Shown: positions 1-60,887 of the stretch, in pieces
Numbering within the stretch: the stretch's first letter is position 1
Layout: every line of letters begins with the position of its first letter
From: a virus
Direction: 5' to 3' (one strand)
IMG/VR virus record: IMGVR_UViG_3300042476_000233
Coordinates: 1 to 60,887 of that record
DNA: 60,887 nt
The notes under the pieces: model-generated
Seen by the model: only the letters and a program-made list of their open reading frames with translations
What the model was told of the DNA's origin: nothing
The model's database searches: none
Made by a program: the position numbers and the translations under genes

Positions 1-23
1 TCCGGCGGCTTCCTGAAACTCAT
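1..23 (-). CDS. 5' end of a truncated CDS
   Basis: An ATG at 21-23 (minus strand) overlaps the TGA stop of the membrane protein at 20-514 in the ATGA arrangement used repeatedly in this phage. Only seven complete codons (MSFRKPP) lie before the window edge. An AAGG sequence sits a few bases upstream. The product cannot be identified. Confidence 0.35.
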
Positions 24-514
24 TGCTGTACCTTGTCGAGTAAGTAGTAACCCACCCCAATCAGGGCGACTGCCACGAAGGCAATTGCTGCGCCGTACTT
101 GGCGTTGAGCATGAACTCCTGCTGCCGAAGGCGGTGCTCACGCTCCTTCTTCTCGCGCTCCTTCTTGAGTCGGATGCGCTCCATGATCATCTCGTTGTAG
201 ACGTTCTCACCGTAGTGAGCGACGATCAGAATCTTGAGTTCGTACTCCTGCTTGATCAGCGCCTGCTTGTGCATCGTGATCTGCAAGGCTTCATTCTCAA
301 TGCTGTCGTCGTGCAGCAGCCGCTTGAAGACCGATGGCTTCTTATTGGCCTTCTCGTTGGCTAGGCGGTTGAAGTCACCAAACGCCCCGTACCACTTGCC
401 GATCTGACCGGCAACATCTTGAATCTCGCGCCCGGTGGCGACGAGTTTCTTAACTGCCCCAAACGCGGCATTCGCTGCTGAGACTGCCGCAAGAATGCCG
501 GTTATGGGTTCCAT
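20..514 (-). CDS. C-terminally membrane-anchored phage protein
   Basis: The product is 164 residues. It has an alanine-rich N-terminus (about 1-25), a helical middle and a strongly charged Lys/Arg/Glu helix (about 112-135) directly before one hydrophobic segment (about 141-158) and a short tail. This is the look of a tail-anchored membrane protein with a coiled-coil stalk. The ATG overlaps the TAA of the upstream cupin gene (TAATG), so the two are probably translationally coupled. It sits at the distal end of the fibre cassette, where phages often place lysis or membrane functions, but no holin or spanin signature was recognised. No function is assigned. Confidence 0.75.
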   Translation of the reverse strand: MEPITGILAAVSAANAAFGAVKKLVATGREIQDVAGQIGKWYGAFGDFNRLANEKANKKPSVFKRLLHDDSIENEALQITMHKQALIKQEYELKILIVAHYGENVYNEMIMERIRLKKEREKKEREHRLRQQEFMLNAKYGAAIAFVAVALIGVGYYLLDKVQQ

Positions 515-816
515 TACGGCTGTGCGGCGTCGTTTACCTGTCCGCCAAACTTCTTGACTATATTAAATATGCGTGTACTGGGTTCAAGCGCCACAATTTC
601 GTGCGGCTGGTGCGCTGGAAAATTTACAAGTTGCCCCGGAACAGCCTCAATAAGCCAGTCCTCTCCACGAACCTTAATTTTTCCCCGCGCAACAATAGTG
701 ATGTGGGCCGTATCTTCGTCGTGATCATGTTTGGGCAAAACATCGCCAGCGTCCTCAAATGTGTACATGAACACTACCAAATCCCCCACACCTGCTATGG
801 TTTCAACCAACAACAT
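514..816 (-). CDS. Small cupin-fold protein
   Basis: The product is 100 residues with both cupin motifs: HDHDEDTAH (His30, His32, Glu34 and His38 candidates) followed by a Gly, then PAHQPHEI (His69, His72) after a PGQ turn. Cupins of this size bind a metal with these histidines. Phage cupins near tail genes are usually uncharacterised; sugar modification or a structural role are both possible. The start overlaps the end of the 73-residue gene by 14 bp and the stop overlaps the next start, so it is embedded in the late operon. Fold confidence is good; the substrate is unknown. Confidence 0.7.
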   Translation of the reverse strand: MLLVETIAGVGDLVVFMYTFEDAGDVLPKHDHDEDTAHITIVARGKIKVRGEDWLIEAVPGQLVNFPAHQPHEIVALEPSTRIFNIVKKFGGQVNDAAQP

Positions 817-1024
817 TTGGACCCGTTCCAGTTGTGGGTTCTTCTAGTACAGGCTCTGGTTCTGGAGGAGGGGCAACAAACTGCGTGCCATCCCAAGTCC
901 AACCGATGCCCGCGCTTCCAGAAAGCGGAACAATAATACAGCCCGGTGGAGGAGCCCAATTAAATCCTTCTTCCAGCACGATGGTGTTTACCACCAAGCC
1001 TTGATCCACAACAGCAAAATACAT
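803..1024 (-). CDS. Small tail-fibre-associated protein
   Basis: The product is 73 residues. It starts with a beta-strand pattern (MYFAVVDQGLVVNTIV), then a glycine and tryptophan motif (GIGWTWDGTQFVAPP) and a Pro/Glu-rich tail. Small proteins with this W-DG-x-FxAP pattern occur next to fibre genes in many phages and are often called tail fibre assembly-like, but this is a resemblance only. It lies directly downstream of the glycine-rich adhesin gene, which supports a fibre role as chaperone or tip component. Confidence 0.6.
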   Translation of the reverse strand: MYFAVVDQGLVVNTIVLEEGFNWAPPPGCIIVPLSGSAGIGWTWDGTQFVAPPPEPEPVLEEPTTGTGPNVVG

Positions 1025-1036
1025 TTTGATTCTCCG

Positions 1037-1948
1037 TCAATCAATCACGGTTATGACCACCCGCCCTGCGGCGCCACTACCGCTAAAGCCAGTGCCGCCG
1101 CTAATAGCGCCGCCACCCCCAGAAGGGGCAGTTCCCGACCCAGGAGAAGAGCCAGAGCCGCCGCCCCCAGCACCAGCATAAGAACTAGCGCCGCCTGAAG
1201 TAACGGCGGTATTGACGGAGCCACCGCCACCTCCGCCGCCCCAAACCGACGCACCACCAGCACCACTCATCGTCCCGCAAGAAAACGATACAGAACCACC
1301 ACCTCCGCCGCCCAAGTAGTAGCCTGCATTTCCTGCGACACCGGGGGTCTGGTTGCCGCCTCCGGCACCTTGATTCCCTGCCCGGGGGTCACCCGAATTT
1401 GTTACATTGTTTGCGTTGGCGCCACCATTAACACCTGTGGATAACTGACCCCCGCCTCCGCCTCCAGTACCCCCTGAAAAAACTTGCCCGTTACCCCCAC
1501 CGCCGCCGTAAGCATAAACAGCCGTGCCAAAAGACGTTGTACCCCCTGCGTTCCCAACACTTATTCCGCCTGACGCATCTATCCCCGCACCGCCACTACC
1601 GATGGTTACGCTTACCGTAGAGCCAAGCGAAGAAAGTGCGAGCCACGCATAGTTGTAGCCGCCCCCACCTCCGCCCCCCACAGCACTACCCGCGCCGCCC
1701 GAGCCACCGCCGCCCCAGCACTGAACAAAGACACGCGCGTTTGCGCTAAAACCAGATGGTTTAGTCCAAGTGCCGCTACTATTAAATGTTTGGACGTTAC
1801 TTGCTTGGGAACTACTAGACGCTGCACTTGTCCACGCTGACCCGTTGGAAGTCAGCACATTGCCGCTTGTACCGGGGGCTGGCAACGCCGTGGTTTGTGT
1901 AGTGCTGTCCGGGAATTGAACGCCGGTAGAAACGAGTGAGGTGGGCAT
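1037..1948 (-). CDS. Glycine-rich tail fibre or receptor-binding protein
   Basis: The product is 303 residues. The N-terminus (MPTSLVSTGVQFPDSTTQT) is a typical phage fibre beginning, followed by a Ser/Thr linker and a GTWTKPSGF strand. From about residue 75 the protein becomes extremely glycine-rich, with repeated GGGGGG blocks separated by short variable loops. This architecture fits a polyglycine-type adhesin whose loops face the receptor, as in known phage fibre-tip adhesins. It belongs to the fibre cassette of the late minus-strand operon. The high glycine content makes the opposite strand appear open in other frames; those are shadows. Confidence 0.75.
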   Translation of the reverse strand: MPTSLVSTGVQFPDSTTQTTALPAPGTSGNVLTSNGSAWTSAASSSSQASNVQTFNSSGTWTKPSGFSANARVFVQCWGGGGSGGAGSAVGGGGGGGYNYAWLALSSLGSTVSVTIGSGGAGIDASGGISVGNAGGTTSFGTAVYAYGGGGGNGQVFSGGTGGGGGGQLSTGVNGGANANNVTNSGDPRAGNQGAGGGNQTPGVAGNAGYYLGGGGGGSVSFSCGTMSGAGGASVWGGGGGGGSVNTAVTSGGASSYAGAGGGGSGSSPGSGTAPSGGGGAISGGTGFSGSGAAGRVVITVID

Positions 1949-1957
1949 TTGGACTCC

Positions 1958-3238
1958 TTAGACGGTGCCGTTGGCGGTGATGTCACTCAGCGCGGTGAGC
2001 ACGCCAGTGGAACTGATGGACAAAATCGGGGTGCCGTTGTAACTGATCACCAGTTTAGTGCCGGACTGCGCCACTGTGAAGTTGGTCGTGGCCAGCGTGG
2101 TGGCTGCTGCGGCAGTTGTTGCCGTGGTCGCAGATGTGGCGGTAGTGGCTGAAGTTGCGGTGGTCGCGGATGTCGCGGATGTGGCCGTGGCCGCGTTGCC
2201 GCTGATGTTGATGCCCCAGGTGCCGCTTGCGCCCGTGCCGGTATTTGACGGCACCGAAAGGTTTGACCGAGCAGTAGCCGCATCCGAAGCCCCCGTACCG
2301 CCGTTGGCCACGGCCAGCGTGCCGGTGAAACTGATGTTGGGCGTTGCCCCGCCAGACGAGGCCAAGGGTGCCGAAGCAGTAACCGCTGTGATCGTACCGC
2401 CCGAGCCAGAGGCCGACAGCGTGCCACCTGCAAAACTGATGCCCGATCCGATGGTGACGTTGCTGAACCCACCCGCGCCGTTGCCATACAGGATGGCCGT
2501 GCCGGACGTGGCCGGAGCGTAGTCAGTACCCGCCACAGCCGCAGTGAACGCACTCGTCCCGCTGGCCTTGACGATGCCCGTCAGGGTGTTCACCCCCGTA
2601 CCGCCGTTGGCCACAGGCAGGATGCCGGTGACATTTGTCGTCAGGTTGGCAAACTGAGTTGATGTCGTTCCCGTGCCGCCGTTGGCTATAGGCAAAGTAC
2701 CGGAGACTTGGGAGGTCAAACTGACCGCAGACAGCGAGCCGCCAAGCGTCAGAGAGCCGGTGGAGGTGACCGTACCACTGAGCGTCAAGCCCTGAACTGT
2801 GCCGGTGCCGGACACCGAGGTCACCCCGTCTGCCGTCGAGGTGGAGATCGTGACGAAGTCCGTACCGGTCCAAGCCACAAGCGCCCGAGCACCCGCAGCG
2901 ACAGAAGTGCCAGTGGTGGCAGAACCCTTGACGACAACCGCCGCGTCTGACTGGTTGTGGACGATGTAGGCTTTGCTGGTGCTGGGAGCGATGATGTTCC
3001 GCGTGACACCCGGCGAGCCAGTAGGGACGAGGATCGCGCACCGCGCCTGATTGACCGCACCGGAGCCGGTGGTGGTCAGAGTCCAATCGCTCAGAGCGAC
3101 TGTTTGGGTGGCCGTCGCAGCAATGGAGTCTTCGACCAACTCCGTGATGCTGTTGTTGACCGTAGTCCCCCAGGTGCCGTCGAGTTCGCCCTCGACTGGA
3201 AGAGCAAACCCGAGCAGTGAGGTGTACGCGGTGGTCAT
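1958..3238 (-). CDS. Tail fibre protein with NGGTG repeats
   Basis: The product is 426 residues. An N-terminal domain (about 1-130) beginning MTTAYTSLLGFALPVEGELD is followed by a long Ser/Thr/Gly/Ala-rich shaft containing repeated NGGTG units (NGGTGTTST, NGGTGVNTLTG, NGGTGASDAATARSNL) and a run of AT/SATT repeats near the C-terminus. NGGTG repeats are a recognised signature of phage fibre shafts. No S74 chaperone is present here, so trimerisation must rely on another element. It is one of at least three separate fibre genes in tandem. Confidence 0.8.
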   Translation of the reverse strand: MTTAYTSLLGFALPVEGELDGTWGTTVNNSITELVEDSIAATATQTVALSDWTLTTTGSGAVNQARCAILVPTGSPGVTRNIIAPSTSKAYIVHNQSDAAVVVKGSATTGTSVAAGARALVAWTGTDFVTISTSTADGVTSVSGTGTVQGLTLSGTVTSTGSLTLGGSLSAVSLTSQVSGTLPIANGGTGTTSTQFANLTTNVTGILPVANGGTGVNTLTGIVKASGTSAFTAAVAGTDYAPATSGTAILYGNGAGGFSNVTIGSGISFAGGTLSASGSGGTITAVTASAPLASSGGATPNISFTGTLAVANGGTGASDAATARSNLSVPSNTGTGASGTWGINISGNAATATSATSATTATSATTATSATTATTAAAATTLATTNFTVAQSGTKLVISYNGTPILSISSTGVLTALSDITANGTV

Positions 3239-3247
3239 CGTGAATCC

Positions 3248-3430
3248 TTACTCTTTGGGCGGAGGCACCGCAACGGGCTGTCCCGCTGCCTTTTGCTGAT
3301 GCTCAACACCGATCTGGCGCATGCGCATGAACAGGTCGATGCACTCGCCCAACTGGCCCATCGCCAATTGTTTCATCAGCAGGTTGTACTCGGCAACAGT
3401 AACTTCACCCAAGTTGATCTTGTCGTTCAT
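3248..3430 (-). CDS. Small hypothetical protein between fibre genes
   Basis: The product is 60 residues, mostly helical, with a short Pro-rich C-terminus (PVAVPPPKE). It is spaced 9 bp from the fibre gene that follows it and 13 bp from the gene before, so it is part of the late operon. The pattern of hydrophobic residues (LLMKQLAMGQLGECIDLFMRM) suggests an amphipathic helix. Short helical proteins between fibre genes are sometimes assembly factors; no family was recognised. Confidence 0.6.
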   Translation of the reverse strand: MNDKINLGEVTVAEYNLLMKQLAMGQLGECIDLFMRMRQIGVEHQQKAAGQPVAVPPPKE

Positions 3431-3443
3431 TCAAAGCACTCCA

Positions 3444-3797
3444 TTAAGGCGTGGGAGGGGTTGGCGCGGGCGGTGCCCACGGTAGCGGAGGTTCCGTTAC
3501 AGGGTTGACTTTAGCCGCAATTTGCTGCGCGATCTGCTCGTTGACGTGCTCTTCATAACTGCCGGTAACCACCGGCTGAATCCACCCCAGCACAATGGCC
3601 TGAGTGAGTTGGTCGAACGGCACGAAGTCCGGCTGATCCGGGGTAGGCGTGAAAGGCGTGGCGCCGTTGAAGGTGCCGGTGTTGCCGTTCTCGTCCGTGC
3701 CGGTCTTTGTCCAGTACGTCTGCACGACGTAGTTGGTTTCACTGCCGACGTTGGTCACCTTCATGCCGGTGACCGCCCAGGTGTATGTGATTGCCAT
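3444..3797 (-). CDS. Small virion-associated beta-strand protein
   Basis: The product is 117 residues beginning MAITYTWAVTGMKVTNVG, then a beta-rich core and a Pro-rich tail (PPLPWAPPAPTPPTP). The YTW-V-GMK-T opening recurs in small proteins encoded beside tail fibres in many phages; I recall it as an uncharacterised family (possibly DUF7936), which I could not check. It sits between the S74 fibre gene and a 60-residue gene. A minor fibre or baseplate component is the likeliest role by position. Confidence 0.65.
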   Translation of the reverse strand: MAITYTWAVTGMKVTNVGSETNYVVQTYWTKTGTDENGNTGTFNGATPFTPTPDQPDFVPFDQLTQAIVLGWIQPVVTGSYEEHVNEQIAQQIAAKVNPVTEPPLPWAPPAPTPPTP

Positions 3798-3806
3798 GAT
3801 GTTTCC

Positions 3807-6800
3807 TTAATGTGCCCGCAGGGCGTTGAGTTCTGCCCGGAGGGCGACAACCGATTTTGCCAATTCCACGCATGCTGCCAAGGCTGCGTTGCCATAAGCA
3901 AGCGACAACGTACCGCTCGCGTCTTCACTGACCGCCTCGGGCCCGAAATCGCGGAAGTCCTGAGCAGACACGCCCATCTGACGCTCGCCGGAATCAATCC
4001 GGGTGTAGGTGCCACTCTTAATACGCGCCAGACGCTCAACGAAGTCGTCCGACAGTTCAGCCCAATCCTTCTTCAGCCGCTCATCCGAAAAGGCAGTTAC
4101 GTTACCGGCCATCGTGAGGTTGCCAGACATGTCCATTTGGAAGCGGTTTGCAGGTGCAGACCAGCCTCCGATGCGGAGTACGTTGTCCGAATCCAGACCC
4201 ATGTTGACGGCGTAACTGCCGCCACGATGGAACGACATGAACGCACTATTTCCGCCAGTGGCATAGGCTTGAAGCGGCGGGTTGCTTAATGACCCGGAGG
4301 TGCCGCCCAGGTTTGACTGGAAATACCAAGTGCCGTACACAGTTGCGTTATTAAGCGAAGAACTGCTCGCCGGGTCGAGGTAATAGGAGGTGTTGTTGTA
4401 GTCGTAGAAGATTGTTCCGCGAATATCAGCCGGAGTTACCAGTCTGCCGCCGCCCCACGCGCCTTGGAATCCACCGTTCTCCAAGATAAGCATGCCGTGA
4501 GAGGCAAGGTTTGACGCCACACCACCCGCGTTCGGATGCGACCACGCAATACCGTACAGGTTGCCCGTGCCCGTTCCGTTTGCCGGGAGAATATAGGATT
4601 CCCCCATTGAAAACACGGCTTGGTAGCGGAATGAGTCATACAGTCCAACCTGCCCGATACCGTAGTTTCGGGACACCATGTTGGAGTTGTAGTACACCTT
4701 GTTGAGTTCAGATGTACTTGCCGGGTCTACGTAATACCCGGTGTTATCGCTGTCATAGAAGATGGGGGCGCGGGCACTATTCGCAAAAATACTGTACCCA
4801 CGATCTACGCTGAAGTAAGAGTCATAGTAATAACGCCAGTACCAGCCCACAGCACTGTCATGTATGCCAGTTGTAACTCCACCATTATTGGTGTCGGTCA
4901 TCAATGTTATGCGCGAACCAAGGCCGTACCCAGTCCACGAATTGCGACCGACTGCATAAGTTGTTACGTTGCCGTATTGGTTGCCTCCAGACTGCGGAGC
5001 CCACAATCCATACCCGTAGGTCTGGAAATAAAGACCCGTGTCGCCCTGGGGACGGAACCAGTTGTTTGCAAGAACGTAACTTAATTGCGTAGTGCCCGCC
5101 GGATCAACGTAATACCCGGTGTCGTTGCTGTCGTAGAAGATGGGGGCGCGGAAGGAGCCGCTTGCAAAAACGTTACCGGAGGTATCAATTCCGGCAATTG
5201 TTGCGCCTGCGGCTTCCGAATAGAAGTGGAAATCTGCGGTACTAACCACTTGGTTAGCCGTCCGTTTACCAACATACCAACCACTACCTGATCCGCCGTT
5301 ATAGCGAACCATTGCTTCATAACCATTGCCGGGATTGATATAAAGGTACTTATTGGAAGCACCAATAAGGGTAAGATCAAAAAGAGCGGATGTACTCGCC
5401 GGGTCTACGTAATACCCGGTGTTGTTCAAGTCGTAAAAAATAGGCGCGCGCAAACTACTGGTATGCGACAACAGGCTTGCATTAATATCTACCCACGTGG
5501 CGCTGCTGTCATTACTACGGAGGTAGTAATTTGACGCATTCATGTAAATGGATGCGTTGTTACCTAACCATAATTTTGTAGCCCCACTAGGATCGTAGAA
5601 TTCCGTCCATGTAGCGCCACGGTTTAGAGCGTTTACCCCGCCAAGTTGTAATAGGTTGCCGCTCAGGTTCAGACCAACAAACGTCGGGCTGTTTCCAGTG
5701 CCTAAGTTCTGGTTAATCGTGTACGCCGTGATATTGCTGGACGTACCCGTAATAGAGATGCCCCAAGTACCCGAGGCACCGCCGCCCGTCAGCGTGGGGG
5801 CGTAGGAGTTGTAGTTGCCTGCATGGAGGACTTGGTTGCCGCCTTGTTGCAACGCTCCTGTAGCTACGTTGACTGTGCTGCCTGTAAGCCTTAACGAAGC
5901 GCCGGAAGATTGAAGGTTCAGTGTGCCATAAGTGCTGGTGTTGCGGTCGTAGACAATAATGTAGCCTTCGCCACTGCTCATGCCCACTTCAACTGCTTGC
6001 CCCGTTGCGGCATTCCCGCTATACCAGCCTGTAAAACGCCCCTGCCCCGTGGTGCTAACGTCACCAGAAAAATTACGCTGAGAAGTGGTAGTTGAATTGG
6101 TAGCCGTAGCAGCATTGCCGCTGATTGAAATGCCCCACGTCCCGCTTGCGTTCGCACCGGTTGTGCTTGGCGCGCCGATGGTGTTGTAGGAGACGGTCAG
6201 AGCACCACTGCCGTTGAAGCCGTTACCCGATGCCGCCCCCGCGCCGCTGTTGTTGAACGTGACGGAGTTGCTGACCTGCGTAGCCGTGGTCGAGGTTGTG
6301 GAGGTCGTCGCAGTCGCGGCGTTACCCGTGATGTTGATGTTCCACGTACCAGAAGCACCAGAGCCGGTCACAGACGGGATGTCAGTGCCGATCACTAGAC
6401 CCAGATTGCTGCGGGCTCCAGAAGCATCCGTCGCGCCCGTGCCGCCGTTGACCAACTGAAGCGTGCCGCTGACATGCGTCTGAAGACCAATCTTGCCCCA
6501 GGCAGGAGCCGTGCCCACACCACCCGAAATCAGGGCGTTGCCAGTGGCTACGTCAGCCAGTTTGGCCAGAGAAGTCGCCCCGTCTGCGTACAGCAGATCG
6601 CCCACCGTGTAGGACGTGATACCGGTGCCGCCGTAGGCTACACCAATCGTTGAGGCATTCCATGTACCCGCCGCAAGCGTGCCAACCCCGGTAATGCCGG
6701 TGTAGGAGCCAGACAGCCGCGCCACAGGCAACGTGCCCGAGGTGATGTTCGATGCGTTGGTCGTGTCTGTCGTAGCCGACGCAGCCAATCCTGACACCGC

Positions 6801-7880
6801 ACCCGCGCTGATGGCGATGCCGGTGTTGGTCACGCTCGTGACCTGCCCCTGCGCGTTCGTGACAAACACGGGAACCTGTGAGGCGGTGCCGTATGTGCCA
6901 GCCGTGCCGATGTTGGCAATGTTGAACGTGTAAGACGGAGACTCGCTCAGACCCGTGCCAGCCGTGTAGGTGATTGGCGCGGAGAACTGTTGAAAAACAA
7001 TCGCCGTGGTGCCGATGGTGATCGGAGGGGGAGTCTGCTGGACCCAAGCGGTGTTGACGTTGGCCGTGCCGCCGGTCACCAAGAAGAAGTCGCCCTCGTC
7101 GATCTGATCGACCCCTGTACCAACGGAGTCAAAGTCTGTAGCGCGGGTTAGGATAAAGGGCGCACCGGGCGAGGAGTTACCTGCCTGAGTTAGCGTATAC
7201 ACGCCGTTTTGCGCGCCGTCAGCTTGGTTCTTGATCAGAATCCGCGTGCCGTTGTCCGCAGGTGAAACGAACGTGTAGCCGTCAACCGTCAAAGCGCCGT
7301 TGGCGTTTGCTGTAAGCGTAGCCCCGACACCGCCCGTGCCGTTGTTGTATGTAACAGCAGGCAACGCTGCGGTGGTTGCATATCCCACAGCCTCGTGAAA
7401 GTGAATACCCGATGCAATGGCGTCAGCGTACTGCTTGTTAACGATGTCTGTGTTGTTGGTCGGCGTCGTGGAGATCGTGCCCGCCGTGATGTTGGCAGTC
7501 GTGATGTTGGCCGTGCCCACCCCCAGCGTGCCCACATCCAGCAAAGTAACCGCCGAGCCCGCTGCATCTAGATAGACCGCACGCTCTGCCGGGTAGGTGA
7601 CAAATACATCCTTGGTGCCTGCACCAAAGACCACCTTGCTGCCGGAGTTGCTTGACTCAAAGACCGTGGTGCGGGTCAGGGTAGGGCCAGCGGTCGTGTA
7701 CGTACCGATACCAACTTCCCAGTCACCCGTGGCTGAGTCGTAGATGGCGTAGTAGGTCGTGTTGCCGTTGCCTATGATGGCAAAAGACTGAAACCCGTAG
7801 ACCGCCCCGCCAAGCGTCAAGTCGGCGGTGCCCGTCGTAGTGGTAACTTCCTTGACCCGATCTTTTACGACAAGTGCCAT
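3807..7880 (-). CDS. Large tail fibre with C-terminal intramolecular chaperone (peptidase S74)
   Basis: The product is 1357 residues. The N-terminal part (about 1-330) looks like the virion-binding section, followed by NGGTG and ATT-rich shaft repeats. Between about residues 800 and 1220 there are four copies of a block of the form APIFYD-N-TGYYVDPA-ST, a repeat often seen in fibre proteins. The last 93 residues begin SDERLKKDW and match the endosialidase-type chaperone domain: Ser1265 and Lys1270 have the five-residue spacing of the known Ser-Lys self-cleavage dyad. The mature fibre should be a trimer released from its chaperone before Ser1265. It is the largest protein of module A and the likely main host-range determinant. 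Confidence 0.9.
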   Translation of the reverse strand: MALVVKDRVKEVTTTTGTADLTLGGAVYGFQSFAIIGNGNTTYYAIYDSATGDWEVGIGTYTTAGPTLTRTTVFESSNSGSKVVFGAGTKDVFVTYPAERAVYLDAAGSAVTLLDVGTLGVGTANITTANITAGTISTTPTNNTDIVNKQYADAIASGIHFHEAVGYATTAALPAVTYNNGTGGVGATLTANANGALTVDGYTFVSPADNGTRILIKNQADGAQNGVYTLTQAGNSSPGAPFILTRATDFDSVGTGVDQIDEGDFFLVTGGTANVNTAWVQQTPPPITIGTTAIVFQQFSAPITYTAGTGLSESPSYTFNIANIGTAGTYGTASQVPVFVTNAQGQVTSVTNTGIAISAGAVSGLAASATTDTTNASNITSGTLPVARLSGSYTGITGVGTLAAGTWNASTIGVAYGGTGITSYTVGDLLYADGATSLAKLADVATGNALISGGVGTAPAWGKIGLQTHVSGTLQLVNGGTGATDASGARSNLGLVIGTDIPSVTGSGASGTWNINITGNAATATTSTTSTTATQVSNSVTFNNSGAGAASGNGFNGSGALTVSYNTIGAPSTTGANASGTWGISISGNAATATNSTTTSQRNFSGDVSTTGQGRFTGWYSGNAATGQAVEVGMSSGEGYIIVYDRNTSTYGTLNLQSSGASLRLTGSTVNVATGALQQGGNQVLHAGNYNSYAPTLTGGGASGTWGISITGTSSNITAYTINQNLGTGNSPTFVGLNLSGNLLQLGGVNALNRGATWTEFYDPSGATKLWLGNNASIYMNASNYYLRSNDSSATWVDINASLLSHTSSLRAPIFYDLNNTGYYVDPASTSALFDLTLIGASNKYLYINPGNGYEAMVRYNGGSGSGWYVGKRTANQVVSTADFHFYSEAAGATIAGIDTSGNVFASGSFRAPIFYDSNDTGYYVDPAGTTQLSYVLANNWFRPQGDTGLYFQTYGYGLWAPQSGGNQYGNVTTYAVGRNSWTGYGLGSRITLMTDTNNGGVTTGIHDSAVGWYWRYYYDSYFSVDRGYSIFANSARAPIFYDSDNTGYYVDPASTSELNKVYYNSNMVSRNYGIGQVGLYDSFRYQAVFSMGESYILPANGTGTGNLYGIAWSHPNAGGVASNLASHGMLILENGGFQGAWGGGRLVTPADIRGTIFYDYNNTSYYLDPASSSSLNNATVYGTWYFQSNLGGTSGSLSNPPLQAYATGGNSAFMSFHRGGSYAVNMGLDSDNVLRIGGWSAPANRFQMDMSGNLTMAGNVTAFSDERLKKDWAELSDDFVERLARIKSGTYTRIDSGERQMGVSAQDFRDFGPEAVSEDASGTLSLAYGNAALAACVELAKSVVALRAELNALRAH

Positions 7881-7890
7881 TTTTGGTATC

Positions 7891-8742
7891 TCACGATTGG
7901 GTTTTCACGACGTTCCAGGGAGTGCTCTGGGCATCGTTAATTGTCGTCCATCCGGGGTTCTGCGGGTTGGATATGGTGCCCCAGTTGGCGTTCTGCGAGT
8001 CGTTGATGATTTCCCACAGAAGCCGCGCAGTGATCACATCCACTGCAACCGCGCCGTCAGTGACGATAGCAAAGAATGTGGCAACCGCCAATACAGAATC
8101 TGCCGCAGTGGCCTGCTCGGCAACCGTCGCGTTAAAGACAGACGGGGCAACAAGCGTGCTGTCCGAAGCCGTCGCCAACTCAGACACCAAAACGGCAAAC
8201 GCCACGGATGCTGCGACAGTTTCCGATGCCGTTGAACTCTCGTCGATGAAGACGTTGTAGGTGAGGGTGGCGACAAACGTGTCGCTGCCGGTGGCTGTCT
8301 CTGCTATGGATGCAAAGAACTGCGCCAACGCCTGCACCGCATCCGATGCCTGGGCAGATTCAGAGATTGTCGGAGCAAAGTCGGCCAGAGCAGAAACCGT
8401 GTCTGCGGAGGATGCGGCCTCAGATACCGACACCGCAAAGTCCACGAGAGCAGACATGGTGTCTGAACCCGAAACAGTGTCGGCCACACTGGCCTGGAAA
8501 TCCACCAAGACTGAAACCTGATCGGCTCCAGTAACCAACTCGCTTACATCTGCCGAGAAGGTGGACTCGGCAACTGCGACCTGATCTGCCGCAGTAATCT
8601 GCTCGTTCAGGTTGTCAAGGAAATCGGCGACGGCTGCAAACGCCGCAGATGCCGAAGCCGAATCCTCTACCGATGCATCAAAGGCAACACCGCCCCCCGC
8701 CGCAGCAAACGGCGCCTCCGCGAAGGCGGTTACCCCAAACAC
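7891..8742 (-). CDS. Protein built of about ten 20-residue repeats, probable fibre or appendage
   Basis: The product is 283 residues. After MFGVTAFAEAPFAAAGGG, residues 20-240 consist of about ten tandem units of 20-21 residues with the pattern hydrophobic-x-(I/V)-x-E-x-A-x-x-x-D-x-(V/L)-x-A-x-x-x-F, for example AVSVSEAASSADTVSALADF. The C-terminal 38 residues contain three shorter W/Q units (NANWGTI, NPGWTTI, STPWNVV). The regular acidic repeat suggests a solenoid or fibrous stalk. It lies inside the fibre cassette, 10 bp upstream of the S74 fibre gene. No named family was recognised. Confidence 0.75.
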   Translation of the reverse strand: MFGVTAFAEAPFAAAGGGVAFDASVEDSASASAAFAAVADFLDNLNEQITAADQVAVAESTFSADVSELVTGADQVSVLVDFQASVADTVSGSDTMSALVDFAVSVSEAASSADTVSALADFAPTISESAQASDAVQALAQFFASIAETATGSDTFVATLTYNVFIDESSTASETVAASVAFAVLVSELATASDSTLVAPSVFNATVAEQATAADSVLAVATFFAIVTDGAVAVDVITARLLWEIINDSQNANWGTISNPQNPGWTTINDAQSTPWNVVKTQS

Positions 8743-8754
8743 AAAGCCCTAGCC

Positions 8755-9333
8755 TCAAGCGGCATCGAGGCTGAAGGTGTAGGTCACGTTCAGCGTGTCG
8801 CCTGCCACAACCACGCGGTCGCCGGGAGACTGGAAGTCTGCTTCGGAGAACAGCACACCAGACGTGCCAGAGGCCACCGTGCAGAGGAACGCACCGGCCA
8901 CCGTGCCGCCACCGCCCGTGATGCTGAACTGCGAAGGAGAGGCCGAGTTGCTGATCACCGAAGGATCAGCCGTCGTAGCCGTACCGAACGTCACAGCCTT
9001 GCGCGAGCCAGAGTAGTTGGTGAACTCAGTCCAACCAATGTGCGAAGCCAAAGTGTCACCCGCAGCGTAGGCCGTACCCGAGCCGGGGCCAGTCACCAGA
9101 CCAAGGAAGAATCCAGCCGTGTAAGTGCTGCCCTTGAAGTACTGGGTGTTCATGTCCTGCAAACCTTGGTTGACCACGAGGTTGTGCATCTGGTCTTCCC
9201 ACTTCAGGTTGCCGTCCTTATCGAAGCACTGAACGTGGAAAACGCCGCCGCCCGAAGCACCCGAAGAGAAACCTGTTTTGGCTACCAGTCCTGCGGAAAC
9301 GCTATCCGAGGTGTGTGAGTTTTCGGTAAGCAT
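8755..9333 (-). CDS. Structural tail protein
   Basis: The product is 192 residues with alternating beta-strand pattern. Notable segments are GGVFHVQCFDKDGNLKWED and HNLVVNQGLQDMNTQYFKG. Proteins with this W-x-x-x-x-HN-V-N-GL-D motif occur in many phage tail or fibre regions and are annotated only as structural or hypothetical. It is spaced 9 bp from the neighbouring 144-residue gene and belongs to the late operon. The C-terminal DTLNVTYTFSLDAA fits a virion beta-sandwich. Confidence 0.65.
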   Translation of the reverse strand: MLTENSHTSDSVSAGLVAKTGFSSGASGGGVFHVQCFDKDGNLKWEDQMHNLVVNQGLQDMNTQYFKGSTYTAGFFLGLVTGPGSGTAYAAGDTLASHIGWTEFTNYSGSRKAVTFGTATTADPSVISNSASPSQFSITGGGGTVAGAFLCTVASGTSGVLFSEADFQSPGDRVVVAGDTLNVTYTFSLDAA

Positions 9334-9342
9334 GAATATCTC

Positions 9343-9777
9343 CTATTCAATACGAATGATGGCGTTGGTGCTATCCGCGACGGGAAACTGCACTTGAAAA
9401 GACGTGACAGCGGTTTTGTCACTGCCAAAGTCAAGAACGCAAACAGTGGGGTTGCCCCCACCAACCTTGTAAATCAACGCCCCACGGCAGGTGAATGCCG
9501 CCGGGTTCCACGTAGCGTTGGCAAACGACAAGTACGCCGTCGTGTTGTTGGGGTTGTTACCAGTCGTGGGTGCAACACTGACGGTCAAAACTTCCCCACC
9601 TGCGGTGTAGCCACCACCAGTAGGAACTTCATTGGCAGTCGTGTATGCAGCCGTCGTCGGCCCAAGCGTGGCCCCGCCCGTGTAGAGCGCCATTTTGAAC
9701 GTGTCAGTGCTGAAGTTGAACTGGCCCGAGGCCATGCCCACCTTGAACTGATTGGTTGCACCCTGGTCGATGGGCAT
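9343..9777 (-). CDS. Structural protein, fibre or neck associated
   Basis: The product is 144 residues, beta-rich, with the segments FKMALYTGGATLGPTT, YTTANEVPTGGGYTAGG and LIYKVGGG. This FK-AL-(Y/T)...NE-x-x-x-GGY-x-GG pattern occurs in small phage structural proteins found near connectors and fibres. The TAA stop of the upstream adaptor gene shares its last base with this ATG (position 9777), which indicates translational coupling. The exact position in the virion is not known. Confidence 0.65.
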   Translation of the reverse strand: MPIDQGATNQFKVGMASGQFNFSTDTFKMALYTGGATLGPTTAAYTTANEVPTGGGYTAGGEVLTVSVAPTTGNNPNNTTAYLSFANATWNPAAFTCRGALIYKVGGGNPTVCVLDFGSDKTAVTSFQVQFPVADSTNAIIRIE

Positions 9778-10481
9778 TACTGGACACCTCTATTCTGAGG
9801 TAGCGGGGGCACACGGGCCTGCCCGCTGCGGTACGCATCGCTGCGCTCCAGACCGTCACCCAGACGCTTGGCCATCGCCAGTGCTTCCATGTACTTCTGG
9901 TTGTAGACGCCCATCATGTCTTGCTCACCCTTCATGTAGGTGTAAGCCTCAACCAGTGAGCCGTACAACAAAACCGTGTCGAAGTTGTCGCCCAACCACG
10001 TACGCCCATCAGCCGCCACAGTGATCGACTCAGGGTAGTAGTAATAGTGCAACTCGACGTTGTAGGTAGCGTCGGGCGTCGGGCCAAGAATGAACGACAA
10101 CTCGTCGGTAATGACAGGCGAAGGGTCGTTGGTCGTCGTAGGCCCAAACAGCGCGTAGTAGCGCGGGATGCCAGTGTCAGTCGTCGGGTTGGGGTACGCC
10201 TGCCGGATGAAGTTCACATCCTTGTTCAGCAAGTACTCGTAGTCACCGTTTGGAGCGATGACAGCCAACGAGTACACCGCCAAGAAGTCTCCAGGGCAGG
10301 AAAGGTACTTATTGGCCGACGACGTGACGCCCGTGACGTTCTTGCGCAGAGACGGAAACTGCACCGAGTTGTAAATGCGCTGCTCAGCCTGACGGACGAA
10401 CACCGGAATCTCCGCCTCGAAGGAGGAGTCTTGGTTCTCCGAATAGGCGATGATCGCCGCTTTCAACTCGTTGTAGGTCAT
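9777..10481 (-). CDS. Head-to-tail adaptor (SU10 adaptor-like)
   Basis: The product is 234 residues starting MTYNELKAAIIAYSENQDS, then FEAEIPVFVRQAEQRIYNSV and a C-terminal helix with LLYGSLVEAYTYMKGEQDMM. This N-terminal helical pattern followed by a beta region and a YGSL-EA-x-YMK helix matches the adaptor protein described for short-tailed phage SU10 and relatives, which docks onto the portal ring. Its place after the other connector gene and before the fibre genes supports this. The family call is by eye; position and length agree well. Confidence 0.75.
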   Translation of the reverse strand: MTYNELKAAIIAYSENQDSSFEAEIPVFVRQAEQRIYNSVQFPSLRKNVTGVTSSANKYLSCPGDFLAVYSLAVIAPNGDYEYLLNKDVNFIRQAYPNPTTDTGIPRYYALFGPTTTNDPSPVITDELSFILGPTPDATYNVELHYYYYPESITVAADGRTWLGDNFDTVLLYGSLVEAYTYMKGEQDMMGVYNQKYMEALAMAKRLGDGLERSDAYRSGQARVPPLPQNRGVQ

Positions 10482-10488
10482 CTCAACC

Positions 10489-10695
10489 TCAAGCCATCGG
10501 GCCGCGAGCCATCACACCTTTGGTAGCGCAACCGGTGCCACGAATCTTGATGCCGCTGGTCTTGGTCGGCTTGTACTCATTGGAGTGCATGTTGGCCACG
10601 GACACGTCCATGCGCAGCGCCTGCTTGATGTCGTCAGCGCCAACAACCGGTGTGGCCACCGGCTTGGGAGTCTTGTAGGTTGCCATGTCAGACAC
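10489..10695 (-). CDS. Small basic protein
   Basis: The product is 68 residues and rich in Lys, Thr and Gly (KPTKTSGIKIRGTGCATKG). A second possible start (MATYKTPKP) lies three codons in. The 5' end overlaps the stop of the 60-residue basic gene by 8 bp. It is one of six short basic genes between the capsid and adaptor genes. The family is unknown; a virion-packaged nucleic-acid-binding or head-completion role is only inferred. Confidence 0.65.
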   Translation of the reverse strand: MSDMATYKTPKPVATPVVGADDIKQALRMDVSVANMHSNEYKPTKTSGIKIRGTGCATKGVMARGPMA

Positions 10696-10870
10696 CTTTC
10701 TGCTTGCGGCCAGGATTCATCTGGTTGGCCACCTTGGCCAGACCGCGACCCATCTTCAGCATGTCGCTGTTGGTCTTGCCACCAGCACGCATGCCTTTTA
10801 CGGCGGGATCAGGGTGTGCACCTTTACCCTTGGCCATGTGCTTCTTCAGCATTTCTTTAACGCCTGCCAT
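10688..10870 (-). CDS. Small Lys/Gly-rich protein
   Basis: The product is 60 residues with about one quarter Lys/Arg (MAGVKEMLKKHMAKGKGAHP, then KGMRAGGK and NPGRKQKGV). It is almost free of acidic residues. It overlaps the next gene by 8 bp. Composition fits a disordered, nucleic-acid-binding peptide. It is part of the same basic cluster as the genes at 12253-13187. No family was recognised. Confidence 0.65.
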   Translation of the reverse strand: MAGVKEMLKKHMAKGKGAHPDPAVKGMRAGGKTNSDMLKMGRGLAKVANQMNPGRKQKGV

Positions 10871-10879
10871 TTTTCGCTC

Positions 10880-11308
10880 CTATGCCGTCACAACTGTGAC
10901 TGTACCAATTTGGATGGTTAATACAAGGTTATTGGGTGTCAGCCCAGCATCGGGACCGCGAGAACCACCAACCGGGTTCCAGCCCCACTGGAAGTCCCGA
11001 CTGCCCTCACTCGGGAACCCCACCGCTTCCTGCGTGGTTGCCGTTGTGTCCACAACCTGCAAGCCCGTATTCCCCGACTGCACATAACTCAGATCAGGAC
11101 GCGGGTTGCGCAAGCCTTGCGGGTCATCGACCGGGTACATGCCCAACTGCAACTGCGGTTGGTCGGGGTCCCAGCAAGCTGGGCAGACCAAGAGGTTGTA
11201 GGTCTTGGTCTTGATGACTTCCTTGCGCAGTTGCGTGAGCTTGAACCGAAAGTCGCAGCGGTCACACTGCGCAATCGCATTCTTGCCTGACGCAAACCGG
11301 TTACCCAT
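10880..11308 (-). CDS. Zinc-ribbon virion-module protein
   Basis: The product is 142 residues. Near the N-terminus there is a CDRC pair and about 25 residues later a CPAC pair, the pattern of a rubredoxin-like zinc ribbon. The rest is Pro/Gly-rich and ends in a beta strand (NNLVLTIQIGTVTVVTA). It directly follows the connector gene (stop at 11309-11311, next start at 11308). Zinc-ribbon proteins of this kind recur beside podophage connectors; the role is unknown. Confidence 0.7.
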   Translation of the reverse strand: MGNRFASGKNAIAQCDRCDFRFKLTQLRKEVIKTKTYNLLVCPACWDPDQPQLQLGMYPVDDPQGLRNPRPDLSYVQSGNTGLQVVDTTATTQEAVGFPSEGSRDFQWGWNPVGGSRGPDAGLTPNNLVLTIQIGTVTVVTA

Positions 11309-12256
11309 TTAGGTACCGCTCCCAATGAACATCTGCCGGGGCACGAACCGCACCGCTGCCTTCTCTTGATCCTCGCCTGCAGCAGTCTGCCAAGCCTCGT
11401 CGTACTGTTGCTTCAGAATGTCCAGGCGCTGCAGCCCATCAGGCACCTTCAGCGCGATGTAGTACGCCAGACCGGCCACAAGGCAGGGCAAAAAGCGGAA
11501 CGGCACGTCCATCGTCTTGACGCCACCACCGGCGTCCTGCAGGCGGCGCAGGCGCCAGTACACGAACTGGTAGGTCGTGCCTGGATTGGGCGTTGGCCAG
11601 ACAGTGATGCTGTTCTTCTGCGACAGGATGATGGCCGCACCAGACGAGTGGCCTGCGGCGGTCGTACCGGCTTGACCACGAGCGCAGTTAAGGAGGTAGG
11701 CAGGATTACCGCCACTAGCGGGCTGCACCTCGTTGAACGCAATCAGTTCGCTGCCGATCTTGATGAAACCCGCGTTGGGCACCCCGGCGAGCGAGGTGAT
11801 TGGAATGGATGTGGTGTCAGCCAGTATGTTCGCTTGCAGCGTCCCGGCAAGCACAGAGTCCTGACCCGACAGTTTCTGAATCCAAACCTGAATGGGTCGG
11901 CCCGTGATCAGTTTGTTGGGGATGGTGGCGTAGGTGCTGACGCTGATCCGAGTGATGGTCAGGTCGGCTTGGTTGTTGGGGACGTTGGCGTTGGTGCGGA
12001 TGACGTGGTCGAGCAAATCCACCGTGTCGTCCGGCAGCGCGTAGGTCGGCTGACCAGTAGCCAGGGTGATGACGTTCTGCTCGAACGTCCACATGTTCAC
12101 GCCCCGGTTGCCCCAGTCGGCGAAGAGCAAGTTCAAGCTGCGACGGGCCGTGCGCAAGTCATAGCCGGTGCGCATCTCGCCACCGGCACGCTCAAAGGCT
12201 TCCTCAACAAGCTCATTGAGGTCGAGGTCAAACGCAGCTACGCCTGAAGTTGTCAT
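11309..12256 (-). CDS. Connector / tail tubular protein (P22 gp4 or T7 gp11-like)
   Basis: The product is 315 residues. The N-terminus (DLDLNELVEEAFERAGGE, then LRTARRSLNLLFADWGNRG) is the helical hallmark of podophage connector proteins that seal the portal after packaging. A C-terminal helix pair (LVAGLAYYIALKVP, LKQQYDEAWQTAAGE) completes the fold. Between about residues 140 and 215 is an inserted beta-rich domain with SGAAIILSQ. The start ATG overlaps the TGA of the 78-residue gene. Family assignment is by motif layout and synteny. Confidence 0.8.
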   Translation of the reverse strand: MTTSGVAAFDLDLNELVEEAFERAGGEMRTGYDLRTARRSLNLLFADWGNRGVNMWTFEQNVITLATGQPTYALPDDTVDLLDHVIRTNANVPNNQADLTITRISVSTYATIPNKLITGRPIQVWIQKLSGQDSVLAGTLQANILADTTSIPITSLAGVPNAGFIKIGSELIAFNEVQPASGGNPAYLLNCARGQAGTTAAGHSSGAAIILSQKNSITVWPTPNPGTTYQFVYWRLRRLQDAGGGVKTMDVPFRFLPCLVAGLAYYIALKVPDGLQRLDILKQQYDEAWQTAAGEDQEKAAVRFVPRQMFIGSGT

Positions 12257-12489
12257 CTGAATCTCGCGGTCTTCTTAGCGATGGCCTTGGGTTGCGCTAC
12301 GAACTGCTTGCCGGAGGCTTTGCCTGCTCGTTTTGCTCGGGTTGAGGCGGCGTACTCTTGGGGCGAGAGAGCTTTGATCGCAGCTTCTGGAAGGTATCGC
12401 TCACCAGTTTTACTAGACGGTTTACCACTTTTGGTTCTCCACTTCTGGTCAGTCCAGTCCTTCAGAGACTGCTGAGACTTCTTAGTCAC
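12253..12489 (-). CDS. Small basic protein (DUF5872-like)
   Basis: The product is 78 residues starting at a GTG (12487-12489) that overlaps the TAA of the upstream gene in GTGACTAA. A longer in-frame reading from 12699 exists but only shadows the upstream gene, so the GTG start is preferred. The sequence SLKDWTDQKWRTKSGKPS followed by TGERYLP is a recognisable phage motif, which I associate with DUF5872. The C-terminus is Lys/Ala-rich (KAIAKKTARFR). It is strongly basic and belongs to the basic cluster; function unknown. Confidence 0.75.
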   Translation of the reverse strand: MTKKSQQSLKDWTDQKWRTKSGKPSSKTGERYLPEAAIKALSPQEYAASTRAKRAGKASGKQFVAQPKAIAKKTARFR

Positions 12490-12772
12490 GGTACCCGCCG
12501 CCCTTGGCCTTGTACTGCTTAGCCAGAAGCTGCGCTTTGCGGGCGCTCCACTGACCTGCCGCCGTGCCCTGCGTAGCCTGCCCCTTGATCTTTTCAAAGA
12601 GCGACTTGCGCATACCGGGCTTGGTGTAGTTGCCTGCTTCGTTGACCTTGGACTTGGTAGTCCCGCCTTCGGCGTACATGTCAACGTCGTTCGGGTCATC
12701 TTTGCGTCGGATGACCTTCTTCTTGGGCATCTTGGAGGGGGCGATTGCCCCCATCCCCCGGCTCGGCATCAT
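12482..12772 (-). CDS. Small basic protein
   Basis: The product is 96 residues. It has a Lys/Arg-rich patch (KKKVIRRKDD), a NEAGNYTKPGMRKSLFEKIK segment and a C-terminal QWSARKAQLLAKQYKAKG. The NEAGNYTKP-R--LF--IK motif recurs in small phage proteins of unknown function. It ends 1 bp inside the following GTG start region, so it is coupled to the 78-residue gene. A role in the virion is inferred from position only. Confidence 0.75.
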   Translation of the reverse strand: MMPSRGMGAIAPSKMPKKKVIRRKDDPNDVDMYAEGGTTKSKVNEAGNYTKPGMRKSLFEKIKGQATQGTAAGQWSARKAQLLAKQYKAKGGGYRD

Positions 12773-12773
12773 G

Positions 12774-13187
12774 TCAGCACTTGCCGCCGCGCTTCATGCC
12801 CAGGGGCTTCGATGCGGCCATCTTGACCATCGTGCCCTTGGTCTTGCCCTTGACGGCCATACCATCGCGGCTAGGAGCAGCGGTCTTAACGGTGCCCATC
12901 TTGGCGGTCGTGATGCCGCCGCCAGCCATTTTCTTCATGCCTTTCATTTCGGATTCCTCATGTTTGATCATTGACTTGGGCGCGTTCTTAGCTTTCAAGA
13001 AAGCCAGTTCTTTGCCCACCATTTTCTTGGACTCTTTCATTTCGCCACCTTCTTTGAACTTGCGGCCCTTGTCCGCTTTCAAGAACTCTGCCCCCACCGA
13101 CTGGGGAACGCCTGCCTTCTTGGCGAACTTGGGGTTTGAGGCCACCGCCGCCATGAACCTGTGCTGTTTACCGCTAACTGAGGGCAC
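12774..13187 (-). CDS. Lys/Met/Gly-rich basic protein
   Basis: The product is 137 residues. It opens MPSVSGKQHRFMAAVASNPK and continues KKAGVPQSVGAEFLKADKG, a conserved opening found in small proteins of many phages. The remainder is low-complexity, with KGMKKMAGGG and KGKTKGTMVKMAA. It is very basic. The overlap with the coiled-coil membrane gene upstream is 14 bp. It could condense DNA or act as a minor head protein; neither is shown. Confidence 0.75.
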   Translation of the reverse strand: MPSVSGKQHRFMAAVASNPKFAKKAGVPQSVGAEFLKADKGRKFKEGGEMKESKKMVGKELAFLKAKNAPKSMIKHEESEMKGMKKMAGGGITTAKMGTVKTAAPSRDGMAVKGKTKGTMVKMAASKPLGMKRGGKC

Positions 13188-13422
13188 TTCGCTGCTCCTT
13201 CATGTACGCGTCGAGCTTGCCTTCAAGACGATCCAACCGAGCGATCACTCGGTTCATGTCGTCGTGCACATCGCCCTTCGTGACGTACTCCTTGGCGATC
13301 TCCTCCCGCGTACGGTTGAGAAGAATCTGAATACGCTGTACTTCCTCTGTGTGCGACTTGATCACCCACAAGATGATCGCCGACAGGAAGGACAGGATGA
13401 TGTTCCATATCAGCAGTTCCAT
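13174..13422 (-). CDS. Small membrane protein with coiled-coil tail
   Basis: The product is 82 residues. Residues 1-20 (ELLIWNIILSFLSAIILWVI) form one membrane segment and the rest a charged heptad-like helix (TREEIAKEYVTKGDVHDDMN, RLDRLEGKLDAYMKEQR). This layout (N-terminal TM, C-terminal coiled coil) recurs in phage accessory membrane proteins and is compatible with a holin-like or spanin-like role, but is not diagnostic. It overlaps both neighbours by about 13 bp in the late operon. Confidence 0.75.
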   Translation of the reverse strand: MELLIWNIILSFLSAIILWVIKSHTEEVQRIQILLNRTREEIAKEYVTKGDVHDDMNRVIARLDRLEGKLDAYMKEQRSALS

Positions 13423-13664
13423 GCCCGAAGACTCTTGTTAATCCTCGAATTCGGATCTTTTGCGGTTTTTTCGCTCGTCAACTTCTTTTTCATCCCTTTC
13501 ATACGGGCGCAGAAAGAGTCGCGGCGTGGCCCGCCCTCCGGCTGTGGAGCCTTCAGTCCGGGCTTCCCTGGATTCGCGGCGTTGTAGGAGGCTCGCCCCT
13601 TGGCGTTCAAGCCGCCCTTGGGGTTCTTTCCTTCCTTGCGCTGCCATGCCGGGGTCTTAGCCAT
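13410..13664 (-). CDS. Small basic protein (DUF6321-like)
   Basis: The product is 84 residues from the ATG at 13662-13664, which overlaps the stop of the upstream gene (ATGGCTAA). A longer upstream reading shadows the neighbour and is not preferred. The sequence TPAWQRKEGKNPKGGLNAKG, then GRASYNAANPG and SFCARMKGMKKKLTSEKTAK, is a widely conserved phage motif which I associate with DUF6321. It is highly basic with an RINKSLRAW end. Function unknown. Confidence 0.8.
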   Translation of the reverse strand: MAKTPAWQRKEGKNPKGGLNAKGRASYNAANPGKPGLKAPQPEGGPRRDSFCARMKGMKKKLTSEKTAKDPNSRINKSLRAWNC

Positions 13665-14157
13665 AAAAGATCGTCGTGGTGACGTTGCTGACCAAGCCAA
13701 CGTAGATACCGTTCTCGGCCAGGATGCCCTCACCGGGAATGATCACGTTGAACGCTGTCGGGTTGTACGAGTCGGCCTCCAACAAGAGATCGGCGTACAT
13801 GGTGACTGCGGGGCTTCCAGTGATGGTGCCCGATGCAGTATCCGTAACCGTGAACGTGTTGGCGTTGGTTACCGTCACAGAGTACACGTTGGTCGTTGCC
13901 GTGCCGCCAGTGCCTGCCGAGAAAGACAACCACACGCGGTCGCCGGTGGCGAGCCCGTGATTTGTGATGGTCACCGTGACTGTATTGGTCGAACGACCGT
14001 ACGTGCCGGTCTGAGCCAGATTGTTGGCGTAAACCGTGTTGCGCGTGGCAGCACTGGCATTGGCCGAAACAATCGCACCCTTGAGACGCGTACGGTAAGT
14101 GACCGCTACACCAGACGCAGCCATGTGCGCTGATTTAACGTCGTATTGCATCGCCAT
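13657..14157 (-). CDS. Beta-sandwich structural protein
   Basis: The product is 166 residues. It is Thr/Val/Asn-rich with strand patterns (TVTVTITNHGLATGDRVWLS, VYSVTVTNANTFTVTDT) and a C-terminal NVIIPGEGILAENGIYVGLV. The NHGLATGD motif is common in phage virion beta domains. It follows the capsid gene and a head-fibre-like gene, so a head decoration or neck role is likely. Confidence 0.65.
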   Translation of the reverse strand: MAMQYDVKSAHMAASGVAVTYRTRLKGAIVSANASAATRNTVYANNLAQTGTYGRSTNTVTVTITNHGLATGDRVWLSFSAGTGGTATTNVYSVTVTNANTFTVTDTASGTITGSPAVTMYADLLLEADSYNPTAFNVIIPGEGILAENGIYVGLVSNVTTTIFYG

Positions 14158-14169
14158 GATGCGCTCCTA

Positions 14170-14502
14170 TTAGGTAGCGGTGGTGATGGCAATCCAAGCA
14201 GACGCGCCGCGCACATAGATGCGGTCGTTGGTGGTGGTGCCGTCAGTACGCAGGTAAAGCGAACCCTGAGCAGCCGTCACGGTGGGGGCACCGGAGCCAA
14301 CAAAGACGCCCAAGTTTGCAGTGGAGGACATCAGAACTGCCGACATACCGCCTGCTGCGGGAGCCGTTCCGCTGTCAGCGGTCAGATTGCCCGTGGCAGA
14401 AACAGAAGTTGCAGTAACCGTGGTAGCGGTGACAGCGCCAGTGATAGCACCAACAAAACCATTATTGGATACAACTGGCCCGCTGAAGGTCGTGGTTCCC
14501 AT
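14170..14502 (-). CDS. Small head-fibre-like structural protein
   Basis: The product is 110 residues beginning MGTTTFSGPVVSNNGFVGAI, then Thr/Ala-rich repeats (ATTVTATSVSATG) and GSLYLRTDGTTTNDRIYVR. This GS-Y-R-DG-T-NDR-YV motif is typical of small phage proteins encoded next to the major capsid gene. It lies 147 bp downstream of the capsid gene after a terminator hairpin, so its mRNA level is probably lower than that of the capsid protein. Confidence 0.7.
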   Translation of the reverse strand: MGTTTFSGPVVSNNGFVGAITGAVTATTVTATSVSATGNLTADSGTAPAAGGMSAVLMSSTANLGVFVGSGAPTVTAAQGSLYLRTDGTTTNDRIYVRGASAWIAITTAT

Positions 14503-14600
14503 GTGGAACGCTCCTCAAATTGCGCTTGCTGTCTCTGAGGTTAGTCCGCCAAGTCGGTCAGCAAGCAGGTTGAAAATCTTGGGACTGTGTTGAATATAGG

Positions 14601-14631
14601 GCAAAAAGAAAGGGGGCACAAGGCCCCCTTT
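14601..14631 (-). terminator. Rho-independent terminator after the major capsid gene
   Basis: A perfect 9-bp stem (14609-14617 with 14623-14631) has a 5-nt loop and on the minus strand is followed by CTTTTTGC. It lies 19 bp past the capsid stop codon and should reduce transcription of downstream genes relative to capsid. Confidence 0.85.
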
Positions 14632-14649
14632 CCCGATTTCCGACGCTGA

Positions 14650-15579
14650 TTAGGCGCCAGCAGAACCCCAGATTCCCAGGGGATCAGACCAGCCGAACGA
14701 ATAACGCTCGCGGGCCTTGTAGCGCACGTTGCCGGTGTCGAAGTCACCGTCCATCGAGGTGGACATGGCCACACGCTCGAAGTGCTTCAGACCGTTGGGC
14801 ACGTCCGTGGTCAGGAACCAAGCGTTGACGTCGGTCAAGAAGTGGTTGACGGTGAAGCCACCAGGGATCGCACCCATCTGCTTGATAGCGTTGATGTCGT
14901 TATCAGCAGTGGCCACGCGCAGTTCAGTGTCAAGCAGACGCTTGGCAACGAACATCAGGCTGGGCGGAATGACCAGCTTGACCGGCTTGGCGGCGATCAG
15001 CAGACCGCGTTCGTCCGTCCACGCAGCGATCTGGATCACCGCGTTTTCGAGCGAAGTCTCGTTCAGGTCCACGGCAACAGACGGGCTGTTGTAGTTCACA
15101 CCACCGGAAACCAGGGGGTGACCCACGCGAGCAGCCGAGGAGTTGACGCCGAACAGCGACACGCCATCACCACCGGGGTAAGCGCCGTTGAAGCCGTTGT
15201 TCAGAACGGCAGCGGCCTTAACCTGCTTGGTGTAGGACATCGCACGGGCCAGAGCCTTGGTGTAGCGGGCAGACAGACTGTCATACAGGTTGTCTTCCAC
15301 TGCTTCCTCGGTGATCGAGAAACCAAGGGCGATAGTCTCGTGGTTGTAACGAGCGGTGAAGGCTTCCTGCGCATTGTCATACGCGATGGCCTGACCTTCG
15401 TTCTTCACCGGAGCGGCACTGAAGCCAGCCAGCTTGGTTTCTTCTTCAAAGGAACGCTCGGACTTCTCAGTCTCGTAGATTTCCTTGTGCTCTTCGCCGT
15501 AGCGAGCGTACTCCATACCGAACAGAGCGTTCAGGCCGGGCAGGAGTTCCTTGAGTAGTTGGGCACGAGAAATTGCCAT
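14650..15579 (-). CDS. Major capsid protein, HK97 fold
   Basis: The product is 309 residues. It starts MAISRAQLLKELLPGLNALF and continues with an E-loop-like charged section (EIYETEKSERSFEEET), a helical spine (SARYTKALARAMSYTKQVKA), and a P-domain/A-domain segment with KLVIPPSLMFVAKRLLDTEL, ending YSFGWSDPLGIWGSAGA. The length and pattern match the Mu gpT-like class of HK97-fold capsid proteins. It has a strong AAGGAG ribosome site and is followed by a terminator, as expected for the most abundant virion protein. Scaffold, portal and terminase lie upstream in normal order. Confidence 0.9.
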   Translation of the reverse strand: MAISRAQLLKELLPGLNALFGMEYARYGEEHKEIYETEKSERSFEEETKLAGFSAAPVKNEGQAIAYDNAQEAFTARYNHETIALGFSITEEAVEDNLYDSLSARYTKALARAMSYTKQVKAAAVLNNGFNGAYPGGDGVSLFGVNSSAARVGHPLVSGGVNYNSPSVAVDLNETSLENAVIQIAAWTDERGLLIAAKPVKLVIPPSLMFVAKRLLDTELRVATADNDINAIKQMGAIPGGFTVNHFLTDVNAWFLTTDVPNGLKHFERVAMSTSMDGDFDTGNVRYKARERYSFGWSDPLGIWGSAGA

Positions 15580-15595
15580 TTCAGATCACTCCTTA

Positions 15596-16204
15596 TCAGG
15601 CAACGCCAGTTGCATTCGTGTACGAATGCTGGCCGATGTTGAACTTCACCAACACATCGGTCTTAGCATCGCCAACAGCCGAGAACGGGCCTTGTGCGAA
15701 ACCGACCAGACGGAAACCAGCGGTGCCAGCTTGCGTCGTGGCGCTCAGTGCCGACAGCGAATTGCCCGAGGTGGTGGAACCACCAGAGCCGTTCGTGCCG
15801 TTTTGAGCAGCGGCGAAGAGCATGTTTTGACCCAGTTGAGTCTGCGTCACAGGGCCATCGGCCTGGGCTTGGAACACGGCGCGGTCGTCATCGATGACGT
15901 ACGCAACGGCGTTCAGCGAACCCGAGGGATAGTACTGCGAGAAGACCGTCTGGCCTTGCGCGTTGACGTACGAGCAGCCCACGAAGACACCGATGGTGCC
16001 AGCGGGGAATGCGTCGCCGGTGCCACCAGTCTCAGTCACGAGGCGGATGTAACCGTCAGTGTGGATTTTCACCACTTGGCCGTAGAAGAGGTTGCTCGAA
16101 TAGCCGGCGGGGTCAATCAGAAACTGACGCGTTTCGCCTGCGTACGGCAGACCGTCAACTCGGTTTACAGCCCGTAGGCCGTAGGGAGCAGCAGTAGATG
16201 CCAT
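15596..16204 (-). CDS. Capsid-associated (decoration-like) protein
   Basis: The product is 202 residues starting MASTAAPYGLRAVNRVDGLP. It is beta-rich with no long helices and contains the GVFVGCSYVN and DVLVKFNIGQHSY strands. Its position between scaffold and capsid and its composition fit a decoration or cement protein. It is spaced 16 bp from the capsid gene. I recognise the type from related phages but not a named family. Confidence 0.7.
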   Translation of the reverse strand: MASTAAPYGLRAVNRVDGLPYAGETRQFLIDPAGYSSNLFYGQVVKIHTDGYIRLVTETGGTGDAFPAGTIGVFVGCSYVNAQGQTVFSQYYPSGSLNAVAYVIDDDRAVFQAQADGPVTQTQLGQNMLFAAAQNGTNGSGGSTTSGNSLSALSATTQAGTAGFRLVGFAQGPFSAVGDAKTDVLVKFNIGQHSYTNATGVA

Positions 16205-16219
16205 TTAAGGACTCCTAAG

Positions 16220-16678
16220 TTACTTTGAACCAGAACCAAACCCACCTCCGCGCGTCGTGCTGGACTTGCGGTCCGAGAACAACGGCATCCGTGGATCATT
16301 GTTTCGCATGAAGTGGTTGTCCACTGAGTCCATCTGAGCCTGTGCTTGACGACCGTAGTAATCGTCCCGTGAGCGTGCAAGTTCAGCGGGCATCTTGCAG
16401 AGCATGAGGCCGCCAATTTCCACGTTCCCGGTCTTCTCGTTTCCGGCCAGCATAAGTTCAGGATGGTCAACCGCCTTCACCGGCTCCCAACCCTCGCGCA
16501 TCTTTTTGGACACGTTGGTGGGGTCAGACTGTCCCAGGACGTGCGTCGCAACCCAGCGATACACATAACCCGGCTCAGGTGTCGGATCGGGCAGTGAACT
16601 CGAAGGTGTGTACACCATACGAGCAGATTTTTCGCGTGACTGCATGTCACGGGGGATACGGTTTTGAGTTTCAGCCAT
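16220..16678 (-). CDS. Conserved head-module protein
   Basis: The product is 152 residues starting MAETQNRIPRDMQSREKSAR, then YVYRWVATHVLGQSDPTNVS, GWEPVKAVDHPEL and IGGLMLCKMPAELARSRDDY. The C-terminus is polar and disordered (STTRGGGFGSGSK). This pattern recurs in head modules of related podophages. Its start overlaps the scaffold stop by 8 bp. The function is unknown; a minor head or assembly factor is likely by position. Confidence 0.7.
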   Translation of the reverse strand: MAETQNRIPRDMQSREKSARMVYTPSSSLPDPTPEPGYVYRWVATHVLGQSDPTNVSKKMREGWEPVKAVDHPELMLAGNEKTGNVEIGGLMLCKMPAELARSRDDYYGRQAQAQMDSVDNHFMRNNDPRMPLFSDRKSSTTRGGGFGSGSK

Positions 16679-17624
16679 TTTGGTTCTCCAGTTTTGCCAC
16701 TTGAGCAGCGTATTGCTGCGGGGTCAGGCCCAGCTTTTTCGCCAACGCAACTTGCGTTTGAGTCAGTCGAATTTTTCCGACACCCGTAGTACGAGTGGCG
16801 GGAGCCACGACCGTTGTGGGTTTCTTTTGAACCTCAACCGTCTTCGGCTTGTCTTCGTTCCCGAATAACTCGGGGAACTTCGACTTCATGCGACCATCGA
16901 TCTGGTCGAAATACTCATCGGAGCGGGGATCAGTACCCCCGGTGACTAGCTTTTGATGCAGCCCTAGTGCGTAGCTGGTGTATTCCTCAAACCCCGGTTG
17001 CCCGAACCACTGGTTTTTTGCCTGCCAGCGCAGGGATTTTTCGTCGGGTTGAACCTGAGTTTGCGGTTGTTGTTGAGTTTGTACCGGAATTTCCGTGGGC
17101 TGTAAAGCCTGCGGACGGAATCTTTTTGCTTCTTCGACTCGCCACTTGGCCGCAGCAAGCTCCTCCTGGGCCGCGATGATGGCGTCAGTATCAAACGCCT
17201 CCTGTGCAGCCTTGAGGTTTCGACGGGCAGTTTCCAGTTCTGTCTCAGCTTCCTTGCGGGCGCTTGAAACCAGAACCTCCTGGCCCTCGTTGTAACTCTT
17301 CTTCAGTCGGTTGTTCTCGTCGATCAACTGCTGTGCAAGACGCTCAAGCTCGGCTTTTTCCCGGGCTACAGCCTCTTTTTGACGGCGTTCGTCGTGACGT
17401 GCGTGGGTCAGTTCCTTGATCCGCGACTGCACGTTGGCCGAGTAAGACTCGATCTCTTCGTCGGTCGGGTCAGCGACCTCCCGATCCAGAGGCTTACGGC
17501 CACGATCACGCTCGGGCGTGTCGTCTACGACCTCAATCTCGACGTCGGTTTCACCCGAAGTCTCGACTTTGACTTCGTTCTCCTGCTCGTCAGGGAACTT
17601 GTACTCTTCCTTGTCAATTGCCAT
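16671..17624 (-). CDS. Capsid scaffolding protein
   Basis: The product is 317 residues. It has an acidic N-terminus (about 1-60), a long charged coiled coil (about 65-190, for example RQKEAVAREKAELERLAQQL), a Gln/Pro-rich linker (QTQQQPQTQVQP) and a C-terminal basic helical region (KIRLTQTQVALAKKLGLTP) of the kind that docks onto capsid protein. It lies between portal and capsid genes. The acid-coil-basic layout and the location make the scaffold call secure even without a family match. Confidence 0.85.
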   Translation of the reverse strand: MAIDKEEYKFPDEQENEVKVETSGETDVEIEVVDDTPERDRGRKPLDREVADPTDEEIESYSANVQSRIKELTHARHDERRQKEAVAREKAELERLAQQLIDENNRLKKSYNEGQEVLVSSARKEAETELETARRNLKAAQEAFDTDAIIAAQEELAAAKWRVEEAKRFRPQALQPTEIPVQTQQQPQTQVQPDEKSLRWQAKNQWFGQPGFEEYTSYALGLHQKLVTGGTDPRSDEYFDQIDGRMKSKFPELFGNEDKPKTVEVQKKPTTVVAPATRTTGVGKIRLTQTQVALAKKLGLTPQQYAAQVAKLENQNG

Positions 17625-17635
17625 CTTTCACTCCT

Positions 17636-18076
17636 TCAAGCGCGGGTGAGTCCGCGAGGGTCTTGCACAACAGCATCAACTTGGTCATCGTTGATGAGAC
17701 GGAACTCCTTGCCGAAAATCTTGAACCGGGTACCTGAGTAGGTACGCACCAGCACGAAATCTCCGGGTTTACACCAAGCGCCTGTGGGGAAACGCTCGGG
17801 GTCTTTGTAGGCCGAGGGGCCTTGTTTGAGTACGAACAGCACCGTGGTGGCGTGTTCTTCCTGCTTCATGTACGTGTCGGCCTTGATCAGGCTGGAGTTC
17901 TCGAACGTGTCTGAAACGTCCGGCACGATGCACAGCAGTTTGTGGCCTGCAGGCTCGGGAAGGGCTGTGGCCTTCTCTTCAGGGGCGAGGTTCTCGTCCT
18001 GTTCGTCCTGGGGCTGAATGGTCTTGGGCAGGCTGATGCCTGGGGGGAGGATGATTCCCGCTTCACTCGTCTGCAT
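17636..18076 (-). CDS. GroES-like co-chaperonin (Cpn10)
   Basis: The product is 146 residues from the ATG at 18074-18076; a longer upstream reading mostly shadows the next gene. After a Pro/Glu-rich 44-residue extension, the rest matches Cpn10: GHKLLCIVPDVSD (first strand), a loop with SSLIKADTYMKQE where GroES has its mobile GroEL-binding loop, then GAWCKPGDFVLVRTYSGTRF and KEFRLINDDQVDAVV, which follow the GroES C-terminal pattern. It probably pairs with host GroEL to fold capsid or another virion protein, as T4 gp31 does. The gene is 11 bp upstream of the scaffold gene. Confidence 0.85.
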   Translation of the reverse strand: MQTSEAGIILPPGISLPKTIQPQDEQDENLAPEEKATALPEPAGHKLLCIVPDVSDTFENSSLIKADTYMKQEEHATTVLFVLKQGPSAYKDPERFPTGAWCKPGDFVLVRTYSGTRFKIFGKEFRLINDDQVDAVVQDPRGLTRA

Positions 18077-18257
18077 CTTCGGCTTTCTTTGCAAGGTCAA
18101 GGATGTAACGCTCTGCCATCGCCAGACCTTGGATGACGCCGCAGAGCTTCTGGTATTCCTCAAAAGTGCGACACGAACCCCCCGCCAAGTCATCGGCGTA
18201 GTTGTTCATGTCGGTGCGTATTTGTTCGCGCAATACGCGTGCGAAGTCTTGGATCAT
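18063..18257 (-). CDS. Small conserved protein between portal and co-chaperonin
   Basis: The product is 64 residues: MIQDFARVLREQIRTDMNNY, then ADDLAGGSCRTFEEYQKLCG and a helix ending DLAKKAEDADE. The R-x-x-x-x-x-D-x-A-GGSC-T-EEY-K--G pattern is a recognisable small phage family found beside portal genes. Its start overlaps the portal stop (ATGA), and its end overlaps the co-chaperonin start by 14 bp. All-helical; function unknown. Confidence 0.75.
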   Translation of the reverse strand: MIQDFARVLREQIRTDMNNYADDLAGGSCRTFEEYQKLCGVIQGLAMAERYILDLAKKAEDADE

Positions 18258-20716
18258 TTAGTGGGCGTTTCCCTTCGTCGTTGTTGGGCCTCTTGCGCTT
18301 TGGCCTTTGCGATGTCGATGCCCATGCGGACACCTTCACGTTCTTGTTGCGCGACGAGCATCGCCTTGTCCTTCTCGATGTCAGCCTGCGTTTTCATAGC
18401 GCGAAGCTGCAGGTCACCCTTTACCTTCTCCTGCTCAAGCTCTTGCTTGTCGGCCATCGCCGAGGCGTCGAGCATGATCTTCTGCGCCTTAAGTTTGAGT
18501 TCCTCTTGGCGGAGCATCAGTTCTTGCTGCTGCATCTGGATCACCGGGTCTTGCGCTTGCTGCTGGGCCTGCATCATCGCGGCCTGCTGCTGGCTCTGAG
18601 CCACGACCTGATTCGCCGCCTGCGCCATCATGGTGGACAGCGCGATCTCCACCTGCGGCGGGAGCTTCTCGTCCTCGGGAGGCAGCGGCATGCCCAACTG
18701 CGCTTCGATCTGCTTGCGCATCTTGAAGCCGATGTGCTCAGCGATGTGCGCTTGCAAGGCAGCAGCCAACTGCTGCGCCTGTGGGTTCTGACCCAACTGC
18801 GCGGCGATCATCGGGTCTTGCATCATCATGTTGTGCACGGCGATGTGAGCGTCGTGGTCTTGGTGCAAGAACGCCTTGACGGGCTTGAGCTTGAGGATGT
18901 TCTGGTTCTCGGTGACCGGGTCGATGGGCTTCTGGTCTTCCTCCAGCGGCACGATCTTCTCGGCGTTCTTGATGCCCAGCACCTCCAACATCCCACGGTG
19001 AAGCTCAGGCAGGTTGTAAATCTGCGGAGCCATCTGCGCCATCTGGATGGCGGCTTGGAACTGAACGACGCGCTGCGACAGCGTGGCAGCGTTGGGATCG
19101 CTGACGGGGATGACGTCAACGAGGTCGTAGTCGCTCTGCTTGGCACGCTTCGATCCGTACTCGGGATCGTAGGTGTAGTCCGGGTCCGTGTAGTCGCGGA
19201 TCAGGTTCTTCAGGAGCTTGAACTCCTGCTTGAGCGAGAAGTGCGTACGGGCCTGGACGGCGGTGAGAACTTTGAGTTGGCGTTCGAGCAGGGCCAGCGT
19301 TGTACCCACGGGCGCCTGCGCCGACATGTCGGCCACCTTCATGTCTGCGGTGGCAGCGAAGCGACGGCCTTCCTCGACGATATTCCCGAGCAACTGATAC
19401 AGGACGCCGGACGGCTCCTTGTACGGCAGGGGTAGGATGCTGTCGCGGATGTTGCCACTAGCGACGTCCACGTCGCGGAACTCGCCCGGAGCGATGGGGG
19501 TGTCGTCGCCCTTGATCCGCAGCCCTCGGCTCTTCAAACCTCCGGGGAGATTAGAAAGAGTACCAGCGTCCACCAGTTGCCTCATCAGCGACGTGGCGCT
19601 CTTGGCAAAACCGCCAATCAGGTGGAACAGGCCAAAGCCATACGCCCCGAAGCCGGGGACGTACTGGTAGTGCACGAAGTGCTGGCGCTTGAGTTTGAGT
19701 GCGTCGTCTTCCTGCCAGTTCCGGCGGATCGCCAACACATCGTTCGTGCCCTTGATCATGGTCACGACGTACGGCAGCGCGATCTCGGAGTCTTCTCCTT
19801 CGCCGTATTTGTCTTGCTTGATGTTCAGGTCTACGTGAATCTCGTAGAGCGTGAAGCGATCATCGTTGAGGTCGCGGAAGCCAGTCTCTTTGTCCTTGGC
19901 CTGCTGGATGTCGGTCTTGTTCTTGTCGGGCTCGCCAAGCTCGACGTCCCTATAGAACCCAGCTTCCTGCAGCTTGATGATGTCGTTCTTGGTTTTCCGC
20001 ATGACGTGCGTCAAGCGGTAGCAGGTGTCCATGTCGGTGGCGCCGTACGGCAGGATGATGTCCTCCGCAGGCACGAACATGCTGACCTGTCGGCCCAGGT
20101 TCGGGTCGTAGTACACCTTCTTGAAGGCACTGCCAGTGGCCGGGAGGCTCCACAGCATGCGCTCGTGCTCAGGCCGGAACTCCTTCATGACCTCGGTCAA
20201 CTCGAAGTTCATGTCGTCCTCGACGCGGACAGCGGCCTCTTTCACCTCGGGTGTGTCCTTGCCGATGATCTTGGTTTTCACCGGGCCCTGTGCGGGGAAC
20301 GTCTCGGTGATCATCTCGGACTGGAACTTGACCACGGCCTCCGTGATCATCGGGTGGAACACGCCGCATGCGCCGTTCCACGGCTCTGTCCGCTCTTCGA
20401 TCTGCAAGCCCAACAGCTTCAGGCCATCGACGTATGCCTTCTCCCACTCCTTGCGGGAGCCAACGTCTTGCGTGATGTCGGCAGACAGGTCAGAGCCCAG
20501 CCCTTCGATGAAGGATGAGTCAAGCTCCTCAGCCAAGTTGGCATCGAAGCCGCCGCCTTCGGGTTCTTCTGGGGTGAGGCTGATCTCTAGCCCATCGATG
20601 CCGATGTTGACTTCGTCTGGGTTAACGATCTCGATCTCCAACTCAGGCTCAGCCTGCGCCATCTCTTCCAGACCCACGGGCGCGCCGTACAGCGCCTTGT
20701 CGATGTTCGTTGCCAT
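18254..20716 (-). CDS. Portal protein
   Basis: The product is 820 residues, within the size range of P22-type portals. An acidic disordered N-terminus (1-65) is followed by the portal core, with SRKEWEKAYVDGLKLLGLQI and ATGSAFKKVYYDPNLGRQV as typical segments, a stem/wing region, and a C-terminal Gln-rich helical barrel (about 640-820, QQQAAMMQAQQQAQ). The barrel would project into the capsid. It follows the terminase large subunit by 16 bp and precedes the co-chaperonin, scaffold and capsid genes, the standard order. Confidence 0.9.
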   Translation of the reverse strand: MATNIDKALYGAPVGLEEMAQAEPELEIEIVNPDEVNIGIDGLEISLTPEEPEGGGFDANLAEELDSSFIEGLGSDLSADITQDVGSRKEWEKAYVDGLKLLGLQIEERTEPWNGACGVFHPMITEAVVKFQSEMITETFPAQGPVKTKIIGKDTPEVKEAAVRVEDDMNFELTEVMKEFRPEHERMLWSLPATGSAFKKVYYDPNLGRQVSMFVPAEDIILPYGATDMDTCYRLTHVMRKTKNDIIKLQEAGFYRDVELGEPDKNKTDIQQAKDKETGFRDLNDDRFTLYEIHVDLNIKQDKYGEGEDSEIALPYVVTMIKGTNDVLAIRRNWQEDDALKLKRQHFVHYQYVPGFGAYGFGLFHLIGGFAKSATSLMRQLVDAGTLSNLPGGLKSRGLRIKGDDTPIAPGEFRDVDVASGNIRDSILPLPYKEPSGVLYQLLGNIVEEGRRFAATADMKVADMSAQAPVGTTLALLERQLKVLTAVQARTHFSLKQEFKLLKNLIRDYTDPDYTYDPEYGSKRAKQSDYDLVDVIPVSDPNAATLSQRVVQFQAAIQMAQMAPQIYNLPELHRGMLEVLGIKNAEKIVPLEEDQKPIDPVTENQNILKLKPVKAFLHQDHDAHIAVHNMMMQDPMIAAQLGQNPQAQQLAAALQAHIAEHIGFKMRKQIEAQLGMPLPPEDEKLPPQVEIALSTMMAQAANQVVAQSQQQAAMMQAQQQAQDPVIQMQQQELMLRQEELKLKAQKIMLDASAMADKQELEQEKVKGDLQLRAMKTQADIEKDKAMLVAQQEREGVRMGIDIAKAKAQEAQQRRRETPTK

Positions 20717-20732
20717 GTCTGGCCTTTCCTAA

Positions 20733-22274
20733 TCAGTAGTACGCCGCCTTGCGTGGCGCGAAGTAGCGTTGTTCGTCTTGCTCGTCGGATTCGAGGCTGA
20801 TGAAGCCCCCTTGACGGAAGCGCAGGAGCGCCTGTGTCGTAGTGTCCACGAAGTCGTCGTTCTCGCCTACAGGGAACGCCGCCATCTCCTCGATCACCTC
20901 CCGGGCCCAGCGCGTGTCGGGCGCCCAGACTTTCCCAGAAAAGAACAGGTCAGCCACCGCGTTCATCCGCACCACCTTGTCGTTGCCACGCGACGGTGTG
21001 TACTCAGCCACGGGGATGCCCATATTCCTCAGTTCGTAGATCAGCGGCGCGCCTGCGGCTTTCTTTTCCACGATGAACGCGTCTGGCTCCCACTCCTTGT
21101 AATGCTTGAGCGCGACTTGCTTGAGTTCGGGGAACGCCATCCGGTCTTTGAAGGCATCGAGAAGTATGAGTTGGGGAGAATCCCCTTCCTCTTCGTTGTA
21201 GAACACGCCCCAGGTGGTGCAGGCGCTGAAGTCGGAGGTGGTCTTTGTCTCGAACGCCGTGTCCCAGGACTGGATCACGTACTCGCACCGGGGTGGGTCG
21301 TCTTTTGGCCACATCCGCCAGTGATGCCGCCCCACGATGGCAGACGAGTCTGCCGTAGGCTGCTGCATGTACTGCGCGTTCCAGAACCTGGGGTCAAGGT
21401 TGGCCTTTTTGGACTTGAGTTGGTCCAGTGGCCACTGGTCTGGCCACAGAGATTTCTCTGTGTCGGTGCCTTCGTTCAGGATCGCGGGCAGTTCCACGAT
21501 CTCCCACTGGTCGGCGTCGGGGTTCTTGGTCTGGTAGTCAATGAGACGGCCAGTGAGGTCGAGCAGCGACCACCGCGTCATGATGACGATGATGGCGCCC
21601 CCTGGCATCAAGCGTTGCAGCGGGCCTGTTTGGAACCAGTTCCACGCCGTATCGAAGGCCAGTCTCGAATTTATTTTTACGTCTTGCTCAGAGTGAGGAT
21701 CGTCAATAACAAACAGATCAGCGCCGCGACCAGCCAGAGCACCACCGACACCAGCAGCGTAATACTGGCCTCCCTTGGAGGTTGACCACTTCCCGGCGGC
21801 TTTTTGGTCTTCGGCAACACAGGTTTCGGGGTACAACTCAGCGTATTCGTCGCTGGCGATCAGGTTTCTGATGCGCCGACCAAAGTCTTCGGACAGGCCC
21901 GCCGTGTGCGTGCCCATGATGATCTTCTTCTCTGGGAAGCGCCCCAGAAAGTATGCGGGAAAGAGGTAAGAACTGAACTCGGACTTACCCATACGCGGGG
22001 CGATGTTGATGATCACCCGCTTTTTCTTGCCCGCAAGCACGTCCTCGAAGATGCGCGCCAGCTTTTTGTGGTGTGGGCCCACCTTGAACCCCGGATAGAC
22101 GTGCTTGGCGAACTCAATCAGGCTGGTTTTGGCCAGTTGGCGCGACATCCTGCGCTCGCGCTCTTCGAGCGCCTCAAAAAGCTCGACTTTCTCCTGCAAA
22201 GACAGCGTCGGCAGCGCCGCCTGGAGCGCCGCAAGCTCGCGCGGGGTCAGGCTAGTTAGATTCTGCAGGTTCAT
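20733..22274 (-). CDS. terL: Terminase large subunit
   Basis: The product is 513 residues from the internal ATG at 22272-22274 (MNLQNLTSLTPREL); an upstream in-frame ATG at 22337 only shadows the small subunit gene. ATPase motifs: Walker A-like APRMGKS (92-98), Walker B LFVIDD (187-192), coupling motif IMTRW (231-235). RNase H-type nuclease acids: Asp338 in QSWDTA, Glu403 in IVEKKAAG, Asp477 in DDFVD. It pumps DNA into the prohead and cuts the concatemer. The overlap with the upstream terminase-like gene is 23 bp. Confidence 0.95.
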   Translation of the reverse strand: MNLQNLTSLTPRELAALQAALPTLSLQEKVELFEALEERERRMSRQLAKTSLIEFAKHVYPGFKVGPHHKKLARIFEDVLAGKKKRVIINIAPRMGKSEFSSYLFPAYFLGRFPEKKIIMGTHTAGLSEDFGRRIRNLIASDEYAELYPETCVAEDQKAAGKWSTSKGGQYYAAGVGGALAGRGADLFVIDDPHSEQDVKINSRLAFDTAWNWFQTGPLQRLMPGGAIIVIMTRWSLLDLTGRLIDYQTKNPDADQWEIVELPAILNEGTDTEKSLWPDQWPLDQLKSKKANLDPRFWNAQYMQQPTADSSAIVGRHHWRMWPKDDPPRCEYVIQSWDTAFETKTTSDFSACTTWGVFYNEEEGDSPQLILLDAFKDRMAFPELKQVALKHYKEWEPDAFIVEKKAAGAPLIYELRNMGIPVAEYTPSRGNDKVVRMNAVADLFFSGKVWAPDTRWAREVIEEMAAFPVGENDDFVDTTTQALLRFRQGGFISLESDEQDEQRYFAPRKAAYY

Positions 22275-22944
22275 CCGGGGTTTCCGGGGCTTGAGCAGGC
22301 GTGTTTTCGATGTCTTCCACCGGTTCTGCCACATCAATCACGTCCGTGACCTGCATGAAGCGGTTGATCTTGTCCTTTATCTTGGCTTCGATCTCGGCAT
22401 CGGACAGGGTGTTGTTTTTAACTTCGACCCTTTCTGTAAACAACGCCACTTCAGTGACCCGCCCGAGCATGTCGAGCGCCTTCAGCCGGATTTTTGCGTC
22501 GGGGTGCTTGGTTTCCTCAAGGATTTGGCTCACGGCGTAGCCGCGAAGCTCCTTGGCCTGCTCCACAAACTCCCAGTCATAGGCGGTCAGCATCCCCGTC
22601 AGGTGCCGGACGGCAGGCGGGGTCTTCAACTGCATCAGCGCCTTGCGCTGTTCCTCGGGTGTTTGGGTGGTCAGCGCGGAAAACGCTTGCTGCGCCGTTG
22701 AGGCGGCTGCTGATTTCAGGGCGTCGTCCGTGGAGGGGGCGCCCATTTTCTCCAACCAGTCAGCAGTATTTAGCTGAGCGGCGACGATGTCGTCTGGCGT
22801 GGCCTGAGTTAAAGGAACCACGCTCTGCGGCGTAGCCGGTGGAGGGGTGAAATCCAGCAAGTGTTCAAGCATTTCCAAGCGGGGCTTGTGACCGAATAGC
22901 GCGGAGTGTATATTCGCACCCGGCATGTACGCAAGTTGGTTCAT
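22252..22944 (-). CDS. terS: Probable terminase small subunit
   Basis: The product is 230 residues with an N-terminal Pro/Thr-rich section, a long helical core and a C-terminal segment with ETKHPDAKIRLKALDMLGRV followed by TEVALFTERVEV, then an acidic tail. The KHPDAK-RLKAL-LLG--T-----F pattern is common in the gene before TerL in related phages. It is the first gene of the minus late operon. Its ribosome site reads AGGAGAAAGCATG, the same leader used by the plus-strand early genes. Confidence 0.7.
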   Translation of the reverse strand: MNQLAYMPGANIHSALFGHKPRLEMLEHLLDFTPPPATPQSVVPLTQATPDDIVAAQLNTADWLEKMGAPSTDDALKSAAASTAQQAFSALTTQTPEEQRKALMQLKTPPAVRHLTGMLTAYDWEFVEQAKELRGYAVSQILEETKHPDAKIRLKALDMLGRVTEVALFTERVEVKNNTLSDAEIEAKIKDKINRFMQVTDVIDVAEPVEDIENTPAQAPETPDEPAESN

Positions 22945-22977
22945 GCTTTCTCCTCTCTGTTGCAGGTTGCAACTTCC

Positions 22978-23007
22978 GCCCCGGCTGAAAAGCGCGGGGC
23001 TTTTTTT
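22978..23007 (+). terminator. Plus-oriented terminator in the divergent region
   Basis: GCCCCG (22978-22983) pairs with CGGGGC (22995-23000), enclosing a short inner GC pairing, and is followed by seven Ts (23001-23007) on the plus strand. No plus-strand gene lies upstream, so it would stop antisense transcription coming from terS or a short untranslated RNA. Confidence 0.7.
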
Positions 23008-23053
23008 CGCCCGTGTGTGTCAAAGGTTGGACTGTATTTGTGGGAAATTTTTT

Positions 23054-23214
23054 GGGGTATAGGGGGGTATTTATTTTGAAAATATATGGGGGTGGGGGGT
23101 TATTTGCGGGTTTGAGATGGAGTTTCTGGAAAATGCGGAGTGCGGTTGGGGATTAGTGTTCATGTGACGATGTCGTCGCCGCCTCAATATCGGGGGGTGG
23201 GGGGTAGGTGGGGG
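23054..23214 (+). other. G-run clusters with quadruplex potential
   Basis: Four runs of 4-6 Gs at 23054-23057, 23062-23067, 23088-23092 and 23094-23099, then G6-T-G6-TAGGT-G5 at 23192-23214, all on the plus strand. The first cluster satisfies a four-tract quadruplex with one 20-nt loop. Confidence 0.5.
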
Positions 23215-23321
23215 TCGAAATACCCCGAAATCGAGTATCCGGCCCGACCCCGCTTAGGGGGGTTGACCCCTTATATGAAGGGGCTCGATTCACAGGGATC
23301 GAGCTAGACCTTCGCAAACCC

Positions 23322-23341
23322 ATTGCGACATTTGTCGCAAT
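23322..23341. repeat. Perfect 20-bp palindrome, copy 1
   Basis: ATTGCGACA-TT-TGTCGCAAT. It lies 5 bp before the ribosome-binding AGGAGA of the first plus-strand gene. See the other copies at 23784, 24438 and 25491; the 9-bp arms are identical in all four. Confidence 0.9.
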
Positions 23342-23358
23342 CACCCAGGAGAGAAACC

Positions 23359-23784
23359 ATGAGCACAAAGACAATCACCACGATCATCACCGAAGCACTC
23401 GACTCGGTGCATGCCTACGATGCGGCCATCAGTCAGGCCAGGGAACTGCTCAAGGGCAAGGATCGGGACACCATCAAGGTCACGCTGCTGCCCATCGTGG
23501 CCGCGTACCCCAAGTACGCTGTGCCCATCGTGGACGGCGAAGGCAAGGCCAAAGGCAAGAAGGTGATGGACGGCAAGCATGCCAAGTACAAGACGGCAAG
23601 CAAGGCCCTGGAGCGACTCATCGACGACATCATGGGCAAGACGAGCAACAAGGCCGAGCAGTACGAAATCCCCGAGGAGCTTCTCGCTGCTGCGGTGACC
23701 CTGGTCAAGCGCGCCCGTGGCTACGACGAAAAGGTCATGCGCACCCTGGCCGCTCAAGCCCTGGCCCATGCTTGGACGCTGTGA
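23359..23784 (+). CDS. First early gene, unknown function
   Basis: The product is 141 residues from the ATG at 23359, 8 bp after AGGAGAGAAACC; a 12-codon upstream extension would read through the palindrome and is not preferred. Mostly helical and Lys-rich: MSTKTITTIITEALDSVHAY, KGKDRDTIKVTLLPIVAAYP, KASKALERLIDD-like segments and a C-terminal helix (LAAAVTLVKRARGYDEKVM). It is the first gene of the plus-strand module and its stop codon shares a base with palindrome copy 2. No family recognised. Confidence 0.75.
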   Translation: MSTKTITTIITEALDSVHAYDAAISQARELLKGKDRDTIKVTLLPIVAAYPKYAVPIVDGEGKAKGKKVMDGKHAKYKTASKALERLIDDIMGKTSNKAEQYEIPEELLAAAVTLVKRARGYDEKVMRTLAAQALAHAWTL

Positions 23785-23803
23785 TTGCGACAAGTGTCGC
23801 AAT
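23784..23803. repeat. Perfect 20-bp palindrome, copy 2
   Basis: ATTGCGACA-AG-TGTCGCAAT, with an additional flanking G-C pair. Its first base is the last base of the stop codon of the preceding gene. Confidence 0.9.
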
Positions 23804-23888
23804 CGAATTTTCCTGGCGCAACCCCGAACGCGAGGGGGGTTGCGTTATTCCGACCCTTTCCTCGCCGCTTTTGACACTGGAGGATTCC

Positions 23889-24080
23889 ATGCAAACCATT
23901 CCCCTTCGCCGCGTCAAGCCCGGAGACTTCATCAAGCGCAAGCCTGAAGCCAAAACCGTCTACCGCAGGGGCGACTATGACCGGGCCACCAAGACCTACA
24001 CCCTGGTGGACACCGACGACATCAGCCGCGCCATCTATCTCAAAGCCACCACGCTCGTGGTGGTCGGCTTCACCTACTGA
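23889..24080 (+). CDS. Small basic early protein
   Basis: The product is 63 residues, starting at ATG 23889 after a GGAGGATTCC ribosome site. It reads MQTIPLRRVKPGDFIKRKPE, then KTVYRRGDYDRATKTYTLVD and ends TTLVVVGFTY. The pattern is a small beta-barrel-like fold, with RRVKPGDFIKRK resembling domains that bind nucleic acid. The next gene starts 10 bp later. No family recognised with certainty. Confidence 0.75.
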   Translation: MQTIPLRRVKPGDFIKRKPEAKTVYRRGDYDRATKTYTLVDTDDISRAIYLKATTLVVVGFTY

Positions 24081-24090
24081 GGAGTGAACC

Positions 24091-24261
24091 ATGCTTGAAC
24101 TCAAGCAAACCATAGGCAAGGCCGCGCTGTACCGGCGCGAAACCTACAACCACCGAACCACGCCGCTCATCGAGTGGATCGTCAAGGTGGGCGACCGCAC
24201 CGTACGCGAGTGCTCCACCCGCAAGGAAGCACTGACTTGGCTCAACATCTACAAGGACTAG
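24091..24261 (+). CDS. Small early protein
   Basis: The product is 56 residues starting MLELKQTIGKAALYRRETYN and ending EALTWLNIYKD. A GAGGAG ribosome site precedes the ATG by about 6 bp and overlaps the previous stop. The ECSTRKEALTWLN ending looks like a short helix after a beta sheet. It is one of three consecutive short genes before a terminator. Function unknown. Confidence 0.65.
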   Translation: MLELKQTIGKAALYRRETYNHRTTPLIEWIVKVGDRTVRECSTRKEALTWLNIYKD

Positions 24262-24264
24262 ACC

Positions 24265-24438
24265 ATGCCCCACACCAACCGCCACCAACAGCGTGCCCTG
24301 CGCGGCATGCACCCAAACCCCAAGGCCAAGGAGGAACTCAACAGGATCAGGGAACGCCTAATCCGCGAGATCGAGGAGCGCGAAGGCAAGGAGGAGATCA
24401 AGTACTGGGAGCGCAGGACTTGGCTGCGCACCCCTTGA
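24265..24438 (+). CDS. Small charged helical early protein
   Basis: The product is 57 residues: MPHTNRHQQRALRGMHPNPK, then an Arg/Glu-rich helix (NRIRERLIREIEEREGKEEI) and KYWERRTWLRTP. The start is 3 bp after the previous stop, so it is probably translationally coupled. Its TGA shares a base with palindrome copy 3. It is probably a charged coiled-coil peptide; no family recognised. Confidence 0.6.
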   Translation: MPHTNRHQQRALRGMHPNPKAKEELNRIRERLIREIEEREGKEEIKYWERRTWLRTP

Positions 24439-24457
24439 TTGCGACATTTGTCGCAAT
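24438..24457. repeat. Perfect 20-bp palindrome, copy 3
   Basis: ATTGCGACA-TT-TGTCGCAAT with flanking G-C pair. It begins inside the stop codon of the preceding gene and lies 10 bp before a terminator hairpin. Confidence 0.9.
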
Positions 24458-24467
24458 CGCCGCCTTT

Positions 24468-24499
24468 GTCGCCCGACCCTGGGATCGGGCGACATTTTG
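24468..24499 (+). terminator. Rho-independent terminator
   Basis: GTCGCCCGA (24468-24476) pairs perfectly with TCGGGCGAC (24485-24493) around an 8-nt loop and is followed by ATTTTG. It ends the first small early operon. Confidence 0.75.
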
Positions 24500-24835
24500 T
24501 AAGGTTCCTGGTACTTGGCCGGGGTGCGAGCAACCGTGGACGCACAAGTGGGTAGCGTAAGTCCTTGATTTGCAAAAACATACACACTACTACTACCACC
24601 TAACCTTTATTTATATATATGTAGTGGTAGGTAAATATTTATGTGTATGTGTGTGACTTCCTTCTGTCCTTCCTTTCCTCCTTTCCCTTTGCTACACTTT
24701 CTGCGCCGAGGGTAGGGTGGTAGTCAACCCCCTTTTCCCTATGCAAATCAACAACTTGCTCTACCCACTTTTGCGTCCACGGTTGCTCGTACCCGGGCCA
24801 TTTCCTGTGAAACTACCACCAAACAAGGGTAAACC
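24500..24835. other. AT-rich non-coding region with nested inverted repeats
   Basis: No gene is supported here. Arms ACATACAC (24578-24585) / GTGTATGT (24643-24650) and CTACCAC (24593-24599) / GTGGTAG (24624-24630) nest around an AT-rich core (24603-24620, TTTATTTATATATAT). An uninterrupted 24-nt pyrimidine tract follows at 24667-24690. This could be a promoter region, a cruciform or a DNA-unwinding element; no clear -35/-10 pair was found. Confidence 0.5.
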
Positions 24836-25486
24836 ATGACCTCTGAGATCGACCTTTCCCCCGTCTTCAAGCGGTGTTTGTACTGCGGCAACGAGTACCC
24901 GATCCGCTTCTTCCGACGTTGGCACATGATGAAGTTCCGCGTGATGCCCACCTGCAGTGGCTGCACACCGGCCAAGACACTCAAGCAGATGACCCCGGCG
25001 GAGCGCAAGCGGGCGCTCGAAACATCCCACCGCACCCACTCGGTTGCGTTCATCAATGAGATGAACCAGCGCGAGAAGGATCACAACTACAACAGCAAGC
25101 TCGCCGACCTGCAGTACACGAGGCATGCCCGCAAGCGGCGGGCGAACTGGCGCTTGGCCATCCTTGAGCAGGCGTACACCGAGGTGCGGTGGGCCAGGGC
25201 TGCGCTTGCTCGGTATGGCAAGGCTGTCGAAGGCAGGCCCGAACGAAAACCCTACATCGAGTTTTTCGAGGAGTACATCAAGGTATTGGAAAGCCTTATT
25301 GAATCCGCTGAAGTACGCGCCAATGAAATGGGCGCCCCATTAAAACCAACCGCCGAGGAGAGTAACCCGATTACTTATATCGACCCGTTGATTTTTAGTT
25401 ATTTGAAGGAGTTGTACAACAAATGCCCGGTAATACCGGGAACACGCGCACCACGCGACCCGTGGATTCTGTATTGGAAGAAGTAA
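24836..25486 (+). CDS. Putative zinc-binding early protein
   Basis: The product is 216 residues. A CLYC pair near residue 14 and a CSGC pair near residue 40 suggest a treble-clef or zinc-ribbon finger, followed by a long basic helix (TRHARKRRANWRLAILEQAY) and a helical C-terminal half. Zinc finger plus basic helix fits a nucleic-acid-binding protein, perhaps a regulator. HNH catalytic residues were looked for and not seen. Ribosome site AAGG is 8 bp upstream. The C-terminal part uses more AT-rich codons than its neighbours. Confidence 0.7.
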   Translation: MTSEIDLSPVFKRCLYCGNEYPIRFFRRWHMMKFRVMPTCSGCTPAKTLKQMTPAERKRALETSHRTHSVAFINEMNQREKDHNYNSKLADLQYTRHARKRRANWRLAILEQAYTEVRWARAALARYGKAVEGRPERKPYIEFFEEYIKVLESLIESAEVRANEMGAPLKPTAEESNPITYIDPLIFSYLKELYNKCPVIPGTRAPRDPWILYWKK

Positions 25487-25490
25487 AACG

Positions 25491-25510
25491 ATTGCGACAA
25501 ATGTCGCAAT
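25491..25510. repeat. Perfect 20-bp palindrome, copy 4
   Basis: ATTGCGACA-AA-TGTCGCAAT with flanking G-C pair, between the stop of the zinc-binding gene and the AAGGAGAAAGCC leader of the next gene. Confidence 0.9.
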
Positions 25511-25533
25511 CACAACCAACGAAGGAGAAAGCC

Positions 25534-25740
25534 ATGACCAAACCTGAAACCAACTACACCTTTTGGATCGAGACAACCACCGGTGAGGAAACCTACTGGG
25601 ACAGGCTGACCAAGCGCCAAGCCGAGGCGATGTACAACGCCACCCAAAAGAGCGTGCCCGTCAACCTCAAGCGTTGGGGGTGGGGCGCAGTCGAGGAGTT
25701 GAAGCTGGGATATCTGCCGCTGACGGGAGAGACAGCATGA
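25534..25740 (+). CDS. Small early protein
   Basis: The product is 68 residues from ATG 25534, directly after the AAGGAGAAAGCC leader; a longer upstream reading would run through the palindrome. It reads MTKPETNYTFWIETTTGEET, then RQAEAMYNATQKSVPVNLKR and WGWGAVEELKLG. It looks like a small alpha-beta domain. It shares an ATGA overlap with the next gene. Function unknown. Confidence 0.7.
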   Translation: MTKPETNYTFWIETTTGEETYWDRLTKRQAEAMYNATQKSVPVNLKRWGWGAVEELKLGYLPLTGETA

Positions 25741-25919
25741 AGGTACGAGACTGGGAGTGCGGGTGTGGCCACGCGTGGACTGCCCCGGTAGTGCTCGCCA
25801 AGCACACGCCCAACCTGTCGGGTGAGGCCACGCAGTGGTGTCCTCGGTGTGGCCAGCGCCCAGTGATGGGCTCGCCTGTGAGAGAAGTTCAACCAACCGA
25901 AGAAGGAGAAAGCAAATGA
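25737..25919 (+). CDS. Small zinc-ribbon protein
   Basis: The product is 60 residues with CGCG (residues about 8-11) and CPRCGQRP (about 35-42), a complete four-cysteine zinc ribbon. It is bracketed by ATGA overlaps with both neighbours, so three genes (25534-26557) are translated as a coupled unit. Possible roles are transcription factor or RNA polymerase modulator; nothing decides. Confidence 0.7.
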   Translation: MKVRDWECGCGHAWTAPVVLAKHTPNLSGEATQWCPRCGQRPVMGSPVREVQPTEEGESK

Positions 25920-26557
25920 AGATCAGTGTGACGAGCAAGCTCGACGGCATCAAGTCGTGGTCGCTTGAGGCGTTGGATACGTGTCCTGGTTCGATTGGTT
26001 CTGATGGCGCGCTTGTCCCCGCCTGCAGCGGGTGCTACGCCACAACGGGGAGATACCTCACACCTTCGGTCAAACAACCAAGACAACATAATCGCGAAGA
26101 CTGGCGCCGTCCCGCGTGGACCACGGACATGGTGGCTGCGCTGCAGGGTGAGCGGTTCTTCCGATGGTTCGACAGCGGCGACATGTACGCGCTGCCGCTG
26201 GCCAAGAAAATCCTGGCGGTGATGCGCCAGACGCCCGACACCAAGCACTGGCTACCCACCCGGATGGCGAAGTTCCCGAAGTTCGAGGCGGTGTTGAGTG
26301 AGATGCGGGCGCTTCCTAACGTGGCCGTTCGTTTCTCTTCCGACTCGGTGTCGGGGGACTTCACCCCTGGCGTGCACGGCAGCACGATAGCGCCGTCGGG
26401 GGTAAAGCCCAAACACACCTTCATCTGCGGCGCCTACAACCGCGAAGGCAAGTGCGACGGGTGCCGCGCCTGTTGGGACAAGTCCATCAACGTCATCACC
26501 TACCCCGCACACGGCAGGAAGATGGCCAAGGTCATTCAGATTTCCGGGTCACGGTGA
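25916..26557 (+). CDS. GP88-family Cys-rich protein
   Basis: The product is 213 residues from the ATG at 25916, which overlaps the previous TGA and follows GAAGGAGAAAGCAA. The motif C23-PGS...PACSGCYA (Cys37, Cys40) followed by TTGRYLTPSV and QHNREDW matches the phage Gene product 88 family as I remember it. A second cluster CDGCRACW is near the C-terminus. The six or more cysteines suggest a metal or Fe-S site. The biochemical activity of the family is not established. The stop codon lies inside a terminator hairpin. Confidence 0.8.
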   Translation: MKISVTSKLDGIKSWSLEALDTCPGSIGSDGALVPACSGCYATTGRYLTPSVKQPRQHNREDWRRPAWTTDMVAALQGERFFRWFDSGDMYALPLAKKILAVMRQTPDTKHWLPTRMAKFPKFEAVLSEMRALPNVAVRFSSDSVSGDFTPGVHGSTIAPSGVKPKHTFICGAYNREGKCDGCRACWDKSINVITYPAHGRKMAKVIQISGSR

Positions 26558-26566
26558 CCCGGTTTT
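26544..26566 (+). terminator. Terminator overlapping the GP88 stop codon
   Basis: CCGGGTC and GACCCGG (26544-26562) form a 7-bp stem with a 5-nt loop, followed by TTTT. The stop codon of the preceding gene is in the hairpin. Confidence 0.75.
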
Positions 26567-26569
26567 GTC

Positions 26570-26589
26570 GGGGCTTCGGCCCCTTGTTT
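26570..26589 (+). terminator. Second hairpin, GGGGC-TTCG-GCCCC
   Basis: A 5-bp stem with a TTCG tetraloop (26570-26583) is followed by TTGTTT. It is in tandem with the previous terminator and upstream of an AGGAGAAACC leader. Confidence 0.75.
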
Positions 26590-26613
26590 AACTGCAACTA
26601 GGAGAAACCAACC

Positions 26614-27135
26614 ATGAACAAGATTCAAGCAGCACAACGCAACGCCACCATCAATGCTCATCAGAGCGCCATGCGGGTCGAGCTTGCTCGCCACCCCGAG
26701 GTCAAGAAGATCCTCGCCATGTTCCCCCCTGCCCTGCGCAAGGAGGTGCGCTTCAGCGTCAGTGACTACAGCGACAGCGCCACCTTCATCCTGCGCCTGA
26801 TCGGCCTGGAGTCCTTCAAGGACAAGCAACTGGTCAAGCTGCTCGCCAAGTTCGCAGGGGATGAGTGGGCGTCGCAGACTTCTGACTATGCCAACAGCGA
26901 CACGCCCAATCGGGACTTCAGCTTCAACCGCGAGATCCCCTGGACGCCCAAGCCGAGCAAGCACACGCGTTGGATTGAGAAGAACTGCGGCGCGTACCAC
27001 ATCCCCACCACCTTCAAGATCAGCGTCATGCTGTTCACCTACGTGAAGAGCGACTCGCCGACCTGCCGCATAGTGGTCGAGGGCTACGAGGAAGAAGTCG
27101 TGCGCAAGGAGATCAAGAAGATCGTCTGCGCCTGA
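26614..27135 (+). CDS. Early protein of unknown function
   Basis: The product is 173 residues: MNKIQAAQRNATINAHQSAM, an amphipathic helical N-terminal half, then PWTPKPSKHTRWIEKNCGAY and a beta-rich C-terminus (FKISVMLFTYVKSDSPTCRI). It is preceded by ACTAGGAGAAACCAACC and isolated by hairpins on both sides, so it is a single-gene cassette. No family recognised. Confidence 0.75.
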   Translation: MNKIQAAQRNATINAHQSAMRVELARHPEVKKILAMFPPALRKEVRFSVSDYSDSATFILRLIGLESFKDKQLVKLLAKFAGDEWASQTSDYANSDTPNRDFSFNREIPWTPKPSKHTRWIEKNCGAYHIPTTFKISVMLFTYVKSDSPTCRIVVEGYEEEVVRKEIKKIVCA

Positions 27136-27141
27136 TGAGTG

Positions 27142-27163
27142 GGGGGCTTCGGCCCCCTTGTTT
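27142..27163 (+). terminator. Rho-independent terminator
   Basis: GGGGGC-TTCG-GCCCCC (27142-27157) is followed by TTGTTT. It is the same hairpin type as at 26570 and 41186. Confidence 0.8.
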
Positions 27164-27179
27164 GGGGACACATGTCCCC
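27164..27179 (+). promoter_or_regulatory. Leader hairpin GGGGAC-N4-GTCCCC, copy 1
   Basis: A 6-bp stem with loop ACAT lies 22 bp before the start codon at 27202. A second copy with a different loop (GCCT) is at 28071-28086. Confidence 0.65.
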
Positions 27180-27201
27180 GTTTGACTAGGAGAAACCAAC
27201 C

Positions 27202-27420
27202 ATGAACCGTTTCATATTGATCGTTGGCGACGCCGCCACCTACGAGGAGGACGGCGAGCACCACGCCGACTTCCAACGTATTGACTTCATCAAGACCTTC
27301 TTCACATTCGAGGAAGCCGAAGCACGTGGTGAATGGGCCATTACGCATGGCCACGACACGTATGCCATCGCGCAGAACTTGTGCAACGTAGTGACCTACA
27401 ACCCCAAGCAAGGAGAGTAA
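27202..27420 (+). CDS. Small early protein
   Basis: The product is 72 residues beginning MNRFILIVGDAATYEEDGEH. The FFTFEEAEARGEWAITHGHD section looks like the helix of a small alpha-beta domain. The leader GACTAGGAGAAACCAACC is identical in its core to that of the 26614 gene. The next gene follows by 2 bp. Function unknown. Confidence 0.7.
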   Translation: MNRFILIVGDAATYEEDGEHHADFQRIDFIKTFFTFEEAEARGEWAITHGHDTYAIAQNLCNVVTYNPKQGE

Positions 27421-27422
27421 CC

Positions 27423-27575
27423 ATGAAAGTGAAAGACCTGATCGAAGCACTGAAGAACCTGCCGCCTGAGTGTGATGTGTACCTGTGGTGGCAAGGCACA
27501 CGCCTGCCCGTGACCGAAGTCGATACTGACTTCGTCGAGGAGCAGTTCATTGACCTGATGATTACGGAGGACTGA
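27423..27575 (+). CDS. Small early protein
   Basis: The product is 50 residues from ATG 27423, preceded by AAGGAG; a longer reading starting at 27333 shadows the previous gene. It reads MKVKDLIEALKNLPPECDVY and LWWQGTRLPVTEVDTD. The KVKDLIEALK-LP-D--V pattern occurs in many small phage proteins of unknown function. Confidence 0.7.
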   Translation: MKVKDLIEALKNLPPECDVYLWWQGTRLPVTEVDTDFVEEQFIDLMITED

Positions 27576-27578
27576 ACC

Positions 27579-27851
27579 ATGAAGCTAGTCAAGCACCCCC
27601 AACCCACCTTCCACTTCCTGCTCACATCCGTGTTCCGGTGGCACACGAGCGAAGACCTGCACGAAGCCATGAAGTACATGGACAAGCAGAAGGAAACCTA
27701 CTGGGTGTGGTACGTGCCGTGTGAGAAGAGCGCGGCGTACGACATCGAGTGGTATCGCCCTCAAGTCGAGGGCAGTTTCGTCCTGGCCCAGGTCGAGTTC
27801 GACAAGCGTGGTCGGGTGGTTAAGCACAAGGAAGAGGAGGCAACAGCGTGA
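27579..27851 (+). CDS. Small early protein
   Basis: The product is 90 residues: MKLVKHPQPTFHFLLTSVFR and WHTSEDLHEAMKYMDKQKET, then a beta-rich tail. It starts 3 bp after the previous stop and its TGA overlaps the GTG of the next gene. Aromatic-rich (YWVWYVP). Function unknown. Confidence 0.7.
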   Translation: MKLVKHPQPTFHFLLTSVFRWHTSEDLHEAMKYMDKQKETYWVWYVPCEKSAAYDIEWYRPQVEGSFVLAQVEFDKRGRVVKHKEEEATA

Positions 27852-28066
27852 AAGACAACCTCGAATACATCCGGCGCAAGCCCAAGACCGACGACGACCA
27901 CCTGCATGCAGCGCACCTGATGCGCACGGGTGGGAGTTTCGCCAAGCACATCGCCGAGGCGTACATGTGCGCAGACCGCAGCAACAAGGAGCGACTCAAG
28001 GCTGCGTTCCCTGACCTGTTCACGCGCTTCTACGACGAGTACTTCCGTAGTACGCACGGCATTTGA
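27848..28066 (+). CDS. Small early protein with GTG start
   Basis: The product is 72 residues, starting with GTG at 27848-27850 that overlaps the previous TGA. It contains HLMRTGGSFAKHIAEAYMCA and RLKAAFPDLFTRFYDEYF. The GGSFAKHIAEAYM--D--N--RL---F---F pattern recurs in phage proteins of unknown function. Followed by two leader hairpins. Confidence 0.7.
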   Translation: MKDNLEYIRRKPKTDDDHLHAAHLMRTGGSFAKHIAEAYMCADRSNKERLKAAFPDLFTRFYDEYFRSTHGI

Positions 28067-28070
28067 GATC

Positions 28071-28086
28071 GGGGACGCCTGTCCCC
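28071..28086 (+). promoter_or_regulatory. Leader hairpin GGGGAC-N4-GTCCCC, copy 2
   Basis: Same 6-bp stem as 27164-27179, with loop GCCT instead of ACAT. Located 64 bp before the next start codon. Confidence 0.65.
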
Positions 28087-28093
28087 ATCCGTG

Positions 28094-28112
28094 GCCACTG
28101 CGGTTCAGTGGC
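28094..28112 (+). promoter_or_regulatory. Leader hairpin with compensatory change, copy 1
   Basis: GCCACTG (28094-28100), loop CGGTT, CAGTGGC (28106-28112), then ACATCAACTAGGAGAAAGC and the ATG at 28135. The related copy at 28785-28803 replaces one A-T pair of the stem with G-C, on both sides. Confidence 0.7.
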
Positions 28113-28134
28113 ACATCAACTAGGAGAAAGCAAC

Positions 28135-28488
28135 ATGAATGAAACCAACAACCCTATCCTCAACGCTATCCTGGCTGCACTCAACGAGCACATCGACGCG
28201 CGGATCAAGGCGGCACTGGAGGCGCAGCCCAAGCCGGAGACGAACGTCACCGTAGACATGGACGCCCTGCGTGAACTGGTCACCCCACTGGTGGGCAGCA
28301 TGGTCGAGGCCAAGATCGAGGAAGCCATCAACGCCCACTGCGAGGAGTACGACCATGACCGCTACGACAACATCGCCAACGAGGTGGACGACCTGCCCGA
28401 CTTCGATGACTTCGTGAGGGGCGATGAGTTGGATAGCAACGTGCGGGACGCAGTGCGCGACCTGTCCTTCGAGGTCAGCGTCAGCTAA
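28135..28488 (+). CDS. Acidic early protein
   Basis: The product is 117 residues from ATG 28135 after ACTAGGAGAAAGCAAC. It has a helical N-terminal half (PILNAILAALNEHIDARIKA), a middle MVEAKIEEAINAHCEEYDHD, and an Asp-rich C-terminal part (DDLPDFDDFVRGDELDSN). The strongly acidic character suggests a DNA mimic or a protein-binding factor, but this is inference. No family recognised. Confidence 0.7.
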   Translation: MNETNNPILNAILAALNEHIDARIKAALEAQPKPETNVTVDMDALRELVTPLVGSMVEAKIEEAINAHCEEYDHDRYDNIANEVDDLPDFDDFVRGDELDSNVRDAVRDLSFEVSVS

Positions 28489-28499
28489 GGAGAAAGCAA

Positions 28500-28715
28500 A
28501 TGACCAACGGAGTAACCAAAGACTTCATCGACTCACTCACTGCGAACGAGCGCACCGACCTGCTTGCGGGACTCACGAACCTGCATCTGAAGCGCACCGC
28601 AAGCGACGCGCTGATGGCGTCGAGCCTGCTCACGCACTACCTCAGGGCGCTAGGCATGAACGAAGAGGCGGAGTACATGGCCAACCTTCAGCACCGCTTG
28701 TTCGACCTGACCTGA
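28500..28715 (+). CDS. Small early protein
   Basis: The product is 71 residues beginning MTNGVTKDFIDSLTANERTD. All helical, with LLAGLTNLHLKRTASDALMA. The leader AAGGAGAAAGCAA is directly upstream and starts at the previous stop codon. Function unknown. Confidence 0.65.
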   Translation: MTNGVTKDFIDSLTANERTDLLAGLTNLHLKRTASDALMASSLLTHYLRALGMNEEAEYMANLQHRLFDLT

Positions 28716-28731
28716 AATTTTTTTCACCCAA

Positions 28732-28755
28732 CCCTTCCCACAACCGTGGGAAGGG
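28732..28755 (+). promoter_or_regulatory. 10-bp stem hairpin
   Basis: CCCTTCCCAC (28732-28741), loop AACC, GTGGGAAGGG (28746-28755). It is not followed by a T-run, so it is not a clear terminator; a 6-bp hairpin follows at 28763-28778. Confidence 0.6.
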
Positions 28756-28784
28756 GTTACACTGTCCACTTCTGGACAACCGTA

Positions 28785-28803
28785 GCCGCTGCGGATCAGC
28801 GGC
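28785..28803 (+). promoter_or_regulatory. Leader hairpin with compensatory change, copy 2
   Basis: GCCGCTG (28785-28791), loop CGGAT, CAGCGGC (28797-28803), then AATCTCAACTAGGAGAAAGC and the ATG at 28827. The layout is the same as copy 1 with one stem pair changed from A-T to G-C. Confidence 0.7.
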
Positions 28804-28826
28804 AATCTCAACTAGGAGAAAGCAAC

Positions 28827-29801
28827 ATGGCTCATCAAATCATGATCAAAAACAACGTCGCTCAATACGCAAGTACGCAGAGGGAATGGCACGGCCTGGG
28901 GCAACTGATGCTGCCCGGTCAGTCCATTGAGAAATGGCAAGAGGAAGCCGGTATGAACTATGAAGTGCAGCGCGGTTATGTTCGCTACGCCACCGAGCGT
29001 GGCCAGTCGGCTGACGCCATGAAGGTAGTGAAGGACAAGGTGGTGCTGTTCCGCAGCGACACCAAGGATGCCCTGGGCGTGGTGTCTGATTCCTACAAGG
29101 TGGTGCAGCCCCGTGAGGTGCTGGAGTTCTTCCGCGACTGGGCCACGGCAGGTGGCATGACGATTGAAAGTGCGGGGGTCTTGTTTGGTGGCAAGCGGTA
29201 CTTCGCCACAGCGAAGATGGCAGCGGGGGTTTGTGTTGACGGGTACTCCGACAGGATCGTGCCCTACGCTCTCCTGTCTACCTCCGCCGATGGCTCCCTG
29301 GCCACCGAGGCACGGTGGACTACCGTCCGGGTTGTGTGCAACAACACCCTGAGCATGGCACGCGAGGGCAAGGCAGCAGTGCGGGTGACGCACCGTAGTG
29401 AGTTCAAGCCTGAAGATGTGCGCGATGTGTTGGAGAACGCCAACGCTGAGTTCCATGCCTTCATGGAGATGAGCCGCCAACTGGCGGGCATCAAGGTCGC
29501 ACGCCCCTTGGCAGAAGACCTGACTATGCACCTCTTCAAGACCGGCACAACCAAGGACGCCGACAAGGTCAAGGAGTCGCGTGGCTTCATTCGCGTGATG
29601 GAGTTGTTCAACGGCGCAGCCAAGGGCGCGATGCTTGAGACAGCGCAGGAAACTGCATGGGGTTGGCTCAACGCGGTCACCGAGTACGCTGACCACCACA
29701 TCCGCGCTCACTCGGATGAGAACCGCACCGCCTCTGCTCTGTGGGGCCAGGGCGACACGCTCAAGAACCGCGCAGTTGAGTTGGCTCTGGCTGCAGCGTG
29801 A
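28827..29801 (+). CDS. DUF932 family protein
   Basis: The product is 324 residues from ATG 28827 after ACTAGGAGAAAGCAAC. The conserved features are REWHGLG near residue 23, DALGVVSDSYKVVQPREVLE and EARWTTVRVVCNNTLSMA, followed by VRVTHRSEFKPEDV. This matches the DUF932 phage/plasmid-like family, which is widespread but without a firm biochemical function; links to recombination or plasmid replication have been suggested for relatives. It is among the best-conserved genes of the module. Confidence 0.85.
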   Translation: MAHQIMIKNNVAQYASTQREWHGLGQLMLPGQSIEKWQEEAGMNYEVQRGYVRYATERGQSADAMKVVKDKVVLFRSDTKDALGVVSDSYKVVQPREVLEFFRDWATAGGMTIESAGVLFGGKRYFATAKMAAGVCVDGYSDRIVPYALLSTSADGSLATEARWTTVRVVCNNTLSMAREGKAAVRVTHRSEFKPEDVRDVLENANAEFHAFMEMSRQLAGIKVARPLAEDLTMHLFKTGTTKDADKVKESRGFIRVMELFNGAAKGAMLETAQETAWGWLNAVTEYADHHIRAHSDENRTASALWGQGDTLKNRAVELALAAA

Positions 29802-29834
29802 AGACCGTCTCTTTCACTATCAACATCTCTTCTT

Positions 29835-29862
29835 CCGAGGGCTTGCGCCCTCGGTTGCTTCT
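29835..29862 (+). terminator. Probable terminator after the DUF932 gene
   Basis: CCGAGGGC (29835-29842), loop TTGC, GCCCTCGG (29847-29854), then TTGCTTCT. A perfect 8-bp stem with a weak T tract. Confidence 0.65.
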
Positions 29863-29902
29863 GTCTAAACTTGGACTTCCCACAACCACAAAGGAGAAAG
29901 CA

Positions 29903-30292
29903 ATGACCGAAACCGTAACAACCCCAACCAAGATTAACAAGGCGGAACTCATCCGCACCCTGCTCAAAGACAAAACCAAATCCAAGAGCGACATCGCCGA
30001 GGAGGTCGGCTGCAAAGTGCAGTACGTCTTCAGCGTGCAGAACCATGACCGGGTGAGGGCCAGGAAAGCCAGGGCCAAGCGCAAGCTGGAGCGTCAGGCA
30101 GAACTGCGCAACGGCGCGCCCAAGCGCAAGTACACCAAGAGCGGAAAGTATGCGAAGCAGGTTCCCGCGCCCACCACGCCGATGGTGGAGCCGGTTGTGA
30201 AGACGCAGTACATCGAGATCGAGGTACCGCAGCCGCACTACAACCTGACATGGCGTCAGCGTTTCACTGCGCTGTTTTTCGGGAGGGTCTGA
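29903..30292 (+). CDS. Basic HTH-like protein
   Basis: The product is 129 residues from ATG 29903 after AAAGGAGAAAGCA; a longer upstream reading crosses the terminator. KAELIRTLLKDKTKSKSDIA followed by EEVGCKVQYVFSVQN resembles a helix-turn-helix. It continues with an Arg/Lys-rich helix (RARKARAKRKLERQAELRN) and a Pro-rich region. It is probably a DNA-binding regulator. Ends 2 bp before the next start. Confidence 0.7.
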   Translation: MTETVTTPTKINKAELIRTLLKDKTKSKSDIAEEVGCKVQYVFSVQNHDRVRARKARAKRKLERQAELRNGAPKRKYTKSGKYAKQVPAPTTPMVEPVVKTQYIEIEVPQPHYNLTWRQRFTALFFGRV

Positions 30293-30294
30293 GC

Positions 30295-30489
30295 ATGAAG
30301 TTCTACGAGATCGAACTCAGGCGCGAGTCCTACATCACCGTTGTCGTCAGCGGCACCTCTGCGGAAGAAGCAGCGGAAAAGCTCCTCAACAACTTGGAGG
30401 AGTACGTCGATGGCGACCCCGATGAAGCCGACTGGGACATCACCGATATCAACGAAGCGGAAAGAACCGAGGAGGACAGAGCAGAATGA
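30295..30489 (+). CDS. Small acidic protein
   Basis: The product is 64 residues: MKFYEIELRRESYITVVVSG, a helix (SAEEAAEKLLNNLEEYVDGD) and an acidic tail ending AERTEEDRAE. The beta-alpha pattern and acidic end are typical of small phage accessory proteins. It shares an ATGA overlap with the next gene. Confidence 0.65.
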   Translation: MKFYEIELRRESYITVVVSGTSAEEAAEKLLNNLEEYVDGDPDEADWDITDINEAERTEEDRAE

Positions 30490-30647
30490 AAACACGCGCA
30501 TTGAAACTGGTACGTGAGTTGTTCGCCGTGGACTATGTGCCGCTGCACACGCAGCGCCACAACCAACGGCAGTGGGTCAAGAGCGTTCGTCAACTGGGTG
30601 ACCGATGGCTACTCGCAAAACCACTCGACCTGCCCAAGAAGCACTAG
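30486..30647 (+). CDS. Small basic protein
   Basis: The product is 53 residues beginning MKTRALKLVRELFAVDYVPL, then HTQRHNQRQWVKSVRQLGDR and a KPLDLPKKH end. It resembles small phage proteins with an R-Y-(A/V)P-x-x-x-x-R--N-R-W--SVR-LGDRWLL pattern seen in other genomes; no function is known. The start overlaps the previous stop. Confidence 0.65.
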   Translation: MKTRALKLVRELFAVDYVPLHTQRHNQRQWVKSVRQLGDRWLLAKPLDLPKKH

Positions 30648-30757
30648 ACCCACCACCCAAGGTCTGGCCCTTCCCAACGTGGAAGGGCCGACCGTACAAG
30701 CAACCAAAACAACAAAAACCCGATCCGGTGGCGGGACTACCACCAGCACTGTTCTAG
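30605..30757 (+). CDS. Possible Pro-rich 50-residue ORF
   Basis: It overlaps the end of the previous gene and reads MATRKTTRPAQEALDPPPKV, then WPFPTWKGRPYKQPKQQK. No good ribosome site is seen, and a 9-bp hairpin (30666-30674 with 30681-30689) lies inside it. It may be a real short gene or just leader DNA of the next gene. Confidence 0.35.
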   Translation: MATRKTTRPAQEALDPPPKVWPFPTWKGRPYKQPKQQKPDPVAGLPPALF

Positions 30758-30766
30758 GAGAAAGCA

Positions 30767-31423
30767 ATGATCAAAGAAGAAACCTGCATCATCAGCCCGC
30801 CGAAGTTCGGCGTCACCGACTTCTACATCGAGGGCGCTGCGCCCCTGGTGGTGGAGCGGTTCAGCAAGAAGGCTGAACTCATGGCCAAGATGGCCGAGGG
30901 CCAGTCAGCCAAGAACAAGAAGGCCCGCGACGCACGGGACTACGACAAGGAAGCCGAAGAGGCGCGCTATCGCAGCATCGATGGGTGGGAGGGCATGAAC
31001 GCCGCCGCGTTCCGTGCCGCCATGATCAGCGCCTGCCGACTCGTGGGGTTCAAGATGACGCTGGCCAAGTTGTCTGCGTTCATCGAGGCCGATGGGTTCG
31101 ACAAGAACGATGGCGTCCCCCTCGTGCGCATCTACGGCGAGAGTCAGGTTTACACGGCGCATACTCGTAACGCTACGGGTGTGGTCGATGTGCGTTCCCG
31201 TCCCATGTATCGCAACTGGGCCGCGCGTCTGCGTGTCCGGTACGACATGGATCAGTTCAAGATGGCCGATGTCTTGAACCTTGTCTCCCGGTGTGGGATG
31301 CAAGTGGGTATCGGTGCAGGCCGTCCCGACAGCAAGGCTTCTGCCGGATGCGGGTTCGGTCTGTTCAACGTAGTCCCGAGTGATCGGGAGAAGGAAGTGG
31401 TCGCCAAGTACGGCATCCAATAA
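30767..31423 (+). CDS. Conserved phage protein of unknown function
   Basis: The product is 218 residues from ATG 30767 after CTAGGAGAAAGCA. Its conserved stretches are MNAAAFRAAMISACRLVGFK, TLAKLSAFIEADGFDKNDG and GMQVGIGAGRPDSKASAGCG. I recognise this layout from many phage early regions, where it is annotated as hypothetical; its neighbours are often recombination or SSB genes. The end of the gene borders the 5-nt periodic tract. A nucleic-acid-related role is inferred only. Confidence 0.75.
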   Translation: MIKEETCIISPPKFGVTDFYIEGAAPLVVERFSKKAELMAKMAEGQSAKNKKARDARDYDKEAEEARYRSIDGWEGMNAAAFRAAMISACRLVGFKMTLAKLSAFIEADGFDKNDGVPLVRIYGESQVYTAHTRNATGVVDVRSRPMYRNWAARLRVRYDMDQFKMADVLNLVSRCGMQVGIGAGRPDSKASAGCGFGLFNVVPSDREKEVVAKYGIQ

Positions 31424-31950
31424 GGCAGGCTAGGCTCGTCTTGGTATCGACAGGCCCGTCCCGGTTAGGCAGGTTCGGCTCGTCCTGGCTAGGCGCGGTG
31501 CAGTACGGTTCAGCAAGGCAGGCGGGGCTAGGCGCGAATAGGCGCGTTTCGGCAGCGCGTGGCGAGGCAAGGCAGGTGCGTCAAGGCGGCGCGGGGCTTG
31601 GATCGACCCGGACAGGCAAGGCAGGTCTGGCGTGGACAGGCGGGTTCGGGCGAGGCACGGTTGGGTACGGCAAGGCAGGCGGGGCTGGGCTAGTCTAGTT
31701 CTGGTAGGGCAGAGCATGTTTCGGCAAGGCAGGCTTGGCAGGGCTCGGAGCGGCAGCGTCGGGCTAGGTATGGCACATCACGGCAGGCAAGGCTAGGCGG
31801 GTTCCAGTGCGGTCAGGTAAGGCTAGGCGAGGCAGGTCAGGAAAGGCCCGGCTTGGACGGGCGAGGTGCGGCGAAGCGAGGCAACGCACGGCAGGTAAGG
31901 CAAGGAAAGGCATCGCAGGGCCGGGCGCGGTGTGGTACCGCAGGCATTTA
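31424..31950. repeat. G-rich tract with 5-nt periodicity
   Basis: About 520 bp of non-coding, low-complexity DNA, made of degenerate pentamers of the form GGNNN or NNGGC (GGCAA, GGCAG, GGCTA, GGCGA and variants). Between 31624 and 31675 GG falls at 31624, 31629, 31634, 31639, 31649, 31654, 31659, 31664, 31669 and 31674; only one register of eleven is broken. In the 60 bases 31621-31680 I count 30 G, 13 C, 9 A, 8 T. Phase slips occur, as expected of a diverged tandem repeat. Open frames on both strands look like shadows: they lack ribosome sites and sensible composition. Confidence 0.85.
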
Positions 31951-31968
31951 ACTTTTTAAGGAGAAAGC

Positions 31969-32424
31969 ATGAAAGAGGAACGGAAACTTTTGACTGACAT
32001 GGCACGGCGCAACGGCGGCGTGCTCAAGGTAGAGGACGTGATCGCTGAGGCAAGCAGTGCCGACAGCATCCTGCACAAACACTTTGAGTGGGACGACACG
32101 AAGGCTGCTGAGAACTACCGCAGGGAGCAGGCACGCTCGCTGATTCAGCGGTGCAAGATCACGCTGGTGGAGGGCGAGCCCGTATCCGTGCGGGCGTTCG
32201 TCAGTCTGCCGACTGATCGAGAGAGTGGCGGAGGCTACCGCCTCACGTCGGAGGTCATAAGCAACGAATCCCAGAAGGAGGAACTGCTGCGCGACATCCA
32301 GTTGACCATCGCCCGCTGGTCGCAGAAGCTGCACCTGCTCGATCAGGACATCGCTGAACTGCTCGAAGAGGTGGATAACCGAATCAATAGTAAACAGGCA
32401 GACGCTACGCGGGTAGCGGCCTGA
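31969..32424 (+). CDS. Conserved early phage protein
   Basis: The product is 151 residues from ATG 31969 after TTAAGGAGAAAGC. It opens MKEERKLLTDMARRNGGVLK, continues ADSILHKHFEWDDTKAAENY and RREQARSLIQRCKITLVEGE, and ends with a helical region (AELLEEVDNRINSKQAD). The H--F-WDD-KAAE-YR-EQAR-LI pattern is widespread in phages with no known activity. It is the first gene after the periodic tract and starts an overlapping gene run to 33718. Confidence 0.75.
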   Translation: MKEERKLLTDMARRNGGVLKVEDVIAEASSADSILHKHFEWDDTKAAENYRREQARSLIQRCKITLVEGEPVSVRAFVSLPTDRESGGGYRLTSEVISNESQKEELLRDIQLTIARWSQKLHLLDQDIAELLEEVDNRINSKQADATRVAA

Positions 32425-32441
32425 ACCCATAGGAGCAAACC

Positions 32442-32567
32442 ATGCAGAGACTCAACGAAGATGACGGACTCGACGAACTGGGCTGGCTCGCCGCCATGCT
32501 GGGCGCCCTTGGCTTCCTGTTCTTCGCCCTGGTGTACTTCCTGCACTGGGCGGGGTGGCTTACATGA
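32442..32567 (+). CDS. 41-residue single-TM protein
   Basis: It reads MQRLNEDDGLDELGWLAAML and continues through a single hydrophobic segment (GALGFLFFALVYFLHW). Ribosome site AGGAGC is 8 bp upstream. The ATGA overlap with the next membrane peptide suggests a coupled pair of inner-membrane peptides. Function unknown. Confidence 0.65.
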   Translation: MQRLNEDDGLDELGWLAAMLGALGFLFFALVYFLHWAGWLT

Positions 32568-32683
32568 AATGGCTTGGTGAATTCATCGTCCTGTACTGGC
32601 TGATCACCGTCTTGGTCGTGGTGTTCCTCGCCCCGTTCGTGACGCTGATGATGTTGATCAGTTATTTGTGGGGGTTGGTATGA
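32564..32683 (+). CDS. 39-residue hydrophobic protein
   Basis: It reads MKWLGEFIVLYWLITVLVVV and then FLAPFVTLMMLISYLWGLV, so it is hydrophobic for nearly its whole length (one long or two short membrane helices). ATGA overlaps join it to both neighbours. It may act with the preceding TM peptide on the host membrane. Unknown function. Confidence 0.65.
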   Translation: MKWLGEFIVLYWLITVLVVVFLAPFVTLMMLISYLWGLV

Positions 32684-33090
32684 GTGAAGCGTTGAGATTG
32701 GCTGAATTGATTGACAACGACCTGAAGAAATCCGCGCATCACGAAGAAGCCGCTGCTGAACTGCGCCGCCTTCATGCGGAGAACAAACGCCTGGAGACGC
32801 TCTGCTACGACTACCTTGGTGAACTGACAGCCATGCGTGCAGTGGAGCACATGCGAAAGCAGACCTTCATGGCTGAGTACAAGTTCCGCACTTACGGCTA
32901 CTACCAAGACGCCGACGGCAAGATGCAGGTGGGCGAGATACCGGAAGAGATGTTGACCGTGAGCGTAGAGGAGTTGATTGAGAAGGCTGTACTGGCCGAA
33001 CGTGAGGCGTGTGCGGAGTTGATTGAAGACATGGCTGTGCAGCACCCGAAGTACATCGCCGCCGCCATCAGAGCAAGGGGGCGGGAATGA
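32680..33090 (+). CDS. Helical early protein
   Basis: The product is 136 residues from ATG 32680, which overlaps the previous TGA. N-terminal MSEALRLAELIDNDLKKSAH then RRLHAENKRLETLCYDYLGE, a coiled-coil-type start, followed by VEELIEKAVLAEREACAELI and a short basic end. The AE-A---R-L--EN--L pattern is common in small phage proteins. Unknown function. Confidence 0.7.
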   Translation: MSEALRLAELIDNDLKKSAHHEEAAAELRRLHAENKRLETLCYDYLGELTAMRAVEHMRKQTFMAEYKFRTYGYYQDADGKMQVGEIPEEMLTVSVEELIEKAVLAEREACAELIEDMAVQHPKYIAAAIRARGRE

Positions 33091-33311
33091 GCGGCGACCA
33101 CAACGCAAACCAGAAAGGGGCCAAGGTACTGGCGCAGATCGATGCGGAGCCAAAGCCAAAACAAAAAGTGTCTGAGAGATCAGCGCGGGTGACCATCGGC
33201 ATGATGAGAACCCTCGCACGCGCCATCCCCATCAGCCCGTTCCATTTACACGCCGCAGATCAGATGGAGCGGATGCTTGACGAACTGATTCGATTAAGGA
33301 AAAAAACTTGA
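33087..33311 (+). CDS. Small basic protein
   Basis: The product is 74 residues: MSGDHNANQKGAKVLAQIDA, a basic linker (EPKPKQKVSERSARVT) and a helix ending MLDELIRLRKKT. The start and stop overlap both neighbours (ATGA and TTGA). Unknown function. Confidence 0.6.
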   Translation: MSGDHNANQKGAKVLAQIDAEPKPKQKVSERSARVTIGMMRTLARAIPISPFHLHAADQMERMLDELIRLRKKT

Positions 33312-33718
33312 ACCCACCAAGCCCCAAAGGCAAGCGCCAGATCAAGATCAACGCGATCATGCAGGCGCAGTTGATCAAGCTCCTCCTCGAAGGCACCTAC
33401 ACGTGTACCGAACTGGCTGAGATGACGGGCCTTCACTACGTGACCGTGTGCCAATACACCAGGGAGTTGCATCGCGCGGGTGCCGCCCATATTGCTGCCT
33501 GGGAGAAAGACCCACGTGGCCGTGATCTGGCGAAAATCTACAAACTTGGTGTGGGCAACGACAAGCGGCGTCAGAAGAAGACGCAGGCCGAGCGGCAGCG
33601 TGCCTACCGCACCAAGAAGAAGCAGATCAAACTCATGGAGATGTTGACATCATGCAGTGCCCCGAGTGTGGAGCGAGAGCCCACGCCCTTGAAGTTAGAG
33701 CCACAACTGGTGGCCTGA
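33308..33718 (+). CDS. Winged-helix-like DNA-binding protein, TTG start
   Basis: The product is 136 residues, starting at TTG 33308 that overlaps the previous TGA. Residues 15-60 (MQAQLIKLLLEGTYTCTELA, EMTGLHYVTVCQYTRELHRA) are a clear helix-turn-helix with wing (GAAHIAAWEKDPRGRD), followed by a basic tail (KRRQKKTQAERQRAYRTKKK). It is probably a transcription regulator. Its end overlaps the zinc-ribbon gene by 67 bp. Confidence 0.75.
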   Translation: MNPPSPKGKRQIKINAIMQAQLIKLLLEGTYTCTELAEMTGLHYVTVCQYTRELHRAGAAHIAAWEKDPRGRDLAKIYKLGVGNDKRRQKKTQAERQRAYRTKKKQIKLMEMLTSCSAPSVEREPTPLKLEPQLVA

Positions 33719-33963
33719 AGAGAAGGAGATATGAATGCTCACAGTGCAAACAAAGGTTCACGACAGTGGGGACGCCGAAAGACCTGCGGCTGGACCTGCA
33801 CAACAACCCCCACCGCCACGAGCAAACGATACGCAAGTCGCGGGCAACCACTACAAGCAGTTCCAAATCGAACCCTGGGACGCCATCATTGACTGGAATC
33901 TTGGCTACTTGGATGGCAACGCCGTCAAGTACCTCAGTCGATGGCGACACAAGAACGGAATAG
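33652..33963 (+). CDS. Zinc-ribbon (NrdR/Ogr-like) protein overlapping the DUF3310 gene
   Basis: The product is 103 residues. The first 40 residues form a clean zinc ribbon: MQCPECGARAHALEVR (Cys3, Cys6), then RRRYECSQCKQRFTTVG (Cys29, Cys32), very like the NrdR N-terminus. The rest (about 45-103) is low-complexity Ser/Thr-rich and lies in another frame of the DUF3310 gene, so it may be non-conserved. A GGAG sequence lies about 10 bp upstream. The gene could end functionally near residue 45. Confidence 0.6.
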   Translation: MQCPECGARAHALEVRATTGGLKRRRYECSQCKQRFTTVGTPKDLRLDLHNNPHRHEQTIRKSRATTTSSSKSNPGTPSLTGILATWMATPSSTSVDGDTRTE

Positions 33964-34031
33964 AAGACCTCAAGAAGGCGCGCCACTACATCGACAAGCT
34001 GCTTGAGGTAGAGCAGGCAAAGAAATCATAG
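33735..34031 (+). CDS. DUF3310 family protein
   Basis: The product is 98 residues, starting 6 bp after a strong AAGGAG. Residues 1-35 are Pro/Ala-rich; the family core is GNHYKQFQIEPWDAIIDWNL, GYLDGNAVKYLSRWRHKNG, IEDLKKARHYIDKLLE. DUF3310 proteins are small phage proteins of uncertain role, sometimes annotated as nucleotide kinase-like. The first 229 bp overlap the zinc-ribbon frame. The strong ribosome site and intact core support a real gene. Confidence 0.85.
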   Translation: MLTVQTKVHDSGDAERPAAGPAQQPPPPRANDTQVAGNHYKQFQIEPWDAIIDWNLGYLDGNAVKYLSRWRHKNGIEDLKKARHYIDKLLEVEQAKKS

Positions 34032-34196
34032 GCGGCGCGTTGGTTTGGTAACGGTGGCAAGCCTTGCAGATGCGACCCACTTTTACCGCTTGCACAGTGC
34101 CGCCTGAAAGTACTTGCTGCGCAAGCATCCGTTTACCTAGACCGAGGGGGCTAGGAATCTGCATCACCCCCTCACCCACAACCAAAGGAGAAAGCA
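34032..34196. other. Short non-coding gap
   Basis: About 165 bp between DUF3310 and a winged-helix gene. It ends in CAAAGGAGAAAGCA, the standard leader. A minus-strand frame of 64 codons (33970-34164) covers it; see rejected items. No terminator or promoter was recognised. Confidence 0.4.
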
Positions 34197-34514
34197 ATGG
34201 GCTTATTTGGCGGGGTCACCTACGACCCAGAGAAAGACAAGGATAGGCTGCTCACGCAGCTAGGCCGTGTTCGAGATGTGATGTTCGATGGCCAGTGGCA
34301 CACGCTGGCCGAGTTGGTGGTTCGATGTGGCGGCTCCGATGCCTCGGTCAGCGCCCGCATACGCGACCTTCGCAAGAAGAAGTTCGGTGAATACACCGTC
34401 CACAGGAAGCGCATACGCGATGGCTTGTGGGTCTACAAACTGGAGTTGCCCGATGGCTACAACCCCCGAAGTCAAGGTCAAGAAGCAGTGCGTGACACTG
34501 CTCAATGCCCATAA
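34197..34514 (+). CDS. Winged-helix-like early protein
   Basis: The product is 105 residues. After MGLFGGVTYDPEKDKDRLLT, the section RDVMFDGQWHTLAELVVRCG, GSDASVSARIRDLRKKKFGE and YTVHRKRIRDGLWVYKLEL reads as a winged helix: three helices then a wing hairpin. This DG-W-TL-E------ASVSARLRDLRK pattern is common in phage proteins thought to bind DNA. It overlaps the VRR-NUC gene by 62 bp. Confidence 0.75.
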   Translation: MGLFGGVTYDPEKDKDRLLTQLGRVRDVMFDGQWHTLAELVVRCGGSDASVSARIRDLRKKKFGEYTVHRKRIRDGLWVYKLELPDGYNPRSQGQEAVRDTAQCP

Positions 34515-34761
34515 GGTTTACTACTTCTTCCCCGTGGCCTCGGGCTACGGTAGGGTGGGCATCCCCGACATCATCGCCTGCTGCGATGGCCACTTCCTGG
34601 CCATCGAGTGCAAGGCAGGCAAGAACAAACCAACCGCCCTGCAGGAAGCCGAGATGCTCAAGATACGCACGGCAGGCGGCACGACCCTCGTGATCAACGA
34701 GGACAACATCAACGAACTACAGGGGTGGTTAGATGCTAGGAGTCAACTACATGAACAATGA
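34453..34761 (+). CDS. VRR-NUC family nuclease
   Basis: The product is 102 residues from ATG 34453; a longer upstream reading shadows the previous gene. The PD-(D/E)XK signature is IPDIIACCDGHFLAIECKAG (Asp39, Glu52, Lys54), with Gln64 downstream and Glu6 in the first helix, all in the expected spacing. VRR-NUC proteins cleave branched DNA or flaps; in phages they likely resolve recombination and replication intermediates. Located just before the DNA polymerase gene. Confidence 0.85.
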   Translation: MATTPEVKVKKQCVTLLNAHKVYYFFPVASGYGRVGIPDIIACCDGHFLAIECKAGKNKPTALQEAEMLKIRTAGGTTLVINEDNINELQGWLDARSQLHEQ

Positions 34762-35023
34762 AGATTACGGGCGCTACATGGAGGCGGAGGTCGCCAACAT
34801 GGAGCCGGAGAAGAAGGAGGCGCTGATCCACGCCATCAAGACGCTGTTCCGCGCCTTCTCGGAAGACAACACGCAAGGCGTGCTCATACTGCTTGAGAAG
34901 GGCGAGTGCATGACGACGATGGGGCTGAACGCCTCATACGACGAGTCGGTGCGCATAGTCAACACGGCGCTCAACGTCTTCATCGAGGACGCGATCACGA
35001 CTGAGACAGAAACAAAACACTAA
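34751..35023 (+). CDS. Small helical early protein
   Basis: The product is 90 residues from ATG 34751, eight bases after AGGAG; an in-frame ATG at 34733 has no such site. It reads MNNEDYGRYMEAEVANMEPE, then KKEALIHAIKTLFRAFSEDN and VLILLEKGECMTTMGLNAS. All helical. It overlaps the VRR-NUC gene by 11 bp. Unknown function. Confidence 0.65.
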   Translation: MNNEDYGRYMEAEVANMEPEKKEALIHAIKTLFRAFSEDNTQGVLILLEKGECMTTMGLNASYDESVRIVNTALNVFIEDAITTETETKH

Positions 35024-35031
35024 GGAGAAGC

Positions 35032-37008
35032 ATGAGCCTACCTTTCACGCGAGTGATCGCGCTTGACTTTGAGACTGCCTGGGACAGGAAGGAATACACC
35101 CTGTCCAAGATGACCACCGAGGAGTACGTCCGCGACCCGCGCTTCAAGGCTTGGGGGTTGTGCTGGAAAGAGGTGGGGGAAGAAGGTGCTGCCGTCTGGG
35201 TGCGCGGCAAGGACATCCAGGCGTGGGCCGATGGAATAAATTGGAACGAGACGGCAGTCCTGGCACACAACGCCCAGTTCGACGTGACGATCCTGTCCTG
35301 GCGCTTCGGGGTTCAACCCGCCTTCATCTTCGACACGCTCAGCATGGCCCGCGCGCTGCGCGGCATCGAGGTGGGTAATAGTCTGGCTACGCTTGCTGCC
35401 GAGTTTGAACTCCCACCCAAGGGTCAGGCGGTGCACAGCACGGACGGGATGTTGGAGTCCATCTCCTTCGAGGTGGAGCAGGAACTGGCTGACTACTGCA
35501 AGCACGACGTGGCGTTGTGCGAAGCGATCTTTGATCGCTTGATGCCCGGGTTCCCGCCCAAGGAACTGCGCCTCATCGACATCACGCTCAAGATGTACAC
35601 GAGGCCGCTGCTGGAACTCGACCGGGGGATGCTGAAAGCGGCCATCGTAGAAGAAAGGGAAGCCCGTGAAGGACTGCTACAGAGGCTCGGCGTGGATGAG
35701 GCTGCGCTTGCTTCAAACGACCAGTTTGCTGCGCTCCTCGAACAAATCGGAGTTCCTCCGCCGATCAAAACCAGCAAGACCACGGGGCTTGAAACGTACG
35801 CGCTTGCGAAAAATGACGCCCTCTTTCAGGCGCTGCTCAACAGCGACAACGAAGACGTGATGCTGCTGTGCCAAGCAAGGCTGAAGGTCAAGTCCACCAG
35901 TGAGCGCACGCGTGCACAACGCTTCCTCGACATCGCGCACCGTGGCCGGTTGCCGGTCCCGCTGAGTTACTTCGGCGCAGGCACCGGGCGGTGGACGGCG
36001 AGCAAGGGGTCGGCCATCAACATGCAGAACCTCAAGCGTGGCAGCTTCCTGCGCAACGCCATCATGGCCCCGCAGGGTAGTCTTTTAGTTGCAGGGGACT
36101 TGGCGCAGATCGAGCCACGTGTGCTCGGCGTGCTGTCGGACAACGACGCGCTGTTGGATATTTTTAGATCAGGGAGTGATGCCTACGCCCAGTTCGGCGC
36201 ACAGATGTTCGGCATCCCGGGCCTGACCAAGGACACGCACCCCGTGGAGCGGCAAGCAGCCAAGAGCGCGCTGATCGGGGCGGGCTATCAGTTGGGCTGG
36301 GCGTCGTTCGCCGCGCAGCTTCTGGTGGGGTTCCTGGGCGCCAAGCCGCTGCGCTACACCAAGGAGGACGCCAAGGTTCTGGGCGTCACGGGCGAGGATG
36401 TCAGGCGCTTCCTAGAGTGGGACGAGAACCTCAAGAAGCTGGAGGCCATCCCGCACACCTGCTCTACCCTGGAGTTGGCCATCCACTGCCTAGCGGCCAA
36501 GGCCATTATCGACAAGTACCGCGCCGCCTCGCAGCCCGTGGTGGAGTTCTGGAACCTGTGCCAGGAACTGATCGAGTACAGCCTGTACCGGGGCAAGGAA
36601 TACAAGCACAAGTGCATCACGTTCCGCAAGGAACAAATCGTCTTGCCAAGTGGCATGGCGATGCGGTATCCTGATCTCCGCCAGGACAAGGACGAGGGTG
36701 GTCGATCCCAGTGGTCGTACGCTGACGGCAAGAAGCGCATCAAGCTGTACGCCGGGAAGATCACCAACAACATTGTTCAAGGCACGGCGCGCTGCGTCAT
36801 GACAGACGGGATGCTAAGGGTTGCGAAGAAGTACCCTTTGGTAGGCACGGTGCATGACGAATTGATCGCCGTGATACCGGAAGGAGACGAAGATTACGCT
36901 AAGACTTGGGTCTTGGCGCAGATGACTATGGAGCCGCCATATTTACCGGGCATCCCGCTTGATGCGGGGGTCGGTGTTCACAAGCGGTATGGAATGACCA
37001 AAGACTAA
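35032..37008 (+). CDS. polA: Family A DNA polymerase with 3'-5' exonuclease
   Basis: The product is 658 residues. Exonuclease: ALDFETAW (Asp12, Glu14), AHNAQFD (Asp84), YCKHD (Asp159). Polymerase: motif A VAGDLAQIEPRVL (Asp356, Glu361, Arg363), motif B RQAAKSALIGAGYQ (Arg407, Lys411, Tyr419), motif C GTVHDEL (His608, Asp609, Glu610). No 5'-3' nuclease domain. The position equivalent to E. coli Pol I Phe762 is Ile415, unlike the usual Phe, Tyr or Leu. It is the replicative polymerase of the phage, preceded by TAAGGAGAAGC. Confidence 0.95.
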   Translation: MSLPFTRVIALDFETAWDRKEYTLSKMTTEEYVRDPRFKAWGLCWKEVGEEGAAVWVRGKDIQAWADGINWNETAVLAHNAQFDVTILSWRFGVQPAFIFDTLSMARALRGIEVGNSLATLAAEFELPPKGQAVHSTDGMLESISFEVEQELADYCKHDVALCEAIFDRLMPGFPPKELRLIDITLKMYTRPLLELDRGMLKAAIVEEREAREGLLQRLGVDEAALASNDQFAALLEQIGVPPPIKTSKTTGLETYALAKNDALFQALLNSDNEDVMLLCQARLKVKSTSERTRAQRFLDIAHRGRLPVPLSYFGAGTGRWTASKGSAINMQNLKRGSFLRNAIMAPQGSLLVAGDLAQIEPRVLGVLSDNDALLDIFRSGSDAYAQFGAQMFGIPGLTKDTHPVERQAAKSALIGAGYQLGWASFAAQLLVGFLGAKPLRYTKEDAKVLGVTGEDVRRFLEWDENLKKLEAIPHTCSTLELAIHCLAAKAIIDKYRAASQPVVEFWNLCQELIEYSLYRGKEYKHKCITFRKEQIVLPSGMAMRYPDLRQDKDEGGRSQWSYADGKKRIKLYAGKITNNIVQGTARCVMTDGMLRVAKKYPLVGTVHDELIAVIPEGDEDYAKTWVLAQMTMEPPYLPGIPLDAGVGVHKRYGMTKD

Positions 37009-37022
37009 ACAAAGGAGAAAGC

Positions 37023-37328
37023 ATGCCAAACATCCCCGTCCGCATCCGCGTAGGTAAGCAAATGTATTCCGTTGACGTAGTCGAGTCCATGCGCCGCAAG
37101 GCGACGATGGGCCGCACCTACTACGACCTGGGTCGCATCGAGATCGGCGCCAGCAGCAACCTCACAGGGCGCAAGTTCACGGACGCTGAGATCGACGACA
37201 CCTTCTGGCACGAGGTCACACACGCCATCCTCTACGACATGGGTCACCGCCTGCACGACAACGAGCACTTCGTCACCGAGTTCTCAGGGCGCCTTGCCAA
37301 GGCCATCAAGTCAGCCAAATTCAAATGA
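37023..37328 (+). CDS. Small HExxH metallopeptidase-like protein
   Basis: The product is 101 residues. FWHEVTHAILYDMG gives His63-Glu64-x-x-His67, and Glu81 (NEHFV) is a candidate third ligand, so a gluzincin-type zinc site is likely. Phage early proteins with this motif are seen near polymerase and RecB-like genes; the target protein is unknown. Preceded by AAAGGAGAAAGC; its TGA overlaps the next ATG. Confidence 0.8.
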   Translation: MPNIPVRIRVGKQMYSVDVVESMRRKATMGRTYYDLGRIEIGASSNLTGRKFTDAEIDDTFWHEVTHAILYDMGHRLHDNEHFVTEFSGRLAKAIKSAKFK

Positions 37329-37996
37329 GCGAAACAAACATCACGTGGAGCCACAGCGGCCTGAAGGACTTCGAGGGTTGCGCTCGGCGCTACCACGAGG
37401 TCAAGGTTCTCAAGAACTACCCGTTCCAAGAGACGACGCACACCATCTACGGCAAGGATGTGCACAAGGCCATCGAGGACTACGGCAAGGACGGCACGCC
37501 CATTCCCGAGAAGTACGCGCAGTTCAAGCCGGTGGTGGACGCGGTGTTGAACAAGCCGGGGAGGAAGTTGTTCGAGCACGAGATGGGTGTCACGCGTGAC
37601 CTGCAGCCTTGCGGCTTCAACGATCCCAACCGTTGGGTACGCGGCATCGCCGACCTGCTGATCATTGACGACGACAACCTGTCGGCCAAGGTGGTTGACT
37701 GGAAGACGGGCAACAACAAGTACCCCGACCGGGATCAACTGATCCTCATGTCCCTCATGGTGTTCACGCACTTCCCCCACATCAGGCAAGTGAAGTCGGC
37801 GCTTTTCTTCCTGGTCAAGGAGTCGATGACCACCCACGCCATGCTGCGCGGTGAGGCCGAGGAAGCATGGTGGCGCTACCGTGAGCGTGTGGCCAAGCTC
37901 GAAGCAGCGCACGCCACGGACGTGTGGAACCCATCACAGTCCCCTCTGTGCGGATGGTGCCCCGTGGCCACCTGCACGTTCAACCCCAAGCACTAG
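37325..37996 (+). CDS. RecB/Cas4-like PD-(D/E)XK nuclease with Fe-S cysteines
   Basis: The product is 223 residues. WSHSGLKDFEGCARRY opens the domain (Cys19), HKAIE (His47) and GIADLLIIDDDNLSAKVVDW with Lys127 (Asp110, Asp125) form the active site, and Gln138 is the QxxxY-like position. C209-x2-C212-x4-C217 near the C-terminus plus Cys19 matches the Fe-S arrangement of AddB/Cas4-type nucleases. It probably processes DNA ends for recombination together with the SSB-like protein and VRR-NUC nuclease. Confidence 0.85.
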   Translation: MSETNITWSHSGLKDFEGCARRYHEVKVLKNYPFQETTHTIYGKDVHKAIEDYGKDGTPIPEKYAQFKPVVDAVLNKPGRKLFEHEMGVTRDLQPCGFNDPNRWVRGIADLLIIDDDNLSAKVVDWKTGNNKYPDRDQLILMSLMVFTHFPHIRQVKSALFFLVKESMTTHAMLRGEAEEAWWRYRERVAKLEAAHATDVWNPSQSPLCGWCPVATCTFNPKH

Positions 37997-38005
37997 GAGC
38001 CAAGC

Positions 38006-38236
38006 ATGGCCACGCGTGACTACAAGAAGGAATACGCCGAGTACCACGGCAAGCCCGAACAGATCGCCAACCGAGCCGAGCGCGTCAAGGCGCGGCGCGT
38101 GATGGAGAAGACGGGTGCAGCCAAGAAGGGTGACGGCAAGGACGTAGATCACATCAGACCGCTCAGCAAGGGCGGCACCTCCGCGAAGACCAACCTGCGC
38201 ATGCGCAGCGTCAAGGCCAATCGCGGGGACAAGTAA
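38006..38236 (+). CDS. HNH-like nuclease
   Basis: The product is 76 residues. After a basic helical start (MATRDYKKEYAEYHGKPEQI), DVDHIRPLSKGGTSAKTNLR (Asp48, His49, Asn63) and VKANRGDK (Asn72) give the HNH ββα-metal core. It has no cysteine pairs. It may be a free-standing homing-type nuclease or a packaging/recombination nuclease. Ribosome site AGGAGCCAAGC. Confidence 0.75.
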   Translation: MATRDYKKEYAEYHGKPEQIANRAERVKARRVMEKTGAAKKGDGKDVDHIRPLSKGGTSAKTNLRMRSVKANRGDK

Positions 38237-38250
38237 CAACAGGAGAAAGC

Positions 38251-39819
38251 ATGGAAGTCGTTGAGAACCGGTTGCTCGTCTTCAAGACGCGCAACCCGGA
38301 TAAGTATTCCCTCATCCCCAAGAGCAAGGCGCTGCCCCGTGAAGGTGGCGGCTACGACGTAGCCGTGTACTGGGGCCTGGATGAAGCGCGTGTGCTGCGC
38401 AACCTGGGGGTGAAGAACGTACCGTCTCCCATCTACGGGCGCTACGAGTGGCCCGGGCGCTACACGCCGATGTCCCACCAGAAGGAGACTGCCTCCTTCC
38501 TCACGCTGCACCGCCGTGCGTTCGTCTTCAACGATCCCGGTACGGGCAAGACGCTGTCTGCCCTGTGGGCGGCTGACTACCTGATGAAGCGTGGCGACGT
38601 TAGGAGGGTTTTGATTTTGTGTCCGCTGTCGATCATGCACAGCGCCTGGATGCAGGACTTGGGTAACAGCGTCATCCACCGCAGCGCGGTGGTGGCGCAC
38701 CATGCCCAGGCCGCACGGCGGATTGAACTGATCCAAGAGAACTACGAGTTCGTCATCATCAACTACGAGGGCCTGAGCCTGATTGCGAACGAAGTTCGCG
38801 CTGATGGGCGTTTTGATTTAGTTATTGTTGATGAGGCCAACGCCTACAAAAACCCGCAGACCAAGCGGTGGAAGGCGCTGAACTCCATCATCAAGCCCGA
38901 CACCTACCTGTGGATGATGACCGGCACGCCTGCTTCGCAGAGTCCTGTGGACGCCTACGGTCTGGCCAAGCTGGTCAACCCCAACGGGGTGCCCAAGTTC
39001 TACACCGCTTGGCGCGATGCCGTGATGAACAAGATCACGATGTTCAAGTGGGCGCCCAAGCTCGACGCTGCCGACAAGGTGTTCGAGGCGCTGCAGCCTG
39101 CCATCCGCTACAGCAAGGCGCAGTGCCTTGACCTGCCGCCCGTGGTGACGATGACCCGCGAGGTGCCGCTCACGCCGCAGCAGGCCAAGTACTACAACCT
39201 GCTCAAGACCCAGATGCTGGTCATGGCCGCAGGCGAGACGATCACGGCAGTCAACGCTGCCGCTGCGTTAAATAAACTCCTGCAAATCTCAGCAGGCGTG
39301 GCCTACACCGACAACAAGGAGGTGGTTGAGTTCGACGCTACCCCGCGCCTGAACGTCCTGATGGAAGCACTCGAACAAACGGACAGGAAGGTGATCATCT
39401 TCGCCCTGTTCCGCTCCGCCATCGACGCCATCAGCGAGTACCTCAACAAAAACGGGATCGCCAACGAACAGATTCACGGCGGCGTGACAGCCACCAAGCG
39501 CGGCGACATCATCAAGCGTTTCCAGACGCAGCCCAACCCGAGGGTGCTCGTCATGCAACCTGCGGCTACAGCGCACGGCATCACGCTGACCGCTGCCGAC
39601 ACGGTTATTTTTTACGGGCCGCTCATGAGCGTGGAGCAGTACACCCAGTGCATCGCACGGGCTGACCGCAAGGGACAGAACGCCGACAAGGTGACCGTCA
39701 TCCACATCGAGGGCTCGCCCGTGGAGAAGAAGATGTTCAAGGCGCTCACCGCCAAGGTGGACGACAACGCACTGCTCGTTGACCTGTTCAACAGCGAAAT
39801 TCAAGAAAGGGGGTTGTAA
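38251..39819 (+). CDS. SNF2-like superfamily 2 helicase
   Basis: The product is 522 residues. RecA domain 1: MSHQKETASF (Q-like), NDPGTGKT (94-101), LILCPLSIMHSAW, VIVDEANAYK (motif II, Asp194-Glu195, DEAN form), MMTGTP (motif III). Domain 2: IIFALFRSAID, IHGGVTATKRGDIIKRF and the arginine-finger motif YTQCIARADRKGQ. Phage SNF2-type helicases are thought to remodel or unwind DNA during replication. Leader ACAGGAGAAAGC; a promoter-like sequence overlaps the stop. Confidence 0.9.
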   Translation: MEVVENRLLVFKTRNPDKYSLIPKSKALPREGGGYDVAVYWGLDEARVLRNLGVKNVPSPIYGRYEWPGRYTPMSHQKETASFLTLHRRAFVFNDPGTGKTLSALWAADYLMKRGDVRRVLILCPLSIMHSAWMQDLGNSVIHRSAVVAHHAQAARRIELIQENYEFVIINYEGLSLIANEVRADGRFDLVIVDEANAYKNPQTKRWKALNSIIKPDTYLWMMTGTPASQSPVDAYGLAKLVNPNGVPKFYTAWRDAVMNKITMFKWAPKLDAADKVFEALQPAIRYSKAQCLDLPPVVTMTREVPLTPQQAKYYNLLKTQMLVMAAGETITAVNAAAALNKLLQISAGVAYTDNKEVVEFDATPRLNVLMEALEQTDRKVIIFALFRSAIDAISEYLNKNGIANEQIHGGVTATKRGDIIKRFQTQPNPRVLVMQPAATAHGITLTAADTVIFYGPLMSVEQYTQCIARADRKGQNADKVTVIHIEGSPVEKKMFKALTAKVDDNALLVDLFNSEIQERGL

Positions 39820-39841
39820 TCGACTCTGGACACTGTATACT
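39814..39841 (+). promoter_or_regulatory. Candidate sigma70-type promoter
   Basis: TTGTAA (4 of 6 matches to the -35 consensus), 16-bp spacer, TATACT (5 of 6 matches to -10). It overlaps the helicase stop codon and lies 28 bp before the start of the next gene. Confidence 0.55.
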
Positions 39842-39868
39842 CTTAGACACAAAGATAAGGAGAAAGCA

Positions 39869-40258
39869 ATGACCGAAGAAACCATCCCGATGGACAAGCT
39901 CGTGCGCATGTACACCAAGATGCGCACGGCTATCCAAGACCTCGACAAGCAGATCGAGAACATCAAGGAGCAGCAGCAAGAGGTGAAGAACGCCATGAAG
40001 GATCAGATGATGGCGCTCGGTACCAAGTCTGTTCGCACCGACTTCGGCACGATCACGCTCAAGGAGAAGACCCGGTACTACACCCAGGACTGGGACAGCT
40101 TCAAGAAGTTTGTGATCGAGCACGACGCTGTCGATCTGCTTGAGAAGCGCATCGCGCAAACCAACATGCAGACGTTCTTGGAAGAGAACCCCAGCCTGCA
40201 TCCCCCTGGACTCAGCAACACTGCCGAGTTCGATATCGCTGTTACCAAGCCTCGTTAA
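39869..40258 (+). CDS. Coiled-coil early protein
   Basis: The product is 129 residues from ATG 39869 after ATAAGGAGAAAGCA. Residues 10-55 form a charged coiled coil (QDLDKQIENIKEQQQEVKNA), followed by a basic middle and C-terminal TRYYTQDWDSFKKFVIEHDA, then PPGLSNTAEFDIAVTKPR. The P-GL----E--I-V-KP ending is widespread in small phage proteins beside SSB-like genes. It may bind DNA ends (Gam-like) or single strands; unproven. Confidence 0.75.
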   Translation: MTEETIPMDKLVRMYTKMRTAIQDLDKQIENIKEQQQEVKNAMKDQMMALGTKSVRTDFGTITLKEKTRYYTQDWDSFKKFVIEHDAVDLLEKRIAQTNMQTFLEENPSLHPPGLSNTAEFDIAVTKPR

Positions 40259-40270
40259 GGAGAAAGCACT

Positions 40271-41179
40271 ATGAGCAACATCGCTCTTTTTTCTGGTTCA
40301 AATGTTCCCGCCTTCGCCAAGAAAGGCGAACTGTCCGACCTCGCCAAGTCCCTCGCAGGTGGCGTTGGTGGTGGCGGCGGCAAGCGGGTGTCGATCAAAG
40401 GCGGCGTCTTCCGTCTACTCGTAGGTGGCAAGGAGGTCGCTGCAATTGATGAACGCTATCTGGACGTGGTTGTCGTCAACGCTGCCCCCAAGATCGGTCG
40501 TACCTTCTACGCCAAGGCGTACGACGGTGAGACGCTCTCTGGCCCGGACTGCTGGTCTGCGGATGGCGAGACGCCTAGCCCCGAGTCTGCGAACAAGCAG
40601 TCGGATCGCTGCGCGACCTGCCCCCAGAACGTCAAGGGCTCCGGTATGGGCGAGTCTCGTGCCTGCCGGTTTAGTCAGCGCCTCGCTGTTGTTCTTGCTA
40701 ATGATATTGACGGCGATGTGATGCAGCTTCAACTGCCCGCCACGTCGATCTTCGGCAAGGAGGAAGGCGACAAGCGCCCGCTGCAAGCCTACGCTCGCTA
40801 CCTCGCCGCCCAAGGCGTGAGCCCCGAGACGTTGGTCACCCGCATGCAGTTCGACACCAAGGCCGAGGCGCCCAAGCTCTTCTTCAAGCCGATGCGTTGG
40901 CTGACCGAGGAGGAGTACGAAAGCTCCGTGCGCCAGGGCCAGACCGAAGACGCCAAGCGCGCCGTTACCATGACGGTAGCAAAGACGGACAAGGTCGCGG
41001 CTCCCCTGGCCCTGGAGGGCACCAAGCCCAAGGCCAAGGCTGCACCCAAGGCTGAAGAGCCTGCAGCCGAGGAGGAAGAGAACGCCCCGCCGACCAAGCG
41101 CAAGAGCAAGTCGGAAGAACCCGCAACCGCAGGCAAGCCAAATCTGGCTAAGCTCGCGGCTCAGTGGGACGATGAGTAA
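40271..41179 (+). CDS. SSB-like DNA-binding protein with acidic tail
   Basis: The product is 302 residues. A beta-rich core (KRVSIKGGVFRLLVGGKEVA, YLDVVVVNAAPKIGRTFY) contains CATCPQN with a nearby CRF, a probable zinc site. The C-terminal 90 residues are Lys/Glu/Ala-rich and end LAKLAAQWDDE, an acidic tip like those of single-stranded DNA-binding proteins. It is probably the phage SSB or a recombination mediator, fitting its place between helicase and primase-helicase. Leader TAAGGAGAAAGC. Confidence 0.75.
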   Translation: MSNIALFSGSNVPAFAKKGELSDLAKSLAGGVGGGGGKRVSIKGGVFRLLVGGKEVAAIDERYLDVVVVNAAPKIGRTFYAKAYDGETLSGPDCWSADGETPSPESANKQSDRCATCPQNVKGSGMGESRACRFSQRLAVVLANDIDGDVMQLQLPATSIFGKEEGDKRPLQAYARYLAAQGVSPETLVTRMQFDTKAEAPKLFFKPMRWLTEEEYESSVRQGQTEDAKRAVTMTVAKTDKVAAPLALEGTKPKAKAAPKAEEPAAEEEENAPPTKRKSKSEEPATAGKPNLAKLAAQWDDE

Positions 41180-41185
41180 TCAACC

Positions 41186-41203
41186 GGGGGCTTCGGCCCC
41201 CTT
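41186..41203 (+). terminator. Terminator-like hairpin after the SSB-like gene
   Basis: GGGGGC-TTCG-GCCCCC (41186-41201) then TTCCACC and the next ATG at 41209. The T tract is short, so termination may be partial. Confidence 0.65.
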
Positions 41204-41208
41204 CCACC

Positions 41209-41490
41209 ATGTCCTATTCAGTCAAGACTGTTAAGGCCGTAAAGGCATCACCCAAAACGCTCGGGAGTCAACTCGGGCGTTGGGCCGTACATTTGGACTT
41301 CTCGGTCATCCGCATCGCCCAGGTTACGGGCGCATCGCGTCAGACTGTATACAACTGGATCACTGGCAAGAACACCGTGCTCGCGCCTTATCGGCCTGCC
41401 GTTGAGCAACTGCTGGAGATTCTGATGAAGTCCAACGATAACGAACAAGCATGGAGCAAAGCATGTCAGGAATTCAGTATCAAAGCCTGA
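41209..41490 (+). CDS. HTH transcription regulator
   Basis: The product is 93 residues. FSVIRIAQVTGASRQTVYNW followed by ITGKN is a clear helix-turn-helix of the XRE/Cro type. The ATG is only 7 bp beyond a GGGGGC-TTCG-GCCCCC hairpin and no Shine-Dalgarno is seen, so expression may depend on read-through. It overlaps the next short gene. Probably a late-early switch regulator; its operators are unknown. Confidence 0.8.
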   Translation: MSYSVKTVKAVKASPKTLGSQLGRWAVHLDFSVIRIAQVTGASRQTVYNWITGKNTVLAPYRPAVEQLLEILMKSNDNEQAWSKACQEFSIKA

Positions 41491-41660
41491 GCGACGACGA
41501 GTTCGCTCGGCAGATTCAATCCATCATCGACAAGGCGGGCGTGTTGCCGTCTGAAGCCATTGTGGAACTGGCCTACCGTGTGGACAACGGCGGGCGAGAC
41601 AAAGAGCACGAACGGGCGCGTACCAACCCCAACCAACTGCCGCTGCCCTTCAACGAATAA
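41463..41660 (+). CDS. Small early protein
   Basis: The product is 65 residues from ATG 41463, seven bases after GGAG; the ATG at 41451 lacks a site. It reads MSGIQYQSLSDDEFARQIQS, IIDKAGVLPSEAIVELAYRV and ends NQLPLPFNE. Helical; overlaps the HTH gene by 28 bp. Unknown function. Confidence 0.6.
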   Translation: MSGIQYQSLSDDEFARQIQSIIDKAGVLPSEAIVELAYRVDNGGRDKEHERARTNPNQLPLPFNE

Positions 41661-41672
41661 CTCGGGACATTC

Positions 41673-44552
41673 ATGGAACCGCTAGATTTCTTAGCGGCGG
41701 TTTTGCCGTCTCCGGGTCACGGGTATTACTGTGCGGCAGAACTCTCCTCACCCAAGAAACAGCACGTCTTCACCGAAGACTTGGCTGAGATACCCACACA
41801 CGCACGAAGCTGGCTTGAGGGGCAGCAGGATGTGTATTTCGCGCTTGCTACGTTTGCGGATCGGGGTAAGCGCACCGCCGACAACGCCGAGTACATCAAG
41901 TCCCTGTTCATCGACATGGACGGGTACGAGAGCCGCGAAGCGGCACAAAAGGCGCTAGATAATTTTCTTGCTGACACAGGGCTGGACGCCTATGGCAACC
42001 CGTGGATCGTCGCCTCTGGCGGCGGGCTGCACTGCTACTGGCCGTTCGACAAGCCCCTGACTGTGGCCCAGTGGAAGCCCATCGCGGAGGCGTTCAAGCG
42101 CCTGTGCAAGCAGCGCGAACTGGCCATCGACAACACGGTCACGGCGGACGCCGCCCGGGTGCTGCGCATCCCTGGCACCAAGAACTTCAAGAAGAAATAC
42201 GGCGAGCCCAGGCCGGTGGAAGTCCTGTCGCAAGGCGCGGCTGTCCTCGATGCTGACGAGTTCTTCGCCAAGCTCAGCAGCCTGTTGGGCACAGCCGTGC
42301 CTACCCCCGCACCCCTGCTTGAGCTTCCCGGCAAGCGCCCGATCAACGCCACCAAGACGGGCGTGCAGATGCTGGCCAACAGCGTCGTGCGTTTCGGCAC
42401 GATCATGAAGCGCACCAGTAGCGGGGACGGCTGCGCGCAGTTGGCCCACTACGTGGAGAACGCCGAGGACGACGGCATGGAGCCGCTGTGGCGCGGGCTG
42501 CTAAGTCAGGCCAAGTACTGCGCGGACGGGGACAAGGCGGCGATCATGCTCAGCCAACTGCACCCGTACGACGAAGACCGGATGCACGCCAAGCTGCGGG
42601 ATATTAAAGGCCCCTATCCCTGCATCAAGTTCGATAGCGAGAACCCAGGCGTTTGCCAGAACTGCAAGCACTTCGGCAAGATCACCAACCCCCTGGCCCT
42701 GGGCCGGGAGGTCATGGCCGACACGTCGGAGAAGGAACTGGAGATCACCCCGGCTGACCCGGACGATCCCGATGCGCCCACCATCAAGGTGGTACGACCT
42801 ACGCCCCCCAGGGGATACGCCTACGGGGTCAACGGCGGCGTGTACGTGGAGAAGATGGTCGAGGACGCGGACGGGAACAAGCGCAAGCAGCAGGTCATGA
42901 TCCTGCCCTACGACATGTTCGTGGTGGACATCCTGAACAAGGAGAACGAGCACACCGTCCACATGATCGCGCACCGCCCAGGCAAGCCTGCGGATGTCCT
43001 GTTCCCACAGAAAGCGTCGGTCAGCAAGGACGAGTTGATCAAGGCCCTGGCTGCGCAGAACATCATGGCCTCGTACGGGTCAGGCAACGACAAGAACCTG
43101 TTCGAGTACGTCCGGGCCTGCGTCGAGGAGGCCAGCGTCAACAAGAAGACCGTCAAGATTCCCGGCCAGTACGGATGGCAAGAGGACGGCACCTTCGTCT
43201 ACAGCGGCAAGATTTACCTGCCAGACGGCACCACCCGCACGGTGCCCATGCCCGACCTGCAGAACATCACCCGCATCACGCGCTCGGCGGGTAACCTGGA
43301 GAAATGGCGGCGCTTCCCTCAGATGCTGATCAAGCGGGAGTTGTACGACCTGTTGGCGATCTCGTGCATCTCCTTCGGCGCACCGCTCATGCGCTTTACC
43401 CAGATGCCCTGCCTGACGTTCCATGCAGGCTCAACCCAGTCGGGTACGGGTAAATCCTTGGCGCTGTCGCTGCTCAATTCGGTGTGGGGTCACCCGGTGC
43501 GATATCGCACAGGCAAAAGCACCTCCCCCGTTACGATGCAGCAGCGGATTGGCAATCTTAACTCACTCCCCTTCACATCGGACGAAATCACGCACAAGTC
43601 GCGTCACGACATGGAGTGGTTCCCGGGCATGGTGTTCGACCTGTCCGAGGGCCAGGGCAAGGAGAAGTCAGAGGTTCACCACAACCGCGAGCGCATCAAC
43701 CTCGTGTCGTGGGCAACCCTGGCGCTCTTCACGTCCAACACCCACATGCAGGACTACATGGCCGGTGTGCGAGCGCACACTTCTCAAGGCGAGTTGCTGC
43801 GGATGCTGGAGTGGACGCCCGAGGAGAAGCTGAACTGGACGCCCGAGGAAGAGCAGACCATCCGCGTCCTGCAGGAGAACTACGGTGTGGCTGGTGAAGC
43901 CTACGTGCGTTGGCTTGTGCAGAACCAAGAGACGGCTGAGCGCGTGACCCGGGAAACCATCGCCATGATCAAGCGCGATTGGCAGATGACTGGTGATGAG
44001 CGTTTCTGGGCTGGTGGCTGCGGCGCAATGATTGCCAGCGCCATCCTCGTCTCGTCCAAGTACGCAGGCATCATCGACCTGCCTGTCGCGGAGATCATCA
44101 AGAGTCTCAAGCGCATGGTAGACAAGGCCCGCCGCGTGGTGCGCAACGGCGTGCGCACGGCAGAGGATGTGCTCAACGCTTTCACCCGTGACAGCTACGG
44201 CCAGTTCGTCGTGATCAAGAAGAGCGACGGCAAGGTGTTGGCTGCACTGGGCAGCGGGGAGATCATCGACCAGACGATAACGCGCAACAAGGTCTTGGGG
44301 CGCGTGGAGCACGAGATCGAGGTAGCCGGGTACGTGGACTACTTCATCGAGGAGCAGGTCATCCGCTCACACTGCGTGGCGATGTCGTTCGGTTACGAGG
44401 ACTTCAAGAAGCAACTAGAGCAGATCGATGGCTACACTGTGTCGTACATGCGCAAGGACATGATGGCCCGCACCAGGGGGCCACAGATGCGCATCCGAGC
44501 CATGTGCATCAGGCGCAGGGTTGAGCGTGAAGCTGCCGTGGACGACGCTTGA
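41673..44552 (+). CDS. Primase-helicase (PrimPol-like plus DUF927-type ATPase)
   Basis: The product is 959 residues. N-terminal primase-like part: LFIDMD (Asp81, Asp83), SGGGLH (115-120), AIDNTVTADAARVLR (Asp153). A CxC/H zinc knuckle (Cys317, Cys328, Cys331, His333) separates it from a helicase-like ATPase with Walker A GSTQSGTGKS (586-595) and TSDEITHKS (Walker B-like). This matches the DUF927 ATPase fused to a primase, as in phages and mobile elements. It should load and prime replication. It is the last large gene of the module. Confidence 0.85.
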   Translation: MEPLDFLAAVLPSPGHGYYCAAELSSPKKQHVFTEDLAEIPTHARSWLEGQQDVYFALATFADRGKRTADNAEYIKSLFIDMDGYESREAAQKALDNFLADTGLDAYGNPWIVASGGGLHCYWPFDKPLTVAQWKPIAEAFKRLCKQRELAIDNTVTADAARVLRIPGTKNFKKKYGEPRPVEVLSQGAAVLDADEFFAKLSSLLGTAVPTPAPLLELPGKRPINATKTGVQMLANSVVRFGTIMKRTSSGDGCAQLAHYVENAEDDGMEPLWRGLLSQAKYCADGDKAAIMLSQLHPYDEDRMHAKLRDIKGPYPCIKFDSENPGVCQNCKHFGKITNPLALGREVMADTSEKELEITPADPDDPDAPTIKVVRPTPPRGYAYGVNGGVYVEKMVEDADGNKRKQQVMILPYDMFVVDILNKENEHTVHMIAHRPGKPADVLFPQKASVSKDELIKALAAQNIMASYGSGNDKNLFEYVRACVEEASVNKKTVKIPGQYGWQEDGTFVYSGKIYLPDGTTRTVPMPDLQNITRITRSAGNLEKWRRFPQMLIKRELYDLLAISCISFGAPLMRFTQMPCLTFHAGSTQSGTGKSLALSLLNSVWGHPVRYRTGKSTSPVTMQQRIGNLNSLPFTSDEITHKSRHDMEWFPGMVFDLSEGQGKEKSEVHHNRERINLVSWATLALFTSNTHMQDYMAGVRAHTSQGELLRMLEWTPEEKLNWTPEEEQTIRVLQENYGVAGEAYVRWLVQNQETAERVTRETIAMIKRDWQMTGDERFWAGGCGAMIASAILVSSKYAGIIDLPVAEIIKSLKRMVDKARRVVRNGVRTAEDVLNAFTRDSYGQFVVIKKSDGKVLAALGSGEIIDQTITRNKVLGRVEHEIEVAGYVDYFIEEQVIRSHCVAMSFGYEDFKKQLEQIDGYTVSYMRKDMMARTRGPQMRIRAMCIRRRVEREAAVDDA

Positions 44553-44757
44553 GAAGGGGCAGGGGTTCTTCATCCCTGCCCTAGACCTCGACGCCACGCG
44601 TGAGGCGGGGCTAGTGGACGCTGTCAGGCAGCGGGTGGTGGACGCGCACGCTATGTACGCTATCCACCAGGGCATGCAGGGTGTGCTGTTTTACCGGCAC
44701 ACCAAGCACGTCACATCTCCCTCAACTTCGCGGCGTCCGAAGCATCCCGCACCATAG
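44527..44757 (+). CDS. Small protein, GTG start, converging with the ejection gene
   Basis: The product is 76 residues from GTG 44527, with AGGG 6 bp upstream; a TTG at 44521 is possible. It reads VKLPWTTLEKGQGFFIPALD and MYAIHQGMQGVLFYRHTKH, ending in a basic Pro/Ser tail. The W--L--G-GFF-P-LD pattern recurs in phage proteins of unknown function. It overlaps the 3' end of the convergent ejection gene by 47 bp. Confidence 0.65.
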   Translation: MKLPWTTLEKGQGFFIPALDLDATREAGLVDAVRQRVVDAHAMYAIHQGMQGVLFYRHTKHVTSPSTSRRPKHPAP

Positions 44758-47700
44758 ACGACAGCTTGATCTTCACCTGCTGAATCCGATCCAACAGCGC
44801 GCGCTTCTCGTCTGGCGTCTTGCTTGATGCCCGGATGGCGCCTTCGACCTTGGTCAACTCGCCCATCTCCTGCCGGTAGTAGCCCGCCAGTTCAGCCCGG
44901 GCGTACTCGTTGGCACGGGCGTCGAGCAGCGCACGGGCCTCAGCCTTGTCGCCCCGGTTGACCAACTCGTTGAACGACGACTGAACCTTGCGGGAGTCGT
45001 CCAGGGCGTCGTAGGTGCTGTTGATGACCCACCGGGCATCGTTGGGCTGGAAGGCGCTGCCAACCACCGGCATGTCGGACAGGCGCTTGGTGGCCTTCTC
45101 CGGCGTGTCCTTTGTGGGGATCGGCAGGCTTGCCGCCTGCAGCAGCGCCATACCCATCGTGCTGAAGTAGCCGCTGATGAGCGCCTCCAGTTTGATGGGG
45201 CTGACGCCCGCCGCACCACCGAAGAGCTTGGCCAGTTCGGTCGTCTTCTCGCGGTACTGATACTCCGGCAGCAGTGCCTGCTCCTTGGCCGACAGCAGCG
45301 GGCGCTCGGTAAACATCGAGTAGTTGGTCATCACCTCGATGGCAGGCTTCATGGCTTGCGGGATGAAGTAAGCAGAGCCGCCAGGGATGGTGTTGCGCAA
45401 AATGCCGAGCAACGCTTCCTTGGCTTCCTCACCCCCGCGCTCGTTGACGATGCTGTTGTAGATCGCCTCGGGCAACGCCTTGAAGATGTAGCCGATTTCA
45501 AACGGGATAGGAATGCGCAGAGGCTCCGACACGCCAGGAAGGCGGATGAACCAGTTGCCGTACTTCTCAGCAGGCAGCGCGTTCTTGTACGCCTCGTCGT
45601 CCTGCATCGCGTGGGCGTAGGCCAGGGTAGCCGCCATCAGCATGGCGCCGCGCGTGATGAGCTTGGCCTTGATCCGAGCACGCTCGCCTGCCGTAATCTG
45701 GCCAAACATTGCCCGGTACAGCACGTTCAGACCTTGCACCTGCGCGTTGAAGAACGGGTACAAGGAGTTCGCCATGTGGGCACTGGGCGACGCACCGCGC
45801 TTGTTGAAGTTCATCGACTCCAACGAGAGCATCGTGGCCTCCATCTCGGACATGCCCTGCTTGATGTAGCTGTTGTACTGAGCGCGGCGAGTCAAAGCGT
45901 CGGCTTCCATACCCGCCCACTCCAGCGCGCCGAGGGTCTTGGTAATGGCTGACCGGCCCCCGACAAGATCACGCATGATCTTGCTGAGGTCTTCCTGCGT
46001 ACCCGTGAACATCTGCCCACCGGTGATGCCGCGCCGCTCAAGCGTGCCCTTGGCAGAACTCTCGATCTCACGGAGCGCACCCAGCACGGGCGGGAAATCG
46101 GCACCAGACGCAATCGAAGCGGCCAGTGAGTCACGCATCAACTGACGCACCATGTACAGCGGGTTCAGTGTCACAGCGCGGCGCAGCAACTGCGTCGGAA
46201 CCGTAAGCGCACGCATGATGCCGGTGGTCTGGAGCGGGATGCCCTCCATGCCCTTGACCAGGATGTCCGCGTTGACGCCCGTGTTGACCTTCTTACCGCC
46301 GACTTCGACAGTATCGGTTTCAAGAACCGCGTAGCGGTCTTCGCCGTTGTGCTTGAACCGCACAACCTCCGGGCCGTCAACAGGCTTGGCTGTGATCTTG
46401 GCCATGCCCAGATCAAGCAACTCGAACATCGCGTTGCGGGTGGCCAGATTGCGCAGCGCCAAGTCCACCATCATATTGGTGTTCTGCACCGAACTGATCA
46501 TGAAGTCGAGGATCGGCTTATCGCCGCCCACCAACTCCTGCAGGTGCGGCATGTCCTTGACATTGCCCAGCTTGATCGGAGTCAGCCCACCGAGCGCCAG
46601 TTCAGCAACGCCGTTGCGCTCGCGGTACCAGGGAATGTAGTCCTTGGATGCGAGCAGTGCGTCTGCGTCTTTCTTGCTCAGCACGCCTGCCTTCTGGGCG
46701 AAGCGCACGAGGTTCTCGTTGTACTGGTTGTAGATGTCCCGAGCGTTGTCGAAAATGTCCTGCAGCCCCTCGACAGACCTAACCTGGGCCACGGTATCCC
46801 GCAGCTTCTGCTCAGTGATCTTGGGGTCGCGCAGATTGAGCTTGTCGAAGCCCACACGCTCAGCGCGCTTTGCGGCCAGATACAGGGTGAACAGACGGCT
46901 CGTAGCATCGACATCGCCGACAAGGCGTGCTGCGCCCTTGAGCGTAACGGCCACTTGCCGCAGGCTTGGGCCGGTCTGGCTCTCAACAATGAACTCGCGC
47001 TCACCGTCCCTACGCTGGACTTCGCGGACGTCCAGTGCGCCGTTGGCCACAGACTGCGCCGTGAAGTTCATGCGCTGGTCGTACATGCGCAGGTAGTACA
47101 TCATCTGCGTGCCCTTGAGCTTATCCATGTACTTGGACAGGCGCTCGAACCCGGCAAAACGATCTACCAGACCCGTCTCCATCGCCAGACCGCTGGACTT
47201 GGCGCGGATGGGTTGCCACCAAGATTGGTTGCCCGCAACGATGCTGCGCCCAAACGCATCCGCCTCGGCCAGGGCCGGGTTCAGATTGCGCGGCTGATTG
47301 AGTACCTTCGGGGCCAACAGCGCGTTGTCAGCCTGGGTCGGACGCGGCACCTTCGTCATCAGGTTATCGACCGCAGCCAACGTGGCTTCGAGCATGTTCT
47401 CCGGCGTCTTGATGCCAAGCATCCGCAAGAGCGCGCTCTTGAACGAGTCCCACATGTGGCGCAGCGTCCACTTCTGCTGCCGCATCTCTGCCTGCATCAC
47501 GTCGTCGGACAGCGCCTCAGACGCAAACTCACTCAAAGATGTTTTGGCGTTCTCGTTTGTCGCACCCTTTAACTTCTTATACGCCTCAAAAAGTTCTTCC
47601 AGTTCCCGCTTGGCACGGCGCTGATCATCCGTAAGCTGATCCTCGGGCATTTGAATGACGCGCTCGGTAGCGGCGTGCACACCTTCGTGGACAGCCGTGC

Positions 47701-50700
47701 GCTCGTTCAAACCGTACTTGGCATCCAGGCGGATAAAGGAACCGTCAGCCGCAGCCTGACCGTATGCTGCCTGCCCGTCCGGGTCACGCAGATCATTGAC
47801 AATCTCAACGCGGGTGTTGCCCAGGAGCAGCTTCAGGCGGTCTGCCACTGCGCGGGTGAGGTCGTTAGTGGTGGACTCAGCGATGTTGCTCATGACAACC
47901 GCTGCGCTCTTCTCACTATCAACTTCTTCTTTCAACGCAGGCCCTTGCGACGCAGTCGCAGCCAGTTGCTGCAGCGTTTCGGGCTTATCAAACAGTGCGT
48001 CGAGGTCTTCGGTTCCGGTTTTCAAAATGCCGGTGTCCGCAACTTCTTCAGCGTCAAACTCAGCGCGCTCCTGCTCAAGCGCCTTCTCTGCCAGTTCTTC
48101 ACTAGTGAGTTCTTCTTCGCCCTCTTCTTCGCGGCGCTGACGCTCGACTTCGCTTTCTTTGGTGGGCTTGCGGCTGCGACGGTAATCCGTCAGCAGCATC
48201 TGCTCCAGTTCAGTCAGCGGCTCCTTGCGCTCCTGCTTGTCGCGGGCCTGTTCAACAATGGTCAGTTCGGCAAGACGCGCCTTCTCTTCAGCAGTCGGCG
48301 TCTCCTTCAGCAGCGCCTGCTTTTCTCTCTTGATCCGAGCGGCCTCTGCCGTGATGGCTGTCTCTTGCCCAACACCCTTGCTGCTGTAGCGCGTGCCCTT
48401 GGGCTTGCGCTCCTTCTCAATCTCCGACTTAGTTGTGGCGGTGATATCCAGCTTGGGTGCGCCTTCACGTGCCGCAGCCTCGGCAAGTTCTTTCTGATTC
48501 AGGACGTCCTGAATCTCCTTAAGTTCGGCTTCGGTCTTGCGCTTGCGCGGCTTGGGCGGCTCAGCGACTTCTACTTCGCCACGATCAATCAGCCCCTTCA
48601 GCCACGCCTCACGACGCAACATCTCAGACAGTGCTGCTTGGTAACCAACCAGACCCTTGGGCATTACCCGGGCGTTGAGCGCGTTGGTGACCGCGTCGTT
48701 GTATGCCTTCTCAAGCGCATTAACAATAGGCATCAAGTTGGCGCGGGCCTGTGATGTCTTAGCTGCACTGTATGCACGCAACGCAGCTTCGTAGGGCGCT
48801 CGCTCCTTCACCCCTTCAACGGTCTGCGCACGAGCCTTGTCGTAGGCTTCCTTCAAAGCCTTGGTGATCGTGGTGATGTAGGCGCGATAGCCCTTGAGCA
48901 CTTGCTGAGGATTGCCCCGCACCTGCCGCATCTCGTCGGCCAGGATGGTAGGCGTGTCGTCTTCCCGTGCCGCGCGCTGTGCGTCGGTAATGGGGTCGTA
49001 CGCCATTGATCGCAGGGGCTGACCAAACCGATCAACGCCTTCGGGCGCTTTCTGCTGACGCTCAAGCGCAGCTTGCTGCGCAAGGTAACCTTCGGTGCGC
49101 TTGAGATCGGCTTTGGCTCTGTCGGCGGCGTTTGCTGCGCGGCGCGCCGCCGCCTCTTGCGCGGCTGTACGCCCCTCGATGGCGCCAATCTCTTTGGTCA
49201 GCTTGGATGCCGCCGCTTGGGCAGAACGCAGTTCTTTCTTGGCTGCGGCAAGCGCAGCGCGATCCACCGCTTCCTGGCTCTCGTATTGGTAGGCTTTGAG
49301 TTCGGCGTTAGTCAAACGCGCTATTGCGTCAACACGCGCCAGTGCCGCACCAATTGCGTCGAACTGTTGGGTCAGCGCGTTGATGTGTTTGCCGACAGCG
49401 GTCTTGCCCTCTTCCGCAACAAGCTGCTCCTTGAGCAGCGACTTGTCTTTGTCAGAAATGTTGAACTTGTCGATGAAGTCCGACGCTTGGTTGCGCGGAA
49501 TCTTGAGTTCAACAAGCGCGGCACCCAGTTCACCCTGGCGCGCCACTGCGGTCAGCACGCTGCCAAAGTTTTCCTGCACGTTAGCCAGTTCTCTGCGCAG
49601 CGAATCGGGGTCAAGCCCGGCGCTGCCAAACTGTTTCTCGGCTGCACGCAGTTTTGCCTGCTGCTCCTCGGCAACTTTCAAGTACTCGCGGATTGCAGCG
49701 ATGCGGTCGGTAATACCCGTCGTTCCTGAAACTGTAGCCGTCTCAGGAATCTCAAGGGACTCAAGCGCACTCAATTCTTTCTTGAGCGCCCGAATCTGCG
49801 TGGCAGGCAGCATCTCTGCCCGCACGGCTTCAATATCGGCAATGACCGCGTTGAGCTTGGCGATCTTCTCGTTCAGTTCGTCAAGCTGCTTGCGCGCCCG
49901 CTCCAGCTTCTTAGCGTCGGGTTCAAACTGTTTGCGCAGACGATCAGCCTCTGCGCTGTCGAGGAATCGCTGGAACCGACCAGGGGTAGCGCGCTCGGTA
50001 ACGAGCTTTGCCTGCTCTTCGGGGAACAGGCTCGTCTGCCCCATTTCGCCTTCGCGTACACGTTCAGCCTGCTCCACAAACGGCTCAAGCTCAGCCTGAA
50101 GAGACAGCGGCAGCGCCTTGGTGCTGGGGCCGCGAAGAGTGCCGGGAACAAGTTGATCGCCCTCAACGCGAGTGGGCGTAAAGTCACGTGCGGGGCGCTT
50201 TGTTACTGCCGCCTTGGCTTGCGCCATTTTGCGCAAGTTCTCGGGCACTCGGCCTTCTTCAAAGTCAGCAAAAGACTCAGCACGCGCCTGCTCGGGCTTC
50301 ATGCCTGCGTTGACCTTCTGCTGATACAGCGCCTGCTTGATGATGTCTTCTGCCGTGGCACTTTCAGTAGCGGCCACGTCCGCGCGGCCCTCAGCGGGAA
50401 ATGCCTGCAGCGTAGTCTTGCGACCCGCGCCTGGACGTGCCATGCCCTCTTCGCCGCTTTCGATGCGACGAAGCTGCTCATCAAGGAGGCTATACAAACT
50501 ACGGGCAGGTGCAGCGCCTGTACCTTCAGGCGATATCTTCTTCGGGCGGTCTACCTTCGCAACCTGCTCAGTATCCACGAGCATTTTGAGAATCTGCTCG
50601 TCGGTTTGTTTTCCTTGCTTGCCAAAACTTGCCAGGGGGATGTTTTTGCCTTGCCGCAAACGCACATCAGCCACATCAGGCTTAATGTTTCTCTGCTCAT

Positions 50701-53173
50701 CAACAGGGCGAAAGACTTCTACCGTAACTTCGCTGCCGTCTTCCAAGCGCGCAGGGTAGGAAATTTTTGCTTCTTTCCCACTTTTGGTAATTACATATCC
50801 TGGCGTAGTGGCACCAGTCGTGTATGTAACGCCCGGTTTGAACGCGCCGGGAACCTGCTCTAGTTCTGCAACCTCACGGTCTTTCTCAGGGAGCGAACGC
50901 TCCATCCGGCTCAGGAACTCGTATGCCTCGTCAGACAGGCGGTTACTGGCCATCGCCCGGGTAAGGCGCTCTTGCAGTTCCTCGCGGGTGACTTCACGCG
51001 CAGCAGGCTCAGCCTCGCCAAACAAACGGAACTCACCCTTGGCGCGGCGGGCTTCGCCCGTGGGCTTGAGGACGTTGCGCGGGACAAGTCCCTGCTCCCC
51101 GAGATCGGTGGTGATGTCGAACAGCCTGCGGTTGACCTCTTTGCCAAGCGCGTTCTGTGCACGCTCAAGTTGAGTAGCGCGGCGCTCAAGGCGAACCTTC
51201 TCGTCGCCTTCGGCAGTCTTGGCCTTCTCCTGCACATCGCGCAGGAGTGCCGTCGCGCGGTCGTAGCGCATGGTGGCCGGAGCCATTGAAAGCTGTTGCG
51301 TCAGACTGGCCATCACGCGGTTCTGCTGCGCAGGCTCCGTCGCTGCCATCATCCTATCGATGAGGTTTTCAGCTTCCTTGGGCAGCGCAAACTCAGGGCG
51401 GGGGACAACATCGCCCATGCTGCGCTGGAAGCCCGCAACGTCTTGCTGCGGGGCAGTACTGGCTTCAAACGCTTTGCGTGCCTGCTCTTGTTGTGCAGTG
51501 CGCGCCGCCGCTTTCTCTTGTCGTTCTGCCTCGTCAGCCTTCTTCTGCTCTTCAAGTGCGTCGAGTTGCAGCTTCAACCCACCAAGAATTGCGTTGCTCT
51601 CACGCTTCTTAAGACCGGGGATTGGCTCGTTCGCTTCTACAAGCGCCTTTGCCATAGCCGGGTCTTGCATCAGGTAGGCCACATAGAACGCAGGGCGCTC
51701 ATTGGCTTCTCTTGAGTCTACGTACGCCTGTTCGTTTGCAAGATTGATGCGCGACTGTGCGTACGTCAATGCCGGTGAGGGGGGTAGCCCGAAGTCTTCT
51801 TCGCCCGTAAACACCCGCTGTTGTGCGAGGGGGGACGTAAGGTCAACACCGGCCTGCTCCATCTGGTATTCCAGAGGGCTGAGCGCAGCAATACGCTTTT
51901 GTTCGTCGGTCAGTTCAGGCGGCTTCGGCGGTGCCGGGGGCACAAGCGACTTAACTCGGTTGTACTCGGGCGCCTGTTCCTTCAGTTGCGTCGCCAGTTC
52001 GTTGCGGCGCTTCTTCTGGGCCTCATAGGTCTGCTTCTCAGCAAACGAAGCGCCGGGAGGCAGCTTCTGCTTGAGCAGTTCGCCAAGGTCGTTGTACTCT
52101 TTCTGCAGCGCGTCGTGCTGCTGCATGAAGTTGAGCGCGTACTCAGGCGTCTGTTTCTCCGCCGCAGCCTTTTCTTCGGCCAGACGCTCCTGCTCGCGCT
52201 GCTCTTTCAGCGCCTTGCCACGCTCAAGTTCTTCCCTGACCTCGACCCGCTCGCGGGCTGCACCACGCTCGGCCACACGACCGGCAGCACCGATAGGTGC
52301 AAGCAGACTGGTCTGGTACGCCGTCTCACCATACTCCTTGAGCGCGTCCTCACTGAGCAGCGGCAGGCCTGCCTGCACACGCTCCAGCATCTGTTGCGTG
52401 ACTTCAGTGGGGATCTCCGCCATCGCGCCAACCGCCGTGCCCTTGGCCAACGTCTTGAGCAGCGTCTCCTTGGCGAGCTTCTCAGCGCCTTCTTCGGCGC
52501 CTTTCTCCAGCATCTTGGCAACACCAGGGCCAAGCGCCTTACCGGCCAGGGTGCGGCCTAGCGGAACAAAAGTAGCAGCGACGTCCAGGGCGGCTTGCGG
52601 AGCGGCTGCACCATAGGCAGCAGCACGACTGATGGGTTGGCCCTCAGCGGCTTGGCGCTGAATGTTGCCTCCAGCCTGTTGGAAGAACGATGGCGCAACA
52701 GCACCGGCAAGACCGCCGACAACACCGCCCACGGGGCCAAAAGCAGCACCGGCCATAGCGCCAAGGCGCGCGCCTGCAAGCGTGGTAGCAATATTGGGAG
52801 CCTGCTCAGCCAAGGCGTAGGGCACTTGGCTAATGACCTCTCCGGCAGCGGGCAGCAGCCCGCGCTCTTGGTAGGCTTTCTTGACCCGGTCAAGGCTGAC
52901 TTGCTCAGCGTAACGGCGCTGAATGTCTTCTTCCCGAAGACGCGCTTCTCTTGCCGCCTCCTCGGGGGCGACGACGCCTTTGACACCTGCGCGCAGGGCG
53001 CTCAGTGCAGATTCTGCACCCTTGCCGACAGCGGCAAGAACACCTTCTGAGGGCTTAGGCTGCTGCGCGATCTGCTGCTTGACTACAGCAATGATCTGTT
53101 CTTCGGAAGCGCCTGCTGGCCCCTCCACATCGTAAATTCTCCCGTCCGGGCCTTGTACGCTGTAAATGGGCAT
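44711..53173 (-). CDS. Giant polyvalent ejection protein with zincin motif
   Basis: The product is 2820 residues. The N-terminus (MPIYSVQGPDGRIYDVEGPA) is a common opening for virion polyvalent proteins; residues about 134-165 are Gly/Ala hydrophobic and could insert in a membrane. Long coiled coils follow (about 300-1700). TAVHEGVHAAT at 1829-1833 gives an HExxH zinc peptidase site. Around residue 2466, ANSLYPFFNAQVQG and neighbouring hydrophobic helices match the large polyvalent protein-associated domain type 38 as I recall it. Such proteins are packaged and ejected with the DNA to act on host proteins. The gene overlaps a convergent gene. Confidence 0.85.
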   Translation of the reverse strand: MPIYSVQGPDGRIYDVEGPAGASEEQIIAVVKQQIAQQPKPSEGVLAAVGKGAESALSALRAGVKGVVAPEEAAREARLREEDIQRRYAEQVSLDRVKKAYQERGLLPAAGEVISQVPYALAEQAPNIATTLAGARLGAMAGAAFGPVGGVVGGLAGAVAPSFFQQAGGNIQRQAAEGQPISRAAAYGAAAPQAALDVAATFVPLGRTLAGKALGPGVAKMLEKGAEEGAEKLAKETLLKTLAKGTAVGAMAEIPTEVTQQMLERVQAGLPLLSEDALKEYGETAYQTSLLAPIGAAGRVAERGAARERVEVREELERGKALKEQREQERLAEEKAAAEKQTPEYALNFMQQHDALQKEYNDLGELLKQKLPPGASFAEKQTYEAQKKRRNELATQLKEQAPEYNRVKSLVPPAPPKPPELTDEQKRIAALSPLEYQMEQAGVDLTSPLAQQRVFTGEEDFGLPPSPALTYAQSRINLANEQAYVDSREANERPAFYVAYLMQDPAMAKALVEANEPIPGLKKRESNAILGGLKLQLDALEEQKKADEAERQEKAAARTAQQEQARKAFEASTAPQQDVAGFQRSMGDVVPRPEFALPKEAENLIDRMMAATEPAQQNRVMASLTQQLSMAPATMRYDRATALLRDVQEKAKTAEGDEKVRLERRATQLERAQNALGKEVNRRLFDITTDLGEQGLVPRNVLKPTGEARRAKGEFRLFGEAEPAAREVTREELQERLTRAMASNRLSDEAYEFLSRMERSLPEKDREVAELEQVPGAFKPGVTYTTGATTPGYVITKSGKEAKISYPARLEDGSEVTVEVFRPVDEQRNIKPDVADVRLRQGKNIPLASFGKQGKQTDEQILKMLVDTEQVAKVDRPKKISPEGTGAAPARSLYSLLDEQLRRIESGEEGMARPGAGRKTTLQAFPAEGRADVAATESATAEDIIKQALYQQKVNAGMKPEQARAESFADFEEGRVPENLRKMAQAKAAVTKRPARDFTPTRVEGDQLVPGTLRGPSTKALPLSLQAELEPFVEQAERVREGEMGQTSLFPEEQAKLVTERATPGRFQRFLDSAEADRLRKQFEPDAKKLERARKQLDELNEKIAKLNAVIADIEAVRAEMLPATQIRALKKELSALESLEIPETATVSGTTGITDRIAAIREYLKVAEEQQAKLRAAEKQFGSAGLDPDSLRRELANVQENFGSVLTAVARQGELGAALVELKIPRNQASDFIDKFNISDKDKSLLKEQLVAEEGKTAVGKHINALTQQFDAIGAALARVDAIARLTNAELKAYQYESQEAVDRAALAAAKKELRSAQAAASKLTKEIGAIEGRTAAQEAAARRAANAADRAKADLKRTEGYLAQQAALERQQKAPEGVDRFGQPLRSMAYDPITDAQRAAREDDTPTILADEMRQVRGNPQQVLKGYRAYITTITKALKEAYDKARAQTVEGVKERAPYEAALRAYSAAKTSQARANLMPIVNALEKAYNDAVTNALNARVMPKGLVGYQAALSEMLRREAWLKGLIDRGEVEVAEPPKPRKRKTEAELKEIQDVLNQKELAEAAAREGAPKLDITATTKSEIEKERKPKGTRYSSKGVGQETAITAEAARIKREKQALLKETPTAEEKARLAELTIVEQARDKQERKEPLTELEQMLLTDYRRSRKPTKESEVERQRREEEGEEELTSEELAEKALEQERAEFDAEEVADTGILKTGTEDLDALFDKPETLQQLAATASQGPALKEEVDSEKSAAVVMSNIAESTTNDLTRAVADRLKLLLGNTRVEIVNDLRDPDGQAAYGQAAADGSFIRLDAKYGLNERTAVHEGVHAATERVIQMPEDQLTDDQRRAKRELEELFEAYKKLKGATNENAKTSLSEFASEALSDDVMQAEMRQQKWTLRHMWDSFKSALLRMLGIKTPENMLEATLAAVDNLMTKVPRPTQADNALLAPKVLNQPRNLNPALAEADAFGRSIVAGNQSWWQPIRAKSSGLAMETGLVDRFAGFERLSKYMDKLKGTQMMYYLRMYDQRMNFTAQSVANGALDVREVQRRDGEREFIVESQTGPSLRQVAVTLKGAARLVGDVDATSRLFTLYLAAKRAERVGFDKLNLRDPKITEQKLRDTVAQVRSVEGLQDIFDNARDIYNQYNENLVRFAQKAGVLSKKDADALLASKDYIPWYRERNGVAELALGGLTPIKLGNVKDMPHLQELVGGDKPILDFMISSVQNTNMMVDLALRNLATRNAMFELLDLGMAKITAKPVDGPEVVRFKHNGEDRYAVLETDTVEVGGKKVNTGVNADILVKGMEGIPLQTTGIMRALTVPTQLLRRAVTLNPLYMVRQLMRDSLAASIASGADFPPVLGALREIESSAKGTLERRGITGGQMFTGTQEDLSKIMRDLVGGRSAITKTLGALEWAGMEADALTRRAQYNSYIKQGMSEMEATMLSLESMNFNKRGASPSAHMANSLYPFFNAQVQGLNVLYRAMFGQITAGERARIKAKLITRGAMLMAATLAYAHAMQDDEAYKNALPAEKYGNWFIRLPGVSEPLRIPIPFEIGYIFKALPEAIYNSIVNERGGEEAKEALLGILRNTIPGGSAYFIPQAMKPAIEVMTNYSMFTERPLLSAKEQALLPEYQYREKTTELAKLFGGAAGVSPIKLEALISGYFSTMGMALLQAASLPIPTKDTPEKATKRLSDMPVVGSAFQPNDARWVINSTYDALDDSRKVQSSFNELVNRGDKAEARALLDARANEYARAELAGYYRQEMGELTKVEGAIRASSKTPDEKRALLDRIQQVKIKLSSMVRDASDAAKLREM

Positions 53174-53191
53174 TGCTGCGCTTCCTAATTT

Positions 53192-55240
53192 TTAGGGGTT
53201 ACGTACCCCCAGAACTCTGAAACCGGTTGTATCAACGGACGCCCCGGCTGGCTGAGATGATACTCCAGCAGGGGCTTCCAGGCCAAGCGCCGCAAAGGTC
53301 TGCCGCAGGATTTCGTCGTACTTAGCCTTGCGCTGTTCCTCGGTCATCTCCAGCTTCTGCAGGGCTGACAGACCCTTCTCCCAGTTGGCAAACGCCACGT
53401 TGGCTTGCTGCAGTGCAGCAGTCTTGCCCCGGGTACCTTCCTCGTACATCGCAGCCTTGCCTTCGGCTTCACGCGTGAGGGCTGCACGGTACTTCTCTTC
53501 AGACAGCGCCTTGGCTTCCTCACGCTCGACCTTCTCGCGCTCCTTGCGTGCGGCCAGGGCACCAAGACCAGCACGTCCTGCAGAACCCAAGAACCCGGCA
53601 AACCCTTCTCCGCTTCGGCCCGGATCAGCCATCATGCGCAGACCAAGTTCAACCAAGTCGTCGTTCGTAAGCCCCTTGCGGTCTTTCTTGGGAAGCTCTT
53701 CCTTGGCGGTAGCAATTGCTTCTTTCTTGACGTCCTTGGGCAACGCGGCAGGGTACTCTTCCCCAAGCCATGCGCCTTGACCTTGAACGCGGTCATATGC
53801 GGGCATCGCACTTCCCGCCGGTTTCTTCTCATCAGCGCCCGCAACCGCAGCAGCGGTAAGGTTCTTGGCGGTTTGCGCCGCAGCAACCCTCGGCGACGCC
53901 ACAGTAGCTGCCCGGGCAGCTTCCCGCGCACGTTCTGCCTGCTGAAGAAGTTGAATGCGCTCAGCCGCTGACGGGGCCTTGGCTGCTTGCTCGGCAAGAC
54001 GCTCTGCCATGACTGCCTGCGAAACCGTTTGCGCTTCACCAGACATAGCGCCTGCCATGCGCGCAGCCTCTGCGGCGTCCTCTGCGGCTTTGGTGTTTCT
54101 ACCGGCGGCAGCGGCAACCTGCATAGCCTGAATCTCTTCCGGCGTAAGCGTGCGTGCAGCAGACGGCGATCCAAAGAATCGACGCGTGCCTTCGTAAAGC
54201 CGTTGAAGCCCCGACGCGCTTTGTACACCTTTGCCCGGAGCGGTCACCGCCGCCATAGGCGTGGGCGCCATCAGAATGTTGCCGATGTTGCGCTTGGTTT
54301 CCTCGGACATGCCGAGGCCGGAGCCAACCCGGCTGAAGAAGCCTTCGGGCACGGCAGGAGGTGCCTGAACCGCTTGGCCAGGGATTTGTGCACCGGAAAC
54401 CGCTTGTGCAGGAGCCGCCTGCGCAGCCTGGGCTGAACTGACGGGAACCAAATTGGTCAGCGTAGCGGCCAGCTTTTTGCCGTAATCCGGGTCAGTGGCG
54501 TACGTGCCGATCCTGCCCGAAGAAAGTCCCTCAGTAAACGCGCCAACATCTCGGCCTGAACCGACAGCCTTGGGGAAGTTGCGCTTAACCAAGTCCGTGT
54601 AGTCACGAGCAAAATCTTCAGGCGACTTGTAGCTCTTGTAGGCGGCTTCGCTGCCCTCCAGTTTGTCAAAGGCTTTCTTGCCCTTACCGGTCACGTCCTT
54701 GATGTTGCCCAGGTTGTACTGTCCAACCGTCTTGGTGCCCCAGCCAGACTCAAGGCCCCACTGGGACAGGATGATGTCGGCGTCAACGCCAAGCTCAGCG
54801 CCTACCTTCTCTGCCACGTCGCGGTACTGCTCGACAAAGCGAGACTTAACGTCCCCGCCGCGTTGATAACGCGCCACACCACCATCGGCCATGCGCACGA
54901 CGGGCTCGCTGCGATTGGCAAAGTCCATGTCGCCACCATCGGCGTAGCCCGCGATTCCGCCATCAGCCATGCCCTGCATGTTGGGTGCCTGGAGTTGCGC
55001 AATACCAACTTCTTCGGGCGTGTAGCCCAGGGAGGCTACGGCCTGATCCGCTACCTTGGGCTGGGGCTGCGCCATCTGCGCTTGCGAGGCCGCACGCATC
55101 TTTTTGCGCGCCATGCCCTCAGACACAACCAACGGCAGGATGTACGGGTCTTGCTTGTACATCATCGCCACACGCTGCAGGGCTTGATCCGGCAGCATGC
55201 GCAGTTGGGTGGTGAGTTGGTTGATGTTGATCATGTTCAA
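53192..55240 (-). CDS. Virion protein with glucosaminidase domain
   Basis: The product is 682 residues. Residues 135-262 match the FlgJ/Glucosaminidase lysozyme-like fold: FVEQYRDVAEKVGAELGVDA, LSQWGLESGWG with catalytic Glu164, QYNLGNIKD, and the ending DPDYGKKLAATL. The rest is Ala/Lys/Glu-rich helical, with an MADGG repeat near residues 91-122. It is probably ejected into the periplasm to open peptidoglycan. It is the only wall-cutting domain recognised in the window. Confidence 0.85.
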   Translation of the reverse strand: MNMININQLTTQLRMLPDQALQRVAMMYKQDPYILPLVVSEGMARKKMRAASQAQMAQPQPKVADQAVASLGYTPEEVGIAQLQAPNMQGMADGGIAGYADGGDMDFANRSEPVVRMADGGVARYQRGGDVKSRFVEQYRDVAEKVGAELGVDADIILSQWGLESGWGTKTVGQYNLGNIKDVTGKGKKAFDKLEGSEAAYKSYKSPEDFARDYTDLVKRNFPKAVGSGRDVGAFTEGLSSGRIGTYATDPDYGKKLAATLTNLVPVSSAQAAQAAPAQAVSGAQIPGQAVQAPPAVPEGFFSRVGSGLGMSEETKRNIGNILMAPTPMAAVTAPGKGVQSASGLQRLYEGTRRFFGSPSAARTLTPEEIQAMQVAAAAGRNTKAAEDAAEAARMAGAMSGEAQTVSQAVMAERLAEQAAKAPSAAERIQLLQQAERAREAARAATVASPRVAAAQTAKNLTAAAVAGADEKKPAGSAMPAYDRVQGQGAWLGEEYPAALPKDVKKEAIATAKEELPKKDRKGLTNDDLVELGLRMMADPGRSGEGFAGFLGSAGRAGLGALAARKEREKVEREEAKALSEEKYRAALTREAEGKAAMYEEGTRGKTAALQQANVAFANWEKGLSALQKLEMTEEQRKAKYDEILRQTFAALGLEAPAGVSSQPAGASVDTTGFRVLGVRNP

Positions 55241-56604
55241 ACACCCATGTTGTAGATTGCCAGATCAGCCAGACCGGCGGGCTTGTCTCGATATTCGACG
55301 TCTTCCACCGCGCCGCCCTTGGCGAACAGCCCCAGACCCTTGGCCGCGATGCCCGCACCTGCAAGCTGGCCCAGCATAGAAGGCGGCTGCTGATACACAG
55401 CCGCGCCAGTCTGCGACAGGGGCGCGCCGCGCAGGATGTCGGACATGAAGCCCAACTGCTTGTACGGGTAGTTTTGGTAGTTCAGGAAGTCTTGGTACTG
55501 AGCGCCCAAGATGTTCTGCGCCTGTTGCTGTTGAAGGCCCCCATATTGCTGTTGCAACTGGTTGATCGCCATGTTCTGACCGAACTGGCTCTGGCCCAAC
55601 TGACCCAGTTGACCGGCGGCACCCATCGCTGCCTGAAGACCCTGAAGCCCCAGACCGGCGCCATACTGACGTGACTGCTCGCCAAGCTGCGCAGCGGCTT
55701 GACCGTACTGAGCGCCAAGACCTGCCTGTTGCATCAGGTTGCCGTAGCCAAACTGACGCGACTGCTCAGCCTGCTGCTGTGCTTGCATCTGGGCTTGCTG
55801 ATTGGCCAGTTGTGCTTGCAACCCCTGCTGTGCGCCCAGTTGCTGTACACCAAGCGCCGCACCCAAGTTCTGGCCGCCAACCGTAATGCCTGCTTGCTGA
55901 TTGGCCAACTGTGCTTGGAGACGCGCCTGCTGCTCAGCGTTGAACTGCTGCTGTGCTTGCTGATAAGCCTGTTGCAATCCGCGAGACTGGATGTCTCCCA
56001 TTTGCGTGCCCAAATTCCGTGCACGTTCGGCTTCAACAATCGCCTGACGAGAACCACCAAATGCGCCTGCCCGAGCAAACCTGCCCGCTTCTTGCTGGCC
56101 TGCAATTGCGGACTGTCGCGCAGCTTCTCGCTTCTCGATATCCACCACATTCTGCATGTATGGGGACATGAAGGACTCAGCAGACCCAGGGCGGGCAAAG
56201 GACTGCGTGCGCACACGCTCAGCAGGCCCCATCTGGAAGGTGGACAAGTCCCTGGCCGCAACGCTAGGCGCGGTGAACGCCGTAGGTTGATACGCGCCGG
56301 GAGCGCGGTAGAAGTTGGAAAACTGTCCCGGCTGATACTGGTTGTAGGCCAGAGCCTGAAGACCGGCGGTACCGGCAAGGGCTGACGCGTCGCGCAACTG
56401 CGGCGCTGCCTCCATCGCTTGAGCGCCCGTGAACGCCTGCTGCTGCAGAGGGGTGAATTGCGCAAAACGCTCACCCTGGTACTGCATGTACGGGTCTTCA
56501 AACATCGCCTCCGCACGGCCAAGCAGTCGCTCGGCATAAGGCGCAATAACTGGCGCAAAGCCAGTCTGGTACTCGGTAACTTGGGTCGGTACGGGATTAG
56601 CCAT
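55237..56604 (-). CDS. Gln/Ala-rich internal virion protein
   Basis: The product is 455 residues. A helical N-terminus (APYAERLLGRAEAMFEDPYM, then QYQGERFAQFTPLQQQAF) leads into a very Gln/Ala-rich coil (for example QARLQAQLANQQAGITVGGQ) and a C-terminal hydrophobic segment (LGQLAGAGIAAKGLGLFAKG). This looks like an ejection protein core component. It overlaps the next gene start by 4 bp. No family recognised. Confidence 0.75.
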   Translation of the reverse strand: MANPVPTQVTEYQTGFAPVIAPYAERLLGRAEAMFEDPYMQYQGERFAQFTPLQQQAFTGAQAMEAAPQLRDASALAGTAGLQALAYNQYQPGQFSNFYRAPGAYQPTAFTAPSVAARDLSTFQMGPAERVRTQSFARPGSAESFMSPYMQNVVDIEKREAARQSAIAGQQEAGRFARAGAFGGSRQAIVEAERARNLGTQMGDIQSRGLQQAYQQAQQQFNAEQQARLQAQLANQQAGITVGGQNLGAALGVQQLGAQQGLQAQLANQQAQMQAQQQAEQSRQFGYGNLMQQAGLGAQYGQAAAQLGEQSRQYGAGLGLQGLQAAMGAAGQLGQLGQSQFGQNMAINQLQQQYGGLQQQQAQNILGAQYQDFLNYQNYPYKQLGFMSDILRGAPLSQTGAAVYQQPPSMLGQLAGAGIAAKGLGLFAKGGAVEDVEYRDKPAGLADLAIYNMGV

Positions 56605-56613
56605 GATGCGTCC

Positions 56614-59600
56614 TTATGCGGGGAGGTACTTGTCGGCGCGGGTGTTCTTAGCCACCTTACCCTTACCGGTTGTCTTAGCGCGGGCGCGCTGCACCCGGTC
56701 CATCATTGCATACAGCTTGCGTGCACCGGCTTCGGTAGACCCATTCCCTATTTCACTCACAATCCTCGCCGGGATCACAAACTCACCATCGGCCAGTCGC
56801 GCGGGTTGACGGTTGCCAATAGTTGCCGGGATGCTGTCAGAGACGCCATCACCAGGGCCGCGCAGCAGGCGCCCACCATCGGAGTAGCCGCCGAGGTTGA
56901 ATTGGCCACCCCGAGCAGCACCGGCTGCAATAGCCGCAAGCCCGCCTTTGCGCATGCCCGCCAACAAGTCTAATTCTTCATCAGTGTAGTTGGGGCCACC
57001 AGCATCGTATTCAGAATCAAACGGGCCAAAGTCTTCAGCCGCACGCGCTATCTCCAGTTGGCGCTGGAGATAGGCTTCTTCTTGATCTCGCAAAATGTCA
57101 CGCTGAATCTGCTCGACGTTAAGCACGTCTTCTACTTCGGCTCGACTCGCATTCAGCGCCGCCTCGTTGGCCAGCAGTTCGCGCATAGCGGCATCTGTGT
57201 AGAACCCGCGATCCACCACAGGCACTTTGCTTGCGTCTTGCGTACCAAACAAGAAGTCCGTGATGGGGGTGCCGCTGAGTGCGGTGTACTCAGTACCGGT
57301 TTCTGGATTGATGCGTGTTGTACCGCCGGTTGTGGTGCCGCCGGTTGTGGTGCCACCAACAGTAGAACCGCCAACAAGCCTTGCGCCTGCGCCACCTCCG
57401 GTCATACCGCCGCCCGTAACGCTGCTGGCCACACCGCCGCCTGTGGTCGTGGTGCCTCCGGTAGTAGTACCACCTGTGGTTGTCTTTGTTTCGCTAGTAT
57501 CGGCGCCCTGTGCAGTCTGACGTGAAGGCGCAGGAGGAACATAGCGGCGAATTGCGCTTTCACGCGCCGCGCCACCAACAACTTCGCTGTAAGGACGCAT
57601 CAGCGCCCCACCGCCAGGAACAAACGGCGTAGCAGAGTACGGACCCCGACCCATCAGGTAGTCGTAAGCACTCTTGCTGCCGCCGGTCAACATGTTAAAC
57701 CGGCGCTCGTTGACGGCAGCGCGCAGTTGGTAATCCGGCACGCCGTTGGCGCGGCCCCAAGCGGTGATCTCCGTGGCCGTCGCGTTCGGGTTGTTTGCCA
57801 AGTAGGCTTGCAGGTCATTAACCACCGCGTTCTGCGTCATCGGGCGCTCGTTCGGGCCGAGACGCGTAACCGTGGGCATCTCCGTAGCACCACCACCCTG
57901 CTCGTATGCCGTGCGCACCTGCTCCATAGTTTGAGGAGTGAACTGCGTAGCAGGAGCCAGCGTCGGCGTAGTCGGCGCAAAGTCGGGTAGCCCTGGCAGT
58001 GGCGCCGGAGTGACGGTTGTGCCAGTGTCGGTGCCGGTAAACGTGGGGGATACAGCGGTAACGGGAGCAGGGCGGGTTATGTTGTTAGCCCGCATAAAGT
58101 CAGCTACGTTCTGCGCACTGAACGACTTGCCGTAGGTTTCATTTACTAGGTTGGCGATTTGCTGGTCACTCAGACCTTGGGCTACACCGCTTCTTGCAAT
58201 ACCGATAGCTGCGGCTTGCGGGTCTTTAAGGATGCTCTGCTGTGCGGCGAGTTGACCAGCGGTGGGTGTGGCCAGTTGCGTCGGGTCTACATTGACACCG
58301 ATGTTGGAGCCAATGCTTTGAATCTGCCGCTTAATCTCCGGCATGCCCAAGTCAGTGTTTGCCCAATAACTGAGTCCTTCCCGCTCGGCCTCACGCCCCA
58401 ACACATCCCTATAAATCTGGTTGATTTCCTTTTCACGATCCGTCTGCGGAGTGGCGGCGGCGTAGTTGTACCCAGGACCGGCGGTGCCGGAAATAACGGT
58501 CTGACCCCCAGGTTGTCCTGCGGCTACGGCGTTAAGCCCAAGATAGTTGGGCAGTGTGTTTGCGGGCGTAGCAAACTGTTGTGTAGTTGCGGCTGTACGG
58601 GCGGCGTCAATTTGTTGAGCCAGTGCAGGGTTGGCCGCACGAGTCTGGTTGACTACATCGGTGAAAGACCCCAAGCCCTGCTTCATCCAGTAGTTGATGG
58701 CCTCTTCGTTGGGGTTAAGCTCCGCGCCGGGATTAGCTCTGTAGGCTTGCAGCACCTGCTCGCGGGTAGCACCGCCGTCAGCAAGCGCCACGATGCCGCC
58801 GCCTGCCATGCCTCCAGGCGGTTGTTCTTCTTGCTGTGCGGGTGCAGCAGACGCTGTGTTAACAGGCATCGCCGGGTAGGTCGGCTGCGCCGTCCACCGC
58901 TTGGTGAACGGATCAAACTTGTAGGGGCGGATGGTGCCTTGATACTGGCCACCCGGCATTGGCGTGGACGTCTGCACGGCCTGATCGGCCATAACTGGAA
59001 GCGCCGCAGCCATACCGGCTTTGTAAAGACCGGAAGCGCCGCCAACACCTTGAAGCGCCGCAGTACGCCCAATGTCAGAACCAAGTGCAGAAATACCTGC
59101 GCCCGCCCGCTCAAAAATACCTTTGCTTAGGTAATCTTTGGTAGCTTGCTCAGCCAACAAGTTCTTGTAGCCTTGTTCAGACAAGCCCTCAAATGCCGCA
59201 CGACCGGCAATTTGCTCCGCAGTTAGGCCACTAACAGCGTTTTGTTGTGCCGCCGCCATGCCTGCCGACTGAAGACCTGCGCCAAGACTGGCGCCACCAT
59301 AAGCGCCCAGACCGGCCATGATGCCCTTCTGCAGACTGCCGGTGGCCAGAGCCGTCGCACCACCGACCAGTGCCCCCGCGCCCAGCGCGCTGCTGACCAC
59401 GCCGAATCCGGCAGGGCCAAGGGCAAAACCCGCGATCATGGGCAGTGCCGACTTGAGCAGCTTCTTGAACGAGAAGGCTTCCGGCAGACCCGTGTGGGGG
59501 TTGATCGTCATGGTGATTCCATGACTCAGGCCAAGCGCCTGCAGACCCGCAACTTCGCTGGGGGCCATGTGCACCAGCATCGAGTCGCCGTTGCGACCCT

Positions 59601-59637
59601 TGGACGCCATGTGGTTGGCTAGTACGGCAAGGCTCAT
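56614..59637 (-). CDS. Large hydrophobic internal virion protein
   Basis: The product is 1007 residues. Residues about 60-130 are Gly/Ala-rich and hydrophobic (MIAGFALGPAGFGVVSSALG, LVGGATALATGSLQ), fitting a membrane-penetrating part. Around 400-440, EINQIYRDVLGREAEREGLS followed by YW resembles a DUF4214-type helical repeat. Long Gly/Thr spacers follow (TTTGGTTTGGTTT) before a basic C-terminus. It is probably an ejection or internal tail protein; the order beside the glucosaminidase protein supports this. Confidence 0.8.
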   Translation of the reverse strand: MSLAVLANHMASKGRNGDSMLVHMAPSEVAGLQALGLSHGITMTINPHTGLPEAFSFKKLLKSALPMIAGFALGPAGFGVVSSALGAGALVGGATALATGSLQKGIMAGLGAYGGASLGAGLQSAGMAAAQQNAVSGLTAEQIAGRAAFEGLSEQGYKNLLAEQATKDYLSKGIFERAGAGISALGSDIGRTAALQGVGGASGLYKAGMAAALPVMADQAVQTSTPMPGGQYQGTIRPYKFDPFTKRWTAQPTYPAMPVNTASAAPAQQEEQPPGGMAGGGIVALADGGATREQVLQAYRANPGAELNPNEEAINYWMKQGLGSFTDVVNQTRAANPALAQQIDAARTAATTQQFATPANTLPNYLGLNAVAAGQPGGQTVISGTAGPGYNYAAATPQTDREKEINQIYRDVLGREAEREGLSYWANTDLGMPEIKRQIQSIGSNIGVNVDPTQLATPTAGQLAAQQSILKDPQAAAIGIARSGVAQGLSDQQIANLVNETYGKSFSAQNVADFMRANNITRPAPVTAVSPTFTGTDTGTTVTPAPLPGLPDFAPTTPTLAPATQFTPQTMEQVRTAYEQGGGATEMPTVTRLGPNERPMTQNAVVNDLQAYLANNPNATATEITAWGRANGVPDYQLRAAVNERRFNMLTGGSKSAYDYLMGRGPYSATPFVPGGGALMRPYSEVVGGAARESAIRRYVPPAPSRQTAQGADTSETKTTTGGTTTGGTTTTGGGVASSVTGGGMTGGGAGARLVGGSTVGGTTTGGTTTGGTTRINPETGTEYTALSGTPITDFLFGTQDASKVPVVDRGFYTDAAMRELLANEAALNASRAEVEDVLNVEQIQRDILRDQEEAYLQRQLEIARAAEDFGPFDSEYDAGGPNYTDEELDLLAGMRKGGLAAIAAGAARGGQFNLGGYSDGGRLLRGPGDGVSDSIPATIGNRQPARLADGEFVIPARIVSEIGNGSTEAGARKLYAMMDRVQRARAKTTGKGKVAKNTRADKYLPA

Positions 59638-59684
59638 GTGCGCCCCTTGGAATTGATTGGGTTCATTTTAGGTCGTTTGGGTGC

Positions 59685-60887
59685 TTAGCGGCTAATCTCT
59701 TCCCAGTCCAGAGAGCCAAGCACCTGATCCCCGTTGGATGCCGCCGTGCAAGCAAGCGTCAGTTCATACGCAGTGGCGGTGAACGGATCGCGCTCCAGTT
59801 GAGAAGCGAACAACGCTTCCTTCAAAATGTCCACGCTATTGGAACCCTGATTGGAGCCCTGAAAGAAACCCGTTGCCAGAATCCGACCGGTGCCCACGGT
59901 GAACGCCGTGCCGGTGATGTTGTACTCAACTGCGGAGTTTGTGCCTGCACTGACCCAAGTGCCGCCCGTTGTGGTGCCAGACGCCACAACTTCCCACTTG
60001 TAGTTGGCGTTGTTGGTAATGCCCAAAATAGATATAGCCGTCAGGATGGCAATCGCGTCAAGGCGGGCTGTCTTCAAACGAATCGACACTACAGGGTAGA
60101 ACGTCCCGGCAGTGGTCAGTGTGCGGGGACTTGTGATGGTGTTACCGGCAGACAACTGCGCACCGCGCAACTCGTAGCCGCCTTCAGAAATCACGGTCGA
60201 GCACACCTGTTTGAGCGTACTTGCGCCGGTGGTCGCCGCCATATTGGTCATCTCATACCGCAGCGGCAAAGAAGCGGTGGTGATGTAGGTCGTGGTGATA
60301 AGGTTGGCGTGGTCAAAGTTGTGGCACGGAACAAATGTCCCGTTGATGATGAACCCGGTGCGAACCGTACCGAGGCCAAGCCACTCAACATCAATGTACA
60401 AAATCTGCGCCTTGGAGGAGTCCAGTGTCAGGCCAGACGGGCCGGTGCCGTCCAGTGGGTCTTGATTCCAATCTGCCTGCGCCACACGGGTGTTGATCGG
60501 AGCGCCTGTCACGCTGCTGCGCTCGACCATGTAGTTGTTTGAGCCTTCGCGTTCAAAGTAAATGCCGTTGGCCGCACCGTAATAGCCCGCACGTTGGCGC
60601 AGGTTGGCCTTGGCAGTGCCAAACACAAACGTGTTCATCACCAACAGGCTCTTACCCGGCTGATACGAAAAGACTTTGATGGTTTCCCGAATGATCTGGT
60701 CGCCACTGGCCGAGCCAACCGTCAGGTCCATCAGACCTTCATTGGCGTTAAACGTTGCCGCTGCGGTGCCGGTTATGCTGTTGACCCACAGGTTGTTGTC
60801 CGCATAGCGGTGGGATGAGTCGAACAAGGTCAGCGGGTTGCTGACCCGCAGCCGCCCAAAGGCGTCTACGTTGGTGCCGCCGATGGA
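59685..60887 (-). CDS. Structural protein, 5' end cut by the window edge
   Basis: At least 400 codons: an apparent TTG start at 60825-60827 is inside the frame, which continues to the window edge as SIGGTNVDAFGRLRVSNPLT. The NVDAFGRLRVS--LTLFDS motif is a common opening for phage tail or appendage proteins. The rest is beta-rich with a C-terminal TAYELTLACTAASNGDQVLG. It is the first gene read in module D and its true start lies outside the window. Confidence 0.8.
   Translation of the reverse strand, partial: SIGGTNVDAFGRLRVSNPLTLFDSSHRYADNNLWVNSITGTAAATFNANEGLMDLTVGSASGDQIIRETIKVFSYQPGKSLLVMNTFVFGTAKANLRQRAGYYGAANGIYFEREGSNNYMVERSSVTGAPINTRVAQADWNQDPLDGTGPSGLTLDSSKAQILYIDVEWLGLGTVRTGFIINGTFVPCHNFDHANLITTTYITTASLPLRYEMTNMAATTGASTLKQVCSTVISEGGYELRGAQLSAGNTITSPRTLTTAGTFYPVVSIRLKTARLDAIAILTAISILGITNNANYKWEVVASGTTTGGTWVSAGTNSAVEYNITGTAFTVGTGRILATGFFQGSNQGSNSVDILKEALFASQLERDPFTATAYELTLACTAASNGDQVLGSLDWEEISR

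What the first reader, a model, noticed from the sequence alone, without database searches (positions are those of the whole stretch)
31424..31950. A 520-bp non-coding tract with one GG every five bases
The tract between two early genes is made of degenerate pentamers (GGNNN / NNGGC). In 31624-31675 ten of eleven successive registers carry GG exactly five bases apart; one 60-base line has 30 G and 13 C. Five is not a multiple of three, so this is not codon-driven, and five is about half a helical turn, so GG steps recur on alternate faces of the helix. GG-N3-GG-N3-GG-N3-GG also fits two-quartet quadruplexes on the plus strand. Possible roles: replication origin or R-loop primer site, filament-nucleation or segregation-like site, structured RNA, or a diverged selfish tandem repeat. 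I know of no described function for such an element.
Basis: partly seen in the sequence, partly recalled or inferred. Interest (0 to 1): 0.82.

Follow-up and report, generated by a model that had tools for sequence, protein, structure and literature searches.

The report
Phage VIPR guide-RNA array
The odd "GG every five bases" stretch is a row of about ten guide RNAs of a phage-borne, CRISPR-like weapon called VIPR, first described in a 2026 preprint, so it is a new member of a known system, not an unknown element.

Summary
In detail: GG recurs at a spacing of five 53 times in the 527-bp tract, against 19.4 ± 3.8 in dinucleotide shuffles (maximum 34 of 1000). The tract is ten tandem units of 44-59 bases (4+5k), each a run of GG[C/T/A]NN pentamers, set apart by a 4-base step in GGCAGG.

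The flanking genes identify it. P0001 (30767-31423) has a RAMP/Cas7-like fold. Its family profile matches one solved protein, SUSP1 Vipr (36pp, E=1.6e-11). P0002 (31969-32424) is the constant second gene. The three-part module recurs in 45 of 48 fetched relatives, on one strand. This matches VIPR (PMC13142463): a RAMP protein loaded with GGY/NN guide RNAs that reads DNA through the NN pairs with one skipped base.

Two signatures found here agree. Guide sets turn over while the genes stay put (array 45% identical to L005, vipr 98%). Among homologous guides the third pentamer base varies about 2.5 times as often as NN. No natural target was found. Vap type, RNA processing and function of this locus are inferred.

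The parts
30767..31423 (+). P0001, 218 aa, Vipr (stand-alone RAMP protein)
   Evidence: AlphaFold model pLDDT 78.6; best Foldseek matches are Csm3/Cas7-type subunits, E to 3.4e-5; family profile matches SUSP1 Vipr, PDB 36pp, E 1.6e-11; phrog_4652; invariant G-rich loop residues G177, G181, G183, R186, G198
31424..31945 (+). vrRNA array: ten units of GG[C/T/A]NN pentamers bounded by GGCAGG
31424..31430 (+). first boundary motif GGCAGGC, directly after the vipr stop codon
   Evidence: sequence
31428..31469 (+). guide unit 1, NN: TA TC TT AT CA CC CC TA
31472..31518 (+). guide unit 2, NN: TC TC CT TA GC GC AC TC AA
31521..31572 (+). guide unit 3, NN: GG TA GC TA GC TC AG GT GA AA
31575..31621 (+). 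guide unit 4, NN: GC AA GG GG TT TC CC CA AA
31678..31729 (+). guide unit 6, NN: GG TG TA TA CT AG AG AT TC AA
31732..31783 (+). guide unit 7, NN: TT AG TC GC AG CG TA AT AC AC
31786..31832 (+). guide unit 8, NN: AA TA GG CC GC CA AA TA GA
31835..31891 (+). guide unit 9, NN: CA AA CC TT CG GA GC GA GA AA AC
31894..31940 (+). guide unit 10, NN: AA AA AA AT AG CG GC GT AC; the parser stopped at 31935, and the last pentamer plus the degenerate boundary CGCAGGC were read by eye
   Evidence: sequence
31939..31945 (+). last boundary motif CGCAGGC
   Evidence: sequence
31958..31964 (+). ribosome-binding site TAAGGAG of the next gene
   Evidence: sequence
31969..32424 (+). P0002, 151 aa, probable Vap (vipr accessory protein): helical N-terminal part with invariant FEW...A...R..QA..I, long C-terminal helix
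   Evidence: found with Vipr in every related locus fetched; phrog_15946; model pLDDT 85.1, pTM 0.43; no Pfam or PDB relative

Best explanation
The locus is a VIPR system: vipr (P0001), an array of about ten vrRNA units (31424-31945), and a vap-like gene (P0002). The array is transcribed on the + strand with the two genes. Each unit carries 9-12 GG[C/T/A]NN repeats. Copies of the RAMP protein Vipr would assemble along a unit, holding the GGY bases and presenting the NN pairs. The NN pairs together recognise a double-stranded DNA target of the form NNxNNxNN..., and bound complexes block transcription of genes of a competing phage, prophage or satellite. Shown here: the array anatomy, the RAMP fold and homology to SUSP1 Vipr, the constant three-part module, guide turnover with conserved flanks, and retention of NN within homologous guides. 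Inferred from the preprint and not shown for this locus: transcription, processing into single guides, the one-base skip rule, targets and repression. The 4-base GGCAGG step is inferred to mark guide boundaries.
For: Period-5 tract far above chance. Unit lengths are 4+5k and the boundary GGCAGG recurs across 22 arrays. Position entropies G1 0.59, G2 0.62, Y3 1.41, N4 1.95, N5 1.96 bits over 1663 pentamers. P0001 profile against PDB: the only match up to E 10 is SUSP1 Vipr, E 1.6e-11. Foldseek: the listed best matches are CRISPR effector subunits of the RAMP type. Module in 45 of 48 loci from cyanophage, mycobacteriophage, Gordonia phage, a Rhodoplanes plasmid and an Azohydromonas genome, with the tract before, between or after the genes, always on the gene strand. 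Hairpin terminators directly after the tract in L040 and L046 (sequence). Window against L005: vipr 97.9%, vap 92.9%, array 45.3% identical. In 34-36 clusters of homologous guides the third base varies in 14-16% of columns and NN in 5-7% (bootstrap 0 of 3000 for NN >= Y3; 0.0027 at the strictest threshold). Published system with the same parts: PMC13142463.
Against: No natural target was found for the guides tested: units 3, 5, 6, 7 and 9 in IMG/VR, and unit 5 in 399 genomes of one bacterial order; hits were at chance level. No long structured 3' tail like that of SUSP1 vrRNAs was seen; the units share only about 8-12 bases at the boundary and the RNA folds no better than shuffles. P0001 alone matches SUSP1 Vipr only weakly (E 0.016); the strong score needs the family profile. 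No sigma-70 promoter-like site was found in 29500-33000.
Confidence: 0.93

Rival explanations
1. The tract is a DNA site (origin, centromere-like or packaging site) made of pentamer iterons bound by P0001 or P0002.
For: Non-coding, strand-asymmetric and long; the gene pair P0001/P0002 always accompanies it.
Against: Two arrays end in a hairpin terminator (L040, L046). P0001 belongs to the Vipr/RAMP family, whose members load RNA (PMC13142463). A DNA iteron would conserve its sequence between close relatives, yet the array is 45% identical where the genes are 93-98%. The module sits among tail genes, near the repressor or excisionase, or in early genes.
Confidence: 0.03
2. A VIPR locus in which the array works mainly as one long RNA, or as overlapping (staggered) vrRNAs, rather than as ten separate ~50-nt guides. 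(A sub-case of the VIPR reading, not an alternative to it.)
For: Units abut without a separate tail; the preprint mentions staggered arrays with overlapping vrRNAs as one of several architectures.
Against: Unit boundaries are regular, and homologous units are shared or replaced as whole blocks. The supplement that shows the staggered type could not be read.
Confidence: 0.3
3. A diverged selfish tandem repeat without function.
For: Short degenerate repeat in an intergenic region.
Against: The GG positions are kept in loci of GC 49-67% while NN is near maximal entropy, and NN is retained within homologous units while the third base drifts; decay would not give this. The tract is linked to two genes even in loci whose Vipr homologs are only 31-57% identical to P0001.
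Confidence: 0.01

Closest known systems
VIPR (Viral Interference Programmable Repeat) systems, PMC13142463 / bioRxiv 2026.04.26.720920; SUSP1 Vipr, PDB 36pp
   Same: One small RAMP protein, one accessory gene, intergenic RNA of 9-16 YNNGG repeats with conserved GGY and hypervariable NN, in phages and prophages.
   Different: SUSP1 vrRNAs are about 100 nt with an invariant structured 3' tail. Here about ten units of 44-59 nt abut, with only a short boundary motif (GGCAGG). The type within VIPR could not be assigned.
Class 1 CRISPR-Cas (type III Csm3, type I and VII Cas7)
   Same: RAMP fold and G-rich loop; array of interchangeable guides; periodic protein-RNA assembly.
   Different: No other cas gene was recognised by Pfam or PHROGs among the ten window genes scanned, and there is no long direct repeat. 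The guide information is interrupted every two bases and the period is 5, not 6 (the 6 is from established knowledge of Cas7 filaments).
TIGR-Tas (recalled, not tested beyond fold)
   Same: Phage-associated array of short guides that are not CRISPR repeats.
   Different: Tas proteins carry a Nop domain (from memory); P0001 models as a RAMP.

Membership tests
VIPR | vipr gene: a RAMP homolog of the Vipr clade | tested here: met
   Profile match to SUSP1 Vipr E 1.6e-11; RAMP folds in Foldseek
VIPR | RNA region of 9-16 YNNGG repeats | tested here: met
   Ten units of 9-12 GG registers each
VIPR | GGY conserved, NN hypervariable | tested here: met
   Entropies 0.59/0.62/1.41 against 1.95/1.96 bits
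VIPR | accessory vap gene beside vipr | tested here: inconclusive
   P0002 is present in all related loci, but the vap sequences of the preprint were not available for comparison
VIPR | carried mainly by phages, prophages and other mobile elements | tested here: met
   The window is a virus record; relatives lie in viral contigs, phages and a plasmid, plus one bacterial genome contig
VIPR | invariant structured 3' tail after the repeats (shown for the SUSP1 clade) | tested here: not met
   Only a short boundary motif is shared; fold z = -0.39. The preprint describes other architectures, so this speaks against the SUSP1 type, not against VIPR
VIPR | NN positions match a DNA target with a one-base skip | tested here: inconclusive
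   No match beyond chance for five window units and one mycobacteriophage unit
VIPR | vrRNA expressed and bound by Vipr | not testable with these tools
   Needs sRNA-seq and pull-down
Class 1 CRISPR-Cas | several cas genes and an array of identical long repeats | tested here: not met
   Neighbouring genes are replication genes and unknowns; PADLOC finds nothing in the Vipr family; the only shared repeat is GGCAGG

The most novel reading that the evidence does not exclude
A compact VIPR architecture in which about ten tailless guides of ~50 nt are punctuated only by a one-base phase slip (GGCAGG), so that the slip itself separates, and perhaps processes, the guides. This may or may not equal the 'staggered array' type of the preprint, whose supplement could not be read.
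Probability: 0.25. Interest if true: 0.55.

Novelty: new member of a known kind. Interest (0 to 1): 0.45.

Why it matters
By the preprint's account VIPR reads DNA through a gapped code, unlike all other known guide systems, and may be the ancestor of CRISPR. This locus adds a ten-guide phage array with many close relatives in one collection. In that set guide replacement can be followed between phages whose vipr genes are 98% identical, and the mutation pattern (third base drifts, NN stays) supports the NN code from evolution alone, independently of target matching. It also shows the module in cyanophage, actinobacteriophage and proteobacterial elements, and that some of its arrays are annotated as protein genes.

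Tried and rejected
Coding tract: all six frames carry stops in the window. Folded RNA: z = -0.39; no Rfam family at gathering score. G-quadruplex and half-turn helical readings: not tested directly; the RNA-guide reading explains the period and the strand bias. RecT/annealing-protein idea for P0001, considered early: dropped after the RAMP match. Targets: 183 distinct units against 0.4 Mb of fetched loci gave no difference between skips 0-3, as expected for so little sequence. Eighteen-base patterns for units 9 and 5 gave no IMG/VR match. Sixteen-base seeds for units 7, 9, 3, 6 and one mycobacteriophage unit gave 6, 13, 0, 30 and 8 hits, none of which extended convincingly (best 19/22, or 18/20 for unit 6). 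Unit 5 with two mismatches in 399 genomes gave one sequence in two genomes, in an efflux-type gene judged from its translation. A first clustering of homologous guides at 30% difference merged unrelated units and was discarded.

Full report
Observation. In 31424-31950 there are 53 GG pairs at lag 5, against 19.4 ± 3.8 in dinucleotide shuffles, and nothing else in the window comes near. A fixed-phase Fourier test misses it because the phase slips by one base at intervals. A chaining parse shows why: the tract is ten runs of pentamers, and the runs are joined by a 4-base step. Distances between steps are 44, 49, 54 or 59, that is 4+5k. The step is almost always GGCAGG. The pentamer is GG[C/T/A]NN: G is practically absent at the third place, and the last two places are near maximal entropy.

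Setting. The window is a virus record. The tract lies directly after P0001 and before P0002, both of unknown function in PHROGs and without a Pfam family. Downstream lie a family A DNA polymerase, a PD-(D/E)XK exonuclease, an SNF2-type helicase and a DUF927 primase-like protein. The polymerase is 32% identical to that of Rhizobium phage RHph_TM3_14A.

Relatives. Searches with P0002 in IMG/VR, with P0001 and the tract in phage and plasmid records, and with P0001 in bacterial genomes gave 48 loci with a vipr-like gene, 47 of which were checked for and hold P0002 homologs too; L049 (Azohydromonas) was checked for the tract only. In 45 of the 48 a tract with the same period lies beside the genes on the same strand. 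The place differs: between the genes (window-like), after vap (Rhodoplanes plasmid L046), before vipr (mycobacteriophages L043, L047), or after a vap-vipr pair and before a terminator (L040). In Gordonia phage ODay and the Rhodoplanes plasmid the module sits between tail genes. It is thus a portable cassette of two genes and one RNA region. Three diverged loci (L039, L041, L042) have weak or no GG periodicity by the same measure.

Identity. An AlphaFold model of P0001 (pLDDT 78.6) matches CRISPR effector subunits of the Csm3/Cas7 kind at the top of the PDB list (E down to 3.4e-5, TM about 0.4). The family profile finds a single protein in the PDB up to E = 10: SUSP1 Vipr, 36pp, E 1.6e-11, aligned over nearly the whole length, including the G-rich loop. 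Alone, P0001 scores only E 0.016. A paper search found the preprint that describes VIPR (PMC13142463): an ancestral RAMP protein, an accessory gene, and RNAs of 9-16 YNNGG repeats whose NN pairs read double-stranded DNA with one skipped base, used between competing phages. The window has these parts. P0002 is helical with a long C-terminal helix and no recognisable enzyme domain. That would fit the types with DNA-binding rather than nuclease or helicase accessory proteins, but this is inference.

Evolutionary tests made here. First, guide turnover: between the window and L005 the vipr gene is 97.9% identical and the vap gene 92.9%, but the array is 45.3%, and no unit is identical. L006 shares 3 of 10 units exactly, L002-L004 all ten. 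Second, what is kept within a guide: among 34-36 clusters of homologous, non-identical units, the third pentamer base varies in 14-16% of columns (mostly C/T), the NN bases in 5-7% and the two G in 4-5%. No bootstrap of 3000 gave NN >= Y3; at the strictest threshold (35 clusters) the values are 9.8% against 3.7%, bootstrap 0.0027. Across unrelated units the order is the reverse: NN mismatch 73%, third base 55%, G 15-19%. This double pattern is what a guide read only at NN should leave. Caveat: the bootstrap treats clusters as independent, although several come from the same phage pairs.

Targets. None was found. Five window units and one mycobacteriophage unit were turned into NNx patterns and sought in IMG/VR, and one in 399 genomes of the order of Azohydromonas. 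Hits were at or near chance, and the few in-frame ones look like common protein motifs. A negative result is weak evidence, because the competitor of an uncultured phage need not be in the collections and most scans required exact 16-18-base matches.

Verdict. A new member of a described system. The parts and homology are shown. Transcription, processing at GGCAGG, the skip rule and the targets are carried over from the preprint by inference. The tailless, abutting ~50-nt units differ from the SUSP1 type and may be the preprint's staggered type or a further variant.

Noticed in passing
L043:3803-4189, L047:2591-2749, L044:3959-4282: Mycobacteriophage Donkeykong gp48, ByChance gp39 and Gordonia phage UmaThurman gp40 are annotated as hypothetical proteins but lie on the pentamer arrays; they are probably not genes.
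   Followed up: partly
L041:4427-5000, L042:4424-5024, L039:4424-4852: Diverged vipr/vap loci (P0001 20-25% identical) are followed by long tracts with weak GG period; recurring GCAGGC/ATGCAGG motifs suggest a related consensus with a different code.
   Followed up: no
L048:3950-5203, L046:3759-5150: The module sits among tail genes in Gordonia phage ODay (tail assembly chaperone to tape measure) and in a Rhodoplanes plasmid (gp10-like gene to tail terminator), an unusual place for a cargo cassette.
   Followed up: partly
L049:6001-7173: The genome of Azohydromonas aeria carries a close relative (Vipr 71% identical) with its own array, which suggests a betaproteobacterial host for the window's phage.
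   Followed up: partly
L069, L073-L076: Five of eight IMG/VR hits of one Donkeykong guide seed read in frame as AY(D/E)YPDG(S/R), a recurring protein motif; it could be a target family or mere coding bias.
   Followed up: no
window:44711-53173: A single open frame of 2820 aa on the minus strand, the largest in the window, not examined.
   Followed up: no
window:28746-29801: A DUF932 protein gene lies upstream of vipr; whether it belongs to the module was not tested.
   Followed up: no
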